DNA of 56,901 nucleotides from Prochloron sp. SulCav_FS08_3_32_3330 (lineage in GTDB: Bacteria > Cyanobacteriota > Cyanobacteriia > Cyanobacteriales > DYNF01): contig DYNF01000006.1 of assembly GCA_020721205.1 (NCBI GenBank), forward strand, positions 1 through 56,901. The letters are read 5' to 3'. Shown in pieces: positions 1 through 56,901 of this stretch (position 1 is the stretch's first letter; the number at the start of each line of letters is the position of its first letter). The position numbers were made by a program, and so were the translations under genes. The notes under the pieces were generated by a model. That model did no database searches and was not told the DNA's origin. It worked only from the letters and a program-made list of their open reading frames with translations.

Positions 1-88
1 GTTTCTTTGGGTAAGAAGCTCATTTCTCAGCGATAGCGGAAATGAGTAGTTCACTCTAATTTTCTTTCAGAAATTGATAATTATTCGC

Positions 89-94
89 TACAAT
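89..94 (+). promoter_or_regulatory. -10 box of yfr1
   Basis: TACAAT lies seven bases upstream of the inferred Yfr1 5' end at about 101, which is also the first base of its 5' stem. The -35 region around 66-71 (TTCAGA) is weak. A second -10-like hexamer, TAGAAT at 105-110, lies inside the RNA and would remove half the first hairpin, so it is less likely. Confidence 0.5.
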
Positions 95-100
95 AGAGAT

Positions 101-180
101 AGCTTAGAATAGTGAAAACTTTTTAGGCTCACTCCTCACACCACAATCCGCTCAAATGCAAATTTGAGCGGTTTCCTTTT
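101..180 (+). ncRNA. yfr1: Yfr1 small regulatory RNA
   Basis: Seen: the unpaired core ACTCCTCACAC at 131-141 is the ultraconserved Yfr1 motif. It is preceded by a long hairpin (101-109 pairs with 121-129, inner pairs 111-113/118-120, GAAA loop) and followed by a terminator hairpin (148-157 pairs with 162-171, GCAA loop) and a T-rich tail. Known: Yfr1 is a short cyanobacterial RNA with exactly this hairpin/single-stranded core/terminator layout; in Prochlorococcus it base-pairs with porin mRNAs. The 5' end is inferred from the -10 box at 89-94. In many cyanobacteria Yfr1 lies near guaB/trxA; here the left neighbour is outside the window and the right one is a glycoside hydrolase. Confidence 0.9.
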
Positions 181-189
181 GACACAACC

Positions 190-246
190 GTTTTCATTCT
201 CCGTAAGCAACGGGTTAAAACCCGTGGTCAAAAAAAGAATGAAAAC
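190..246. repeat. Nested palindromic repeat
   Basis: Outer inverted repeat of 11 bases (190-200 and 236-246) encloses an inner hairpin AACGGGTTAAAACCCGT. The inner hairpin is related to the AACGGGTT/AACCCGTT hairpins at 18985-19006 and 33818-33841. It lies between Yfr1 and the first protein gene. I see no gene in 181-348 beyond this element. Confidence 0.6.
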
Positions 247-348
247 TTAATAATACATTTATACTTAATTGTAATTACGGTATCGAATAGAATATAATCA
301 AGATTAATTTTTCAAATTAGGTAATTTAGAGGCTAAATTTAGAGGAAA

Positions 349-3147
349 ATGGTGTTGAGAAAAAAAGACTGTGATCATCCTTCACAATTTAAGTTTTTAT
401 TAAAACTTATTTCCGGTTTAACTCTTATATCTTTCTGGGGATTCAATATTAATGATGTTGCATTATCTCAAACCCTACAAATAGGAGTTGTAAAAGCAGA
501 GGAAAATACTTCGCAATGGGAAGAAATAAATACTCGTTTAAGGGGAATGAATATAGATTATTGTACCCTTGAACTCTCTCGTTTTCCTCAACAATTAGCC
601 CTCAGTGAGTTAAATACTCTCTTTTTTCCTAATCTGAAAACTTGGAGTTATATTGAAGTTAAAACCCTTGAAGACTGGTTAAATCAAGGTAATCAGGTGA
701 TTGTATCTGGAGAAACCGGAGCTAATTCTAGCCCAGATGTGAAAAATAAATTGCGATCGCTATTAGGAGCTTATTGGGGTTTTGCCCTCACTACGAAAAC
801 GACTCTTAATCCTGTCACCATCCAACAACAAGACTGGTTAAATCCTCGCCCCCCTACGGATCAAATCGCTGGAGGCGTGATCATCCCTTTTGGGGTAAAT
901 AGTTATACCGCCGCCGTTTGGAATACATCCGGCAGTCTTCCGGCTATCGTCATGGGCGATCGCACCGTCTTCATGGGGTGGAAATGGGGTCAAGATGAAG
1001 TAGCCCCTTCAAGACTAGATCAGGCTTGGCTGAGGGGAATTTTGCACCGTTACGGCACTTTACCCCCACCTCAGACCACCACAGGAATGCCCTGTAGTGC
1101 TAGAAATAGTCAAACTGAGACTATTTTACCCCCACCTCAGAATGAAGATACCAGTGAATCCTCTCAACTAGATCAGACTATTATGAGTAATGAATCCTCT
1201 GAACTAAATCAACCCATGATAGAGGAAGAATTACCCACAGAAAATCCAGAGATTAATCAAGAGGTTACACCGCCAGAAATAGCAGGATTACCCCCTCAAA
1301 GGGAAAATCCGCCGGAAAATACCAAGCCATCAAGGGTAAGGACTGAAACCCCCGTTACCGAAACGATCATTGATGAAAATTTTTCTCCATCAACTCCACC
1401 TCCTGAAAATTTTAATTGGCATCGAGAATTATTGATTAAAGGAGAGGATTTAAGAGGTTTAATCAATCGTTTTGAAAGTACCTTTTTAACCGCTCAAGCT
1501 TATGAAACTGAGGTAAATAGAGAATTAACTTTAGAGGATAAAGGTATGAATTTAACCTCTCATACTACCTCTAATTCTCTGATTGAAGAAGCAAAAACTG
1601 AATTAAATTTTGTTTTAGAGTTAATTGATCAAAGTAATTATGAAGAAGCTGAGATTAAACTCTTAACGATTAAAAATAAATTGCTGGAAAATTATCCGAG
1701 CGATCGCAACTTAGCACAGCCCGAAATCCGTTATGTATGGCTAGATCGAGGCACAATCGTGAAAGCAAAATCAGAAGCAGATTTAATTCCCTTATTTGAT
1801 CAATTTGCTCAAGCCGGAATTAATATTATTTTTATGGAAACTCTGAATGCAGGTTATACAATTTATCCTAGTAATATTGCACCGGAGCAAAATCCTCTAG
1901 TTAAAGGCTGGGATCCTCTTAAAAGTGCCGTTAAATTAGCACATGAAAGGGGAATAGAATTACACGCATGGCTGTGGATGTTTGCCACAGCAAACCAACG
2001 CCATAACGAAATTTTAAATCAACCTCAAAATTATTTAGGGACAGTATTATCTGAGCATCCTGAGTGGGTGATTACGGATAATAAAGGTAATTTATTTCAA
2101 CCTAGCAGTAAAAAAGCATTTTTAGATCCCGCAAACCCTGAAGTTAGAGCTTATTTACTCTCTATTTTAGATGAAATTGTTACCCATTATAATGTAGATG
2201 GGATTCAATTAGATTATATCCGTTATCCGTTTCAAAGTGTATATGGAAATGATACTCATGGTTATGGTTTATCCTCAAGACAACAGTTTTTTAAACTTAC
2301 AGGAGTTGATCCAATTACCTTAACATTTAACGATAATTTATGGGAAAAATGGACAGATTTTCGTACTCAACAAATAGATAGTTTTGTTGCCACAGTATCT
2401 CAAAGATTGAAAGAAAAAAAACCAAATTTAATTTTATCGGCGGCGGTTTTTCCTATGCCTTATTATGAAAGAATTGATAAAATTCAACAAAATTGGGAAA
2501 AGTGGATTAAAGAAGATTATATTGACTTATTATTACCCATGACTTATGCGGAAAATACGACGGATTTAGAAAGATTAACTAAGCCAGTTTTTCGAGAAAA
2601 TTTTGCCGGATCAACCTTAATTTTACCCGGATTAAAATTACAAAATCAATCAGAAATGATGGTATTAGATCAAGTGCAACTGGTGCGAAGTTTACCCACT
2701 TTAGGTTATGGTTTATTTGCGGCAGACACTTTTAATTCTAATATTTATGACGTATTTTTCCGTACTCAAGGCAATCAAAATTTGACTAATAATCGAGAAA
2801 TTTTACCTCATCGTCAACCTTTTTTAGCCGTTATTCAACGCTATCAAAGATTACAACAAGAATGGAATTTTTGGTTAAATTACGGGCAATTAAATATAGA
2901 TGAAACTACTTTAAAAAATTGGAAAGAAGCCCAAATAAAATTAACAAATCGTTTACAAACTTTAGTAAATGAACCAACAGAAAGAAACTTTTTATTAACA
3001 CAATTAGAATTAGGAATTTTTAAAAGTGATTTTAAAATATGGATGAAAGAATATAAAAAAGTTAATAGTTATCAAGTGGAAGTATGGAATAATCGTTTAT
3101 TAGCATTAGAAGAATTATTAAATTATGGAGAAAATATGATTAAATAG
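349..3147 (+). CDS. Secreted GHL10-family glycoside hydrolase-like protein
   Basis: A 932-residue exported protein. Residues 1-41 form a signal peptide (basic start, hydrophobic core, cleavage near ALSQT). Residues 45-240 look like a compact alpha/beta domain I cannot name. Residues 245-355 are a Pro/Glu/Thr-rich linker and 400-450 are helical. From about residue 460 to 770 there is a GHL10 (PF02638-type) TIM barrel, with the signatures RYVWLDRG, ELHAWLWMF, LDPANPEVR and DGIQLDYIRYPF. The family is thought to act on cell-wall or envelope polysaccharide; the substrate here is unknown. The start is backed by AGAGGA four bases upstream. Transcribed alone, with a palindromic repeat just after the stop. 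Confidence 0.85.
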   Translation: MVLRKKDCDHPSQFKFLLKLISGLTLISFWGFNINDVALSQTLQIGVVKAEENTSQWEEINTRLRGMNIDYCTLELSRFPQQLALSELNTLFFPNLKTWSYIEVKTLEDWLNQGNQVIVSGETGANSSPDVKNKLRSLLGAYWGFALTTKTTLNPVTIQQQDWLNPRPPTDQIAGGVIIPFGVNSYTAAVWNTSGSLPAIVMGDRTVFMGWKWGQDEVAPSRLDQAWLRGILHRYGTLPPPQTTTGMPCSARNSQTETILPPPQNEDTSESSQLDQTIMSNESSELNQPMIEEELPTENPEINQEVTPPEIAGLPPQRENPPENTKPSRVRTETPVTETIIDENFSPSTPPPENFNWHRELLIKGEDLRGLINRFESTFLTAQAYETEVNRELTLEDKGMNLTSHTTSNSLIEEAKTELNFVLELIDQSNYEEAEIKLLTIKNKLLENYPSDRNLAQPEIRYVWLDRGTIVKAKSEADLIPLFDQFAQAGINIIFMETLNAGYTIYPSNIAPEQNPLVKGWDPLKSAVKLAHERGIELHAWLWMFATANQRHNEILNQPQNYLGTVLSEHPEWVITDNKGNLFQPSSKKAFLDPANPEVRAYLLSILDEIVTHYNVDGIQLDYIRYPFQSVYGNDTHGYGLSSRQQFFKLTGVDPITLTFNDNLWEKWTDFRTQQIDSFVATVSQRLKEKKPNLILSAAVFPMPYYERIDKIQQNWEKWIKEDYIDLLLPMTYAENTTDLERLTKPVFRENFAGSTLILPGLKLQNQSEMMVLDQVQLVRSLPTLGYGLFAADTFNSNIYDVFFRTQGNQNLTNNREILPHRQPFLAVIQRYQRLQQEWNFWLNYGQLNIDETTLKNWKEAQIKLTNRLQTLVNEPTERNFLLTQLELGIFKSDFKIWMKEYKKVNSYQVEVWNNRLLALEELLNYGENMIK

Positions 3148-3155
3148 ACTTTTTT

Positions 3156-3182
3156 GTTCGTTGTTGCGCTTTAGCGCTATAG
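3156..3182. repeat. GTTCGTTGTTG-type palindromic repeat
   Basis: GTTCGTTGTTG followed by the palindrome GCGCTTTAGCGC, eight bases after the stop of the GHL10 gene. It is the first of a family found at 13471, 33850, 36282, 39439, 40143, 54421 and 56823, mostly at gene 3' ends. Confidence 0.7.
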
Positions 3183-3208
3183 AATTGTATATTATATTAA
3201 TCTTTCCT

Positions 3209-5707
3209 CTAATTAATAATACCTAAACTTTCATAAATATCTTGATAATTTGTTGTATCAGGGGATAAAGAATAAGCCCATAAAGCTAATTGTTTAAGCA
3301 TTTCTGGCGGAATTTTATTGTTTTCTATTCCTGATAATAAAGTTTTCATAAAAAAATTGCTCACATATTGACGCACTAGATTATGATCAGAATATTTAGC
3401 CATCGCAACAGCTTCATCGAATTTATCATTTAACATTAAATTTTGAATTTGAGATAATTCTTGAGTAAAACTATAAATTTCTTGCACTGTAGAATCATCA
3501 GGATATAATTCATATACCCATTTTCCTAAAGTATAAATATCATTAAAATTTAATTCATTATTTTTAAATCCTTCCATTAAAATATGAATAAATAATTCAG
3601 CCACAATCATTTTTATTTTATCATATTTAGATTGTTTTGCTTGTTCAATTGCTTCTTCAAATCGTTTTTCATTTAACAAATTATTAATCACACTTAATTC
3701 TTTTTCAAATTTTAATTTTTCAATTAAATCTTTGACTACAGGATTATTTGGATCTAATTTTTCGAGGTTTTTTAATTCAGAATAAGCTTGAATATTACTA
3801 ATTTTTTCCTGTGCTAAATTAAGGATAATTTTTTGTGCTTGATATTCAGCAAAATAGTTTAAAGAAGCGGGAGTTTCAATTAAATTATACCAAAATTGAG
3901 AAAATTCTAAATGTTCATTAAAATATTCAATATTCTGACGTTGTTTTTGACAAATTTGATCAAGATATTCCACCGATTCTAAAGAAGATAAAATTTCATT
4001 TTTGATCTCATTTAAAAACAAACTTGATTGAGACCATTGATTATTTTCTAAGTAAAAACAACCGAGATGATAATAGACAAAAGTTTGAGCAAATTTTTCA
4101 ATTTCAGAAGTAATAGAAGCAGGTTTTATGGTCAAAGCACGAATCATATCTTTTTCTAAACAAGCGGCAACAGCATAACCCCAAGGGGTATATAATGTGC
4201 CTAATATCGTTACAGGAAGATAGAGATATTTTTCTTGTTTATAATATTTTTCGTAACAGCCGGGAGTAATAAATATCTGATTAATTTTAATCGGTTCATT
4301 TTCCGGTTCTTTCATTAAAATTAATGCCCATTTTTCTCGACGATAACTATCTCTTAAATCTAAATAGGTTTCTAAGTTATTTTGTTTCACTTCTTCGAGA
4401 TATTCTTCTAATAATTCTTGTAAATTTTGAGTAAGTTCTTGTTGATTAATCTCCTCATAATTTAACCAAGCAATATTTTTAATAATTGGATTATTTTCCA
4501 AATTAATAAAAGTATTTATCCAAAGAAAAATTAAATCTTTTAGACTATGTTTATCTTCTTGAAAGAGATAATATTGAGAGACCATTAAATTATGTAAAGA
4601 AATCACATTTGGGTTTTTCTGCCATTGTTTTTCTGCTAGTTGATTTAATTGATTTAAAGTTAATTTTTGTTCTTTCCATTGTGCTGATTGTAAATAAGGA
4701 ATAATATGAGATTCTAAATTTTTTTTCACAAGAGGATCTTTCCCAAATTTTTGCATAAAATCTTGAGTAGCGGATTGAGCTTTTTCCATCGCTTTTAAAT
4801 TAACAAATTCTTCAATCTGTTTAATTTTTGTCAATCGCTCTCTCAAAACTAAATCTTTAATAATTTCTTGCTGTTTTTTGATCTTTAAAATAGGTAAATA
4901 TTGCCAATATTTATAGACATCTTTCCATTGTTTTTGTTGAGCATAAATAAACCCTTGAAAATAATAACTTTGCTCATTTTTAATATTTTTAAATACGTTT
5001 AAAGCTTCCGTTAATTGACCAAGTTTAATTAAAATAATTCCTAAACGAATTAAATAATTTTCTCTTTCAGGAATAAGTTTAATTGCTCTTTGATATTTCT
5101 CTTTAGCAAGGAGAAAATTTCCCGCTTTTTCTGCTAATAATCCCGCCATAAAATAGGCTTTCCCCGCAATAATTTCTTGTAATTGTAAGAACAATTGTTT
5201 ACCATCACTACGGGGAAATTGATGCACTAAAGGCTGTAATAATAAAAAAGCTTCTTGAAAACAACCTTGATCTAATAATTCATAAACTTTAATTAAATTT
5301 TTTTCATATTCTTTTTCTTCTTGAAGACGGGCAGAACAATTTTGAATTGCTAGGCTAACTTTTTCGGTCAAAAATATTTTTTTTGCTTCTAAAAATTGCC
5401 CTAATGCCTGTTTAAAAAAACCTTGGTTAAAAAAGGTTTCCCCTTGATTAAATAAATCTTGAAATTGATGTCTCCAATTAATTTTTTCTTGACAACGTTG
5501 AGCGGCTATGACAATTTTTTCTTGGGGAATTAAATAATTTGATTGTTGATATAAATTAAAAGCTTCTGCTAATTTTTTTGTTTCAAAAGGATCCCCTTGA
5601 TCAGCTTTTTCTAATGCTTCTGCTTTAGCCATAATTTCCTGAAATTTATTGACTTTTTCCTGCCATTCCTGTGGATTATACTGAATTTCTTGTAAAATAT
5701 TTGTCAT
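3209..5707 (-). CDS. Large TPR-repeat protein of the Hsp70-like operon
   Basis: An 832-residue, mostly helical, Lys/Glu/Gln/Asn-rich soluble protein with no signal peptide or membrane span. TPR-like helical hairpins cover roughly residues 80-330 (e.g. GETFFNQGFFKQALGQFLEA, AEKAGNFLLAKEKYQRAI). The last ~170 residues hold two ~80-residue copies of one helical unit, each starting (L)NEKRFEEAIEQAK / LNDKFDEAVAMAK. It is last in the operon: its ATG overlaps the stop of the zinc-ribbon gene by four bases (ATGA), so translation is probably coupled. TPR proteins commonly scaffold Hsp70s, which fits the neighbour, but the partner assignment is inferred. Confidence 0.75.
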   Translation of the reverse strand: MTNILQEIQYNPQEWQEKVNKFQEIMAKAEALEKADQGDPFETKKLAEAFNLYQQSNYLIPQEKIVIAAQRCQEKINWRHQFQDLFNQGETFFNQGFFKQALGQFLEAKKIFLTEKVSLAIQNCSARLQEEKEYEKNLIKVYELLDQGCFQEAFLLLQPLVHQFPRSDGKQLFLQLQEIIAGKAYFMAGLLAEKAGNFLLAKEKYQRAIKLIPERENYLIRLGIILIKLGQLTEALNVFKNIKNEQSYYFQGFIYAQQKQWKDVYKYWQYLPILKIKKQQEIIKDLVLRERLTKIKQIEEFVNLKAMEKAQSATQDFMQKFGKDPLVKKNLESHIIPYLQSAQWKEQKLTLNQLNQLAEKQWQKNPNVISLHNLMVSQYYLFQEDKHSLKDLIFLWINTFINLENNPIIKNIAWLNYEEINQQELTQNLQELLEEYLEEVKQNNLETYLDLRDSYRREKWALILMKEPENEPIKINQIFITPGCYEKYYKQEKYLYLPVTILGTLYTPWGYAVAACLEKDMIRALTIKPASITSEIEKFAQTFVYYHLGCFYLENNQWSQSSLFLNEIKNEILSSLESVEYLDQICQKQRQNIEYFNEHLEFSQFWYNLIETPASLNYFAEYQAQKIILNLAQEKISNIQAYSELKNLEKLDPNNPVVKDLIEKLKFEKELSVINNLLNEKRFEEAIEQAKQSKYDKIKMIVAELFIHILMEGFKNNELNFNDIYTLGKWVYELYPDDSTVQEIYSFTQELSQIQNLMLNDKFDEAVAMAKYSDHNLVRQYVSNFFMKTLLSGIENNKIPPEMLKQLALWAYSLSPDTTNYQDIYESLGIIN

Positions 5708-5913
5708 AATATTAACCTACCTAAACTTATGCTTATTAATAATAATATTATAACAAATAATATCAGCAAATAAGATTTATTTCCAGAAGTTTTTTCCACA
5801 GGCGGTAATTCCAGTAACATTCTAATTAAAGATAAATCTGTCTCACAATTGGGACAAATATTTTCTTCTATTTCCTTGCGATCGCAGACGGGACAAGTAA
5901 TTTTTTTAGACAT
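5704..5913 (-). CDS. Zinc-ribbon tail-anchored small membrane protein
   Basis: 69 residues. Four cysteines (C7, C10, C20, C23 in CPVC...CPNC) form a zinc ribbon, then a short linker and one strongly hydrophobic helix (about residues 47-68) at the very C-terminus. This predicts a tail-anchored protein with the ribbon in the cytoplasm. It lies between the Hsp70-like and TPR genes, 44 bases after the former and overlapping the latter by four, and may tether the pair to the membrane (inference). No named family recognised. Confidence 0.75.
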   Translation of the reverse strand: MSKKITCPVCDRKEIEENICPNCETDLSLIRMLLELPPVEKTSGNKSYLLILFVIILLLISISLGRLIL

Positions 5914-5957
5914 CTTAAATAATTCAAAATTCTTAATTCTTAATTCAAAAATAAATA

Positions 5958-8171
5958 TTAACGACTTAAGCCAGTAGCCACATTTCCAGTAGGAAGATCC
6001 TGCTCAAAAAATTGACGAACATCTGGTAATAATTCCTGCATTAAACGATCAGATTCTAACATATTTCCTCTCTCTATTGCTTCCAGTAATTGAGCAAATT
6101 GAGAAGCCATAGCTTTACCCTTTGTCGGATTGAGATGATGGGCGCGACGAATGCCATCTCGACACAATAAAAGCATCTTAATTTCATCAGCTAGATTCTC
6201 TCTTTCTTTGCGTCCATCTTCAATTAATTTTTGCAATTTTGACAGATTTCTTAAAGCAATTGCCTCCCTTAATTCAGCAATTAAATTATTCAATCTTTCC
6301 CGTTGCATTTCATCAATTAAATCCCCACAACAATGGAGAGCAAATTCAAATTCAGCCATTAAAAATTCCCCAATATCATAATCTTCACAAGCAAATTTTT
6401 CTAACATTTGTAACTTTTCTTTCGCTACTTTTAACCGATCTTCTTGAATTTTGCCATGATTACTTTGAATTTGATTTGCGGCTTTAATCACCTCTCCAGC
6501 CAAGTTATAAGCCTCATCTACCCCCTTATCTGTTAAATTTCCATCCTCATTTAATTGATTAATTAATGTTTCCACTTGACGAGAAATTTCCTCATCTACT
6601 CCCCCTCTCGAAAAAGAACAACTCACTTTCATCGCCGGATTATGCTTTAAAGCCGCCGTAATTTGTAGGGAATTATTCTTTTCATCTAATTCTACTGTAA
6701 CTAAAACCTCAGTTCCTTGGGCATAACTGCGATCCAATGCTAACCACATTTCACCAATCCTCTCATTCCTCTGAATATTGTCAAGAGCTTCACTCACTTG
6801 ATCCGGACTAAAAAATTTAAAATGAATTAAACGCTGTCCTTGTGCCTGAGTTTTAAAAGTATGAGATTTAATCACAGGTAGCATTTCGCCCTTTTTGACA
6901 ATAGGAAAACGCTCTTGATTCACTAACTCAATATAATAATCCCTCGAAACCGTAGTTTCCTTATTTGTCAATCCTGCCGCCACGATCGCCGCCCCTTCTG
7001 CCACCGCATACATGGGACGAGGATGAACTACCACCTTATCCTCAGAAAAAACCTCTTTAACCTTCCTTTGTACCAGAGGAATCTGAGAAGAGCCTCCCAC
7101 CAATAACACCACATCAATTAAATCTAAATCAAACTCAGATTCCTTTAAAGCCTCTTGACAAATAGCGATGGATCGATCCACTAAAGAGGTAATCATTTCT
7201 TCAAACTGTTGCCGATTTAAACTCACATCCACATACACAGCCATGCCCAACTCATCTAATAAAGGTGTAGAGGGCATTATAGACACTTGTTCAACATGAG
7301 AAAGTTCAATTTTCGCTTTTTCTACAGCTATTTTTAAATCTCCTAAGAATCTAATCTTTTGATAATGAGGCATTTTATTAATTAATTCGTCAATATTATT
7401 TAATTCCTCTTGAATTTCAACTTGTTTTTTAACAAAATTAATTAAATAATTATCAATATCATCTCCACCTAACCACAGATCTCCGGCTTTTCCTGACTCA
7501 ATAAAATCATTACCAGAAGAAGTAATTACAGAGGAATCAAATGTTCCTCCTCCGAAATCATAGACTAAAATTGTTTTTACTTCCTCAGAATCAGGTTTAA
7601 ACCCGTAGGAAATTGCCGCCGCCGTTGGTTCTGCTAAAAGTTCACAATCTATTAAACCCGCCCTTCTTGCCGCCATTTGAGTCCCATAACGCTGTTTATC
7701 ATTAAAATAAGCAGGAATTGTGACCACAGCTTGACTAATTTGTCCGGTTTGTCCCCTAAATTCTTGATAATTTTGGGCATTTTGAATCACTTTTCTTAAA
7801 ATTTGAGCGCTTATTTCTTCGGGACTATATTCTTTTTCTCCTAAAATAACGGAAAGACTATTTTCAGTTCCCTCAGAAGACTTCGTGATTTTATATTTTA
7901 ATTGGGATAATTGTTGCTGAACAATAGGATCAGCAAAACCCCTTCCCATTAACCGTTTAATGGAAACAATCACATTTTCAGGATCAGCCCTCAGTTGATT
8001 ATAAGCTGTTTCTCCCACAATAAACTGATCTTGACAAACACAAACCACAGATCGAGTTAATTTGCGATCAGGAGGAGTATTATCAACAGCCGTCACCACC
8101 TCAACTTCAGCCCATTTAAACCCAGCAACGGTGTTAGTTGTACCTAGATCAATCCCAACAAGATTACCCAT
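5958..8171 (-). CDS. Hsp70/DnaK-family ATPase, divergent C-terminus
   Basis: 737 residues. The N-terminal nucleotide-binding domain is complete: GIDLGTTNT (6-14), TIPAYFND (151-158), EPTAAAISYG (181-190), DFGGGTFD (205-212) and LLVGGSSQIP near 360. After about residue 400 the substrate-binding region is not canonical DnaK: a short beta part, then a long helical tail with no EEVD-like end. It is therefore a specialised Hsp70 paralogue and not the housekeeping DnaK. First gene of the operon with the zinc-ribbon and TPR genes. No GrpE or J-protein gene is nearby. Confidence 0.88.
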   Translation of the reverse strand: MGNLVGIDLGTTNTVAGFKWAEVEVVTAVDNTPPDRKLTRSVVCVCQDQFIVGETAYNQLRADPENVIVSIKRLMGRGFADPIVQQQLSQLKYKITKSSEGTENSLSVILGEKEYSPEEISAQILRKVIQNAQNYQEFRGQTGQISQAVVTIPAYFNDKQRYGTQMAARRAGLIDCELLAEPTAAAISYGFKPDSEEVKTILVYDFGGGTFDSSVITSSGNDFIESGKAGDLWLGGDDIDNYLINFVKKQVEIQEELNNIDELINKMPHYQKIRFLGDLKIAVEKAKIELSHVEQVSIMPSTPLLDELGMAVYVDVSLNRQQFEEMITSLVDRSIAICQEALKESEFDLDLIDVVLLVGGSSQIPLVQRKVKEVFSEDKVVVHPRPMYAVAEGAAIVAAGLTNKETTVSRDYYIELVNQERFPIVKKGEMLPVIKSHTFKTQAQGQRLIHFKFFSPDQVSEALDNIQRNERIGEMWLALDRSYAQGTEVLVTVELDEKNNSLQITAALKHNPAMKVSCSFSRGGVDEEISRQVETLINQLNEDGNLTDKGVDEAYNLAGEVIKAANQIQSNHGKIQEDRLKVAKEKLQMLEKFACEDYDIGEFLMAEFEFALHCCGDLIDEMQRERLNNLIAELREAIALRNLSKLQKLIEDGRKERENLADEIKMLLLCRDGIRRAHHLNPTKGKAMASQFAQLLEAIERGNMLESDRLMQELLPDVRQFFEQDLPTGNVATGLSR

Positions 8172-8211
8172 ATTAATTCAAAATTCACAATTTAAAAATA
8201 CAAAAATACTT

Positions 8212-8234
8212 GAAACAGGTAAAATACCTGTTTC
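8212..8234. repeat. Perfect 10-bp hairpin upstream of the Hsp70-like gene
   Basis: GAAACAGGTA and TACCTGTTTC pair around an AAA loop in the 5' region of the Hsp70-like gene. It could be a leader hairpin or a stray repeat; there is no U-tract typical of a terminator on either strand. Confidence 0.45.
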
Positions 8235-8370
8235 ATTGTGCTATTAGTTATTATAACTAAATATTAGTTTAATTTTATTCTTGTTTTTTGGCAATTGTTT
8301 TAACAATATTTAAAGAAAATTTTAATAATTGAGTAATTTGTCTGTAATGATCCTACAATTACTTAATACC

Positions 8371-8687
8371 TATAATTTAAAATCCGATGTTTTTAAACAT
8401 CGGATTTTAAAAATTTAATTATGATCAAAATTAGAAGAAAGTCCTTTAATTTTTTGTTGGACAAGATCAAGATTAATCTTCAATTCTTCAGCAATTTGGA
8501 TCGGGGTTAAACCTAATTTAATTAAGAGAGGAATTGTCTCTAATTTCCCTTCAATCTTGCCTTCAATCTTGCCTTCTTTTTTCACCTCTTTATAAAATTG
8601 AGTTTCTGTCCATTCTGTTAAATTAAACATAGTTTCTAACTCCTGACGACTAAGTTTTGGAAATTTGTAAATGATGATCTTCTCTAT
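8371..8687 (-). pseudogene. Duplicated 3' fragment of the Rpn nuclease gene
   Basis: A direct tandem copy of 8693-8997, nearly identical. It carries the last ~90 codons of the adjacent Rpn-family gene plus its 3' hairpin. The fragment's reading frame (8415-8687) encodes the same IEKIIIYKFPKL...SSNFDHN tail, with one extra 12-base KIEG unit. An open frame extends upstream through the second hairpin to 8792, but its first ~35 residues are a different-frame reading of the duplicated gene end, so I treat it as non-functional. The copies are separated by five bases (8688-8692). Confidence 0.8.
8379..8408 (-). terminator. Hairpin terminator, fragment copy
   Basis: A 14-base stem (AAAATCCGATGTTT / AAACATCGGATTTT, loop TT) directly after the duplicated fragment's stop. 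It matches the hairpin at 8701-8732, but the loop sequence is in the opposite orientation. Confidence 0.6.
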
Positions 8688-8700
8688 ATTTTTATAATTT

Positions 8701-8732
8701 AAAATCCGATGTTTAAAAACATCGGATGTTTT
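8701..8732 (-). terminator. Hairpin terminator of the Rpn nuclease gene
   Basis: ATCCGATGTTT pairs with AAACATCGGAT, flanked by A- and T-rich arms, immediately downstream of the nuclease stop codon at 8737. The outer arms are imperfect. Confidence 0.6.
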
Positions 8733-8736
8733 AAAT

Positions 8737-9540
8737 TTAATTATGATCAAAATTAGAAGAAAGTCCTTTAATTTTTTGTTGGACAAGATCAAGATTAATC
8801 TTCAATTCTTCAGCAATTTGGATCGGGGTTAAACCTAATTTAATTAAGAGAGGAATTGTCTCTAATTTCCCTTCAATCTTGCCTTCTTTTTTCACCTCTT
8901 TATAAAATTGAGTTTCTGTCCATTCTGTTAAATTAAACATAGTTTCTAACTCCTGACGACTAAGTTTTGGAAATTTGTAAATGATGATCTTCTCTATCAA
9001 TTCTAGCATTTTTTGTTGTGAAATTTCATCAGGAATTTCCACCTTAGCTAAAGTTATTAATTCTTTGACTTTTTCCGGGGCTTCTTTAGGCGGTGTCACC
9101 ACAAATTTAACAATTCCTAAACCTAAAGATTTTGACTCTTTTTCCTCTAATTCATCTAAGTAAATTGTCATAATATTTTCCTTATTTAATAAACTTTGAT
9201 ACACTAAAGGTATGCCCTGATCTAAACTTTTATTCCCCCAAATAATAGCAGTTTTACAAGGGCGATCGGGTTTAAATTGATTAAGATAAATCGAGATTTC
9301 TGTGATAAATCTCCAATAAAAATCTTCATCTTTTTGAAATTGTACCTCCGCAAAATAAATCGGGTATTCAGGATATTTTTCATCAGGTAAAAATACCCCA
9401 TCTAAACGAAATGCTAACTCTTTCACTTCCACCGACTTAAATTCATAATATTTGGCTAATTCTGTCGGTTGTTTCGTTAATTCAAAAATTAATTCAGGAA
9501 AGGTTTGAAATAAAGTGTAAAAAATTTTATCAGTCTTCAT
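8737..9540 (-). CDS. Rpn-family (DUF2887) PD-(D/E)XK nuclease/putative transposase
   Basis: 267 residues of the recombination-promoting-nuclease family, abundant in cyanobacteria. The nuclease core shows D47 in FRLDGVF and E65-V66-Q67 in FAEVQFQ, matching the family's D...ExQ catalytic pattern. The helical C-terminal part contains the low-complexity KKEGKIEGK stretch followed by the usual LGLTPIQIAEELKI helix-turn-helix-like tail. Single gene, minus strand; its 3' end has been duplicated in tandem. Whether it moves DNA or acts as a nuclease only is unknown. Confidence 0.85.
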   Translation of the reverse strand: MKTDKIFYTLFQTFPELIFELTKQPTELAKYYEFKSVEVKELAFRLDGVFLPDEKYPEYPIYFAEVQFQKDEDFYWRFITEISIYLNQFKPDRPCKTAIIWGNKSLDQGIPLVYQSLLNKENIMTIYLDELEEKESKSLGLGIVKFVVTPPKEAPEKVKELITLAKVEIPDEISQQKMLELIEKIIIYKFPKLSRQELETMFNLTEWTETQFYKEVKKEGKIEGKLETIPLLIKLGLTPIQIAEELKINLDLVQQKIKGLSSNFDHN

Positions 9541-9661
9541 ATTTTTAAAATTATTACCCTATCTAGGAGTAAAACTATTGAAAAATTAGGGATTTTTCCA
9601 TCACTTTATTATATAATAAATAAACAAAAAAACCAACCTTTTGATTAACTGATAAATAAAT

Positions 9662-11044
9662 TTACAATTGCCAAAATTTAATTATTCCATCCTTACTTCC
9701 ACTAATTAATGTTTTCCCATCAGGACTAAAAGCCACGGATCTAACATCACTATTATGACCGTATAAATTAATAATTAAATTTCCCGTTGCTACTTCCCAA
9801 ATTTTAACAGTTTGGTCTTTACTTCCACTTGCTAAATATTTACCATCAGGGCTAAAAGCTACACTATAAATTGAACCAGCATGACCTGATAAAGTACGAA
9901 TTAAAGTCCATGTATTACTATCCCAAATTTTAATAGTTTTATCTTGACTTCCACTAGCTAAAATTGTATTTTTAGGATTAAAATTAACCGCATTAACCGC
10001 AGAAGAATGACCGAATAAAGTATTAATTAAATTTCCGGTATTACTATCCCAAATTTTAATAGTTGTATCCTCACTTCCACTTACTAAAATAGGTTTTTTA
10101 GAATCATGCACAAGAGCATTTACCCACTTATTATGACCAGATAAAGTATTAATTAAATTTCCGGTATTACTATCCCAAATTTTAATAGTATTATCCGTAC
10201 TTCCACTAATTAAACGGCTTTGATCTTGATTATAAACCACCGTATAAACATCATTAGTATGACCAGTTAAAGTATTAAGAATATTGCCATTATTTAAGTC
10301 CCAAATTTTAACAGTATTATCCGTACTTGCACTGACTATTTTTGATTGGTTTGGATGAAATATGACAGAAGAAACATAATTACTATGTCCCGCAAAAGTA
10401 CGAATTAAATTAGTATTATTTACCTCCCAAATTTTAATAGTTCCATCATAACCTGCACTAGCAAACTGTTTACCATCAGGGCTAAAAATAACACAACTTT
10501 CAATACAAATTCCCTCATTATGTCCTTGAAAACTTTTAGTAAGTTTTAATTGAGAATAATCCACAGAAATGTTATTATTTATAGTAGGAGAAGGGGAAGG
10601 AGATAGGGAGGAAGAAGGAGGAGGAGATGAGGAAGAAACAGTAGTTTTATCTGTTAAAATCAGGTCTAAATCAAAATTACTTGATCCTTGATTAACCGAA
10701 AGTTGAATCGTGTATTTTCCCGTTAAAGGTAAAGTAGTATTTTTTAATAATTTCTGATCAGGAGTATAAACCCAAACACAAATATTATCATCCGTTTGAT
10801 ATTTAAAAATATCATCTTTTTTCCCTTCAAAAGTGAACCCGATCGCTTGATTTTTTTTCAAATTTCCTGACTCTTTAGACCAAGTTTCAGTTAATTTTAT
10901 TTCCTGAACATTATTAGATTTTAATGTCAAAGTAGGATTTTCAGCACAGACTTCCACAGTGGAATCGGAAGTAACAGACGAATTTTTGAAAAAGTTACAG
11001 CCAGAAAGTATTAAAATGAAAAAATAAGGTAATATATGTTTCAT
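9662..11044 (-). CDS. PPC-like lipoprotein with seven-bladed WD40 propeller
   Basis: 460 residues. Lipobox LSGC puts the lipidated Cys at about residue 16. Residues 33-132 are the PPC-like domain shared with five neighbouring lipoproteins (motifs GFTFEG, DDNICVWVYTPD, GKYTIQL). A Ser/Pro-rich linker follows, then seven WD40 repeats from about residue 166 to the end, six with IKIWE/D-type ends and the last with IKFWQL. Seven repeats make a closed propeller. Divergently transcribed from the FHA gene across 71 bases, which must hold both promoters. WD40 propellers usually bind proteins or peptides; an extracytoplasmic lipid-anchored one suggests an envelope scaffold. Confidence 0.85.
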   Translation of the reverse strand: MKHILPYFFILILSGCNFFKNSSVTSDSTVEVCAENPTLTLKSNNVQEIKLTETWSKESGNLKKNQAIGFTFEGKKDDIFKYQTDDNICVWVYTPDQKLLKNTTLPLTGKYTIQLSVNQGSSNFDLDLILTDKTTVSSSSPPPSSSLSPSPSPTINNNISVDYSQLKLTKSFQGHNEGICIESCVIFSPDGKQFASAGYDGTIKIWEVNNTNLIRTFAGHSNYVSSVIFHPNQSKIVSASTDNTVKIWDLNNGNILNTLTGHTNDVYTVVYNQDQSRLISGSTDNTIKIWDSNTGNLINTLSGHNKWVNALVHDSKKPILVSGSEDTTIKIWDSNTGNLINTLFGHSSAVNAVNFNPKNTILASGSQDKTIKIWDSNTWTLIRTLSGHAGSIYSVAFSPDGKYLASGSKDQTVKIWEVATGNLIINLYGHNSDVRSVAFSPDGKTLISGSKDGIIKFWQL

Positions 11045-11115
11045 AGTTAAATCAGAAAGTTTTTATCATCATAACTGATTAATCCCTTATAACTCAATCA
11101 ATTATTTTTAACTCA

Positions 11116-12234
11116 ATGATCAGGATTTATCTTTATTTACTCGCAGGAGTTACCTCCGCTTTACTCGGTTGGAATATAGGGCAATTTTTATTAACAGATT
11201 TAATTAATCAATTTTTATTTGCCCCTACCACTGATACTCATATTTTTCCCTTTCCTGAACTGATTATTTTTCCCTGTATTGCTATATCTTTAGCCGTAGG
11301 AATGGTAATTAATGAGATATTTATCAGTAATCCTACCCGACCAAAACTCTGTTTTAGGAAATTAACAATTCCGATTTTTATTGCCGTAGGCTTAGGCATT
11401 TTATCCGGTTTCATCTCCGGGGGCATTGCTCAAATTGTTTTTGCCCCTCAAATTGTGATTGCCCCTCAAATTGTGAGGACATTAAGTTGGTTATTAATCG
11501 GAGCTTCCGTAGGACTTACAGAGGGTTTAACATGGCGTTGGGAAAGCATTGAAGCCGGAGATTCTCAACGCTTTAGACAAAGATTTAAAATCAGTATTAT
11601 TGGCTCAATTGTGGCATCTTTAGGGGCGGCGGTGCTATTTGAGTTGATTCGTCAGGCATTTCCTGATTTACTCAATACTGTGCGAGGAATTGAAGAACCG
11701 TTAGGTTTTGCGATTTTAGGAGCTTTGTTAGGATTTACTTTTAGTGTGACTAACTCCCCTAGTTATATGGTAGCATTAAGAGCAGGGCGAGGTTTTGAAT
11801 ATACAGATCCAACTTATGAGGATATTGACCCTAGTGCGACGATTATTAGCCGTCCTTATCCCTGTATAAAAAAGCCAATCTTAAAATTTGTGAGTAATAG
11901 TCAGGAAGAAAAAATTGAAGAAGGATTATCTATTCAACTTCCCTCTAAAGGTCGTTTTCTGATTGGTTCTGGACAAGGTGCGGATATATTTATTCCTCAG
12001 ATACCTCTCCATGTTGCTACTTTAGAGTTAAAATCTCGTCAGGCAAAGTTAGAACCAAATCAAATGTTTTTTAATACAATAGAGGTTAATGGAAATCGTT
12101 TAGGGACAAATAATCTAATTACTTTAAAACATGGTGATTTATTAACTTTTTATACTCAACAAAAAGAGGATTTTCATGAAGAAAAAATTTACCGTTTTGT
12201 CTATTATAACCGTTTTCTTGACCCGGGGGCTTAG
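11116..12234 (+). CDS. Polytopic membrane protein with C-terminal FHA domain
   Basis: 372 residues. About six hydrophobic Gly/Ala-rich segments fill residues 1-225. After a hydrophilic stretch, an FHA-like fold covers about 255-365 (GRFLIGSGQGADIFIP, a variant of the FHA strand-loop core, with VNGNRL). FHA domains read phosphothreonine; a cytoplasmic position is inferred. The membrane block resembles that of the vWA-FHA fusion at 24215-25663. Its last 59 bases overlap the start of the vWA gene in another frame, so the two are probably co-translated and may work as a pair. Confidence 0.75.
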   Translation: MIRIYLYLLAGVTSALLGWNIGQFLLTDLINQFLFAPTTDTHIFPFPELIIFPCIAISLAVGMVINEIFISNPTRPKLCFRKLTIPIFIAVGLGILSGFISGGIAQIVFAPQIVIAPQIVRTLSWLLIGASVGLTEGLTWRWESIEAGDSQRFRQRFKISIIGSIVASLGAAVLFELIRQAFPDLLNTVRGIEEPLGFAILGALLGFTFSVTNSPSYMVALRAGRGFEYTDPTYEDIDPSATIISRPYPCIKKPILKFVSNSQEEKIEEGLSIQLPSKGRFLIGSGQGADIFIPQIPLHVATLELKSRQAKLEPNQMFFNTIEVNGNRLGTNNLITLKHGDLLTFYTQQKEDFHEEKIYRFVYYNRFLDPGA

Positions 12235-13459
12235 TTTAACCCTCTTATTTTGGGTTTGTTTCCTCGCTCCCGTTTTCTCCCAGACAAAAAAAGCTGAAAT
12301 TACTGGTACACCAACGGTTAACGAGGATCGAGTCACCGTGAGAATAAAAGTATCTCAGGAAAACGATCGCCCGGTCATGGGCTTATCTGACACAGATTTT
12401 CAGCTTTTTGTGAAACTTTCACCCGATCAAGAGCCAGAAGAAGTTATTTTTAAACCTCAAGACTGGCGATCGCCCGAAAATACCGTTCCACCACCCGCTT
12501 GGATTATCGTTTTATTGGATATGAGTAACAGTATGTTACAACCTGATAGCAAGGGTCAAACGAGAATAGACGGAGCAATCCAAGCCGTTCGGGAATTTAC
12601 TGATTTAGCGGCAGAAAGAGGGGGAAATACTCAGATTTCTATAGTCCCTTTTGGAGAGGGCGGGGCTAGTTGTGAGGGTTATGAAGTCAAGAATGAGACT
12701 CTTAATCAATTTTTCTTAGCAGGGGATATTAAATTACAAAATTATCTTGATTATTTAGATGATTTAATTCCCTGTGCCTCTACTAATCTCTATGAACCTC
12801 TGAAAAAAGCAGTTAAATTTTTAGCAGATGGTAGTAATACGAGTTTTTATCCTCCAGAAAATTCCGAGTTACCAGAACCTAGATTATCTGTAATTCTCCT
12901 TTCCGACGGGTATCATAATCGGGGGAAAGAACAGGAGGAATTTGATGATTTAAGTGAGCTTTTACGGCGGAATAATCAGATTATTGTCCATACTTTAGGT
13001 TATGGTTCAACTCCCGAAGAATTAGGAAATAAATATAAATTAGGTAGACCCGCTACCCGTCAAGATATCGGGGTAGGAGATAAAAAAGTTCCCGAAAAAG
13101 AATTTGTAGATCAAAAACGATTAGCGGAAATTGCCAATTTAACCGGAGGAATTGCTGAGTTTTCAGGAAATGCTGAGGATATTGCTGAGAATTTACAGTT
13201 ATTTCTTGATTCTTTATTAGGAGAATATGAGATTACTTATACTGATCCTAAGCCTGAAAGGGGAGTTAAACATGATGTAATGGTAGAAGTACAATCAATT
13301 AAATCAGAAAGTGAACCTTATACAATCAGATTAACTCCGCCTCTTTCTGTAAAAAGTAGATTAATTATGACGATTATTTTGCTTATTTTATTAGGAATTG
13401 GTGGCATAATTCCCTTTTATTTTTGGGGAAAACACTTAAAAGAAGAAGCACAAAATTAG
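12176..13459 (+). CDS. Exported vWA-domain protein, membrane anchored
   Basis: 427 residues. The N-terminus is a signal peptide or anchor (about 5-35), then a beta-rich region. The vWA domain runs from about 108 to 350 with a complete metal site: DMSNS (D115, S117, S119), a Thr in CASTNLYEP and Asp in LLSDGYHN. One transmembrane helix near residues 395-420 ends in a short basic tail. The vWA domain is therefore predicted outside the membrane. The start lies inside the FHA gene with AGAGGA upstream. With that gene it forms a split version of the fused protein at 24215. Role inferred: Mg-dependent protein binding in an envelope complex. Confidence 0.82.
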   Translation: MKKKFTVLSIITVFLTRGLSLTLLFWVCFLAPVFSQTKKAEITGTPTVNEDRVTVRIKVSQENDRPVMGLSDTDFQLFVKLSPDQEPEEVIFKPQDWRSPENTVPPPAWIIVLLDMSNSMLQPDSKGQTRIDGAIQAVREFTDLAAERGGNTQISIVPFGEGGASCEGYEVKNETLNQFFLAGDIKLQNYLDYLDDLIPCASTNLYEPLKKAVKFLADGSNTSFYPPENSELPEPRLSVILLSDGYHNRGKEQEEFDDLSELLRRNNQIIVHTLGYGSTPEELGNKYKLGRPATRQDIGVGDKKVPEKEFVDQKRLAEIANLTGGIAEFSGNAEDIAENLQLFLDSLLGEYEITYTDPKPERGVKHDVMVEVQSIKSESEPYTIRLTPPLSVKSRLIMTIILLILLGIGGIIPFYFWGKHLKEEAQN

Positions 13460-13470
13460 GTTTGTTTTAG

Positions 13471-13521
13471 GTTTGTTGTTGCGCTTCAGCGCGAATATGG
13501 TGCTAAAGCACAACAACAAAC
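13471..13521. repeat. Paired GTTTGTTGTTG palindromic repeat
   Basis: GTTTGTTGTTG at the left and CAACAACAAAC at the right flank two small palindromes (GCGCTTCAGCGC and TGCTAAAGCA). It starts 11 bases after the vWA gene's stop. Confidence 0.65.
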
Positions 13522-13566
13522 GTATTTTAATAGTTTAAACTTTCAAGATAAAATGTTTAATCAAAT

Positions 13567-14442
13567 ATGAAAAAATTACTTTTTTATTTCATTTTCTTAA
13601 CCCTAACTGGTTGTTTAAAAATTAGTATTACGGGTAATAATTCCGATTCTAAAATAACAGAAACGATTGAAGAATGTCCAGAACAACCAAGTCAAATATT
13701 AAGCAAAAAAAATGTTGAAAATATTGTCTTAACTAATGAACTTTTGGAACAATCTGGTCAAGTTAATGCTAAAAAAATGATAGGTTATACTTTTAATGCT
13801 ACATCAGGTCAAGAATTTACCTACGAAACAAATGATGATATTTGTGTGTGGCTTTATGCCCCTGATACTAAATTAATTACTGATAATAAATTAACTCAAA
13901 CGGGTAAATATATTGTACAAATTGGTACAATTAAAGGCTCAAAAAGTTTTAATATTAATTTAGGTTTAGATGCCCAAAAAATAGCTAATTCTACACCTCC
14001 AATAACGGCAAAACCTACTCCCCAATATACCCCTCAAGCAACGGTACAACCTACTCCCCAATATACCCCTCAAGCAACGGCACAACCTACTAAAAACGCC
14101 ATTTATCGTCCTTCTCCCGAAGATTTTGCTAGGGGTTATTATAGCACAATTAATCAACAAGAATATTCCCAAGGTTGGAATAAATTATCGTCTTCTTTAC
14201 AGAATAATACAAAATTACATCCTGAAGGTTATTCTTCTTATTTAAACTGGTGGAAAACGGTAAATTATGTTGAGGTAAATAATGTTAATACTGTGTCTCA
14301 AACTGACTATGAAGCTATTGTTAATATTTCTTTAGCTTATAATATGAATAACGGACAAAGATCCCCTCATTCTTTACAATTTTATTTAATTTGGGATGAC
14401 AATAATAGCCAATGGTTATTAAATAAAACTAAAAGATTGTAG
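13567..14442 (+). CDS. PPC-like lipoprotein with NTF2-like C-terminal domain
   Basis: 291 residues. Lipobox LTGC (Cys 16) then LKIS, a start shared with three paralogues. PPC-like domain at about 36-137 with motifs EECPEQP, IGYTFNA, DDICVWLYAPD and GKYIVQIGTIKGS. The linker contains a tandemly repeated 12-residue unit (PTPQYTPQATVQ). Residues ~180-291 are NTF2/SnoaL-like (FARGYYSTINQQEYSQGWNKL), a module often found at the ends of cyanobacterial Ser/Thr kinases. The PPC-like part is almost base-for-base identical to the next gene. The TAG stop lies inside a palindromic repeat. Outer-face location is inferred from the lipobox. Confidence 0.8.
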   Translation: MKKLLFYFIFLTLTGCLKISITGNNSDSKITETIEECPEQPSQILSKKNVENIVLTNELLEQSGQVNAKKMIGYTFNATSGQEFTYETNDDICVWLYAPDTKLITDNKLTQTGKYIVQIGTIKGSKSFNINLGLDAQKIANSTPPITAKPTPQYTPQATVQPTPQYTPQATAQPTKNAIYRPSPEDFARGYYSTINQQEYSQGWNKLSSSLQNNTKLHPEGYSSYLNWWKTVNYVEVNNVNTVSQTDYEAIVNISLAYNMNNGQRSPHSLQFYLIWDDNNSQWLLNKTKRL

Positions 14443-14467
14443 AGACGTAATATATTACATCTCTACA
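14438..14467. repeat. TGTAGAGACGTAA palindrome overlapping a stop codon
   Basis: TGTAGAGACGTAATA and TATTACATCTCTACA form a near-perfect palindrome. The TAG stop of the lipoprotein gene is part of it (14440-14442). Related to the perfect palindrome at 52058-52089. Confidence 0.7.
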
Positions 14468-14574
14468 GGATTTAATAAATAACGTCCTAACAATTGTAGC
14501 ACTATATTTGTGAAGAAAGACCAGAAACTTATCAAAATATTCGACTTTTGAGTTACTTATCGTAAAATGAAACT

Positions 14575-15372
14575 ATGAAAATATTACTTTTTTATCTCAC
14601 TTTATTAACCCTAACTGGTTGTTTAAAAATTAGTATTCCGGGTAATAATTCTGATTCTAAAACAACCGAAAATAAGGCAGAATGTCCAGAACAACCAAGT
14701 CAAATTTTAAGCAATAAAAATGTTGAAAATATTGTCTTAACTAATGAACTTTTGGAACAATCTGGTCAAGTTAATGCTAAAAAAATGATAGGTTATACTT
14801 TTAATGCTACATCAGGTCAAGAATTTACCTACGAAACAAATGATGATATTTGTGTGTGGCTTTATGCCCCTGATACTAAATTAATTACTGATAATAAATT
14901 AACTCAAACGGGTAAATATATTGTACAAATTGGTACAATTAAAGGCTCAAAAAGTTTTAATATTAATTTAGGTTTAGATGTCCAAAAAATAGCTAATTCT
15001 ACACCTCAATCAACTCCAAAACCCACGATAAAAGCATTTTATCGTCCTGCTCCTGATGTTTTTGTGAGAGAACATTATATTGCTCTTAATAACCGTCAAT
15101 ATCAAGAAACATGGGATCATCTTTCCCCTAAATTTCAATCAGTTGCTGTTAGTTATTCCGAATATCAAAAATGGTGGAATAGTGTGAATAAAATTATTAT
15201 TGGTGACATTAAAATTGTTCAACAAAATACAGATACAGCGATCATTAATGCTGATTTATCCTATCAAAAATATAACAATAAACCGCCTGTTAAAGATGAA
15301 AAAAGTAATATTCATCTAATTTGGAGTAATCAGACAAATAGCTGGTTATTAGACTCTAAATCTAAACCATAG
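14575..15372 (+). CDS. PPC-like lipoprotein with NTF2-like domain, recent paralogue
   Basis: 265 residues with the same plan as the preceding gene: lipobox LTGC, PPC-like domain (~36-137), short Thr/Pro linker without the 12-residue repeat, and NTF2-like domain (~157-265, VREHYIALNNRQYQETWDHL). Bases 14721-15007 match 13713-13999 with one difference, while the signal-peptide part and the NTF2-like part are clearly diverged, so the shared domain has been copied or gene-converted recently. No clear Shine-Dalgarno; TAAAAT sits six bases before the ATG. Confidence 0.8.
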   Translation: MKILLFYLTLLTLTGCLKISIPGNNSDSKTTENKAECPEQPSQILSNKNVENIVLTNELLEQSGQVNAKKMIGYTFNATSGQEFTYETNDDICVWLYAPDTKLITDNKLTQTGKYIVQIGTIKGSKSFNINLGLDVQKIANSTPQSTPKPTIKAFYRPAPDVFVREHYIALNNRQYQETWDHLSPKFQSVAVSYSEYQKWWNSVNKIIIGDIKIVQQNTDTAIINADLSYQKYNNKPPVKDEKSNIHLIWSNQTNSWLLDSKSKP

Positions 15373-15479
15373 TTGGGAATTAGCACTAAGTGGATAGTGC
15401 CAATTCCCAACAAAGAACTATCTTCTTTTTGTTATTTTAGGCTATCCCGACATTTCAAAATGCAAGGGATTATTATACA

Positions 15480-16052
15480 TTAATTAAGTAATAATTGTCG
15501 GAGCATACTAACAGATTTAAAAAGTTGTTGTTTTTCTAATATATTTAATAATTCTGGCAAAGTTAGAGGAGGATTTTTTAATGTATTTAATTGATTTTTA
15601 ATAGCTTGACAAACTACTTCTGAATTGATGCTAATTAAATATAAAATAAATTCATCAGGATGTTGAGCAGAAATTTCATACTTAGCCAAATTTTGGTTAG
15701 GAAAATCTTTTAAATTAAAAGTAATAATTAATTCTGAATTACTTTTAATAGCGGCGGCTAAAACATGACAATCATTAGGATCAGGAAGTTCTAATTCTGC
15801 CATTAATTCTTCATAATCCGTAACTAAACAATTAGGTACATTTTGATTCATTAATTGTTTAGTTCTTTCTAACTGTTTTCGCTGAAGATCGGGGCGATTT
15901 TCTAAGACATTACTAATCCATTCTTCATGAATTTGTTCAGTCCATTTTGCTCGAAATAAACCACTCAAAGCTAACCACATCAAGAAATCTCGTAAAGGTG
16001 CAGGATATAAAACACAAGCATCATAAATAACAATCAAACTACTTCCTAACAT
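15480..16052 (-). CDS. PIN-domain toxin of a VapBC-like module
   Basis: 190 residues. PIN-type RNase fold: D11 in VIYDACVLYP, acidic residues in ELPDPNDCHVLAAA, and FNLKDFP near the end of the core. It resembles the PIN_3 (PF13470) group, larger than classical VapC. Encoded three bases after its HTH partner on the minus strand, opposite to the surrounding lipoprotein genes. Such proteins cleave RNA; target unknown. Confidence 0.78.
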   Translation of the reverse strand: MLGSSLIVIYDACVLYPAPLRDFLMWLALSGLFRAKWTEQIHEEWISNVLENRPDLQRKQLERTKQLMNQNVPNCLVTDYEELMAELELPDPNDCHVLAAAIKSNSELIITFNLKDFPNQNLAKYEISAQHPDEFILYLISINSEVVCQAIKNQLNTLKNPPLTLPELLNILEKQQLFKSVSMLRQLLLN

Positions 16053-16055
16053 TGC

Positions 16056-16529
16056 TTAATATCCCATATTTAAGGCTTGTGCTTGTGTGGCTAATTCTGC
16101 TAAAGTTTCTCTACGTTTAGCATTAATTTTATTTTGATATTCTCGTAAATCTTGATATAAAATCCTTCTATGATTTCCGACTTTACGAAAAGAAATTTCT
16201 CCAGATTCTAATAATTTAATTAAATCAGTGCGAGACACATTTAAAATTTCAGCCGCTTGTAGAGTCGTTAATTCAGCGTGAATTGGCATTAAAGTTACAG
16301 AATTACCCTGAGCCATTTCGGTTAAAATATTGATAAATAAACGAAAAGCCGATGCCGGAACTTTCACAGTAAGATTTTCTCCCTGATCTGATATTATTTT
16401 TAAATTTTGAGACGATTCTGTGTTAAGATGAGACAATAAAAATTGACTACTTTCTTGAGCCAAAATTGTCTCTTTTTCTGTCGGTGTAACAACTATATTA
16501 GTTAAGTTAGAAAAATCGCTTTGATTCAT
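16056..16529 (-). CDS. Excisionase-type HTH antitoxin
   Basis: 157 residues. The centre (about 85-135) is an excisionase/MerR-like winged helix (TTLQAAEILNVSRTDLIKLLE...ISFRKVGNHRRILYQDL), the usual DNA-binding half of PIN_3 toxin pairs. The N-terminal 80 residues form a small alpha/beta region. It precedes the PIN gene with a three-base gap and probably autoregulates the pair. Confidence 0.78.
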   Translation of the reverse strand: MNQSDFSNLTNIVVTPTEKETILAQESSQFLLSHLNTESSQNLKIISDQGENLTVKVPASAFRLFINILTEMAQGNSVTLMPIHAELTTLQAAEILNVSRTDLIKLLESGEISFRKVGNHRRILYQDLREYQNKINAKRRETLAELATQAQALNMGY

Positions 16530-16780
16530 AGAAATAAAGTTATGATGAGACCTAAGTTGATTATATTATTAATCTTAAATAAACGCAATAAAAACAAAAT
16601 TATTTGATTGAGATTATAAAAAAAAGTTGGTTCGTTGTTGATTTTTATGATATTTAATTCATTAAATAAATTTTGCTCCCGAAATTATGAACTTAAATTA
16701 ACTTTTGTTACAATTTTTTCCTAAAAAGCTTAATATTTTTTATAATTATTATCAAATAATTTAACTCAATAATAAAAGCT

Positions 16781-17671
16781 ATGAAAAAAATACTACTTTT
16801 TCTTATGTTTTTAACTCTCACAGGTTGTTTAAAAATTAGTATTGGGAATGATAATCCTGATAATCCACAGGAAAATATCTGTCCCGATCAACCGAAAACA
16901 GCCTTAACTTCCAAAAATACTGAAACTATTGTACTAACAGATCAACCTCTGAATAAATCTAAACAAGTGACTTCCACAAAAATGGTAGGCTACACTTTTA
17001 ATGCTCAATCAGGACAAAAGTTAGAATTATCTATTGATGATGATGTTTGTGAGTGGCTTTATGCTCCTGATGGTCAGTTAATTACCAATAGTGAATTAAC
17101 CCAAACAGGTCAATATACTCTGCAATTAAGCACAATTAAAGGCTCAAAAACGGTTAATCTAAATATAAATTTTGCTTCCAATGTAGTAGCGACAAGCCCA
17201 ACGGCGATCGCTCCTGCACCTTCAACTCCGACGGTAAGACAGTCTTTAAATCCTTCAACTCCGGCTTATACTCCGCCACCTCCGGCTTATACACCGCCAC
17301 CTCCTACTAATACTCTCCAAAACTATATTTGGGTTTCACAAAGTGGATTAACTCGTGTTAATAATTTAGACCAAATATGTCAAGGAAATTCTACTTTAAA
17401 TTCTGTACAAACTGTCTTTGGTTATAATAAACCACCTTTTCTTGGTAGCATTTCAATTTCTAATCCTAAAACCGGAGGATGTAATAGGGGTGAGGTTTTT
17501 TACGGTTATTTTGACTTAGCTGGAAATGCAGGACATTGTATGGGCAATGTTACAATTAATTGGGGCAATAATAATAATGCTTATTTCTATTGGACTATTA
17601 CTAATTTAGGTTCTACTTGTCCGATGGGGACAGCTAATTGGGAAATTAACACTTATCCTGTCGCTAATTAA
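16781..17671 (+). CDS. PPC-like lipoprotein with unique Cys-rich C-terminal domain
   Basis: 296 residues. Lipobox LTGC (Cys 16), PPC-like domain ~30-132 (VGYTFNA, DDDVCEWLYAPD, GQYTLQLSTIKGS), then a Pro-rich linker with repeated AYTPPPP. Residues ~186-296 form a domain I do not recognise, with four cysteines (in QICQG, GGCNR, GHCMG, STCPM), probably two disulfides, which fits an extracytoplasmic site. Followed after 13 bases by a serine hydrolase lipoprotein gene, so the two are likely co-transcribed. Confidence 0.78.
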   Translation: MKKILLFLMFLTLTGCLKISIGNDNPDNPQENICPDQPKTALTSKNTETIVLTDQPLNKSKQVTSTKMVGYTFNAQSGQKLELSIDDDVCEWLYAPDGQLITNSELTQTGQYTLQLSTIKGSKTVNLNINFASNVVATSPTAIAPAPSTPTVRQSLNPSTPAYTPPPPAYTPPPPTNTLQNYIWVSQSGLTRVNNLDQICQGNSTLNSVQTVFGYNKPPFLGSISISNPKTGGCNRGEVFYGYFDLAGNAGHCMGNVTINWGNNNNAYFYWTITNLGSTCPMGTANWEINTYPVAN

Positions 17672-17684
17672 TTGAGGTTTAATT

Positions 17685-18848
17685 ATGATTAAAAATATTT
17701 TTATATTAATAATAATTGTTTCTTTATTTGCTTGTGAAAAAAGTAATCCCATTGAGGATAATCGGGAAGTTAAACCTTTAGTAAATCCCCCTAATAATAC
17801 CGTTGTTACACAGGAAAATTTAGAGGAAAATTTAGAGGAAAATTTAAGCCCTAATATTCGAGAAGATTCTACAAAAATTGAAACAATTTTACAAGAAAAA
17901 AATCAATTACAAACGGCTCAAGCTTGGCAATTTAAAGCTTTATTTATTAAAGTTAATCAGACAGAAAATCTACCTCAATTAAACTATTATTATTATCAAT
18001 CAATTTATGAAGATAGTAATAATAATCAAATTCAAGATTCTCAAGATCAAGGTTTTTTTAATCCCGCTTCCACTGTCAAAGTAGGAATTTCTGCTTTAGT
18101 ATTAGAAAAATTAAATAATCTTAATTTAGGATTAGAAACTCAATATAGAATTACTGGCACTTCTCAATGGTATTCGATTCAAGAAGATATTAAAAAATCT
18201 TTAATTATTTCGGATAATAGTGCCACTAATCGCTTAATTTTATTCTTAGGATTTAATCAACTTAAGACTCGAATGCAATCCTTAGAAATTAACTCTTATT
18301 CTGTTAATCGTTTAATGCTAGATCAGGGAACATTAGTCAATTCTCCCGCTTTAGAATTAAAGTTTCAAGACAAAATTATTCCCCAACCTTCTCAGACAAC
18401 TACTGTCGTTTCACACTGTTTTGAAATAGCACAAAAAACAGGAAATTGTGCTAATGCTAAAGACTTAGCAGAAATTTTTATGAGATTAGTTCAACCTGAA
18501 TTTTATCCAGAAGAAAAACGGTTTAAATTAAGGGAAAATGATCGCATTTTTTTATTACAAATGTTATCTAAAACTCCTCAAGAAGTAGGTTTAAATTATG
18601 AAAATACATTCTGTAGATTTTTAGATCCTTTAGGGAAAAAATTGGCAAATAATACCGGAATATTATTAAATAAATGTGGTATTGGTTTGTTTACTCATAG
18701 TTTTGTAGATAGTAGTTTTTTAGAAACAGATACAGGACAAAAATATTATATAATTATGGCAGTTAATCCTCCTAATCAAATCTCACAAAATGAGGCGATT
18801 AATTGGTTTAATTTAATTGCAGAATTAATGTTAAAAGCTGATCTTTAA
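17685..18848 (+). CDS. Serine hydrolase lipoprotein, class A beta-lactamase fold
   Basis: 387 residues. Lipobox SLFAC (Cys 17), an Asn/Glu-rich spacer with repeated EENL, then a beta-lactamase/PBP-type domain: SxxK as S129-T-V-K132, SDN as S176-D177-N178, and KCG near NKCGIGLFTHS in place of KTG. It could be a low-activity D,D-peptidase, a wall-binding protein or a lactamase; I see no clear Glu166-type residue. Its presence among wall-active neighbours favours a peptidoglycan role. Confidence 0.75.
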   Translation: MIKNIFILIIIVSLFACEKSNPIEDNREVKPLVNPPNNTVVTQENLEENLEENLSPNIREDSTKIETILQEKNQLQTAQAWQFKALFIKVNQTENLPQLNYYYYQSIYEDSNNNQIQDSQDQGFFNPASTVKVGISALVLEKLNNLNLGLETQYRITGTSQWYSIQEDIKKSLIISDNSATNRLILFLGFNQLKTRMQSLEINSYSVNRLMLDQGTLVNSPALELKFQDKIIPQPSQTTTVVSHCFEIAQKTGNCANAKDLAEIFMRLVQPEFYPEEKRFKLRENDRIFLLQMLSKTPQEVGLNYENTFCRFLDPLGKKLANNTGILLNKCGIGLFTHSFVDSSFLETDTGQKYYIIMAVNPPNQISQNEAINWFNLIAELMLKADL

Positions 18849-18871
18849 TTTTAATCCTTATCTCCAGTTTC

Positions 18872-19010
18872 CAACAGATTAAAATCTGTTGCTACATAAA
18901 CAAAACCCGTCTTCACGGGTTTTATGATTAAATATTAACTAATATTTAAAAATTCAACCTGCGTAGGCAGGTTTTGCTTATGTAGCAACGGGTTTTAACC
19001 CGTTGCTTTT
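18872..19010. repeat. Composite palindromic element with four hairpins
   Basis: Four successive hairpins (18872-18891, 18902-18923, 18956-18973, 18985-19006). A 17-base inverted repeat with one mismatch (18891-18907 and 18970-18986) flanks the middle two. It looks like a small mobile palindromic element. The ACGGGTTTT and AACCCGTTGCTTTT arms could also terminate the upstream serine hydrolase transcript. A related but shorter array is at 33790-33841. Confidence 0.7.
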
Positions 19011-19094
19011 TGGAGGCGGAATTGTTTTTTAGCAAAATATTAATATTTCTTGATAATTAAAATACAATCATCAAACTTATAGTAAAATAAAGCT

Positions 19095-20033
19095 ATGAAA
19101 AAATTACTTCTTTCTCTCATTGTTTTAACTCTCACAGGCTGTTTAAAAATCAGTATTGGGAGTGATAATCCTGATCAAACGCCATCAGGAGACACTGAAG
19201 GCTGTCCCACCGAGCCTACAGAAATTCTGACCGCCAAAAACACTGAAACAGTTGTACTCACAGATCAACCCCTTGCAAAATCGGGACAAGTGAGTGCGAA
19301 AAAAATGGTAGGCTACACTTTTGAAGCAGAAGCCGGACAAAAATTAACTTTTTCAACAGAGGATGATATTTGTACTTGGCTTTATGCCCCTGATACTAAG
19401 TTAATTACTAATAATGAATTAACTCAAAAGGGCAAATATATTCTACAAATTGGTACAATTAAAGGCTCAAAAAGCTTTGATTTAACAATGAATTTTACTT
19501 CTAATAATGTAGCTGTAACTAATACAAATACTCCAACAAATACAACTCCACCTCCTTCAAATCCTATTCCAACAAATACTCCAACAAATACAACTCCACC
19601 TCCTTCAAATCCTACTTCTAACAATTCTTTAACTCAATCTGAAGCTGTTAGTATTGTTCAAGGTTGGTATAATGCAAAACCGAATGTTTTTGGGGGTTCT
19701 TTTAATCGAAGTTTAGTGGCTCAATATACGACCGGACAACTTTATTATGAGACACTTCAAAAAAACGAAGAAGGCTCAAGTGGTGGTGTAGGATGGCTAC
19801 AGGATCGAGGCTGTTATTATACTTATGATTTTTCAAATATTGAACAAGTTTGGACATTTAATAGTTCAGCTTCAAGACCATATTTAAAAATCAAAATTCA
19901 TGAAGGTTTACAACTTCATGGACCTTCACAATATGGTTGTGGTAGTGCTTTTAATAGTTACCGAAAAAATGCAACTTATTGGTTTGAAAAAGACAATGGA
20001 ACTTGGAAAATTTATGATTATGAAGTGGAATAA
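19095..20033 (+). CDS. PPC-like lipoprotein with ARC6/IMS-like domain
   Basis: 312 residues. Lipobox LTGC, PPC-like domain ~36-138 (VGYTFEA, DDICTWLYAPD, GKYILQIGTIKGS), and a linker with two copies of TNTPTNTTPPPSNP. Residues ~180-312 resemble the IMS domain (PF13355, known from ARC6/cell-division and cyanobacterial J-proteins): SEAVSIVQGWYNAKPNVFG, YTYDFSNIEQVW, YLKIKIHEGLQL, NGTWKIYDYEVE. TAAAAT lies six bases before the ATG. Co-transcription with the next gene is likely (five-base gap). Confidence 0.78.
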   Translation: MKKLLLSLIVLTLTGCLKISIGSDNPDQTPSGDTEGCPTEPTEILTAKNTETVVLTDQPLAKSGQVSAKKMVGYTFEAEAGQKLTFSTEDDICTWLYAPDTKLITNNELTQKGKYILQIGTIKGSKSFDLTMNFTSNNVAVTNTNTPTNTTPPPSNPIPTNTPTNTTPPPSNPTSNNSLTQSEAVSIVQGWYNAKPNVFGGSFNRSLVAQYTTGQLYYETLQKNEEGSSGGVGWLQDRGCYYTYDFSNIEQVWTFNSSASRPYLKIKIHEGLQLHGPSQYGCGSAFNSYRKNATYWFEKDNGTWKIYDYEVE

Positions 20034-20038
20034 ATTTA

Positions 20039-21352
20039 ATGAAAAATAAACAAAACAAACCACGCCGTAAACATAAACAACAAAACGACGATAATAATAA
20101 TTCTTATAATTTAAAAATTATTATTATCGTAATGTTTTCCTTAGCAATCACAGGTTTACTTTGGATACTTATTCCTTCTAAAAAAGAAAATACTCAAACT
20201 AATTTAACTAAAGAAACGCCTCCTGTAGAAGCATCTTCCAATGGAAATTTACCCCAACTTCCTGATAATTTATCTGAATCTTTAGCACAAAATTCTGATC
20301 CTAGTGCTAGTTCAAATAATAATCAAAATAATAATCAAAATAATAATCAAAATTCAAACTTAAATTTGATTGTTGACAAGATTAAAAATTTAGCTGAACA
20401 AAGAGGTTTACCTAAAGATAAATTATCTATTAGTTTAATAGATTTAACTATTCCCGAAGTGCCTGTTTATGCTTCTTTTAATGATAATATCCCTCGTTAT
20501 CCTGCTAGTATTGTTAAATTATTTTGGTTAGTTATTTTTTATGAACAATATCAATCAGGAAATATTAAAGCTGAAGATATTAAACAAAAATTATTAAATG
20601 AAACTAAAGGATTTGAAGTAATTGAATTAAAAAGTAAAGCAGAATTACAAAATCTATCACCTCAAATAATTTTACAAAGAGTATTAGAAAGAATGATTCA
20701 AGATTCTGATAATAATGCGGCGAGTGTGATTGTTGATTTTGTTACTAATGCTTCTTCTGCTCAAGATGAATTATCCCCAGAAAAATTTAATAATTGGGCT
20801 AAAAATAGATATTATCTCAATCAATTTTTTATTGCAAAATCTTATCCTAATCAAATCGAAAATTTTAATATTAGTCAAAAAACTTTTCCTATTTACTATC
20901 TTGATATTGAATCTCCTGTCGGGGCTGATCGTCAGATTAGATACCCTAATAATGAGCCAGAATCAAATCCTGTCAGAAATAAATTAACAACTTATAGTAT
21001 GGCAAGATTACTCTATGAAATTGAAACAAATCAAGTTAAAAATAGTGATAAAATTAAACTTTTATTAAATCGAAAAAATGAATTAAATCCTGAAGTTTGG
21101 CAAAAAGAACCTTATGATGCGATCGAAGGTTTTTTAGGACAGGGAATTTATCAAAATAATCCTCAATTTTATTCTAAAATGGGCTGGACTTTTAATAATC
21201 GTAATGATGCGGTAATTATTACCAGTGCTGATGGCAAAACTAAATATATTTTAGTTATTTTTGGCGATGATAAAAAGTATTATGAAGATAAAGAATTTTT
21301 CCCTAAACTTTCTAAACTTGTTTATCAAGAAATGACGAAACTTAATAATTAA
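20039..21352 (+). CDS. Membrane-anchored serine hydrolase (beta-lactamase/PBP-like)
   Basis: 437 residues. Basic N-terminus and one transmembrane helix (~25-46), a Gln/Asn-rich spacer (NNQNNNQN), then the hydrolase domain with S157-I-V-K160, S223-D224-N225 and KMG in SKMGWTF instead of KTG. Class A beta-lactamase fold; not closely similar to the lipoprotein hydrolase at 17685 apart from motifs. The long flexible spacer would let the domain reach peptidoglycan. Activity on beta-lactams cannot be judged from sequence. Confidence 0.78.
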   Translation: MKNKQNKPRRKHKQQNDDNNNSYNLKIIIIVMFSLAITGLLWILIPSKKENTQTNLTKETPPVEASSNGNLPQLPDNLSESLAQNSDPSASSNNNQNNNQNNNQNSNLNLIVDKIKNLAEQRGLPKDKLSISLIDLTIPEVPVYASFNDNIPRYPASIVKLFWLVIFYEQYQSGNIKAEDIKQKLLNETKGFEVIELKSKAELQNLSPQIILQRVLERMIQDSDNNAASVIVDFVTNASSAQDELSPEKFNNWAKNRYYLNQFFIAKSYPNQIENFNISQKTFPIYYLDIESPVGADRQIRYPNNEPESNPVRNKLTTYSMARLLYEIETNQVKNSDKIKLLLNRKNELNPEVWQKEPYDAIEGFLGQGIYQNNPQFYSKMGWTFNNRNDAVIITSADGKTKYILVIFGDDKKYYEDKEFFPKLSKLVYQEMTKLNN

Positions 21353-21362
21353 AAATTGTAGG

Positions 21363-21418
21363 GTGTGCCAAGCTGAGATAGTTTTTTGATTACTTTATAA
21401 TTTTTTAGCTTGACACAC
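21363..21418. repeat. Imperfect inverted repeat GTGTGCCAAGCT
   Basis: GTGTGCCAAGCT and AGCTTGACACAC (one mismatch) flank a 32-base A/T-rich core between the serine hydrolase and the next lipoprotein gene. It could act as a weak terminator or be a dispersed repeat. Confidence 0.5.
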
Positions 21419-21446
21419 TTAATTAATTTTAAAAGGGATAATAACC

Positions 21447-22202
21447 ATGAAACAAATATTAATTTTCTTAACCATAATAACCCTTACTTCCTGTCAGTAT
21501 TTACCCGCTAAACAACCTTCCCCTACTCCAGAAATAGAAACTTGTCCTTCCACACCTAATTTAATCTTAAAATCGGCAAATGTTGAGACAATTTCTCTCG
21601 ATCAAGGTAAGGCTAAACTATCAGGAATTGCTAAAAAAAATCAAGCGATCAGGTACAGTTTTGAGGCTAAAACTGGTCAAGAATTAACTTATGAAACAGA
21701 AGATGATATTTGTATTTGGTTTTATGCACCTGATAATAAACTTTTAACAGGTAAACAAATAGCAACTGATGGTAAATATATCATCCAAATTTCAACTTTA
21801 AAAGGCTCAAAAACTTTTTCTATAGATTTAGCATTAACAACAAATATTGTTAACACACCTCCCCCACAACCAGCAATTTTAATGTTAGGAACATGGGAAG
21901 GATATTATAATATTAATAGTGCTACTTCTAAATTATTTGTTACTAATCAATCTGGTAATAATTTTTCGGGTAAAATTCATACCATTGCTAGTAGAGGAGG
22001 TACAGTTATTGTTAATATAGAAGGAGAAATTAATCCTAATACAAAAGAGATAATGATTCGAGAAACTGATATAGTACAAACTCCTAATAATAATTGGATT
22101 TTAGGAGTTAATAATGGTACAATTACATCAGATTTTCAAACAATTTCCGGGGATGGTTCTGATGGTACATATAAATATTCTTGGTCTTTTACAAAAAGAT
22201 AG
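21447..22202 (+). CDS. PPC-like lipoprotein with beta-rich C-terminal domain
   Basis: 251 residues. Lipobox LTSC (Cys 16), PPC-like domain ~30-132 (IRYSFEA, DDICIWFYAPD, GKYIIQISTLKGS). After a short Pro linker, residues ~145-251 form a beta-rich unit (MLGTWEGYYN, NFSGKIHTI, GEINPNTKEI, GTYKYSWSF), suggestive of a small lipocalin-like or beta-barrel binding domain; family not identified. Unlike its siblings it has an SD-like AAAAGGGA upstream. Last lipoprotein of the series. Confidence 0.75.
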   Translation: MKQILIFLTIITLTSCQYLPAKQPSPTPEIETCPSTPNLILKSANVETISLDQGKAKLSGIAKKNQAIRYSFEAKTGQELTYETEDDICIWFYAPDNKLLTGKQIATDGKYIIQISTLKGSKTFSIDLALTTNIVNTPPPQPAILMLGTWEGYYNINSATSKLFVTNQSGNNFSGKIHTIASRGGTVIVNIEGEINPNTKEIMIRETDIVQTPNNNWILGVNNGTITSDFQTISGDGSDGTYKYSWSFTKR

Positions 22203-22287
22203 CTGATCGAAAAGAAAAAAGACTAACTGTAATGACAAAGACGTTACAGCAGAGTAAAATGTTAGTATCAACTATTTCCTAAGCAAA

Positions 22288-22563
22288 ATGACCAATCAAA
22301 ATTCCCGTACCACTCTCAATTTAAGAATTAAATCCGAAGACCGTGATTTGATTGATTTAGCGGCTAAAAGCACAGGTAAAAATCGCACTGATTTTATTTT
22401 AGAGGCGGCACGTCAGGCGGCGGAAGATGCCTTACTTGAACGGACGATTTTTTTTGCTACTCCCAAGGCATATAAAGAGTTTATCGCTTTGCTTGATGCC
22501 CCACCCCAACCAAATCAACAGTTATGGAAAACTATGAATACTAAAGCACCTTGGGAGAATTAA
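22288..22563 (+). CDS. DUF1778 (TacA-like) antitoxin
   Basis: 91 residues. Ribbon-helix-helix start (TTLNLRIKSEDRDLIDLAAK) and the family motif TDFILEAARQAAEDALLER, then a short C-terminal tail that in this family neutralises the acetyltransferase. The toxin gene begins at the base after its stop codon, so the pair is translationally linked and probably self-regulated by the RHH domain. Confidence 0.9.
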   Translation: MTNQNSRTTLNLRIKSEDRDLIDLAAKSTGKNRTDFILEAARQAAEDALLERTIFFATPKAYKEFIALLDAPPQPNQQLWKTMNTKAPWEN

Positions 22564-23058
22564 ATGAGTTTTAGCACTCCCGAACCTCTTAATCCTACTC
22601 ATTTAATCAGTGGTTTTAGTTGTGGGATTTCTTCCCTTGATCAGTGGCTAAAACGACGGGCTTTAGCTAATCAAGTCAGTGGTGCGACGAGGACTTTTGT
22701 GATTTGTGTGGATAACAGAGTTGTGGGTTTTTATGCCCTTGCGTCCGGTGGTATTGCTGTTAAATCGGCTTTAAGGCAATTTAAGCGAAATATGCCAGAT
22801 CCTATCCCTGTAGTGATTTTAGCCCGTTTAGCAATCGCCAATTCTTATCAAGGGCAAGGTTTAGGACGAGCTTTATTTAAAGATGGGGCTTTGCGAGTGG
22901 TTCAAGCTAGTGAAACTATTGGCATTCGGGGAATTATTGTTCATGCTATTTCTGAAAAAGTCAAAAGTTTTTATTTAGCTTTAGGTTTTCGGGAATCGCC
23001 CCTTGAACCAATGTTATTGATGATAACTCTTAATGATTTAATTGCTTGTCTTGAATGA
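22564..23058 (+). CDS. GNAT acetyltransferase toxin (TacT/AtaT-like)
   Basis: 164 residues of the GNAT fold. The acetyl-CoA loop is YQGQGLGRALFKDGA, preceded by PVVILARLAI and followed by the C-terminal KVKSFYLALGFRESP helix-strand typical of toxin GNATs paired with DUF1778. Characterised members acetylate aminoacyl-tRNA and stop translation; this one's tRNA target is unknown. The pair sits inside the envelope cluster and may stabilise it. Confidence 0.9.
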   Translation: MSFSTPEPLNPTHLISGFSCGISSLDQWLKRRALANQVSGATRTFVICVDNRVVGFYALASGGIAVKSALRQFKRNMPDPIPVVILARLAIANSYQGQGLGRALFKDGALRVVQASETIGIRGIIVHAISEKVKSFYLALGFRESPLEPMLLMITLNDLIACLE

Positions 23059-23119
23059 TTAAAATGATCAGTATTTTTCTATTTTTTTCAATTAAATTAA
23101 CTTAAATATTTTAAAAATA

Positions 23120-24172
23120 ATGAATTTAAAATTATCACCAATAACGATTATTTCTTTATCTATAATTGTCTTAACTTCTGTAATTTTAATCTTATTTAAA
23201 GACAATAAACAGCAAGTAACGGAAGTTAATATTCCTCCCACAAATGAAGTTTTAACTAACACAAATTCTCCTGTTTCATCAGAAACAATAAATAGCCCTG
23301 ATTCGACGAGTACATCAACTCTTAATCCTCTTGTTGATGGTACTACTATAGCCTCAGATACTTCTCTTAAGACAGGTAATTTTTATATTACGAAAAATGT
23401 GGTAGAAGTTTATGAAAAACCGGATCAAAATTCGGAAAGAGTTACACAAGCTTTACATGGAGAACCTGTTAAGATTATTGAAAAACAAGGAAATTGGTTA
23501 AAAGTTACTCTCACAGATCAATTTGACTATTCAGGTTGGTTAAAAGAGGAAAATATTAAAAATATTCCCGCAGATCAACAATGGTTAAATCCTTATATTA
23601 TTGCTGTTCTTCAAGCAAAAGTATTAGTAAACCCTCATAATAATAATGAAGTTATGGAAATTTTAGGAATAGGAACTGTTGTTAATGCTGAATCTTCCTC
23701 TGATTTAGCTGAATTTACAAAAATTCAATTAGTAGATGGTAGAAAAGGTTATATTAAAACTACAGATTTATTAAAATATAATCAGAAAACAGGCTCACAG
23801 GTATCAGGGGAAGAAATATTAAGAACTGCGAAACAACTCTTAAATAAACCTTATCTTTGGGGAGGAATGTCCACAAATGGGGTAGACTGTTCAGGATTCG
23901 TTCATACTGTATTTAAAGTGCATGGGATTAAACTCCATCGAGATGCTGATTTACAATATGAATATGACGGAGTTTCTATAGCTCAATCAGAGTTACAAAC
24001 CGGAGATTTAATTTTCTTTAAAACCTACAAATCCGGTGCTTCTCATCTAGGAATTTATGTGGGTAATCGTCAATTTATTAATTCTGCTTCTAGTTTAGGA
24101 GTCAGTTATGCTTCTTTAGATAATCCTTATTTTTCTGAGCGTTATTTAGGAGCAAAAAGAATTTTAAATTAA
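23120..24172 (+). CDS. Membrane-anchored SH3b-NlpC/P60 peptidase
   Basis: 350 residues. One N-terminal transmembrane helix (~9-27), a Ser/Thr-rich spacer, two bacterial SH3 domains (~86-145 and ~158-218) and an NlpC/P60 domain (~230-350). Catalytic Cys257 lies in DCSGF, His309 in SHLGIYVG and the third polar residue is Asn321. Such enzymes cleave peptidoglycan stem peptides, usually D-Glu to diamino acid. With the two serine hydrolases upstream it gives the cluster a wall-processing set. Confidence 0.88.
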   Translation: MNLKLSPITIISLSIIVLTSVILILFKDNKQQVTEVNIPPTNEVLTNTNSPVSSETINSPDSTSTSTLNPLVDGTTIASDTSLKTGNFYITKNVVEVYEKPDQNSERVTQALHGEPVKIIEKQGNWLKVTLTDQFDYSGWLKEENIKNIPADQQWLNPYIIAVLQAKVLVNPHNNNEVMEILGIGTVVNAESSSDLAEFTKIQLVDGRKGYIKTTDLLKYNQKTGSQVSGEEILRTAKQLLNKPYLWGGMSTNGVDCSGFVHTVFKVHGIKLHRDADLQYEYDGVSIAQSELQTGDLIFFKTYKSGASHLGIYVGNRQFINSASSLGVSYASLDNPYFSERYLGAKRILN

Positions 24173-24214
24173 TTACATTTTTTTTGAAAAATAATCACAT
24201 TTAATCGTAAAATT

Positions 24215-25663
24215 ATGATGGAACTTTTTGATACATTAAGACAAAAATTGAGTAAACCTCTACTTTTTGCTTTATACGGTGCGATCGGTTGTTTAATTGC
24301 CGCCTTATTAACGGGAGAATTATTTTTATTTCTCACAAAACTTCCTCCTAAAATGGAAAAAGCTCCTCAAGCTATTGTGTTATTAATTGATACTTCTGGT
24401 AGTATGAATGAGTATAATAAGTTACAAGAAGTCAAAACTGCCGCTACTAATTTTGTCCAACGTCAAGATTTAACAAAAAATCCCATCGCTGTGGTGGGTT
24501 TTGGCGATTATGCTCAGATTGGTACTCCTTTAACCTCTGATCAAACTACTTTAGAAAATGCGATCGCTAATCTTTCTGATGGGGGTCTAACTGATATGAG
24601 TTTAGGCTTAGAAAACGCTATTAGTCAAGTAGAAAATAGCAATTTAATTCGCAATATCCTCTTATTTACTGATGGGATTCCAAACTCAGAAACTGATACT
24701 CTTTCGATGGCTCAATTAGCGAAATCAAAACAGATTAATTTGATAGCGGTAGCCACAGGAGACGCTGATACTAACTTTCTAACTCAAGTAACAGAGGATC
24801 CCAACCTCATATTTTATGCGAGTTCTGGTAATTTTGATCTAGCATTTCAACAAGCGGAGGAAGCGATTTATAGTCGTCAATTGATAGAATCTAAGGATTC
24901 AGGCAATTATAGCGTAGCTTACGGAGCTTTCCGAATCGGAGGCTGGACAGCATTCTTAGCTTTAGGTACATCTTTAGCAATAATTATCGGACAAAATCAT
25001 TATTTACGCCGTCGTTTAATCAATTCTAATGAGTTAACAACGGGTATTATCGGAGGATTAAGTGCCGGATTAATAGCCGGAGCTTTAGGACAAGTTATTT
25101 TTGAAGTTTTAGCGGAAATCCCCGTTTTAGGTACGGTTAGTCCTGTGATTGGTTGGGTAATTTTAGGAGTTTTTGTAGGCGGTGGTATGTCCTTTTTTGT
25201 ACCTAATTTAAAATTAAATCGGGCATTATTAGGAGGGGCGATCGGCGGTTTAATCGGTGCGATCGGATTTTTAACTATTGGGCTTATTTTAGGTGATATG
25301 GGAGGGCGTTTAATCGGAGCAGGAATTATTGGCTTTTTTATCGGTTTAATGATAGCTTGGATTGAGGAATTTAGCCGTGATGCTTATTTAATTATTCACT
25401 GGAATGAACAGGAAAAAACTAACATTTCATTAGGAAAAGAAAGGATTACTTTAGGAAGTGCAAGTAGCTCTCATATTTATTTACCAGAGTCTCAAGGTTA
25501 TCATCCAAAAACAGCTTATATTTGTTTAGAAAATGGGGAAATTATTATGCAATATGCTTCGGAATATGGTGATGCTAAAGGTATGAAAAAATTGAGTCAT
25601 AAATTAGAAAATGGAGATAAAAGAAAGTTAGGAAATATTACGATTGAAGTTAAAACAAATTAA
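24215..25663 (+). CDS. Fused vWA - membrane block - FHA-like protein
   Basis: 482 residues. N-terminal transmembrane helix (~17-40), vWA domain (~50-220) with an intact metal site (D59-T-S61-G-S63, Thr in GGLTDMS, Asp in LFTDG), a Gly-rich polytopic block of about five helices (~230-380) and an FHA-like C-terminal domain (~395-480, NISLGKERITLGSASSSHIYLP). Predicted topology: vWA outside, FHA inside. It combines in one chain what the overlapping genes at 11116 and 12176 encode separately. The FHA fold is divergent, so phosphothreonine binding is not certain. TAATCGTAAAAT lies just upstream of the start. Confidence 0.8.
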   Translation: MMELFDTLRQKLSKPLLFALYGAIGCLIAALLTGELFLFLTKLPPKMEKAPQAIVLLIDTSGSMNEYNKLQEVKTAATNFVQRQDLTKNPIAVVGFGDYAQIGTPLTSDQTTLENAIANLSDGGLTDMSLGLENAISQVENSNLIRNILLFTDGIPNSETDTLSMAQLAKSKQINLIAVATGDADTNFLTQVTEDPNLIFYASSGNFDLAFQQAEEAIYSRQLIESKDSGNYSVAYGAFRIGGWTAFLALGTSLAIIIGQNHYLRRRLINSNELTTGIIGGLSAGLIAGALGQVIFEVLAEIPVLGTVSPVIGWVILGVFVGGGMSFFVPNLKLNRALLGGAIGGLIGAIGFLTIGLILGDMGGRLIGAGIIGFFIGLMIAWIEEFSRDAYLIIHWNEQEKTNISLGKERITLGSASSSHIYLPESQGYHPKTAYICLENGEIIMQYASEYGDAKGMKKLSHKLENGDKRKLGNITIEVKTN

Positions 25664-25688
25664 AGAAAAATTATCTTAATTAAAATTT

Positions 25689-28600
25689 ATGGAGCTTAAT
25701 CATAATTCAATAAACCACAAAAAAAAGGCTTTTGATCTTGATCAAATTACTAAGAAATTTTATGATCAATTTAAAAAAGAACATCATATTTTTTTAGGTT
25801 TTATTCAAGGAATTTCGGTTAAATTTGATCAAGAATGGTATGCTTCTTTAATGCTCAATCGTTTGATGTTTATTTATTTTATTCAGAAAAAAGGTTTTTT
25901 AGATGGGGATCTTAATTATCTACAACATAAATTAAATCAAATTAGATCCCCCCTAACCCCCCTTCAAAAAAGGGAAAAAGAATTAGAAAAAACCCCCCTT
26001 TTTAAGGGGGGAAGGGGGGATCTAACTTTTTATCGTTATTTTTTATTAAGATTATTTCAGGAAGGTTTAGGGCAGGAAAATAAAACAACTGAATTAGAAA
26101 AATTATTAGGAAAAGTGCCTTATTTAAACTGTGGTTTATTTGAGATTCATCCCTTAGAAAAAACCTATCCTGATCTTAATATTAATGATGAAGCTTTTAG
26201 TCAGATATTCAACTTTTTTAATCAATATGATTGGCATTTAGATGAGCATTCTTTAAACAATGATCAGGAAATTAATCCTGATGTTTTGGGTTATATTTTT
26301 GAGAAATATATTAATCAAAAACAAATGGGTGCTTATTATACTAAAGAAGATATTACCGAATATATTAGTAAAAATTGCATTATTCCTTATCTTTTTGATC
26401 AAGTTTTAAGGGAATATAATCCCCCCCAGCCCCCCTTCAAAAGGGGGGAGAAAGAGCAAGAAAAAGCCCCCCTTTCTCAAGGGTATAACCCTCAAAAAGC
26501 CCCCCTTTTTAAGGGGGGTTTGGGGGGATCAAATATTTGGAATTTATTAAAAATTAACCCCGATCGCTATATTTATGAAGCAGTAAAAAAAGGAGTTGAT
26601 TTACCTTTACCTGCTGATATTGCTATAGGTTTAAATGATGTTTCTAAGCGAGAAAATTGGCATAAACTTACTGATCAAAATTATGGTTTACCCACTGAGT
26701 TATGGCGAGAATATATTAGTAGAAGAAATCGTTATCAAGATATTAAGCAAAAGTTAGAAAACGGGGAGGTAAATTCGATTAATGATTTTATTACTTATAA
26801 CCTTAATATTAGACAGTTTGCTCAGGATTTTATCTTAAACATTGAAGACCCAATTTTATTAAAGATATTCTATCAGCAATTAGAACAAATATCAATCCTT
26901 GATCCTACTTGTGGATCCGGTGCTTTTCTGTTTTCAGCATTGAATATTCTTGAGTCTCTTTATCATAGTTGTTTAGAAAGAATGAGGTTTTTTGTTGAGG
27001 ATGATCCCCCCCTGCCCCCCTTCAAAAGGGGGGAGAAAGAGGAAGAAAAAGTCCCCTTTTTTAAGGAGGATTTAGGGGGATCAAATACTGATATTAATAA
27101 TCAAAATCGCCGTTATTTTATCCTAAAAAAAATTATCTTAAATAATCTTTATGGAGTAGATATAATGGAATCGGCGATAGAAATTTGTAAGTTACGTTTA
27201 TTTTTAAAATTATTAACACAAATAACCCCTAATCCTAGTTTACCTAATTTTGGGATTGAAGTTTTACCTAATCTTGATTTTAATATTCGTTGGGGTAATA
27301 GTTTAGTGGGTTTTGTTAATTATCAAGAAGTTAAAAAAACCGTGCAAGGAGATAAACAAACAAAGTTAGATTTGTTTAATGATCTAACTCAAATTGATCA
27401 AAAAATAAGACAAGTTAATGAATCTTATCAGCAGTTTAAAAAGATTCAATCTCAAGGAGAAATAAAGGCGGTTTTACAAGAGTCTTTTAATAGTTTAAAT
27501 GAGGAGTTAAATGGGTATTTAGCAAAGGAATATGGGATAAATATTCAGAAGAAAAAAGATTTTAAAAAGTGGCTAATTTCTCATCAACCTTTTCATTGGT
27601 TTGTCGAATTTTCTGCTATTATTAATAAGGGCGGTTTTGATGTAATTATTGGTAATCCTCCTTATATAGAATATAGTAAGGTTAAAAATGATTATCAAAT
27701 TAAAGGTTATCAAACTGAAAAATGTGGTAATTTGTCTGCTTTTATCATTGAAAGAAATAATAAATTATTGCAATCTTTTGGCTTAACTGGAATGATTATT
27801 CCTCATTCAGCTATTTGCACTGATCGAATGGAAACTTTACAATTAGAATTAACTAATCATGGTAATATTTGGCTATCAAGTTATTGTATTCGCCCTTCTA
27901 AATTATTTGATGGTGTGGATCATAGATTGGCTATTTATATTATGAAAAAGCAAGGAGATCATAATATTTATTCTTCTAAATATCATCGTTGGTATCAAGA
28001 GTTAAGAAATAGTTTATTTACTTTGTTAGAATATACCAATATAACACAGATAAAATTTACTAATTCTTTTCCTAAATTACATAATGTTTTAGAAAATAGG
28101 ATTTGGTATAAATTAATTAAATTTAATAGTTTAAATCAATTTTTAGATCAAGAAAAAACAATATATTTTCATAATGCTCCTCGTTATTGGATTCGATCTA
28201 TGAATTTTATTCCTTATTTTTGGAATGAAAAAGATGGTGAAAAAATATCATCACAGGTAAAATCTATTGCATTAAAAACAGATTTAGATGCTCTTACTTT
28301 GGTAGCTATTTTGAATAGTTGTCTCTTTTATTGGTGGTTTATTCTTCTTTCTGATTGCCGTCATTTAAACAGTAGAGAAATTAATAATTTTCCTGTCGGT
28401 TTAGATAAAATGAGTAATTCTTTTAAAGCTAAATTAGCTAAATTAGCACAGGATTTAATGATAGATTTACAAGATAATTCTGTTAGAAAAAACTGTAATT
28501 ATAAAGCCACAGGTAAAGTTATTTATGATGAATATTATCCTAAATATTCTAAATCAATTATAGATGAAATAGATCAATTATTAGCAGAACATTACGGCTT

Positions 28601-28697
28601 GACAGAAGAAGAATTAGATTTTATTATTAATTATGAGATTAAATATCGAATGGGAAAAGAGTTAGAAGAAGATGAGAAAAAGTTACTTAAAATCTGA
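25689..28697 (+). CDS. Type IIG-like restriction-modification methylase, nuclease end apparently missing
   Basis: 1002 residues of the Eco57I-type class. SAM site DPTCGSGAF (405-413), a second part at NNLYGVDIMESAIEICKLRLF, catalytic NPPY (656-659), and a C-terminal target-recognition region (~700-1000). Relatives I know of usually have a nuclease domain before the AFDLDQITKKFYDQF segment; here that segment starts at residue 14, 25 bases after the vWA gene, so the protein may be a methylase without cutting function. Three palindromic elements inserted in frame encode residues ~86-112, ~244-281 and ~439-465. No frameshift is seen. Adenine methylation is expected from NPPY. Confidence 0.82.
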   Translation: MELNHNSINHKKKAFDLDQITKKFYDQFKKEHHIFLGFIQGISVKFDQEWYASLMLNRLMFIYFIQKKGFLDGDLNYLQHKLNQIRSPLTPLQKREKELEKTPLFKGGRGDLTFYRYFLLRLFQEGLGQENKTTELEKLLGKVPYLNCGLFEIHPLEKTYPDLNINDEAFSQIFNFFNQYDWHLDEHSLNNDQEINPDVLGYIFEKYINQKQMGAYYTKEDITEYISKNCIIPYLFDQVLREYNPPQPPFKRGEKEQEKAPLSQGYNPQKAPLFKGGLGGSNIWNLLKINPDRYIYEAVKKGVDLPLPADIAIGLNDVSKRENWHKLTDQNYGLPTELWREYISRRNRYQDIKQKLENGEVNSINDFITYNLNIRQFAQDFILNIEDPILLKIFYQQLEQISILDPTCGSGAFLFSALNILESLYHSCLERMRFFVEDDPPLPPFKRGEKEEEKVPFFKEDLGGSNTDINNQNRRYFILKKIILNNLYGVDIMESAIEICKLRLFLKLLTQITPNPSLPNFGIEVLPNLDFNIRWGNSLVGFVNYQEVKKTVQGDKQTKLDLFNDLTQIDQKIRQVNESYQQFKKIQSQGEIKAVLQESFNSLNEELNGYLAKEYGINIQKKKDFKKWLISHQPFHWFVEFSAIINKGGFDVIIGNPPYIEYSKVKNDYQIKGYQTEKCGNLSAFIIERNNKLLQSFGLTGMIIPHSAICTDRMETLQLELTNHGNIWLSSYCIRPSKLFDGVDHRLAIYIMKKQGDHNIYSSKYHRWYQELRNSLFTLLEYTNITQIKFTNSFPKLHNVLENRIWYKLIKFNSLNQFLDQEKTIYFHNAPRYWIRSMNFIPYFWNEKDGEKISSQVKSIALKTDLDALTLVAILNSCLFYWWFILLSDCRHLNSREINNFPVGLDKMSNSFKAKLAKLAQDLMIDLQDNSVRKNCNYKATGKVIYDEYYPKYSKSIIDEIDQLLAEHYGLTEEELDFIINYEIKYRMGKELEEDEKKLLKI
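25944..26023. repeat. In-frame C/G-rich palindromic element, copy 1
   Basis: AGATCCCCCC at the left and GGGGGGATCT at the right bound an 80-base element with inner hairpins. It is read in frame inside the methylase gene as SPLTPLQKREKELEKTPLFK and following residues. Confidence 0.8.
26419..26529. repeat. In-frame C/G-rich palindromic element, copy 2
   Basis: ATCCCCCCC...GGGGGGAT, 111 bases, inside the methylase gene. The first half gives PPQPPFKRGEK and the last half KAPLFKGGLGGS. An extra internal CAAGGGTATAACCCT hairpin makes it longer than copies 1 and 3. Confidence 0.8.
27003..27082. repeat. In-frame C/G-rich palindromic element, copy 3
   Basis: GATCCCCCCC...GGGGGATC, 80 bases, inside the methylase gene between the SAM motif and the next conserved block. 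Encodes DPPLPPFKRGEK, then VPFFKEDLGGS; the right arm has drifted from the palindrome. Confidence 0.8.
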
Positions 28698-28773
28698 TAA
28701 AAGTATGCTATATTTTCTAGTAAAGACAATAAAATAAAAAAATCACTATTCAAAAGAACAAAATTTATAAATT

Positions 28774-29034
28774 ATGCCAATTATTTCTCGTTTTTATGGA
28801 ATCGTAATTAAAATGTATTATAATGATCACTTACCTGCTCATTTTCATGCTGTTTATGGCGAATATGAATTAATTGTTGGTATTTCTCCTATTAATATTA
28901 TAGAAGGAAAAACCCCCAATCGAGTTAAATCTCTTGTCTTAGAATGGTGTGCTTTACATCAAGAAGAATTAATCAAAAATTGGGAATTATGTCGCTCAGG
29001 AAACCCACCAAAAACTATTGAATCTTTGGAGTAA
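28774..29034 (+). CDS. DUF4160 protein
   Basis: 86 residues matching the DUF4160 pattern: ISRFYGIVIKMYYND...PAHFHAVYGEYE near the start and LEWCALHQEELIKNWELCRSG near the end. The family nearly always lies beside a DUF2442 gene, as here (five-base gap), and such pairs behave like toxin-antitoxin modules; the biochemical activity is not established. Confidence 0.88.
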   Translation: MPIISRFYGIVIKMYYNDHLPAHFHAVYGEYELIVGISPINIIEGKTPNRVKSLVLEWCALHQEELIKNWELCRSGNPPKTIESLE

Positions 29035-29039
29035 TTAAA

Positions 29040-29297
29040 ATGTTGTATCAAATTAAGCAAGTAATTCCTACTCAAGATTATCAGCTATATTTAACCTATA
29101 GTGATAATGTTACACTGCTGGTTGATTTTAATCATTTAATTGAAAAAGGCGGTGTTTTTGCTAGATTAAAAGAAATATTTGAACAAGTGGCAATTAGTGA
29201 AAATGGTCGTTACATTTATTGGGATAATGATTTAGATTTTTGTGCTGATGGATTACGACAAGAGGGATTAATTATTAATTCATTAAAATCAGCTTAA
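29040..29297 (+). CDS. DUF2442 protein
   Basis: 85 residues. DUF2442 features: YQLYLTYSDNVTLLVDFNHLI, then GGVFARLKEIFEQV and the closing IYWDNDLDFCADGLR. Partner of the upstream DUF4160 gene, same operon, presumed antitoxin or DNA-binding half (inference). Confidence 0.88.
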   Translation: MLYQIKQVIPTQDYQLYLTYSDNVTLLVDFNHLIEKGGVFARLKEIFEQVAISENGRYIYWDNDLDFCADGLRQEGLIINSLKSA

Positions 29298-29422
29298 TTA
29301 AGCATATTGCTGAGGCTAAAACTATTGAAAAATTCATCGAAATTGATCAATAATATTACTGATTTTAGTAAAATTCTTGATTCGGTAAAGCATTATTAAA
29401 TTTCAATTAATATCCCAGTTTT

Positions 29423-29451
29423 AAACCCGATTTCTCAAGGAAATCGGGTTT
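29423..29451 (-). terminator. Terminator of comB
   Basis: A perfect 12-base stem AAACCCGATTTC / GAAATCGGGTTT with loop TCAAG, 16 bases beyond the comB stop. A-rich on one side and T-rich on the other, so it could also end the plus-strand DUF2442 transcript. Confidence 0.7.
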
Positions 29452-29467
29452 AATTAAGATTAGCTGA

Positions 29468-30196
29468 TTAAGCTTCCCATTTAACTAAAATACCTAATTC
29501 TTTTTGAATTGGTACAATATCTAAAATATCACTTTGAGCGCAATATTCCATATCTTGATCCTGCTCTAATCTTAATAACCGTTGACCATGACTCGATAAA
29601 TGGAATAATTTTAAGAGATTATCCTGCCATTGACTATATAAACTTTTAGCCGCAATTACTTCATCATTACCAATTGTAATCTGAGTTGATTTTTCTAAAC
29701 TACAGATAATTGCCCCGGCACAGGCGGTATCCTCTAAAGAAAAAGTACCTTGCCAACCTGAGCCAACTAACCAAACGGTTTTTGGTTGATGAGCTAAAAT
29801 AAAATTAACAGTAGCTTGACGATTAATAATAGCTGATGTAATAACTGTATTAGCCTTAGCGACTCGATTTAAACAGCGAGTGCCGTTAGTGGTGCTAATA
29901 AACAATCTTTTTCCGGTGACTTTGGCGGAGGTACAATCAAGGGGGGAATTTCCCATATCACAGCCTTGTACTTTAGCTCCGCCCCTTTCTCCGGCACGGA
30001 TACGCAACTCTGGCGACCATTTTTCACTAACTCTCATTAATTCATCGAGATCAGGAAATGTTTGCACAGAGTCAGCCCCGGCATTTAAAGCGGTGGCGAT
30101 CGTGGTGGTAGCGCGTAAAACATCAATAACCACGGCACAATCGGGTAAACTATCAGAAGGAGTTTGTTCGGGAGTGTGATAAACGAAAAGTTCCAC
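29468..30196 (-). CDS. comB: 2-phosphosulfolactate phosphatase family protein
   Basis: 242 residues, the usual ComB length. Signatures: [22 protein letters not shown] at the N-terminus, [17 protein letters not shown], and [12 protein letters not shown]. ComB hydrolyses 2-phospho-3-sulfolactate in coenzyme M synthesis of archaea; cyanobacteria lack that pathway, so the true substrate in this lineage is probably another sulfonate or phosphoester. Single gene on the minus strand. Confidence 0.9.
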
Positions 30197-30284
30197 GATT
30201 TATAATGAAGCTATTACAATAAACATCAATTTTTAATCTTAAACGATAATGGTTCTAATTGTGGGGACTATTTTAATCAAGAAA

Positions 30285-30641
30285 ATGAAACATTATTCTT
30301 TATTAACTCTGATTAAATCTCACTGGATTATTAATCTAGTGGTTTTATTCTTGTTTTTAGTAAATAATTTTACTAAAGTACAGGCTCAAAGTGTACCTTT
30401 AGATTATGATATTCCTGAAGATAGTCTGTCTATTCCTATGACATCACCTGATCAAACTAATATTGAAAATATTAATGAAAATTCCAATGAAAATACCAAT
30501 GAAAATACTAATAATTTGAATGAGCCAGTTATGATTTTTGTACCGCCACCTGATAGTAATGTACAGGAAAATGAAAATCAACGCAGACGAAATTTAGCTG
30601 ATATTTTAATCATTGAAACTATGTTAATTCCTGATAATTAA
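30285..30641 (+). CDS. Small exported Asn/Glu-rich protein
   Basis: 118 residues from the ATG at 30285, preferred over 30249 because it begins a standard signal peptide (MKHYSLLTLIKSH, hydrophobic VVLFLFLV, cleavage near VQAQS). The mature part is acidic, with tandem NENSNENTNENT repeats, a PVMIFVPPPDSN segment and a basic RRR near the end. No family recognised. Followed after 48 bases by the DUF3611 gene. Confidence 0.6.
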   Translation: MKHYSLLTLIKSHWIINLVVLFLFLVNNFTKVQAQSVPLDYDIPEDSLSIPMTSPDQTNIENINENSNENTNENTNNLNEPVMIFVPPPDSNVQENENQRRRNLADILIIETMLIPDN

Positions 30642-30689
30642 CAATTAATAAATAACCAATAATTCATAATAAATAAAAGATCAAAAACT

Positions 30690-31283
30690 ATGACCAGAAA
30701 ATCATCTAATTTAGCGGCTTCACCCATTCCTGGAGCGGTTTTAAAAGCATCAGCTACCTTAAGACTTGCCGGAAATATTGGCTTTTGGGTACAATTAGTT
30801 TTAGGAGTTGTAGCCGCTTTAATTTTACTTTTTGCTAGTGCCAGTGTAATCGGCGGAAATCAAGCCGCCCAAGCTAGTAATTTTAGTCAAGGTAGTAATT
30901 TTGGCATCTTTTGTGCCACAGGAGGAATATTAGCTTTAATGGTGAGTATTTTCTTCTTTTTTAGATATCGCACGATCGCCCAATATATGTTAACAACGGA
31001 ACAAAGTTTACGCCCTAAAAAAGCTTATACTTTACAAATTATTAAATTAGGTTTAATAGCGAATTTAATTGGCATGGCTTTTTCTATTGTGGGGGCTGAA
31101 TCTTTTGTAGGATTAGTATTAGGAAAATCTTTAACTATTCCCCAAGGAGCAGTTTTTAATAATACATCTCAATTAATTCAACCAAAAGATTTATTTATTA
31201 TTTTAGCGAATACCCATACCATTACTTCTCATTTTACAGGAATTGTGATTGCTTTATGGTTATTAAATAGGATTAATAAATAA
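30690..31283 (+). CDS. DUF3611 membrane protein
   Basis: 197 residues with four hydrophobic segments (about 27-50, 72-92, 113-140, 172-192) and the cyanobacterial/chloroplast DUF3611 pattern LKASATLRLAGNIGFWVQLVLG near the start. Function unknown; homologues occur in plastid-bearing plants, suggesting a photosynthetic-membrane role. Confidence 0.85.
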   Translation: MTRKSSNLAASPIPGAVLKASATLRLAGNIGFWVQLVLGVVAALILLFASASVIGGNQAAQASNFSQGSNFGIFCATGGILALMVSIFFFFRYRTIAQYMLTTEQSLRPKKAYTLQIIKLGLIANLIGMAFSIVGAESFVGLVLGKSLTIPQGAVFNNTSQLIQPKDLFIILANTHTITSHFTGIVIALWLLNRINK

Positions 31284-31320
31284 TTAGCAATTAATAATTA
31301 ATTCTATAATATTTTTAATT

Positions 31321-31344
31321 GTAACAGTGCCAGATGCCTGTTAC
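31321..31344. terminator. Hairpin after the DUF3611 gene
   Basis: GTAACAG (31321-31327) pairs with CTGTTAC (31338-31344) around a 10-base loop, 38 bases after the stop. No U-tract, so it may be a processing or stabilising hairpin and not a true terminator. Confidence 0.4.
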
Positions 31345-31388
31345 ACAAACTAATAACTAATAACTAATACTAATAAATAATAACCAAA

Positions 31389-31736
31389 ATGCAAAAAACT
31401 CGTTTAAATCTTTTACTAGATCAAAGTGTTACTAAAATAGATTTATTTTTTATTAATCCTTGGCGCAGAATTTCCTTAATTTTAATTAGTTTATTATTAG
31501 GTAGTTTTATGGGTACAGCTATTCCTACCACTGCGGGACAAAAATCTTCTGTAGATTTAGTTGTCGCTGTTTTTTTAGTTATTTTTACCGAAACAATTAG
31601 TATCTTTATCTATCGTAGAAAAAAAGAAAATAAGACAATAGAAAATAACAATTCTATTTTTATTTCTGTTTTAAATTCTTTTAAAATTGGCTTGACTTTT
31701 GGTTTATATTTAGAAGCTGTAAAATTAGCGACTTAA
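31389..31736 (+). CDS. ycf20: Ycf20 family (DUF565) membrane protein
   Basis: 115 residues. Signatures of Ycf20: NPWRRISLILISLLLGSFMG near residue 25-45 and VFLVIFTETISIFIYRR near 65-85, two to three membrane helices. Homologues are chloroplast-encoded in algae; the Chlamydomonas relative affects non-photochemical quenching. Single gene here. Confidence 0.87.
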   Translation: MQKTRLNLLLDQSVTKIDLFFINPWRRISLILISLLLGSFMGTAIPTTAGQKSSVDLVVAVFLVIFTETISIFIYRRKKENKTIENNNSIFISVLNSFKIGLTFGLYLEAVKLAT

Positions 31737-31819
31737 TTTGTTATTCATTTTGGACAATTTATGATATAATCATAATATTAATAGTTAATTAATTCATTTT
31801 AATCAAATCTTGTTTAACT

Positions 31820-32053
31820 ATGACTATTACAGAAATTAAAAATGCGGTGGAAAAATTATCAATGCAAGAACAAAAAGAATTGTTTAAATGGCTTGATGAT
31901 TGGAGGGAAGATCAATGGGATCTGCAAATAGAAAATGATTTCCAAACGGGAAAATTAGATGATCTCATTGCCGAAGCTAAAAAAGAATTTAGAGAAGGAA
32001 AATTCGGAGATCATAAAAAATATACACAAATTTTATCTAAATTATCAAACTAG
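31820..32053 (+). CDS. Orphan addiction-module antitoxin-like protein
   Basis: 77 residues. Matches a common cyanobacterial antitoxin pattern: MTITEIKNAVEKLSMQEQKE, FKWLDDWREDQWDLQIENDF, LDDLIAEAKKEFREGK. Relatives usually precede a RelE/ParE-type toxin. Here the next gene, 24 bases on, is glycerate kinase and no toxin remnant is visible, so it is probably a solitary antitoxin. Confidence 0.75.
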   Translation: MTITEIKNAVEKLSMQEQKELFKWLDDWREDQWDLQIENDFQTGKLDDLIAEAKKEFREGKFGDHKKYTQILSKLSN

Positions 32054-32077
32054 CTTCTTTTTATTGTAATAAATTAT

Positions 32078-33136
32078 ATGTTAAATATTCTTAAAAAATT
32101 AGCTGATCAACAAACATTAGAACTTTTTGAATTAGAGTTATTATTATCTCAAGAATTAAAAGCTAATAATCCTTTTAATCTTAATCAAGAAAATGGTTTA
32201 GAATTAATCCAAAAAAGATGTAATTTATTTACTCAAGTTTATGCAGATCTGTTTAATCTTTGTCATAAATTTAACTTAAAAAATAGAGATATTTTTATTA
32301 ATTTATTATGGAAATTATGGCTACCTCTAGCAATAAAAATTACAGAGAAAAAAGCTCAAACAGAAAGAGTTTTTATTCAAGGAATTTTAGGCGCTCAAGG
32401 CACAGGAAAAACCACTTTAACCTCTATTTTAACTTTAATTATTAAATATTTAGGTTATTCTTGTTTAAGTATTTCCCTTGATGATTTTTATAAAACTTAT
32501 TCAGAAAGAAAAGAATTACAAAAAATTGATCCTCGTTTAATTTATCGAGGCGCACCTTTAACTCATGATCTCAATTTAGCTTTAAATTTATTTAATAATT
32601 TACAAAATAGAGAAACTACCGAAATTTTAATCCCTCGTTTTGATAAATCTGCTTATAATGGAATAGGAGAAAGAGGAGAATTTGAAAGAGTAAATAAACC
32701 TGATATTATATTATTTGAAGGTTGGTTTGTCGGAGTTAGAAATATTAATGAGAGTTTATTTAATAATCCTCCTGATCCCATTTTAATACCAGAAGATTTA
32801 CAATTTGCAAAAGACAATAATCAGCGTTTATTAGACTATTTACCATTATGGGAAAAATTAGATAGTTTAATTATTTTAGAGCCAAAAGATTACCGTTTTA
32901 GTTTACAATGGCGTAAGGAAGCTGAACATAAAATGATCACTTCGGGTAAAACAGGTATGAAGGATCAAGAAATAGAAGAATTTGTTAATTATTTCTGGCG
33001 ATCGCTTCATCCTCAATTATTTATTAAACCATTAATAAATAATATTAATTTAGTAGATTTAGTAATCGAAATTAATCAAAATCATTTACCTGAAAATATT
33101 TATCAACCGAAACAAAACCATCTGACAAAGGTTTAA
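32078..33136 (+). CDS. glyK: D-glycerate 3-kinase
   Basis: 352 residues. P-loop GAQGTGKTT at about 106-114, then LSISLDDFYKTYSER, DPRLIYRGAPLTHDL, RFDKSAYNG, RGEF and DIILFEGWFVGVR, all typical of plant/cyanobacterial GLYK of the P-loop kinase class. It phosphorylates D-glycerate to 3-phosphoglycerate, the last step of photorespiration, in the cytosol. The long N-terminal helical region is normal for cyanobacterial members. Followed by pth after 21 bases. Confidence 0.92.
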   Translation: MLNILKKLADQQTLELFELELLLSQELKANNPFNLNQENGLELIQKRCNLFTQVYADLFNLCHKFNLKNRDIFINLLWKLWLPLAIKITEKKAQTERVFIQGILGAQGTGKTTLTSILTLIIKYLGYSCLSISLDDFYKTYSERKELQKIDPRLIYRGAPLTHDLNLALNLFNNLQNRETTEILIPRFDKSAYNGIGERGEFERVNKPDIILFEGWFVGVRNINESLFNNPPDPILIPEDLQFAKDNNQRLLDYLPLWEKLDSLIILEPKDYRFSLQWRKEAEHKMITSGKTGMKDQEIEEFVNYFWRSLHPQLFIKPLINNINLVDLVIEINQNHLPENIYQPKQNHLTKV

Positions 33137-33157
33137 TTTATTAAATAAAATTAAGTT

Positions 33158-33769
33158 ATGACTGAAACAAAAGCAAATCAAATTATTATCCCTGAATTAA
33201 TTATCGGTTTAGGAAATCCTGAAGATAAATATCATAAAACTAGACATAATATCGGTTTTGAAGCTATAGATAGTTTAGCAAAAAATTGGAATTTTTCCTT
33301 ACAAAATCATAGTCGTTTTCATGGTATTTATGGCGAGGGAATTTCGACAAATGGTCACAAAATTCGCCTTTTAAAACCTTTAACATATATGAATAGATCG
33401 GGGCAATCTGTAAGGGCTGTCATAGATTGGTATAAAATTTCTCCTGAGAAAATTTTAGTTATTTATGATGATATGGATTTGCCTATTGGTAGACTAAGAA
33501 TGCGTTTATCAGGATCGGCGGGAGGACATAATGGCATGAAATCAATTATTTCTCATATTAATAGCCAAAATTTTCCCCGTTTACGCATTGGTATTGGTAA
33601 ATCTAATGTTAATAAAGAAACTATTAGTCATGTTTTAGGAAAGTTTACCTCGGAGGAAATAGGGGTTATTTCTGAAGTGTTATATTTAACTAATAAAGCA
33701 GTAGAATTAAGTTTAAAAGAAGGAGTTGAAAAAGCCATGAGTATTTATAATGGTAAAACAGTAACTTAA
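33158..33769 (+). CDS. pth: Peptidyl-tRNA hydrolase
   Basis: 203 residues, standard Pth1 with a ~12-residue N-terminal extension. Catalytic/binding residues are visible: N20 in GLGNP, H30 in TRHNIGF, the conserved Asp in YDDMDLPIG, and GSAGGHNGMKSI. Recycles peptidyl-tRNA dropped from ribosomes. Probably in one transcript with glyK. Two hairpins of the 33790-33841 repeat follow and likely end the transcript. Confidence 0.95.
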   Translation: MTETKANQIIIPELIIGLGNPEDKYHKTRHNIGFEAIDSLAKNWNFSLQNHSRFHGIYGEGISTNGHKIRLLKPLTYMNRSGQSVRAVIDWYKISPEKILVIYDDMDLPIGRLRMRLSGSAGGHNGMKSIISHINSQNFPRLRIGIGKSNVNKETISHVLGKFTSEEIGVISEVLYLTNKAVELSLKEGVEKAMSIYNGKTVT

Positions 33770-33789
33770 TCATAAAAATAGGCTCGTTT

Positions 33790-33903
33790 AACCCGTAAAG
33801 ACGGGTTTTGTTTGGGTAGCAACGGGTTTTAACCCGTTGCTTTTAGCGCTTTTAGTGCTAAAGCACAACAACAAACTTTTAGCGCTGAAGCGCAACAACA
33901 AAC
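33790..33903. repeat. Composite palindromic repeat between pth and mnmE
   Basis: Hairpins AACCCGT-AAAG-ACGGGTT (33790-33807) and an 11-base stem AGCAACGGGTT/AACCCGTTGCT (33818-33841, then TTT) are followed by two CAACAACAAAC-type palindromes ending at the mnmE stop. It lies between convergent genes and probably acts as a two-way terminator. Confidence 0.7.
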
Positions 33904-33904
33904 C

Positions 33905-35278
33905 TTATTTACCAATACAAAAACGACTAAAAATTCTCTCTAAAACTGATTCGGTAATTTCTTCTCCCGTAATTTCTCCTAATGCTTGAATCGCACTCCT
34001 TAAATCAATTGTCCAAAAGTCTAAAGGGAGTTGATTCTTAATCGTTTCTTGCACTTGCATTAAAGCAGTTTTAGCCCGAATTAATGCCCCTTTTTGACGT
34101 TGATTAATGGCAAAATCAAAGTCTATTGCTTCAATTTTTTTGACTTTAATTGCTTTTAAAATTGCATTTTCTAAGTCTTCAATTCCTTGATTAAATGTTA
34201 CTGCTGTGTTAACTTTATGGTTAATCTTAGGAATATTTTGTACAGATTCTGAAGTTTTTAAATCACTTTTGTTAATCACTAAAATTAAAGGACGATCTTT
34301 AATTTTTTCGTAAATTTCTGCGTCTTCTTTTGTCCAGCCCTCCTCATTATTGATCGTAAATAAAATTAAATCCGCTTTTTGCGCCGTATTCAGCGATCGC
34401 TCAACTCCGATTTTTTCTACAGTGTCGCTAGTATCCCTGATCCCGGCTGTGTCTAAGACTTGTATCGGAATACCTTTGACGATTAACTGAGATTCTACTA
34501 TATCTCTAGTCGTGCCGGGTAAATCCGTGACGATCGCCCGATCGCTTTGACTCCAAGCATTTAATAAACTAGATTTGCCTACGTTGGGACGACCTAAAAT
34601 CGCAACTTTTAAGCCTGATCGTAATAATTCCCCCCGATCAGCCGTAGCTAAAATATGATTAACCTCTGTTAAAATATCTTTAAAATTCTGTTTTATTTCT
34701 GATTCATTTAAAGGGGGTAAATCCTCCTCAAAATCAATTCTTGCCTCTATTTCGGCTAAAATATCTAAACAATTCCCTCTTAATTTACGGATTGGTTGAG
34801 CTAATTTTCCCTGTAATCCAGCGAGGGCAATCTGTGCTGAGAGAGGAGATTGAGAGTTAACTATTTCTGCTACACTTTCCGCTTGAGTTAAATCAATCCT
34901 ACCATTAAGAAACGCTCTCAGAGTAAATTCTCCCGCATTAGCGAGTCTTGCTCCATTTTCAATACATAATTGTAAGACTTGTTGCACGGGAATAATTCCG
35001 CCATGACAATGAAATTCAATCACATCCTCCCGGGTAAAGGAGCGCGGGGCTTTCATAATTAATAATAAAGCCTCGTCTATAATATTCTGAGTTTTAGGAT
35101 GTTTTATATAGCCATATAAAACTCGGTGAGACTCCCATTTTTGTTGACCCGGAGCCTGAAATAAAGTTTGAGCAATTTTCAGAGCATTTTCCCCTGATAA
35201 TTTTACGATGCCGATACTCCCCTGTTGAGGGACAACGGCGGAGGCGATCGCAACGATAGTTTCTCTTTGTAAATTCAT
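33905..35278 (-). CDS. mnmE: tRNA modification GTPase MnmE
   Basis: 457 residues, full length. N-terminal tetrahydrofolate-binding domain ([25 protein letters not shown]), helical domain and inserted G domain: GRPNVGKSS (~230), [16 protein letters not shown]. The C-terminal FCIGK carries the catalytic Cys. With MnmG it modifies U34 of tRNAs at the wobble position. Encoded five bases after murQ, so the two share a transcript. Confidence 0.96.
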
Positions 35279-35283
35279 TTTAT

Positions 35284-36210
35284 TTATTGACGATTATGGA
35301 CTGAAAAACTGTTGAGGGCTTTACGCAAATCTCCCTGACCTTCTTTTAACAGGCGATCGCACTGATCTAGGTCTAAGCTTGTCCAGTGCATTAATAAAGC
35401 GAGTTTTACCCGTCTTCCGCTTTTTTCGAGTAAATATCCGGCTTCTTGACGAGATAATTGGGTTAAATCCTCTAAAATCCGTAAAGCGCGATCGTGTAAT
35501 TTTCGGTTGGTTACAGCTACGTCTATCATCCTATTTCCGTACACTTTACCCAATTTTACCATTACTCCAGTCGAAATAATATTTAAAGCCATTTTTGTCA
35601 CAGTTCCGGCTTTTAAACGGGTAGATCCGGCTAAAATTTCCGCTCCTACAATCAGCCTAATATCTACATCAGCTTCAACTTTTACCTGTTCAATCGGGAC
35701 ACAACTCATATAAATGGTAGTTGCACCCCTCTGTTTAGCCGCTTGAATCGCCCCGATAACGTAGGGAGTAGTGCCTCCGGCGGTAATACCTATTACCACA
35801 TCTAACTCTGTAATATGACGTTGAGCGATCGCTTTTTCACCGTCTTCTGGTTTATCCTCTAAATCCTCAGAACTACGAATTAACGCCCCCGCACCTCCGG
35901 CAATAATACCTTGTACCATTTCCGGGGAAGTACAGAAAGTGGGAGGACATTCTGCCGCATCTAAGACTCCTAAACGTCCGCTTGTACCCGCACCAATATA
36001 AAATAAACGTCCTCCTTTTTTTAAAGAAGCACTGGTGAGATCAATGGCTTGGGCGAGGGCTGACTTGGCGTTGGCGATCGCTTCTAAAGTTTTTTTATCT
36101 TCTTGATTAAATAATTCTACTAATTCTAAAGAAGTTAATTGATCTAAATTTTGACTATTAGGGTTAATTTGTTCGGTTAAAAGATAGCCTCTTTCTTCTA
36201 AATTTTCCAT
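35284..36210 (-). CDS. murQ: N-acetylmuramic acid 6-phosphate etherase
   Basis: 308 residues, full-length SIS-domain etherase: [21 protein letters not shown] start, [38 protein letters not shown] and the C-terminal helical [18 protein letters not shown]. Converts MurNAc-6-P to GlcNAc-6-P and D-lactate during peptidoglycan recycling. Coupled with mnmE. Confidence 0.95.
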
Positions 36211-36281
36211 TATTAATATTAATAAAATTAAGTTTTTTTTACAAATGTTATTCTTTTTAATGATAAACCAAAAAGAAGATG

Positions 36282-36438
36282 GTTCGTAGTTGGGCTTTAG
36301 CCCAATCTATAGGGAAACCAAGCCCAACTACGAACTTTTTGGGCTAAAGCCCAATCTATAGGGAAACCAAGCCCAACTACGAACTTTTTGGGCTAAAGCC
36401 CAACTACGAACTTTTTGGGCTAAAGCCCAACTACGAAC
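36282..36438. repeat. Tandem GTTCGTAGTTGGGCTTTAGCCC array
   Basis: At least four copies of the palindromic unit (GTTCGTAGTTGGGCTTTAGCCC and its complement), two with the extra spacer AATCTATAGGGAAACCAAG. Fills the gap between the murQ start and the DUF3110 stop. The spacing is regular but the units are inverted pairs, not a CRISPR. Confidence 0.75.
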
Positions 36439-36462
36439 TTTTTGATCTAACTAATAACAAAA

Positions 36463-36846
36463 TTACAATAAATTTTCCAGTTGACGGCGTAGCCTTTCTA
36501 ATTCACTATTATTAATAGTTGAATCACTATCTGAAGGTTTGGATTTATGTTTACCATCCTCACTCCAGTCTAATTCTTCTACGTTATTTTCTGGAGGAAC
36601 AGCTAACATTTTTTCATCAATGATTTGACAGTCATATCCAGCCTCTACACAAAAATCTTCCACTTCTTGAGAATCAATCGGCTCGATCGTCGCCGGGGGA
36701 AAATCCTGTGCTTCTAACATTAAAGCAAAACGAATGGCATCGTCTTCATTTTGAAACATCAAAACTGTATTACGATCGCCTACTTTAAGGCTATGTATTC
36801 CTTCGTTTTCCGTACGGGCATTAAATAAAATAATATAGACAAGCAT
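36463..36846 (-). CDS. DUF3110 protein
   Basis: 127 residues. DUF3110 pattern: VYIILFNARTENEGIHSLK near the start, VLMFQNEDDAIRFALMLEAQDFP and EDFCVEAGYDC. The acidic Ser/Asp-rich tail ends in a short helix (LERLRRQLENLL). Conserved in cyanobacteria and chloroplast-targeted in plants; function unknown. No obvious partner; CAAD gene 134 bases upstream on the same strand has its own terminator. Confidence 0.85.
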   Translation of the reverse strand: MLVYIILFNARTENEGIHSLKVGDRNTVLMFQNEDDAIRFALMLEAQDFPPATIEPIDSQEVEDFCVEAGYDCQIIDEKMLAVPPENNVEELDWSEDGKHKSKPSDSDSTINNSELERLRRQLENLL

Positions 36847-36904
36847 TTTTATAAATTTTATAAGTTTTATAATTATTTTACATAATTAAATAGAGATCAA
36901 AGAA

Positions 36905-36941
36905 AAATCCTCCATCTTAAAATTTTAAGTCAGGAGGATTT
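36905..36941 (-). terminator. Terminator of the CAAD-domain gene
   Basis: AAATCCTCC (36905-36913) pairs with GGAGGATTT (36933-36941), with an inner CTTAAAATTTTAAG stem. It lies 40 bases past the CAAD stop, with a T-run on the minus strand side. Confidence 0.75.
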
Positions 36942-36980
36942 CTGGAGATAAGATCAAAAAAAGCCAAAATAGATAAAATT

Positions 36981-37418
36981 TTAGTGATCTTGGGTATTTT
37001 TGCCCACCACTTGTTTTTTTAGTACCTCAAACTCTTGTAATAACTCAGAGCGAGTGGAAGCACGAAGTAAATAGCGGTAAACAAACCACACACTATAACC
37101 TAACCCTACTAACTCTAAAACTGGAGAGAGTAAAGGAATATCATTGATCGCATTGATCACTGATAAAGTAACATAGACAGAAACAATCCCCGTTGCAAAA
37201 ATGAGTAAAGTAATTAAGGGTTTTTGATAATCCGCAAAGAAATTACCTAACTCATCAGGAAGTTTTCCTAAAAAGTCAAAAACAGGTTCAATCAGTTCTT
37301 GAACTTGATTGAGAGAAGAAGGCTCAGAGGTTGAAACCATTGTTCCAGTTGTTTCAGGTTTTAAAGAAACAGACTCTTTGCTTCCTGTAGCAGTATCAGG
37401 GGTTTTAGATGAATCCAT
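36981..37418 (-). CDS. CAAD-domain thylakoid membrane protein
   Basis: 145 residues. N-terminal ~45 residues are Ser/Thr-rich and flexible; the CAAD domain (~50-140) has two membrane helices (LITLLIFATGIVSVYVTL and LVGLGYSVWFVYRYLL) between amphipathic helices. CAAD occurs free and attached to some cyanobacterial aminoacyl-tRNA synthetases, anchoring them to thylakoids, and is related to CURT1 curvature proteins. The free form here probably acts in thylakoid membranes. Confidence 0.88.
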   Translation of the reverse strand: MDSSKTPDTATGSKESVSLKPETTGTMVSTSEPSSLNQVQELIEPVFDFLGKLPDELGNFFADYQKPLITLLIFATGIVSVYVTLSVINAINDIPLLSPVLELVGLGYSVWFVYRYLLRASTRSELLQEFEVLKKQVVGKNTQDH

Positions 37419-37723
37419 AAATAGCCATCCTTTGAGAATAGAATATTATTATTATTGTTGCTAGACAGACAAATGATATAACAAATACCTAGCTAGAGTT
37501 TTATCTTATCAGACGATTTTTATACCGACACTTTTTTACTAACATTTGTTAATTTTTTCTTAGTGGGTAGACTTATTTTTTGAATATAACATTTAATCGC
37601 AGACAACTGACTAAGTTTTCACTTATCTTAATATACCAGTACGCTATCAGCGATCAACTTTTTTAGATCTCCATTGTCCTATACCATAGACATAACGCTT
37701 TTTTATTTAATTTATATTCTCTT
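37419..37723. other. Intergenic region between the CAAD gene and dxr
   Basis: A 305-base divergent spacer that must contain the promoters of the CAAD gene (minus) and dxr (plus). I see no further gene, strong hairpin or repeat here. The region is AT-rich and offers several -10-like hexamers, so no promoter can be assigned confidently. Confidence 0.5.
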
Positions 37724-39439
37724 ATGATAAAACCTATTTCAATTCTTGGCTCTACAGGCTCGATCGGTACTCAAACTCTTGATATTGTCTCTCAATATCC
37801 CGATCGCTTTCGGGTAGTGGGTTTAGTTGCTGGAAATAATCTTAAACTTTTAGCAGAACAAATTTACCAATTTAAACCGGAAATTGTGGCAATCTCTGAT
37901 CAAAATAAATTAGCTGATTTAAAAACGGCGATCGCAGGTTTTGCCCATCAACCTCAATTATTAGCCGGACAAGATGGTATTGTGGAGGTAGCTCGTTATG
38001 GGGATGCTCAAACCGTTGTGACGGGAATCGTTGGTTATGCCGGACTTTTACCCACGATCGCAGCGATCGAAGCGGGGAAAGATATCGCTTTAGCGAATAA
38101 AGAAACTTTAATCGCAGGAGCGCCCGTTGTTCTCCCTTTAGTTAAAAAACATGGGGTGAAAATTTTACCCGCAGACTCAGAACACTCAGCTATATTTCAA
38201 TGTTTACAGGGTGTACCCGAGGGAGGATTAAGACGAATTATTTTAACCGCTTCCGGTGGTTCTTTTCGGGATTTACCTGTAGAAAAATTAGCTTCTGTCA
38301 CCGTAGCAGACGCTCTGAAACATCCGAATTGGTCTATGGGTAAAAAAATTACCATTGACTCTGCAACCCTTATGAATAAAGGCTTAGAGGTAATTGAAGC
38401 TCATTATTTATTTGGTGTAGATTATGATCATATTGACATTGTAATTCATCCTCAAAGTATTATTCACTCTTTAATTGAAGTCCAAGATACCTCAGTATTA
38501 GCTCAGTTAGGTTGGGCTGATATGCGTTTACCCATTCTTTACACCCTCTCTTATCCTGAACGAATTTATACGGATTGGAAGCCTCTCAATTTAGTTGAAG
38601 TAGGAAATTTAACCTTTAAAGAGCCAGATCATCAAAAATATCCTTGTATGAAACTAGCTTACGCCGCAGGAAGGGCAGGAGGCACAATGACAGGAGTATT
38701 AAATGCGGCAAATGAACAAGCTGTAGCGTTATTTTTAGAAGAAAAAATTGGCTTTTTAGATATTCCTAAACTCATTGAATATACCTGCGATCGCCATCAA
38801 AATGATCATCAACAAAATCCCACTTTAGAAGATATTATTAACGCTGATACTTGGGCAAGAAAAGAAGTATTAAGTGCCAGTCAATTAATCGGAAAACAGC
38901 AATTTATTCCCGTAACTTCTACTCCTGAAACTGTAAAAAAAAACTCTTATAAAGACTTATATAATGAAGGAATAGAAAAAGCAAAAACACAAGATTATCA
39001 AGGAGCAATCCAAGCATTTAATCAACTTTTAAAAGATTTTCCCACAGCAATTGATTGTTATATTAGTCGGGGTTTAGTTCGTGCGATGATGGGAGATCAT
39101 CAAGGAGCAATAGATGACTATACTCAGGCGATTCGTAACGATCTGCGTAATGCTAAAGCCTTTTTTAATCGTGGTGTTTCCCGTCGTAAAATAATGGATA
39201 ATAAAGGAGCGATTAGTGACTTTAATATGGCAATTTCTTTTGATGCTAGTTATGGAATCGCTTATTATCATCGTAGTCGGGCTTATAAAGCTTTTGGTAA
39301 TAATAAACAAGCGATCGGTGATGTTAATATTGCCATTGATTTATTATTAAAACAGGGAGATACAGAAACTTATCAACAAGCATTAAAACATTTAGATGAT
39401 TTAATGGAATATCAACAATTATTTCCCCATAGTTATTAG
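37724..39439 (+). CDS. dxr: DXP reductoisomerase fused to C-terminal TPR domain
   Basis: 571 residues. Residues 1-~390 are a complete DXR: NADPH site [56 protein letters not shown] and [11 protein letters not shown]. It makes MEP from DXP, committing carbon to isoprenoids (carotenoids, phytol, quinones). Normal DXR ends near 390-400. Here the frame continues without a break into about four TPR units (~402-560, e.g. [34 protein letters not shown]). No internal start or frameshift suggests a sequencing join. The stop's last base is also the first base of a repeat. Confidence 0.93.
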
Positions 39440-39492
39440 TTCGTTGTTGTGCTTTAGCACTAACAAAATCGTGCTAAAGCCCCACATCGAAC
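39439..39492. repeat. GTTCGTTGTTG-type repeat after dxr
   Basis: GTTCGTTGTTGTGCTTTAGCAC paired with GTGCTAAAGC...ATCGAAC. It begins at the last base of the dxr stop codon. Confidence 0.7.
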
Positions 39493-39547
39493 CTATTTTT
39501 TAAAAGCGATTGATTCAATCAACAATTAAATAAAGGAGAGCAATAAA

Positions 39548-40120
39548 ATGACTAATTTAACTATTGATTGTAATTCAGTTAATTTAACAGAAGAACAATT
39601 TTTTCAACTATGTATTAATAACCGTAATTTTCAATTTGAAAGAAATAGTAACGGAGATTTAATTATTATGTCACCCACTGACGGAGAAACTAGCAATAGA
39701 AACGCAGGAATTACTGGACAACTTTGGATGTGGAATTATCAAAATAATCAGGGTATAGTATTTGATTCTTCAGGAGGTTTTAAGTTACCAAATGGGGCAG
39801 ATCGATCCCCTGATGCTTCATGGATACCCTTAGAAAAATGGGATAATTTAACACCCCAACAAAAACAAAGATTTTTACCTTTTGCCCCTGATTTTGTGAT
39901 TGAATTATTATCCCCTAGTGACAAGATAGAAACTACTCAACATAAAATGCTAGAATATCTGGAAAATGGCACAAAATTAGCTTGGTTAATTAATCGAAAA
40001 ACTAGACAAGTGGAGATTTATCGTCAAAATCAAGAAGTAGAAATATTAGATCAGCCTCAAACATTATCTGGGGAAAATATCTTACCCAATTTTGTTTTAA
40101 ATCTTGAAACAATTTGGTAA
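39548..40120 (+). CDS. Uma2-family (DUF820) restriction-endonuclease-fold protein
   Basis: 190 residues. Uma2 signatures: FQFERNSNGDLIIMSPTDGETS, DRSPDASWI (Asp) and DFVIELLSPSD (Glu), KMLEYLENGTKLAWLI. This PD-(D/E)XK-like family is greatly expanded in cyanobacteria; role unknown. AAAGGAGAG upstream is a strong ribosome site. A paralogue of the same length lies at 45358-45930. Confidence 0.88.
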   Translation: MTNLTIDCNSVNLTEEQFFQLCINNRNFQFERNSNGDLIIMSPTDGETSNRNAGITGQLWMWNYQNNQGIVFDSSGGFKLPNGADRSPDASWIPLEKWDNLTPQQKQRFLPFAPDFVIELLSPSDKIETTQHKMLEYLENGTKLAWLINRKTRQVEIYRQNQEVEILDQPQTLSGENILPNFVLNLETIW

Positions 40121-40142
40121 AATATTTAGTTATTAGTTATTC

Positions 40143-40227
40143 GTTCGTTGTTGTGCTTTAGCACTAACAAAATCGTGGTAAAGTGCAACAACAAACAATT
40201 TTATAGCGCTAAAGCGCAACAACAAAC
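40143..40227. repeat. Paired GTTCGTTGTTG-type repeat
   Basis: Two palindromes (TGCTTTAGCA and AGCGCTAAAGCGC) flanked by GTTCGTTGTTG on the left and CAACAACAAAC on the right, directly upstream of the lipoate/octanoate transferase gene. Confidence 0.7.
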
Positions 40228-40244
40228 AATGATTGAATTAAATT

Positions 40245-40979
40245 ATGAAAAAATGGCGTTTAATTCCGTTTATAGAAGCCAATGGAAAGTTACAAATGAC
40301 AATAGATCAATGGATTTTAAATCAACATCAAACGGGTAAAATATTACCTACTTTACGCTTTTATACTTGGTTATCTCCTACCATCTCTTTAGGTTATCAT
40401 CAAAAAAATTATCCTCAATTTTGGCATAATTTAATTTACGAAAATAACCCGATAAATATAGTCCGTCGTCCTTCCGGTGGTAGAGCCGTATTACATCAAG
40501 GAGATCTAACTTATTTAATCGTAACCTCGGATTTTATCGGTAAACGATTAGAAGTTTATCAACAAATTTGTCAATTTTTAATTGATGGTTGGAAAAGCCT
40601 TGGTTATGATTTATTTTATGGTACACAAGGACGAGGTTATATTCATCAACCTAGTTGTTTTAATACGGCAACGGGTGCAGATTTAATCTTAAATAATGGT
40701 TATAAATTAATCGGAAGCGCTCAATTTAAAAAAGGTAATACTATTTTACAACATGGCTCAATGAGATTATTTCCTGATCCTGATTTATTATTAAAAGTTT
40801 TCGGGGAAAATGAGAAAATCACCTCGGTTTTTACTGATATAATAGATCAAAATCAATTTAGAGAAAAAATTATTAATACTTTAATTGAATCTGCAAAAAA
40901 ATGTTTTAAGATTGATTTAATTATTGAACCTTTTTGTGCATCAGAATGGACAGAAATTTTAGAGTTATCTAAATTTTAA
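40245..40979 (+). CDS. Lipoate-protein ligase A / octanoyltransferase family protein
   Basis: 244 residues of the BPL/LplA fold. Signatures: TLRFYTWLSPTISLGYHQ, RRPSGGRAVLHQGDLTY, and the lysine segment YKLIGSAQFKKGNTILQHGSM. A Cys in PSCFNTATGADL lies near the position of the LipM active-site Cys, so it may be a LipM-like octanoyltransferase instead of an ATP-using ligase; the sequence alone does not settle this. It would supply lipoyl groups to PDH or glycine decarboxylase. Single gene. Confidence 0.83.
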   Translation: MKKWRLIPFIEANGKLQMTIDQWILNQHQTGKILPTLRFYTWLSPTISLGYHQKNYPQFWHNLIYENNPINIVRRPSGGRAVLHQGDLTYLIVTSDFIGKRLEVYQQICQFLIDGWKSLGYDLFYGTQGRGYIHQPSCFNTATGADLILNNGYKLIGSAQFKKGNTILQHGSMRLFPDPDLLLKVFGENEKITSVFTDIIDQNQFREKIINTLIESAKKCFKIDLIIEPFCASEWTEILELSKF

Positions 40980-41096
40980 GCTTAATTAATTAAGTTTTAT
41001 TAATAAAAATTGATTAATTAATTTTGAATTTTGAATTTTGAATTATTATGGTTTATAATCAAAACAAAATGTTATTGAAAAAAATATTGAAAACCG

Positions 41097-42680
41097 ATGA
41101 AAAAAAAATTAACAGGCTTAGTTTGTAGTCTGGTCACATTAGGCTTGATTACCCCCGCCGTCGCTTTAAATGAGTCTATTACCGAAGCGGGAATCAATGC
41201 TACCACCCTCCATCAAGACCCCTATAACTTAACAGGCAAAAAAATTGGTATTGGTCAGGTGGAGTTGGGACGACCCGCCATGTTTGGCTTTGATAAAACA
41301 ATGTCATGGAATCCTAACATTAGTTTTGCTGGACTGTTTTATCGAGATCAGTTGGCACAACCTGATTTAGAATTAGATGAACACGCCGCAATGGTAGCTT
41401 TGGTAATGGTTAGCCGTGATAAAAAATTGCGCGGAGTTGCCCCCGATGCTAGATTATACTCCTCCGCCGTAGGAACAATGGATGTAGGGGGACAGGCAGA
41501 AGAATGTTTTTCCTCTCAATATGTGGCTATGCAAAACGGGGAAGATGTGCGCGCCATTAATTTTAGTTTTGGCTCTCCTTTATATGATGATTCTCGTTTT
41601 AACGCTGACCTTGACGGTAACTCCCTTTTAACTCAATGTGTAGACTGGTCTGCAAGGGTTCATGATACTTTATATGTAATTTCTGGTAATCAAGGTAGTG
41701 GTGGTATTCCTGTACCAACAGATAATTATAATGGGATTAATACTGCTAATAGTGTGCAAAGAAACGGAGTATTTAGTAAGGTAGATTTTTCTAATGTGAG
41801 TGCCATTCCCGAGGGAGTGGGGCGTAGTTTTATTGAGAGGGAAATCAATGTTAATGGACGCAGATCTATCGGTTTGATTGCGCCGGGTAGTAATATTGAT
41901 GTGTATGATCTCTATGGCTCACAATTGTCAGTAGATGGCACAAGTTTTTCTTCTCCTCATATTACGGCTTCAGTGGCTTTATTACAGGAATACGGCGATC
42001 GTCAAATCTTTAAAAAAGCTCAGAATTGGAGTATAAATTCCCGAAGACATGAGATTAGTAAGGCAGTTTTAATCAATTCTGCTGATAAAATTAAGGATAA
42101 TGGGGACGGTTTATTTTTAGGAATGGAACGCACAACCCTCAGTAAACATAATTTAACATGGTTAGATTCTGAGGCTTATTCAGATGATACTATCCCATTA
42201 GATATGGAAATGGGGGCGGGACATTTAAATGTTTTCCGAGCTTATCAACAGTTGAGCGGTGGTCAATGGACTCCGGATCTTCCTGTTAGTAATAAGGGGT
42301 GGAATTATGGTTTAATAGAAGCAAATCAAGAGCAAGATTATGTCTTAGAAAAAGCTTTAAAAGCTGATAGTTTTGCGTCTATAACTTTAACATGGGATCG
42401 ATTAGTTGAGTTAAATGATGATAATAGTAATCTCCAATTTGACATAGGAGAAAGTTTTACCGATAAGGGATTAAATAATCTTAATATTTATTTAATGCCT
42501 GTGGATAGTAATGATAAAAATGAACATCTTTGTGCTTCTATAAGTAGAGTAGATAGCACAGAACATATTTTTTGTAAAATTCCTACGACTGGACAATATA
42601 AAATTCGAGTTGAATATGCTAATCAAGTTAATGAATCTACTCAAAATTACGGTTTAGCATGGTGGACAGTAGACAGTTAA
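41097..42680 (+). CDS. Secreted S8-family (subtilisin-like) protein, Glu at the Asp position
   Basis: 527 residues. Signal peptide 1-23. S8 fold with catalytic-type H96 (DEHAAMVA), oxyanion N198 (SGNQGSGG) and S283 (GTSFSSPH). At the place of the catalytic Asp the sequence reads GIGQVELG, giving Glu56 instead of the D in the usual V-I-D-T-G. Residues ~390-527 form a beta-rich PPC-like C-terminal domain. It could be a weak protease or a non-proteolytic binder. Single gene. Confidence 0.85.
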   Translation: MKKKLTGLVCSLVTLGLITPAVALNESITEAGINATTLHQDPYNLTGKKIGIGQVELGRPAMFGFDKTMSWNPNISFAGLFYRDQLAQPDLELDEHAAMVALVMVSRDKKLRGVAPDARLYSSAVGTMDVGGQAEECFSSQYVAMQNGEDVRAINFSFGSPLYDDSRFNADLDGNSLLTQCVDWSARVHDTLYVISGNQGSGGIPVPTDNYNGINTANSVQRNGVFSKVDFSNVSAIPEGVGRSFIEREINVNGRRSIGLIAPGSNIDVYDLYGSQLSVDGTSFSSPHITASVALLQEYGDRQIFKKAQNWSINSRRHEISKAVLINSADKIKDNGDGLFLGMERTTLSKHNLTWLDSEAYSDDTIPLDMEMGAGHLNVFRAYQQLSGGQWTPDLPVSNKGWNYGLIEANQEQDYVLEKALKADSFASITLTWDRLVELNDDNSNLQFDIGESFTDKGLNNLNIYLMPVDSNDKNEHLCASISRVDSTEHIFCKIPTTGQYKIRVEYANQVNESTQNYGLAWWTVDS

Positions 42681-42742
42681 TCGTAATCAGTTAACAGTGA
42701 TCAGTTATTAGTTACTTATTTAGTTTTCCCCATTTTTACTAT

Positions 42743-44002
42743 ATGTATATTAAAGAAATAAAATTAAATAATTTTAGAGGATTTGAGAATCTTATCTTAG
42801 AAAAAATACCTCAAAATTTATTAGTATTAATCGGTGTTAATGGATCAGGAAAAACAAGTATTCTTTTTGCCATAACATTATTATTATCTTATTTTATTGC
42901 TTGGTGTAGTGATCAAGATAATATTATTAATGATACTCAACAACTTCAAGATCAGGATGTTAAAAATGATTGTAAATTAACAACCTTAGAAATAACAACA
43001 AATTTTGGTTACTGGAAAATTGAAAAAGAATATTATCAAAAACAACAAATTTTAAGGGAAGATAAAGCTAAAAATTATGTTTGGACAAGGCAAAGAAAAT
43101 GGCAAGAAAACCCTAATTTTAATATTCCTTTACTTGTTTATTATCCTGTTAATCGAAAAGTAGATCATATTTTATTAGAACTTCCTGAAAAAGATTATTT
43201 TAAACAAATTGATGCTTATAATCAAGCATTAACTGGAGTTGAAATTAACTTTAATAGTTTTTTTCAATGGTTTAGACAAAAGGAAGATATTGAAAATGAA
43301 ATTAGACTTAATGAAGATAATAATTACCGAGATAAACAATTAGAAACAGTGAGAAAAGCTATTACTCAATTAATGCCTAATATTGGTAATTTAAGAGTAA
43401 GAAGAACTCCCGCTCCTTTAAGATTAATTTTAACTAAAAATAATGAATATTTAGTGATTAATCAATTATCTGATGGGGAAAAATGTTTATTAGCAATGAT
43501 TGGAGATTTAGCTCAAAGATTAGTTATTGCTAACCCTAGTTTAGATAATTCTTTAGAGGGAAAAGGTATTGTTTTAATAGATGAAATTGAATTACATTTA
43601 CATCCTCAATGGCAAAGAGAAATTATCCCAAAGTTACAAACAATCTTTCCTCATTGTCAATTTATTATTACTACCCATTCTCCTCAAGTTTTAAGTAATA
43701 TTAATCGAGAAAATATCTTTATTTTAGAAGATTTTAAAATTATTAAAAATACTCCTCATAGTTATGGGAGAGATAGTAATTCTATTTTATATGATTTAAT
43801 GAATGTTACCAAAAGACCTGAACATACTCAAAAAATTATTGATCAAATGTTTGATTTAATGGAAAAAGAAGATGAAAATAGTATCAACAAAGCTAAGGAA
43901 TTATTAACAGAATTAGAAAAAAAATTAGGGGAACAAGATACGGAAATTATTAGAGCAAAATCCCATTTAGAATTTATGGAGGAATTAAATGAAATTGATT
44001 AG
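42743..44002 (+). CDS. RecF/OLD-like AAA ATPase (PtuA-like?)
   Basis: 419 residues. SMC/ABC-type ATPase: Walker A G31-VNGSGKT38, signature LSDGEKCLLAM, Walker B GIVLIDEIELHLHPQW (~275-290) and H-loop ITTHSPQVL. C-terminal ~70 residues are helical. The layout fits defence ATPases such as PtuA of Septu and retron-linked ATPases, which work with an HNH protein encoded immediately downstream. Here only a 15-codon remnant follows. Could also be a general AAA_15/AAA_21 protein. Confidence 0.75.
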   Translation: MYIKEIKLNNFRGFENLILEKIPQNLLVLIGVNGSGKTSILFAITLLLSYFIAWCSDQDNIINDTQQLQDQDVKNDCKLTTLEITTNFGYWKIEKEYYQKQQILREDKAKNYVWTRQRKWQENPNFNIPLLVYYPVNRKVDHILLELPEKDYFKQIDAYNQALTGVEINFNSFFQWFRQKEDIENEIRLNEDNNYRDKQLETVRKAITQLMPNIGNLRVRRTPAPLRLILTKNNEYLVINQLSDGEKCLLAMIGDLAQRLVIANPSLDNSLEGKGIVLIDEIELHLHPQWQREIIPKLQTIFPHCQFIITTHSPQVLSNINRENIFILEDFKIIKNTPHSYGRDSNSILYDLMNVTKRPEHTQKIIDQMFDLMEKEDENSINKAKELLTELEKKLGEQDTEIIRAKSHLEFMEELNEID

Positions 44003-44036
44003 AAAAAAGATTAAAAAAGTTTACTTAAAAAATTAA
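43989..44036 (+). pseudogene. 15-codon remnant possibly of an HNH partner gene
   Basis: ATG at 43989 overlaps the ATPase stop by 14 bases and has a strong GGAGG (43978-43982) six bases upstream. It reads MKLIRKKIKKVYLKN then stops. HNH partners of PtuA-type ATPases (TIGR02646) often begin with a similar MK-x-I-x-K start and overlap the ATPase gene, so this looks like the truncated start of such a gene. The short length makes it uncertain. Confidence 0.35.
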
Positions 44037-44063
44037 TATTTAATTATTTAATTATTAATTAGA

Positions 44064-45218
44064 TTAACCTTCATCTTTTCTTAATAAAATTACACCTATT
44101 CCTATGCCTAAAAAATTGGGAATCCATGCCGCTAAAATAGGAGAAAGTACCCCCGCAATCCCAAAACCACCAATAATAAAACTAGACAAATAATAACAGA
44201 AAATAATCGCAATACTTAAGCCAAAACTGGTAGCTTTTCCCGCATTTTGGGGTTTAATTCCTAAACCTGTGCCAATAATTCCAAAAACTAAACAAATAAA
44301 AGGAAAAGAAATTTTTTGTTGCATTCTTACCTTAAACATTAAAATTTTCTTTTCATCTTGACTAAATCTTAATAACTTTAAATAACGTAAAGATTGAGTA
44401 ATATTCATTTCATAAGGATCCCTACTTTGAGATGCTAACTCAAAAGGCTCTTTTGGTAAAACTATTTCGGTTTTTTCAAAATCATTAATATTTTCATAAC
44501 CCTCATTTTCACTAATTTTAATAATTTTACCTTTTTCTAAATTCCAAACTTGTTCTTTTTCATTCCATTTTGCAATTTTCGCTACAATAATTTGATTTAA
44601 TTGATGATTAGATAAACTTAAAACCGTTAAATCTCCTAACGCTACTCCATTAAAATTTTTAGCATAAAATAACCGTTTTAATTTATTCGGTTGATCCTTA
44701 ATTTCTTCAGGAGTTAATTCATATTCAGGATAAAATATATCCCTTTCATCTAATAAAGGAGTTTGAATTTCGATCGCATCTTTTAAAAGTTGAGTTGCAT
44801 TATAATTAGCATTAGGCACAATTACCTCATTAAAAGCAAAAGTTAATAAAGAAATAATTAAACTTAAAATAATCGCAGGAGTCGCTAAACGATAAACACT
44901 AATACCACAACTTCTTAACGCTACAATTTCACTATCACTACTCAATCTTCCATAAGTTAAAAGTGTTGCTAATAAAATAGAAATTGGCAAAGAATAAGAT
45001 ATAAATTCAGGAATTTTTAAGCATAAAACTTGTATTGCAATTAAAATTGAAAGCCCTTCTTCTGTTACTTTTGTGATCAAATCAAATAAGACTCCCGCCG
45101 TTACCCCGACAGAGGAAAACATCCCCACTCCAAATAAAAAAGAAGCGATCAACTCGCTACTAATATAGCGATCCATAACTGGTATATTTAAAGAGTAGAT
45201 GCTGTTTTTTATTTTCAT
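44064..45218 (-). CDS. LptF/LptG-family permease (YjgP/YjgQ)
   Basis: 384 residues. Three N-terminal helices (MDRYISSELIASFLFG..., LIAIQVL...SYSLPISILLATLLTYG), a periplasmic beta domain (~125-270) and three C-terminal helices (~290-384). The LptFG pair with LptB extracts lipopolysaccharide from the inner membrane; cyanobacteria often have a single LptF/G homologue. Single gene, minus strand. Confidence 0.9.
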   Translation of the reverse strand: MKIKNSIYSLNIPVMDRYISSELIASFLFGVGMFSSVGVTAGVLFDLITKVTEEGLSILIAIQVLCLKIPEFISYSLPISILLATLLTYGRLSSDSEIVALRSCGISVYRLATPAIILSLIISLLTFAFNEVIVPNANYNATQLLKDAIEIQTPLLDERDIFYPEYELTPEEIKDQPNKLKRLFYAKNFNGVALGDLTVLSLSNHQLNQIIVAKIAKWNEKEQVWNLEKGKIIKISENEGYENINDFEKTEIVLPKEPFELASQSRDPYEMNITQSLRYLKLLRFSQDEKKILMFKVRMQQKISFPFICLVFGIIGTGLGIKPQNAGKATSFGLSIAIIFCYYLSSFIIGGFGIAGVLSPILAAWIPNFLGIGIGVILLRKDEG

Positions 45219-45357
45219 TAGGTATTAGGTAATATTTTGACAAATTAATAATTATTTTATCATAAATTGTGGAAAAGGGATCTGATTCTATTTTTCTATC
45301 AATTAAAATAGATAGGTTTTAAAATTCAGTAAAATAATAACTTTTAATATTATTATT

Positions 45358-45930
45358 TTACCAAACAATAGTTAAATCTAAAGTAAATTGAGGTAAAATA
45401 TTTTCCCCTGATAAACTCTCAGGATGATTTAATATTTCTTTTTCCTTTCCTTGACGATAAATTTCAACTATTTTTGATTTACGATCAATTAACCACCCTA
45501 ATTTTACCCCATTATTCATATATTCCACCATTTTATTTTGAGTATTAATTAAAGTATCCGTTGGTGACATTAATTCTAAGACAAAATCAGGAGCGATCGG
45601 CGGAAATTTCTCTCTTTCTTCTAAGGTTAATTGATTCCATCTTTCTAGTTTAATCCAAGCAACATCAGGGGAATATTTTGTTTTATTAGGAAGCTTAAAA
45701 CAAGTAGAAGAATCAAAAACTTTACCTAATTTTTTTTGACGATTCCAAATCCCAAATTCTGCATTAATTTCGGCATTAATAATACCAGTTTCTCCGCCTG
45801 TTGGGGACATAATAATTAATTCTCCTTTATGATTTAATTCAAATTTTAGATCAGGATTATTGCGACAAAGTTGATAAAATTGTTCATCATTCATTGCCGT
45901 AATTGAGCTAATATCAATTGTATAATTCAT
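45358..45930 (-). CDS. Uma2-family (DUF820) protein
   Basis: 190 residues, paralogous to the protein at 39548-40120: FELNHKGELIIMSPTGGETG, TKYSPDVAWIKLERW, DFVLELMSPTDT, KMVEYMNNGVKLGWLI. The PD-(D/E)XK residues (Asp in SPDVAW, Glu in VLEL) are present. Its AAGGAGAAA ribosome site lies upstream on the minus strand. Divergent from the ArnT-like gene. Function unknown. Confidence 0.88.
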   Translation of the reverse strand: MNYTIDISSITAMNDEQFYQLCRNNPDLKFELNHKGELIIMSPTGGETGIINAEINAEFGIWNRQKKLGKVFDSSTCFKLPNKTKYSPDVAWIKLERWNQLTLEEREKFPPIAPDFVLELMSPTDTLINTQNKMVEYMNNGVKLGWLIDRKSKIVEIYRQGKEKEILNHPESLSGENILPQFTLDLTIVW

Positions 45931-45997
45931 GGTTTTTTTCTCCTTATTTAAGATAAACTATTTAGTTATCTTAAAATTAATATTTAACAATAAAGGA

Positions 45998-47734
45998 ATG
46001 CACAAAATTCAAAAATGGTTGAGTAAACCAGATCATAAATCAGTTATTACTATTTTAGCTTTAGGTTTGCTAATTCGCTTAATTATTGCCATTTTTTTAA
46101 CCCCCGGCTACGATGAGGCATATTATTATCTCTATACTGAGCATTTAGACTGGAGTTATTTTGATCACCCAATTTTAGTGGCTTTAACTACGGGTTTTGG
46201 TAGGTGGATCACTGGTCACACTTCTATCTTTACCCTCAGAATTGGTACATTGTTGTTGCATACAGGAAGTTTATGCTTATTATATCTCACTGGTACTCAT
46301 CTTTTTGGCAAAAAAACCGGAGTTTATACCCTTGCGATCGCCTCGATTATTCCCATGTTTCAGGTCGCTTTTGGTACAATTACCCTACCCGATTGTCCTT
46401 TAATCTTTTTTTGGACAGCATCCCTCTATTGTGCTAGTTTAGAGTTTTTTCCCCTTATTGATCCCCCCCTGCCCCCCTTCAAAAGGGGGGAGTGTGATCC
46501 CCCCCTGCCCCCCTTCAAAAGGGGGGAGTTTGATAACTACTCTCCGAGTTATAAAATCGCAATTTTAGGAATATTAACAGGATTAGCTTGTTTAGGAAAA
46601 TATCACGGGTTTTTACTCGCTTTCGGTATTCTTTTATTTTGTCTAATTAACCCTCGTTATCGCTGTGTATTTCGTTCAAAATGGGCAATAATTGGGATTT
46701 TAATCTTTTTTATAACTCTGTTTCCGATCTGGTTTTGGAATGCCAATCATGACTGGATTACCTTTAAATTCCATTTAGGAGAGCGTTTTGAGCCTGATCC
46801 CGATGAACCTTTACCCTCCTATAAATTACCTAACTTAATCGGTGTATTTCTCGCTAATATCGGCTATTTATTCCCCACAATGGGGTTTCCTTTATGGTGG
46901 GTAAGTCTGAAAACTCTTTTTAAACAAATTCCTAGTTTTTTAAATCCTCATAAAGCAGAAAAAAGAACAATTTTAGAGGATCAACAATGGTTTATTTTAT
47001 CTGTTTCCCTACCTTTAACCCTTGGATTTACCCTTTTAGCTTACTTTCAACAGATCTTAGCCACATGGGCAATGCCCGGATTTTGGGGTTTAACCCTACT
47101 TTTAGGACAACAAACCGTCATTTGGACAGAAAAATATTCTCGAAAAAAAGTTAAATTATGGCTAAAAAGTACCGCTATTATTGTGAATATCCTCTTATTT
47201 ATTGCCTTACTTCACGTTACCACAGGTACATTTCAAAAAAATAGTCAATATTCTTTATTTGGCGGTTTTGTCTCAGCAAAAAATGATCCTTCTACTGAGC
47301 TTTTAGATATAGATCAACTAAGAAAAGGCTTTGAAAAATCAGATTTATTACAAGAATACTTACAAAAAACAGATTTTATTTTCACTAATACCTACTATTT
47401 AGGCGGTTTAATAGACATGGCATTACGTCCGATTACAACGCTACCGATCGCTTGTTTTAGTGATGATATGAGGGGTTATCTGTTTTGGGATAACTCCGTT
47501 AACTGGGTAGGAAAAGACGGATTATATATCACCTTAGAGCGTTTTCACAATAAACCTAAAATTATGAATGATTACCGTACTTATTTTACCGAAATTCGGG
47601 AACTTGCGACTATTCCTTTGCGTCGAGGAGGGGTGACAACAGAAGTATTTTATATTTATTCTGCCAAAAATTTAACTAAAGCTTATGATCCATTAAAATC
47701 AAGTCAAAATTCAAAAGTTAACAGTCAAAATTAA
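45998..47734 (+). CDS. ArnT/PMT-like membrane glycosyltransferase
   Basis: 578 residues from the ATG at 45998; an upstream in-frame ATG at 45929 is rejected because it overlaps the Uma2 start and gives an unlikely leader. GT-C fold: first loop GYDEAYYYLYTEHLDWSYFDHP holds the catalytic Asp-Glu and the conserved DHP, then about ten membrane helices. Such enzymes transfer sugars from a polyprenyl-phosphate donor to lipids or proteins in the periplasm. Residues ~155-178 (DPPLPPFKRGE twice) come from a repeat inserted in a loop between helices. Confidence 0.83.
   Translation: MHKIQKWLSKPDHKSVITILALGLLIRLIIAIFLTPGYDEAYYYLYTEHLDWSYFDHPILVALTTGFGRWITGHTSIFTLRIGTLLLHTGSLCLLYLTGTHLFGKKTGVYTLAIASIIPMFQVAFGTITLPDCPLIFFWTASLYCASLEFFPLIDPPLPPFKRGECDPPLPPFKRGEFDNYSPSYKIAILGILTGLACLGKYHGFLLAFGILLFCLINPRYRCVFRSKWAIIGILIFFITLFPIWFWNANHDWITFKFHLGERFEPDPDEPLPSYKLPNLIGVFLANIGYLFPTMGFPLWWVSLKTLFKQIPSFLNPHKAEKRTILEDQQWFILSVSLPLTLGFTLLAYFQQILATWAMPGFWGLTLLLGQQTVIWTEKYSRKKVKLWLKSTAIIVNILLFIALLHVTTGTFQKNSQYSLFGGFVSAKNDPSTELLDIDQLRKGFEKSDLLQEYLQKTDFIFTNTYYLGGLIDMALRPITTLPIACFSDDMRGYLFWDNSVNWVGKDGLYITLERFHNKPKIMNDYRTYFTEIRELATIPLRRGGVTTEVFYIYSAKNLTKAYDPLKSSQNSKVNSQN
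46460..46531. repeat. Two 36-base in-frame palindromic units
   Basis: GATCCCCCCCTGCCCCCC, TTCAAAA and GGGGGGAGTxT, repeated exactly (46460-46495 and 46496-46531). Each unit is 12 codons and reads DPPLPPFKRGE plus one residue. Same family as the elements in the methylase gene, here as two left halves in tandem. Confidence 0.85.
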
Positions 47735-47824
47735 CCAATAACAACGATTTTTTACTTGCAATTTTTTCCAAATAAATTACAATAATTATTCGGTTTATTA
47801 TTCACAAAAGGAAGTGACTTAAAT

Positions 47825-48241
47825 ATGAAACTTAGCCTCAAAAAACTTGCTCTTATTAGCTTATCTGTTTGCACTTTATTACCCCTATCTTTTCCTCAAA
47901 TTTCTAATGTTAAAGCTGAATCTTTAACCGCAAATCTCAAACAAAATCAAGCGATTCCTTATCCGATTAATGATCGTGATGTCATTGCCTATCGTAATAA
48001 TTGCAAAGAAAGAGTATTGAGTGAATTTGAAGGTGCATCTGAAGCCGATGCTGTGGGAATTTGTAATTGTATTTTGAATAAACTTTATCATAATTACCGT
48101 TATCATAATTCTCGGATTGATTTAACTCATTTTAGACACCTCAGACGAGACGCAGTTAATGGTAATACTACTGCTCGTGGAATTATGGAAGATGCGGGTA
48201 ATGATTGTGCGATCGAGTCTGATCTTTTATATGAACAATAA
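47825..48241 (+). CDS. Small secreted four-cysteine protein
   Basis: 138 residues. Signal peptide 1-31 (KKLALISLSVCTLLPLSF, cleavage near VKAES). The mature part is helical with four Cys (NNCKER, GICNC with CxC, GNDCAIE), likely disulfide-bonded outside the cytoplasm. No family recognised. AAAGGAAG upstream is a good ribosome site. Followed by a strong terminator, so monocistronic. Confidence 0.7.
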   Translation: MKLSLKKLALISLSVCTLLPLSFPQISNVKAESLTANLKQNQAIPYPINDRDVIAYRNNCKERVLSEFEGASEADAVGICNCILNKLYHNYRYHNSRIDLTHFRHLRRDAVNGNTTARGIMEDAGNDCAIESDLLYEQ

Positions 48242-48269
48242 TATTTAATTATAACCTAAATTTATGATT

Positions 48270-48306
48270 AAGAAATCAAGTTTTTTAGACTTGGTTTCTT
48301 TTTTTT
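48270..48306 (+). terminator. Rho-independent terminator of the four-Cys protein gene
   Basis: AAGAAATCAAG (48270-48280) pairs with CTTGGTTTCTT (48290-48300, one G-U) and is followed by an uninterrupted T-run. Confidence 0.85.
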
Positions 48307-48462
48307 ATGGATTTAATAATTAATAAAAAGTTAAATATTTCCATTAATGAAAATTTAAAGTTTAAAATATAATAAATCTATTTCCATACAGGTTAAAATT
48401 TTTTAACTTATTGATATTATAATAAAACTATCTTAAAAATTTATTATTATCTTTTTTATTTC

Positions 48463-50226
48463 ATGCTTGATTTTCGTAATACCAATACTCTTTGGGCATC
48501 AATTTTAGTAGAAACCCTTTATAAATTAGGGTTAAAAACCGCAATTTTATGTCCCGGCTCTCGCTCAACTCCTCTTACTCTTGCTTTTGCTACCCATCCT
48601 AAAATTGAAACAATTTCTATTTTAGATGAAAGATCAGCCTCATTTTTTGCGTTAGGAATAGCCAAAAAATCCGGTATTCCTACCGCTTTAATCTGCACTT
48701 CTGGCACCGCCGCCGCTAATTTTTATCCAGCCATAATTGAAGCAAAATATAGTCATGTTTCTCTCTTAATTTTAACCGCCGATCGCCCTCCAGAATTGAG
48801 AGATTGTCACGCAGGACAAACCATAGATCAATTAAAATTATATGGCAATTATCCTAATTGGCAAACGGAATTATCCTTACCAAATTTAGACCTAAATTTA
48901 TTAACTTATTTACGTCAAACTATTATTTTTGCCTATGAAAAAACTCAATTTCCCGTTAGAGGAGTAGTCCATTTAAACTGTCCTTTTCGTAAACCATTAG
49001 AGCCAATTGAAGAAGAAAATAAGAATCGTTTAGCCTTACAAGAATATTTTAATGATCAAGATTTTTTTGCCCATATTTTACCCCAAAAAGTAAATAGAAA
49101 TATTTTAAATAATCCCATTAATGATCATCTAATTCAAGAGTGGAAAAATTGTGAAAGAGGTATCATTATTGTAGGAGTAGATCAATCTTATCAACCTTGG
49201 GAATATTGTCACGCCATTGCTTCTTTATCGCAATATTTAGGTTGGATCGTATTAGGAGAAGGTTTATCACCCATTAGAAATTATGCCGGATTAAATCCCT
49301 ATTTAATTACTAATTATGATCCGATTTTAAGACAAGAAAAATATGTGCAACAATTAAGCCCTAAAAAAGTTATTCAAATAGGGGAATTACCCACCAGTAT
49401 TATATTAAGAGAATACTTAAAAAAAGTTAATCCTCAAAGATGGATTTTTGATCCTACCGGAGAAAATTTAGAGCCATTACATAGCAATACTAATCATTTA
49501 AGAATTGCCATAGAAGACTTTGTTAATAATACGCCCGATATTAAACAAGGTTTAATTAAATCAGAAGTATCATCCTATTTAAAACAATGGTATCAAGTTA
49601 ATCAAAAAACTCAACAAAAAATAGACCAAACTATGACAAAAATGACCGAATTGTTTGAAGGAAAAACAGCTTGGTTACTCTCTCAAATCCTTCCTTCAGC
49701 AACGCCTATCTTTATTGCTAATAGTATGTCAGTAAGAAATGTGGAATATTTTTGGACTCCAAAAAATAGCGGAATTTTACCATTTTTCAATCGAGGAGTT
49801 AATGGTATTGATGGCACATTATCCACCGCTTTAGGCATAGCACATAATAGTCAAAGTAGCGTTTTATTAACAGGAGATCTAGCTTTTCTTCATGATATTA
49901 ATGGCTTATTAATTAATAGTAAATTTACAGGACATTTAACAATTATTTTAATTAATAATGAAGGAGGAGGAATTTTTGAAACCTTACCGATCGCTCAATT
50001 TGAAGATACTTTTGAAGAATATTTTGCTACCCCACAAAATATAAATTTTGAACAATTATCTCAAACTTATAAGATAGAATATCATTTAATTTCTGAGTGG
50101 CAAGAATTAATAAAAATGTTAAATCCTTTACCCGACACAGGGATTAGATTATTAGAAATAAAAACAAATCGGAAAAAAGATGCCCAATGGTTACAATTTA
50201 ATCTCAAAAAAATGAGTATATTTTAA
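48463..50226 (+). CDS. menD: MenD, SEPHCHC synthase
   Basis: 587 residues, full length. ThDP enzyme: N-terminal CPGSRSTPLTLAFATHP, catalytic-type ERSASFFALG, LICTSGTAAANFYPA, ADRPPELRDCHAGQTIDQ, and the C-terminal ThDP/Mg site GDLAFLHDINGLL...INNEGGGIFETLP. Condenses isochorismate with 2-oxoglutarate in phylloquinone/menaquinone synthesis (photosystem I cofactor). Single gene; no other men genes nearby. Confidence 0.96.
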   Translation: MLDFRNTNTLWASILVETLYKLGLKTAILCPGSRSTPLTLAFATHPKIETISILDERSASFFALGIAKKSGIPTALICTSGTAAANFYPAIIEAKYSHVSLLILTADRPPELRDCHAGQTIDQLKLYGNYPNWQTELSLPNLDLNLLTYLRQTIIFAYEKTQFPVRGVVHLNCPFRKPLEPIEEENKNRLALQEYFNDQDFFAHILPQKVNRNILNNPINDHLIQEWKNCERGIIIVGVDQSYQPWEYCHAIASLSQYLGWIVLGEGLSPIRNYAGLNPYLITNYDPILRQEKYVQQLSPKKVIQIGELPTSIILREYLKKVNPQRWIFDPTGENLEPLHSNTNHLRIAIEDFVNNTPDIKQGLIKSEVSSYLKQWYQVNQKTQQKIDQTMTKMTELFEGKTAWLLSQILPSATPIFIANSMSVRNVEYFWTPKNSGILPFFNRGVNGIDGTLSTALGIAHNSQSSVLLTGDLAFLHDINGLLINSKFTGHLTIILINNEGGGIFETLPIAQFEDTFEEYFATPQNINFEQLSQTYKIEYHLISEWQELIKMLNPLPDTGIRLLEIKTNRKKDAQWLQFNLKKMSIF

Positions 50227-50371
50227 TAATTCAAAATTCAAAATTCAAAATTCAAAAAAAAGAAAAAGACCAGATACCAGTTATAAATAACCAATAACTA
50301 ATGACAAAATTCAAATTAAATGTTACAATAATCAATAAGTTATGTATATTTAAAAATAAATAGATCAACTT

Positions 50372-51475
50372 ATGGAACTAATTAATCATCAATTTATCAC
50401 GTTTTTCCCCCCAGAACAAGCTCAGAAATTATGTCAGTTAGCCATAATTGAAACATTTGATCATGAACATCTTATTTTTAAAGAAGGGGAAAAACCCGAT
50501 TATCTCTACTTAGTATTAGAGGGAAAAGTTGAATTTAGAAAAGCTCAATATTATGATCAATTTCAGGTAGTTGCTTCTGCTTTACCGAACGAATTTTTTG
50601 GAGAATTTGGTGTATTAGATGGCTCACCTCGTAGCGCTCAAGCGATCGTATCTCAACAGGCAAAATTAGCAAAAATTTCCCGTTATCATTTAATGGAAAT
50701 ATTAGATAATACAAAAAGTACAGCAATTTTAAAACTTTTTCATTATATTATTCAAAGATTAAGAATTACCACAGAAGAATATGTTAAACAATTGGCATAT
50801 AAAGATAAAATGGTATTAGTAGGAGAAATGGTAAATAGTATTATGCACGACTTTAAAAGTCCTCTTAGTGGCATTAATTTAGCTAGTGAAATGATTAAAG
50901 AATTAAATCATGATCCTCAGACCATAGAATGGTGTAATTTAATGACTATTCAAACTCAAAGAATGACCTCAATGACAACAGATTTATTAGATTTTGCCAA
51001 GGGAAAAAATGTTTTAAATAAAGACTCTTTTAAGCTTAAAGAATCTTTAGAAAAATTTATTCAATTTAATCATATTTATTTTACAGATGCAAATATTACA
51101 GTAAAATTAGACTGTCCTTTTGAGATTACGATTTATGGAGATGAACAAAAATTATTAAGAGTATGGCAAAATTTAGCGACTAATGCAGTGGAGGCTTTTC
51201 AAGATCACAAAGGAGAAATTTATATCACAGTTAAAAAGGTAATGACTACGGATCTTAATGGATGTATACATCTTCAATTTTCTGATAATGGAAAAGGTAT
51301 TTCTGATGAGTTATTACCCACAATATTTGATCCTTTTGTCACATTTGGAAAAGAAAAAGGTACAGGTCTAGGCACAGCAATTATTAAATCAATTATTGAT
51401 GCTCATGGTGGTAAAATTTCTGTATCTTCAGAATTGAATAAAGGAACAACTTTTGATATTTATTTACCCATATAA
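50372..51475 (+). CDS. Cyclic-nucleotide-binding-domain sensor histidine kinase
   Basis: 367 residues. Residues ~10-125 are a cNMP-binding (Crp-like) domain with FGEFGVLDGSPRSAQA in place of the phosphate-binding cassette. Then a HisKA domain with phospho-acceptor H159 (IMHDFKSPLSG) and HATPase_c: N271 (NLATNAVEA), DNGKG 305-309, GTGLGTA ~330-336. Soluble, no membrane span. Senses cAMP/cGMP or a related ligand and phosphorylates an unlinked response regulator; none is encoded next to it. Confidence 0.9.
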   Translation: MELINHQFITFFPPEQAQKLCQLAIIETFDHEHLIFKEGEKPDYLYLVLEGKVEFRKAQYYDQFQVVASALPNEFFGEFGVLDGSPRSAQAIVSQQAKLAKISRYHLMEILDNTKSTAILKLFHYIIQRLRITTEEYVKQLAYKDKMVLVGEMVNSIMHDFKSPLSGINLASEMIKELNHDPQTIEWCNLMTIQTQRMTSMTTDLLDFAKGKNVLNKDSFKLKESLEKFIQFNHIYFTDANITVKLDCPFEITIYGDEQKLLRVWQNLATNAVEAFQDHKGEIYITVKKVMTTDLNGCIHLQFSDNGKGISDELLPTIFDPFVTFGKEKGTGLGTAIIKSIIDAHGGKISVSSELNKGTTFDIYLPI

Positions 51476-51519
51476 TTTAGTTATTATTTATTATAAATTA
51501 ATAGTTATAACTAACATTT

Positions 51520-52014
51520 TTAAATATCTTCAATTTTCATACTTTCATATTTTTCAAAAGGTTGAATAAGCCAAGGATTATCTGTTAAATAATCAATATA
51601 ATAATCTGGCACAAAAGTGGAACAACTTTTATAAAAAATTACGGCGGTTTTTAATTCTTGAATTTCTGCACCATGATGTTGATTTAACCAATTAATTGTC
51701 GCAGATAAACTTGCGCCAGAATCCACTAAATCATCTACTAATAATACTTTATTTCCTAACTTTTCTGTAGTCATCGAAAGATGCTTTGAAAAAATAATCT
51801 TACCTCTTTGACGATTATCCTCTCCATGATAGGAACTTACTGATAAAATTGCTAAAGGAATATCATATAAACGACATAAAATATCCCCGATTCTTAAACC
51901 ACCTTTCGCTAAACAAATAATTTGATTAAATTGCCATTTTGAGTCATAAATTTGTTTTGCTAATTGTTCAATTTTAGCGTGATATTCTTCCCAAGATATA
52001 ATTAATTCTTTCAT
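51520..52014 (-). CDS. Purine phosphoribosyltransferase family protein
   Basis: 164 residues. PRPP loop VLLVDDLVDSGASL, IICLAKGGLRIGDIL and the C-terminal PDYYIDYLTDNPWLIQPFEKYE. Type I PRTase resembling Gpt/xanthine or hypoxanthine PRTases. Base specificity cannot be read from sequence. Confidence 0.83.
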   Translation of the reverse strand: MKELIISWEEYHAKIEQLAKQIYDSKWQFNQIICLAKGGLRIGDILCRLYDIPLAILSVSSYHGEDNRQRGKIIFSKHLSMTTEKLGNKVLLVDDLVDSGASLSATINWLNQHHGAEIQELKTAVIFYKSCSTFVPDYYIDYLTDNPWLIQPFEKYESMKIEDI

Positions 52015-52057
52015 ATTATTATTAGTTATTTGTTATTCTTATAGAGAAGCTAATAGA

Positions 52058-52089
52058 TTGTAGAGACGTAAAATTTTACGTCTCTACAA
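52058..52089. repeat. Perfect 32-base palindrome TTGTAGAGACGTAAAA
   Basis: TTGTAGAGACGTAAAA joined to its exact complement. Same family as 14438-14467. Confidence 0.75.
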
Positions 52090-52117
52090 TAATTATGATA
52101 AAATGTGGAATAAATAA

Positions 52118-52240
52118 TTAGACCTCTTGCAAAAGTATCTAAAAATGGCAAATCAAATCAATTTTGATAGAGAAACCATCAATTTTAATACTCATTACTC
52201 ATTACTCATTACTTATTACTCGACTTCTGCAAGAAGTCTA
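52118..52240. mobile_element. MITE-like element abutting ndhH
   Basis: Ends TTAGACCTCTTGCAAAAGT and ACTTCTGCAAGAAGTCTA are inverted repeats with two mismatches, bounding a ~123-base A/T-rich segment with no gene. Near the right end is a tandem ACTCATT array (52175-52220). The right end touches the ndhH stop codon. Looks like a non-autonomous remnant of an insertion sequence. Confidence 0.55.
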
Positions 52241-53425
52241 TTATCGATCTACAGACCCCATAATAACATCAATACTCCCTAAAATTGCCATAACATCCGC
52301 TAATTTTACTCCTTTTAAGATATGAGGTAAAATTTGTAAATTGTTAAAGTCAGGAGCGCGAATTTTAAAGCGCCAAGGAAAGACATTATCATTTCCCATA
52401 ATAAACACCCCTAACTCCCCTTTTCCTGCCTCAAGACGCACATAATGTTCCCCTTCAGGAATTTTAAAAGTGGGAGCAACTTTTTTACCAATATATTGAT
52501 ATTCAAAATCATTCCATGAGGATTTTTTCCCCTCCATCATTCGTTTAGCTTCAAGATTTTCGTAAGCCCCACCGGGTAAACCTTTTAAAGCCTGATAAAT
52601 AATTTTGACTGACTCACGCATTTCTTTAATCCGCACCATATAACGGGCGAAACAATCTCCAGAGGTTTCCCACTGTACATCCCAATCAAAATCATCATAA
52701 CACTCATAATGATCAACTTTGCGTAAATCCCATTTAACCCCGGAAGCGCGCAACATCGGACCCGATAAACCCCAGTTAATCGCTGATTCCCTAGTAATAA
52801 CCCCTAACCCTTCTACCCGACGACGGAAAATAGGATTATTTGTAATTAATTTTTCATATTCATCAATTTTTGGGAGGAAATAATCGCAGAAATCTTCACA
52901 TTTATCTACCCAACCGTAGGGTAAATCAACGGCAACACCGCCAATACGGAAATAATTATTATTAATTAAACGCATTCCGGTGGCAGATTCCCACAGATCA
53001 TAAATCATTTCCCGTTCCCGGAAAATATAGAAAAAGGGAGTTTGTGCGCCCACATCCGCCAAAAATGGACCTAACCATAATAAATGATTCGCAATCCGGT
53101 TCAATTCAAGCATAATCGCCCGAATATATTGAGCGCGTTTAGGCACTTCAATATCGGCTAACTGTTCCGGGGCATTAACGGTAATCGCTTCGTTAAACAT
53201 TCCCGCCGCATAATCCCAACGACTAACGTAAGGGACATACATAACACTGGTACGGCTTTCAGCGATTTTTTCCATGCCACGATGAAGATAACCGATCACT
53301 GGTTCACAGTCAATCACATCTTCGCCGTCTAAAGTGACGATTAAACGTAAAACCCCGTGCATGGAGGGATGATGAGGTCCTAGGTTGAGAACCATCGGAT
53401 CCGTTCTAGTTTCTATTTGGGACAT
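52241..53425 (-). CDS. ndhH: NAD(P)H-quinone oxidoreductase subunit H
   Basis: 394 residues, exact cyanobacterial NdhH length. Start [28 protein letters not shown], then [31 protein letters not shown] and the C-terminal [18 protein letters not shown]. The 49-kDa-type subunit forms the quinone cavity of NDH-1, working in respiration, cyclic electron flow and CO2 uptake at thylakoids. Single gene. Confidence 0.98.
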
Positions 53426-53570
53426 TCTTTTGTTTAGTTTGATTAATAAAATTAAATTATTTTTAGCAAAATTTTAGCTTATTATAGCACCTAAATAGTC
53501 ACCAGTTATCTTGATTATTAATCCTAAATTAAAGAAAAAAAAGAACAAGTTAACTTTTTGATTTACTATC

Positions 53571-54260
53571 TTAGACACGATGTAAAATATTTAAACCGTG
53601 AGTATCTGTGCCACAGGTTAATAATAAATTATATTGATTTGCGATCGCAATTACCTGTTGAGTTTGTTTGAGACTAGTCTGCCAAGGTTGAGGATTATCA
53701 TAAGCATAATAAGCCTCCACACCATCAATTTTAATTGTGACAGCAAGGGGAATTAAATCTTTAGCACTACGACGATAACGACAAGGATGAGCTAAAATAA
53801 CTAAACCTCCGGCTTGATGGAATCTTTCGATCACAATTTGTGCATTTTTATCTATACCTTCAGGTTCAATTCCCTTAAAATAAACTTGTAGATTCGGATT
53901 TTTTTGATCAAAATTATATGCTAATAAATGCACATTTGTGCCTAATAAATCGCTAGTAATTTCAATCCCTTTCCATAAACGGGGAAAATTAAAATAAGGA
54001 TATTTTGCTTGTTCTTGAATCAGGATTTTTTTTGCCTGATCATATCCTTTAATACTATGATGATCTGTAATAGCTATTTCTTTAAGTCCATTTTTTATGG
54101 CTTGTTTGATTAAATTTTCAGGTGTTAACTGTCCATCAGAGCAAGTAGTATGGAGATGAAAATTATAAGCATAAGGACAGCTATTTACCTCGATTTTTTG
54201 CCATATTTCTTTTAAAGTTAACGTATCCGAAGATTGAAGCAAAGTTGTAGAATAAGTCAT
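53571..54260 (-). CDS. PHP-domain phosphoesterase
   Basis: 229 residues. Complete PHP metal motifs: NFHLHTTCSDG, EIAITDHHSIKGY, a central Glu (KGIEITSD), LAHPCRYRR and CGTDTHG. Similar to RNase AM/YciV-like PHP proteins that hydrolyse nucleotide 3',5'-bisphosphate or trim RNA 5' ends, but the true substrate is not determined. Single gene. Confidence 0.87.
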   Translation of the reverse strand: MTYSTTLLQSSDTLTLKEIWQKIEVNSCPYAYNFHLHTTCSDGQLTPENLIKQAIKNGLKEIAITDHHSIKGYDQAKKILIQEQAKYPYFNFPRLWKGIEITSDLLGTNVHLLAYNFDQKNPNLQVYFKGIEPEGIDKNAQIVIERFHQAGGLVILAHPCRYRRSAKDLIPLAVTIKIDGVEAYYAYDNPQPWQTSLKQTQQVIAIANQYNLLLTCGTDTHGLNILHRV

Positions 54261-54420
54261 AATTATTAATAATAATAAATTGATTAAAACCTCGCATCGA
54301 AATTAATTTTTAGCGCTAAAAGAAATCGTTAACTAAAGTAAACCAATTATTGATCTATTATAACTAAATTTAATTTATTGAATGTGGCACAGGCATTTGG
54401 CTTCCTTTGATTAGGATTAA

Positions 54421-54480
54421 TTTTTAGCGCTAAAGCGCCACAACGAACCAATATTGTTGTGGCACTTTTTAGCACCACAA
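54421..54480. repeat. Palindromic repeat pair after clpP
   Basis: TTTTTAGCGCTAAAGCGCCACAAC and TTGTTGTGGCACTTTTTAGCACCACAA. Ends one base before the clpP stop codon's end. A lone half copy TTTTTAGCGCTAAAA is at 54308-54322. May end the clpP transcript. Confidence 0.6.
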
Positions 54481-54481
54481 T

Positions 54482-55069
54482 TTAATTTAAAGTAGGACTA
54501 CGATTAATAACCTCATCAATTAAACCGTATTCAGCCGCTTCTTCTGCGGACATAAAGAAATCTCGATCCGTATCTTCTTCAATCCGCTCTAAAGGTTGCC
54601 CTGTCTGGTTTGCAAGGTATAAATTAAGCTGTTTTTTCAGATATAAAATTTCTTTTGCTTGAATTTCAATATCCGTCGCTTGACCAGAAGCACCCCCTAA
54701 AGGTTGATGAATCATAATCCGAGAGTTAGGTAAACTCATGCGTTTCCCTTTTGCCCCAGCACTTAATAAAAATGCTCCCATACTCGCCGCTAAACCCACA
54801 CAGATAGTAGATACATCCGGCGCAACTTGATTCATTGTATCAAAAATTCCCAGTCCAGCAGAAACCGATCCTCCCGGAGAATTTATGTATAAAAAAATAT
54901 CTTTTTCGGGATCTTCTGATTCTAAAAATAATAGCTGTGCCACAATTAAATTAGCAATTTCGTCATTTACCTGTTGTCCTAAAAAGACAATTCTATCACG
55001 CAAGAGACGAGAATAAATATCAAAGGAGCGATCGCCCCGACCCGAACTTTCAATAACGGTAGGTATCAT
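54482..55069 (-). CDS. clpP: ATP-dependent Clp protease proteolytic subunit
   Basis: 195 residues. Catalytic triad visible: S96 in [10 protein letters not shown]121 in [11 protein letters not shown]170 in DTDRDFFMS. Forms a tetradecameric barrel with ClpC/ClpX-type unfoldases. Cyanobacteria have several ClpP paralogues; which one this is cannot be decided without comparison. The first ~16 residues before [13 protein letters not shown] are a short propeptide. No clp ATPase nearby. Confidence 0.95.
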
Positions 55070-55129
55070 AATTAATTTTATTACAAATAATTGACAATTA
55101 AGATTTAAGGTTTATTTTAGTTGATTTGT

Positions 55130-55576
55130 TTATTTTTTGCGTTCTTTTGCCAGTTGATCCACCGTTTCCCCAATCACCGCCGTTAAACTTTTGCGAGTTT
55201 GTTCATGATTTTCCTGTTCTTTTGTTAAAACTTCTTTTAAAGAATCCCTTTCTTGCATCACCTCTAATAATTTATCTTTCAAAGTTTCTACCGTATCTAA
55301 ACCTTTTATTTCTTCTAAAAAAATAGTTTTTGCTCTGAAAGAATCAGTTTTTTTAATCTGTTGATTAAGAGCTTCATTGGATAATTTACTTCTAATTTGT
55401 TCTAACTGTTGTTGAGCCAATTTCGCATCGGTGCGACGTTGTTGAGCTTCTGTCGCATATAAATTACGCCAGTTTGACTCACTTTCTTTCAATTGATCCC
55501 GTTCCTGTTGTAAAGTGGTTAATTGTTCTTTAAGGGTACGAATTTCCCCTAACCATTTAATGACCTCATCACTCAT
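55130..55576 (-). CDS. Coiled-coil protein of unknown function
   Basis: 148 residues. Nearly all predicted coiled coil, Gln/Glu/Lys-rich with heptad pattern (e.g. EQLTTLQQERDQLKESESNW, LLEVMQERDSLKEVLTK). No signal peptide, metal site or enzyme motif. Located 60 bases downstream of the clpP start on the same strand; shared transcription with clpP is possible. No family recognised. Confidence 0.7.
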   Translation of the reverse strand: MSDEVIKWLGEIRTLKEQLTTLQQERDQLKESESNWRNLYATEAQQRRTDAKLAQQQLEQIRSKLSNEALNQQIKKTDSFRAKTIFLEEIKGLDTVETLKDKLLEVMQERDSLKEVLTKEQENHEQTRKSLTAVIGETVDQLAKERKK

Positions 55577-55704
55577 AAATAAATAATCCTCAAAAATTTA
55601 TAATTTAATCAATTAGTTAACATTTTTTGTTATTGTAACAAGCAAGATGCTTATTGTACATAAGTATAAAAAAATAAAATCTTAAAATTATCAATCTTTT
55701 TTCC

Positions 55705-56847
55705 ATGAAAAATATTAATTTTCTGGGATTTTTTCGTTATTTTAATTGGAAAATTCTTCACCTAACTATTGATACCGCTTTACAAAAAAGAGTAATGGGT
55801 TTATCTTCGGAGATTGCCTTTAATAGTTTATTAGCCTTATTTCCCGCCTTAATTACTATTTTAACAGCCCTAGGATTATTTCAAGATTCTATTCAAAAAA
55901 CTTTATTTGAATTACTTAATCAATATCAAGATGTATTCCCCAAAATGGTTTGGGAATTATTAGAAGATTTTATCTTAGAAGTAACTCAAAGTAGCACCAC
56001 CCAAATTTTTTCTGTAAGTATTATTATTTCAATTTGGGTTTCTTCTAATGCTTTAGGATCCACCATGAATGCTTTAGATCAAATTCAACAAATACCCCTA
56101 GATCAAAAACGTCCTTTTTGGAAATCAAAATCAATCGCTATTTTAATAACAGTGAGTGCTTTATTATTATTAATTTTAGCATCTTTTTTAGTTTTATTAG
56201 GGGATCATTTAGTTAAATTTGCCCTTTTTCTCATGCAAAAATTACCCGTAGATGATACGGGAGGTTATTTATTATTAAAAGTTTGGAGATTATTAAATTG
56301 GCCCCTTTCTTTTGGTACTATTTCAATTTTAGGAATTTTTATCTATAATCTTTTTCATCAACAAGGGGATAAACTTCATCCTTGGCGTAAAATTCAGAAA
56401 ATTTTAATCGGTTTAAGTCTTGCTTTAATTAGTTTAATTATTTTAATCACTTTTCTCTTATTTATTAATCAGTTAATCAATAAAGTAATTGATGATAATT
56501 CTTTATCTATTCTCTTAGTTCAAATTTGGCAAATTTTAAGTTGGCCCGTTGCTTTAGCAATAGTAGCCCTTGCTTTTGCCTTTATTTATCGTATTGGTAG
56601 CAGTGTATGGCAACCGAAAACTCCTCTCCTTCCGGGGGCAATTTTAGCGGCTATTTCATGGGTAATTATTTCAGCACTTTTTCGTTTATATGTATCTAAT
56701 TTTGGACAATATAATAAAGTTTATGGTGCTTTTGGGGCAGTAATTGTGTTAATGTTATGGTTACAAATTAGTGCTTTAGTGTTATTAATTGGGTATCAAT
56801 TAAATATTATTATTAGAGAAAAGTTCGTTGTTGGGCTTCAGCCCTAA
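55705..56847 (+). CDS. YihY/BrkB-family membrane protein
   Basis: 380 residues. About six membrane helices with YihY signatures: GLSSEIAFNSLLALFPALIT near residue 33, PLLPGAILAAISWVIISALFRLYV and YNKVYGAFGAVIVLMLWLQ. Formerly called RNase BN in error; function unknown, envelope-linked. The last eight residues (KFVVGLQP) and the stop codon are encoded by a palindromic repeat, so the natural end has probably been replaced. Confidence 0.92.
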   Translation: MKNINFLGFFRYFNWKILHLTIDTALQKRVMGLSSEIAFNSLLALFPALITILTALGLFQDSIQKTLFELLNQYQDVFPKMVWELLEDFILEVTQSSTTQIFSVSIIISIWVSSNALGSTMNALDQIQQIPLDQKRPFWKSKSIAILITVSALLLLILASFLVLLGDHLVKFALFLMQKLPVDDTGGYLLLKVWRLLNWPLSFGTISILGIFIYNLFHQQGDKLHPWRKIQKILIGLSLALISLIILITFLLFINQLINKVIDDNSLSILLVQIWQILSWPVALAIVALAFAFIYRIGSSVWQPKTPLLPGAILAAISWVIISALFRLYVSNFGQYNKVYGAFGAVIVLMLWLQISALVLLIGYQLNIIIREKFVVGLQP

Positions 56848-56901
56848 AAAGTTCGTTGTTGGGCTTCAGCCCTAAAAAGTTCGTTGTTGGGCTTCAGCCC
56901 T
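56823..56901. repeat. Tandem 28-base palindromic repeats at the window end
   Basis: Units GTTCGTTGTTGGGCTTCAG, CCCTAAAAA repeat at 56823, 56851 and 56879 (the last cut by the window edge) without spacers. The first unit provides the YihY gene's stop. Each has the palindrome GGGCTTCAGCCC. Confidence 0.85.

What the first reader, a model, noticed from the sequence alone, without database searches (positions are those of the whole stretch)
25944..27082. Palindromic DNA elements inserted in frame in a methylase gene, adding proline-rich peptides
Three C/G-rich palindromes (about 80, 111 and 80 bases) interrupt the methylase coding sequence yet keep the frame, always in the same phase: the left half reads PPLPPFKRGE-like, the right half PLFKGGLGGS-like. 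They fall between conserved motifs. This resembles Rickettsia palindromic elements, i.e. a selfish DNA that tolerates life inside genes because both halves are open in the same frame.
Basis: seen in the sequence. Interest (0 to 1): 0.75.

Follow-up and report, generated by a model that had tools for sequence, protein, structure and literature searches.

The report
In-frame palindromes linked to homing nuclease
Short DNA palindromes have spread through this cyanobacterium's genome and mostly sit inside working genes without breaking them; related palindromes elsewhere surround a small DNA-cutting enzyme gene (DUF559), which points to a little-noticed kind of gene-inserting selfish DNA.

Summary
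Three C/G-rich palindromes (about 80, 114 and 82 nt) lie in frame in a 1002-aa Eco57I-type methylase gene. "Always in the same phase" is only partly right: the left half of copy 1 is read in another phase. They belong to a dispersed family, here called C6. In the host genome 17 of 19 examined loci lie in frame inside long genes (7 restriction-modification methylases, a MetH-like protein, a CobN/Mg-chelatase-family gene, glycosyltransferases). The C6 pattern occurs in 288 of 389 genomes of the order, but in six others sampled it is mostly intergenic (4/20 in ORFs). Orthologues lack the C6 inserts. New here: a paralogue in the same genome carries, at site 3, a related palindrome pair enclosing an entire in-frame DUF559 endonuclease domain. 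DUF559 genes are flanked by inverted C/G palindromes in 56/80 cyanobacterial loci (1/100 controls). Palindrome type follows DUF559 clade, clades reuse the same host-gene sites, and DUF559 also occupies the endonuclease slot of inteins. I read C6 inserts as the short form of palindromic elements whose likely mobiliser is a DUF559 homing-type nuclease. Mobility is inferred, and genomes with many C6 copies but no DUF559 exist.

The parts
25689..28697 (+). Host gene: 1002-aa Eco57I-type DNA adenine methylase (resembles the BREX PglX and Alw26I families, but below their cut-offs)
25944..26023 (+). C6 insert at site 1 (aa 86-111), RSPLTPLQKREKELEKTPLFKGGRGD; left hairpin read in the alternative phase
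   Evidence: loop is short in orthologues
26418..26531 (+). C6 insert at site 2 (aa 244-281), NPPQPPFKRGE...PLFKGGLGGS, with an extra partial unit; net +111 bp against the Dolichospermum orthologue
27003..27084 (+). C6 insert at site 3 (aa 439-465), DPPLPPFKRGE...FKEDLGGS; the same linker holds palindrome + DUF559 in the own-genome paralogue L070
46463..46526 (+). Second C6 locus in the window: two units head to tail (PPLPPFKRGECDPPLPPFKRGE), in frame in a glycosyltransferase gene
45929..47731 (+). Host ORF of the 46-kb copy, PMT/PMT_2-like mannosyltransferase

Best explanation
The three inserts are copies of a dispersed cyanobacterial palindromic repeat (C6: tail GATC-C6-NN, hairpin C6-TTNNNAA-G6, usually two units in inverted orientation) that entered the gene after it diverged from its orthologues and persist because length and open phases keep the reading frame and the sites are variable linkers (shown by comparison). 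They are the short form of a wider superfamily of C/G tail-plus-hairpin palindromes whose long form carries a DUF559 (PD-(D/E)XK, Vsr/EDxHD-like) endonuclease ORF between inverted halves, in frame with them and, when inside a gene, usually with the host gene (architecture shown). Inferred mechanism: the DUF559 nuclease cuts an empty target; repair copies the palindrome, with or without the nuclease gene, into the break; in-frame linker insertions survive. There is no splicing, so the proline-rich peptide or nuclease domain stays in the host protein. Short copies would be moved in trans or be deletion derivatives.
For: Hosts: 17 of 19 examined own-genome C6 loci are in frame in long ORFs with recognisable domains. 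Orthologues lack C6. DUF559 inside palindromes, in frame: own paralogue L070 at site 3, and L187 in an MmeI-type gene with C6-type palindromes. Association: 56/80 DUF559 loci have flanking inverted palindromes against 1/100 control positions; 24/30 in Vampirovibrionia-type genomes; 7/10 plasmid loci, mostly Alphaproteobacteria and Deinococcus. Palindrome type follows DUF559 clade: 9 changes against 32.1 shuffled, 0/200. DUF559 clade follows insertion site: 10 against 25.5, 0/200. Of 26 DUF559 domains in open frames over 300 aa, 21 are palindrome-flanked in host genes and 5 lie in intein-like HINT domains, the homing-nuclease slot. Site A shows a full series: empty (L304 and at least eight others), short palindromic insert (own C86, L328), DUF559 plus palindromes (L113, L129, L182, L184, L185, L186). 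DUF559 has been assigned to the EDxHD homing family (PMC9403480); nearest solved structure 3hrl. Among G000-G039, C6 is present in 18/24 genomes with DUF559 and 6/16 without, p about 0.02.
Against: The own genome has one DUF559 gene, with a different palindrome type. G001 has 177 C6 matches and G036 has 90, both without DUF559. Genomes with C6-type DUF559 need not be rich in C6 (G536: 7, G495: 7). The short insert at site A is C6 while the DUF559 elements there carry another type (T3), so it is not a simple remnant. No transposition, excision or nuclease activity was seen. No consistent target duplication was recognised by eye.
Confidence: 0.55

Rival explanations
1. DUF559 genes are passengers. 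The palindromes spread by another route (REP/REPIN-like, IS200/IS605-type transposase in trans, or gene conversion and horizontal transfer), and DUF559 homing genes settle inside palindromes because these are already tolerated sites.
For: C6 is abundant in genomes without DUF559. C6 copies in six other genomes are mostly intergenic like ordinary REPs: 4/20 in ORFs. The same linkers are hit by different palindrome types.
Against: Palindrome type follows DUF559 clade, also within one genome (G218: L118 T1, L127 T2; G403: L207 T1, L218 T3; G142: L186 T3/T4, L191 T5). Full DUF559 elements have matching inverted halves on both sides.
Confidence: 0.3
2. Permissive-linker model without specific targeting: random insertion everywhere, with only in-frame, stop-free insertions in flexible loops surviving selection.
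For: The inserts lie in low-confidence loops of the AlphaFold model, although that model is poor overall (mean pLDDT 63.7). Different palindromes recur at the same linkers. Two stop-free phases are used.
Against: It explains survival, not movement, and does not by itself explain the DUF559 clade-to-site match. It is compatible with the best explanation as its selection step.
Confidence: 0.25
3. Classical REPIN mobilised by a RAYT (HUH/Y1 transposase).
For: Tail plus hairpin, often two inverted units, matches REPINs. GTAG REPs occur in cyanobacteria and REPs are known inside genes of other bacteria (PMC3733652).
Against: No GTAG or CGTC tag is seen. The own genome has only two Y1_Tnp genes (open frames 143 and 138 aa), and neither is flanked by C6 units.
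Confidence: 0.1
4. Artefact: assembly error or pseudogene.
For: Some copies lie at contig ends (C70, C144, C47), as repeats do.
Against: The same element recurs in frame in 17 host ORFs with recognisable domains, and the 1002-aa ORF has no frameshift.
Confidence: 0.03

Closest known systems
Rickettsia palindromic elements (RPE)
   Same: Repeated palindromes inserted in frame in many unrelated genes (PMC10969869, PMC3733652)
   Different: Different phylum, no CGTC tag; relatives of the cyanobacterial palindromes enclose a DUF559 endonuclease
GTAG/CGTC-tagged REPs and REPINs with RAYT transposases
   Same: Tail-plus-hairpin units, often inverted pairs; a nuclease gene flanked by clade-specific repeats
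   Different: No tag; the flanked gene is a DUF559 PD-(D/E)XK nuclease and not an HUH transposase; own-genome copies mostly intragenic
EDxHD/Vsr-like homing endonucleases and inteins
   Same: DUF559 sits in HINT domains (L195, L197, L199-L201) and recurs at fixed sites of conserved genes
   Different: In the palindromic elements there is no splicing domain, so the insert stays in the protein
Cyanobacterial small dispersed repeats (Elhai 2008) and MITEs such as Nezha
   Same: Small non-coding mobile repeats of cyanobacteria
   Different: Elhai 2008 is not held, so identity with C6 could not be checked; Nezha is described as a MITE
Coding palindromes of Nematomorpha mitochondria
   Same: Inverted repeats inside translated genes (PMC6649704)
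   Different: There both arms encode conserved host protein; here the insert is extra sequence

Membership tests
Rickettsia palindromic element | Palindromic repeat inserted in frame in several unrelated genes | tested here: met
   17 host ORFs in frame
Rickettsia palindromic element | CGTC-tagged terminus (RPE-4/6 as described in PMC3733652) | tested here: not met
   Units end in GATC/AATC followed by C6
Rickettsia palindromic element | Sequence homology to a Rickettsia RPE family | not tested
   No RPE sequences were compared
REP/REPIN with RAYT | GTAG or CGTC tag at the foot of the hairpin | tested here: not met
REP/REPIN with RAYT | Y1 (RAYT) gene flanked by the same repeat | tested here: not met
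   Two Y1_Tnp genes in the own genome without C6 flanks; other genomes not searched for this
DUF559-associated palindromic elements (group proposed here) | Palindromes of the same type flanking a DUF559 ORF | tested here: met
   C6-type at L187, L234, L239; other types widely
DUF559-associated palindromic elements (group proposed here) | A DUF559 element of the C6 type in the host genome | tested here: not met
   The single own DUF559 (L070) has T3-type palindromes
Homing endonuclease element | Nuclease domain at a fixed site of an allele that also exists empty | tested here: met
   Site A series and tree-site clustering, for the DUF559-bearing relatives, not for the C6 inserts themselves
Homing endonuclease element | Cleavage of the empty allele | not testable with these tools
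   Needs a biochemical assay
Intein | Flanking splicing domain | tested here: not met
   No intein domain reported around the window inserts or L070; HINT present only in L195-type genes

The most novel reading that the evidence does not exclude
A widespread bacterial class of mobile element: a DUF559 homing-type nuclease gene framed by its own clade-specific C/G palindromes that inserts in frame into genes, especially restriction-modification methylases, without splicing, and leaves short palindromic derivatives that become permanent peptides of host proteins.
Probability: 0.45. Interest if true: 0.85.

Novelty: new variant of a known kind. Interest (0 to 1): 0.7.

Why it matters
To my knowledge how in-frame palindromic elements such as RPEs move is unclear. 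A nuclease family that sits inside such palindromes across several phyla, and whose clades match both palindrome type and insertion site, gives a candidate mover that can be tested directly. It would also give DUF559, still named a domain of unknown function, a role, and show a route by which new peptides enter ordinary bacterial proteins.

Tried and rejected
RAYT/Y1 mobiliser: own Y1 genes have no C6 flanks. C6 inserts as direct remnants of a DUF559 element at the same site: rejected for site A, because the palindrome types differ. In-frame intragenic location as a property of C6 everywhere: rejected, 4/20 in six other genomes against 17/19 here. DUF559 needed in the same genome for C6: contradicted by G001 and G036. 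Target-site duplication: none consistent (looked at by eye). Elhai 2008 is not held. The AlphaFold model of the host protein is too poor for firm structural claims.

Full report
WHAT IS THERE. The window (contig C181 of a 4.73-Mb, 209-contig assembly; its relatives are cyanobacteria, judged from their gene content and named homologues) has a 1002-aa ORF at 25689-28697 with an Eco57I methylase domain. Three C/G-rich inverted repeats lie in it at 25944-26023, 26418-26531 and 27003-27084. Each is stop-free in the host frame. Two fold far better than shuffles and the third is degraded. The phase is not always the same: the left half of copy 1 reads SPLTPLQK, those of copies 2 and 3 PPxPPFKRGE. Each half has a stop in at most one frame of three, so two phases are usable, and genomic copies use both. 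Taken whole, copies 1 and 3 are now open only in the host frame on this strand, copy 2 in two frames.

INSERTED, NOT ANCESTRAL. Orthologues from Dolichospermum (60% identity), Thiotrichaceae, Chloroflexi, Candidatus Magnetominusculus and others lack the C6 peptide at all three sites. Site 2 is a clean gain of 37 codons; at sites 1 and 3 part of the native linker is also missing. An Anaerolineae orthologue (L267) carries other palindromic in-frame inserts at sites 2 and 3, and relatives L074 and L076 carry palindrome-type peptides at sites 3 and 2. These linkers are hit again and again.

A GENOME-WIDE FAMILY. A search with copy 2 gave 41 matches in the own genome, many of them two arms of one element. 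Of 19 loci examined in detail, 17 lie in frame in long ORFs and 2 (C17, C115) between genes. The hosts have recognisable domains: seven methylases of restriction-modification type, a MetH-like methionine synthase, a CobN/Mg-chelatase-family protein, a hydantoinase, an aminotransferase, three glycosyltransferases, two FGE-sulfatase-domain proteins and a DUF4915-TPR protein. Four further loci were not counted: three at contig ends (C70, C144, C47) and one (C146) where no hairpin was found again. The C6 pattern occurs in 288 of 389 genomes of the order, with almost no matches to the reversed control pattern. Among 20 copies from six other genomes (G031, G403, G412, G434, G435, G469) only 4 were in ORFs, although 109 of 140 random control positions are. 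The intragenic habit is therefore special to this genome or to lineages not sampled.

THE DUF559 LINK. A paralogue in the same genome (L070, contig C143) has no insert at site 2, another palindrome type at site 1, and at site 3 that same type split into two inverted halves enclosing a complete DUF559 endonuclease domain, all in one frame. I then examined 80 DUF559 loci of the phylum, taken from the best-scoring matches. Alignment of the left flank with the reverse complement of the right flank scored 14 or more in 56/80, against 1/100 control positions 10-100 kb away from 20 of these loci. Six hairpin types defined from these flanks occur at 68/80 loci and in 1/80 control windows. The types were defined on the same loci, so the type-blind 56/80 is the fairer figure. 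Controls were not matched for intergenic position; the 21 palindrome-flanked DUF559 domains in long host frames are less open to that objection, although L186 looks frame-shifted at its upstream edge. Separate sets agree: 24/30 loci of the deeper-branching f47-type genomes, which I take to be Vampirovibrionia, and 7/10 plasmid loci from Alphaproteobacteria, Deinococcus and Picosynechococcus among others.

SPECIFICITY. On a DUF559 tree, palindrome type changes 9 times (shuffled mean 32.1) and insertion-site class 10 times (shuffled mean 25.5), with no shuffle as low in 200. The tree has few columns and includes near-copies, so these counts show clustering, not independent events. Within single genomes, DUF559 genes of different clades carry different types (G218, G403, G142). 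Five of 26 long-frame DUF559 domains sit in intein-like HINT domains (the intein models match weakly), and a published genome paper assigns a DUF559 gene to the EDxHD homing family (PMC9403480). At site A of Type ISP genes there are empty alleles, short palindromic inserts (own C86, L328) and DUF559-plus-palindrome inserts.

C6 AND DUF559. C6-type palindromes flank DUF559 at L187 (in frame in an MmeI-type gene), L234 and L239. C6 is commoner in relatives with DUF559 (18/24 against 6/16), but G001 and G036 have many C6 copies and no DUF559. DUF559 in the same genome is thus not needed for C6 to persist, and whether it moves C6 is open.

MECHANISM. Shown: insertion relative to orthologues, reading frame, family structure, enclosure of DUF559, clade specificity. 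Inferred: cutting of an empty site by DUF559, copying of the palindrome during repair, survival of in-frame linker insertions. The main rival is that DUF559 genes settle in palindromes spread by something else.

LITERATURE. In-frame palindromes are known from Rickettsia (PMC10969869, PMC3733652) and REPs inside genes from several bacteria (PMC3733652). Searches of the held library found no report joining DUF559 to palindromes. Most subscription papers are not held, so priority is not established.

Noticed in passing
46463-46526: A second C6 locus in the window has two units head to tail instead of inverted, in frame in a mannosyltransferase-like gene.
   Followed up: partly
L195, L197, L199, L200, L201: DUF559 inside intein-like HINT domains of DNA methylase genes in several cyanobacteria.
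   Followed up: partly
L267:3650-4520: Anaerolineae orthologue with other palindromic in-frame inserts (SSPDPFSTGEG...GFGVRS) at sites 2 and 3 of the same methylase.
   Followed up: partly
L303-L332 (G006): Genome G006 holds dozens of Type ISP-like paralogues, many with apparent insertions near site A.
   Followed up: no
L245:641-4000: C6 insert in frame in a CobN/Mg-chelatase-family gene, probably housekeeping; a good target for mass spectrometry.
   Followed up: no
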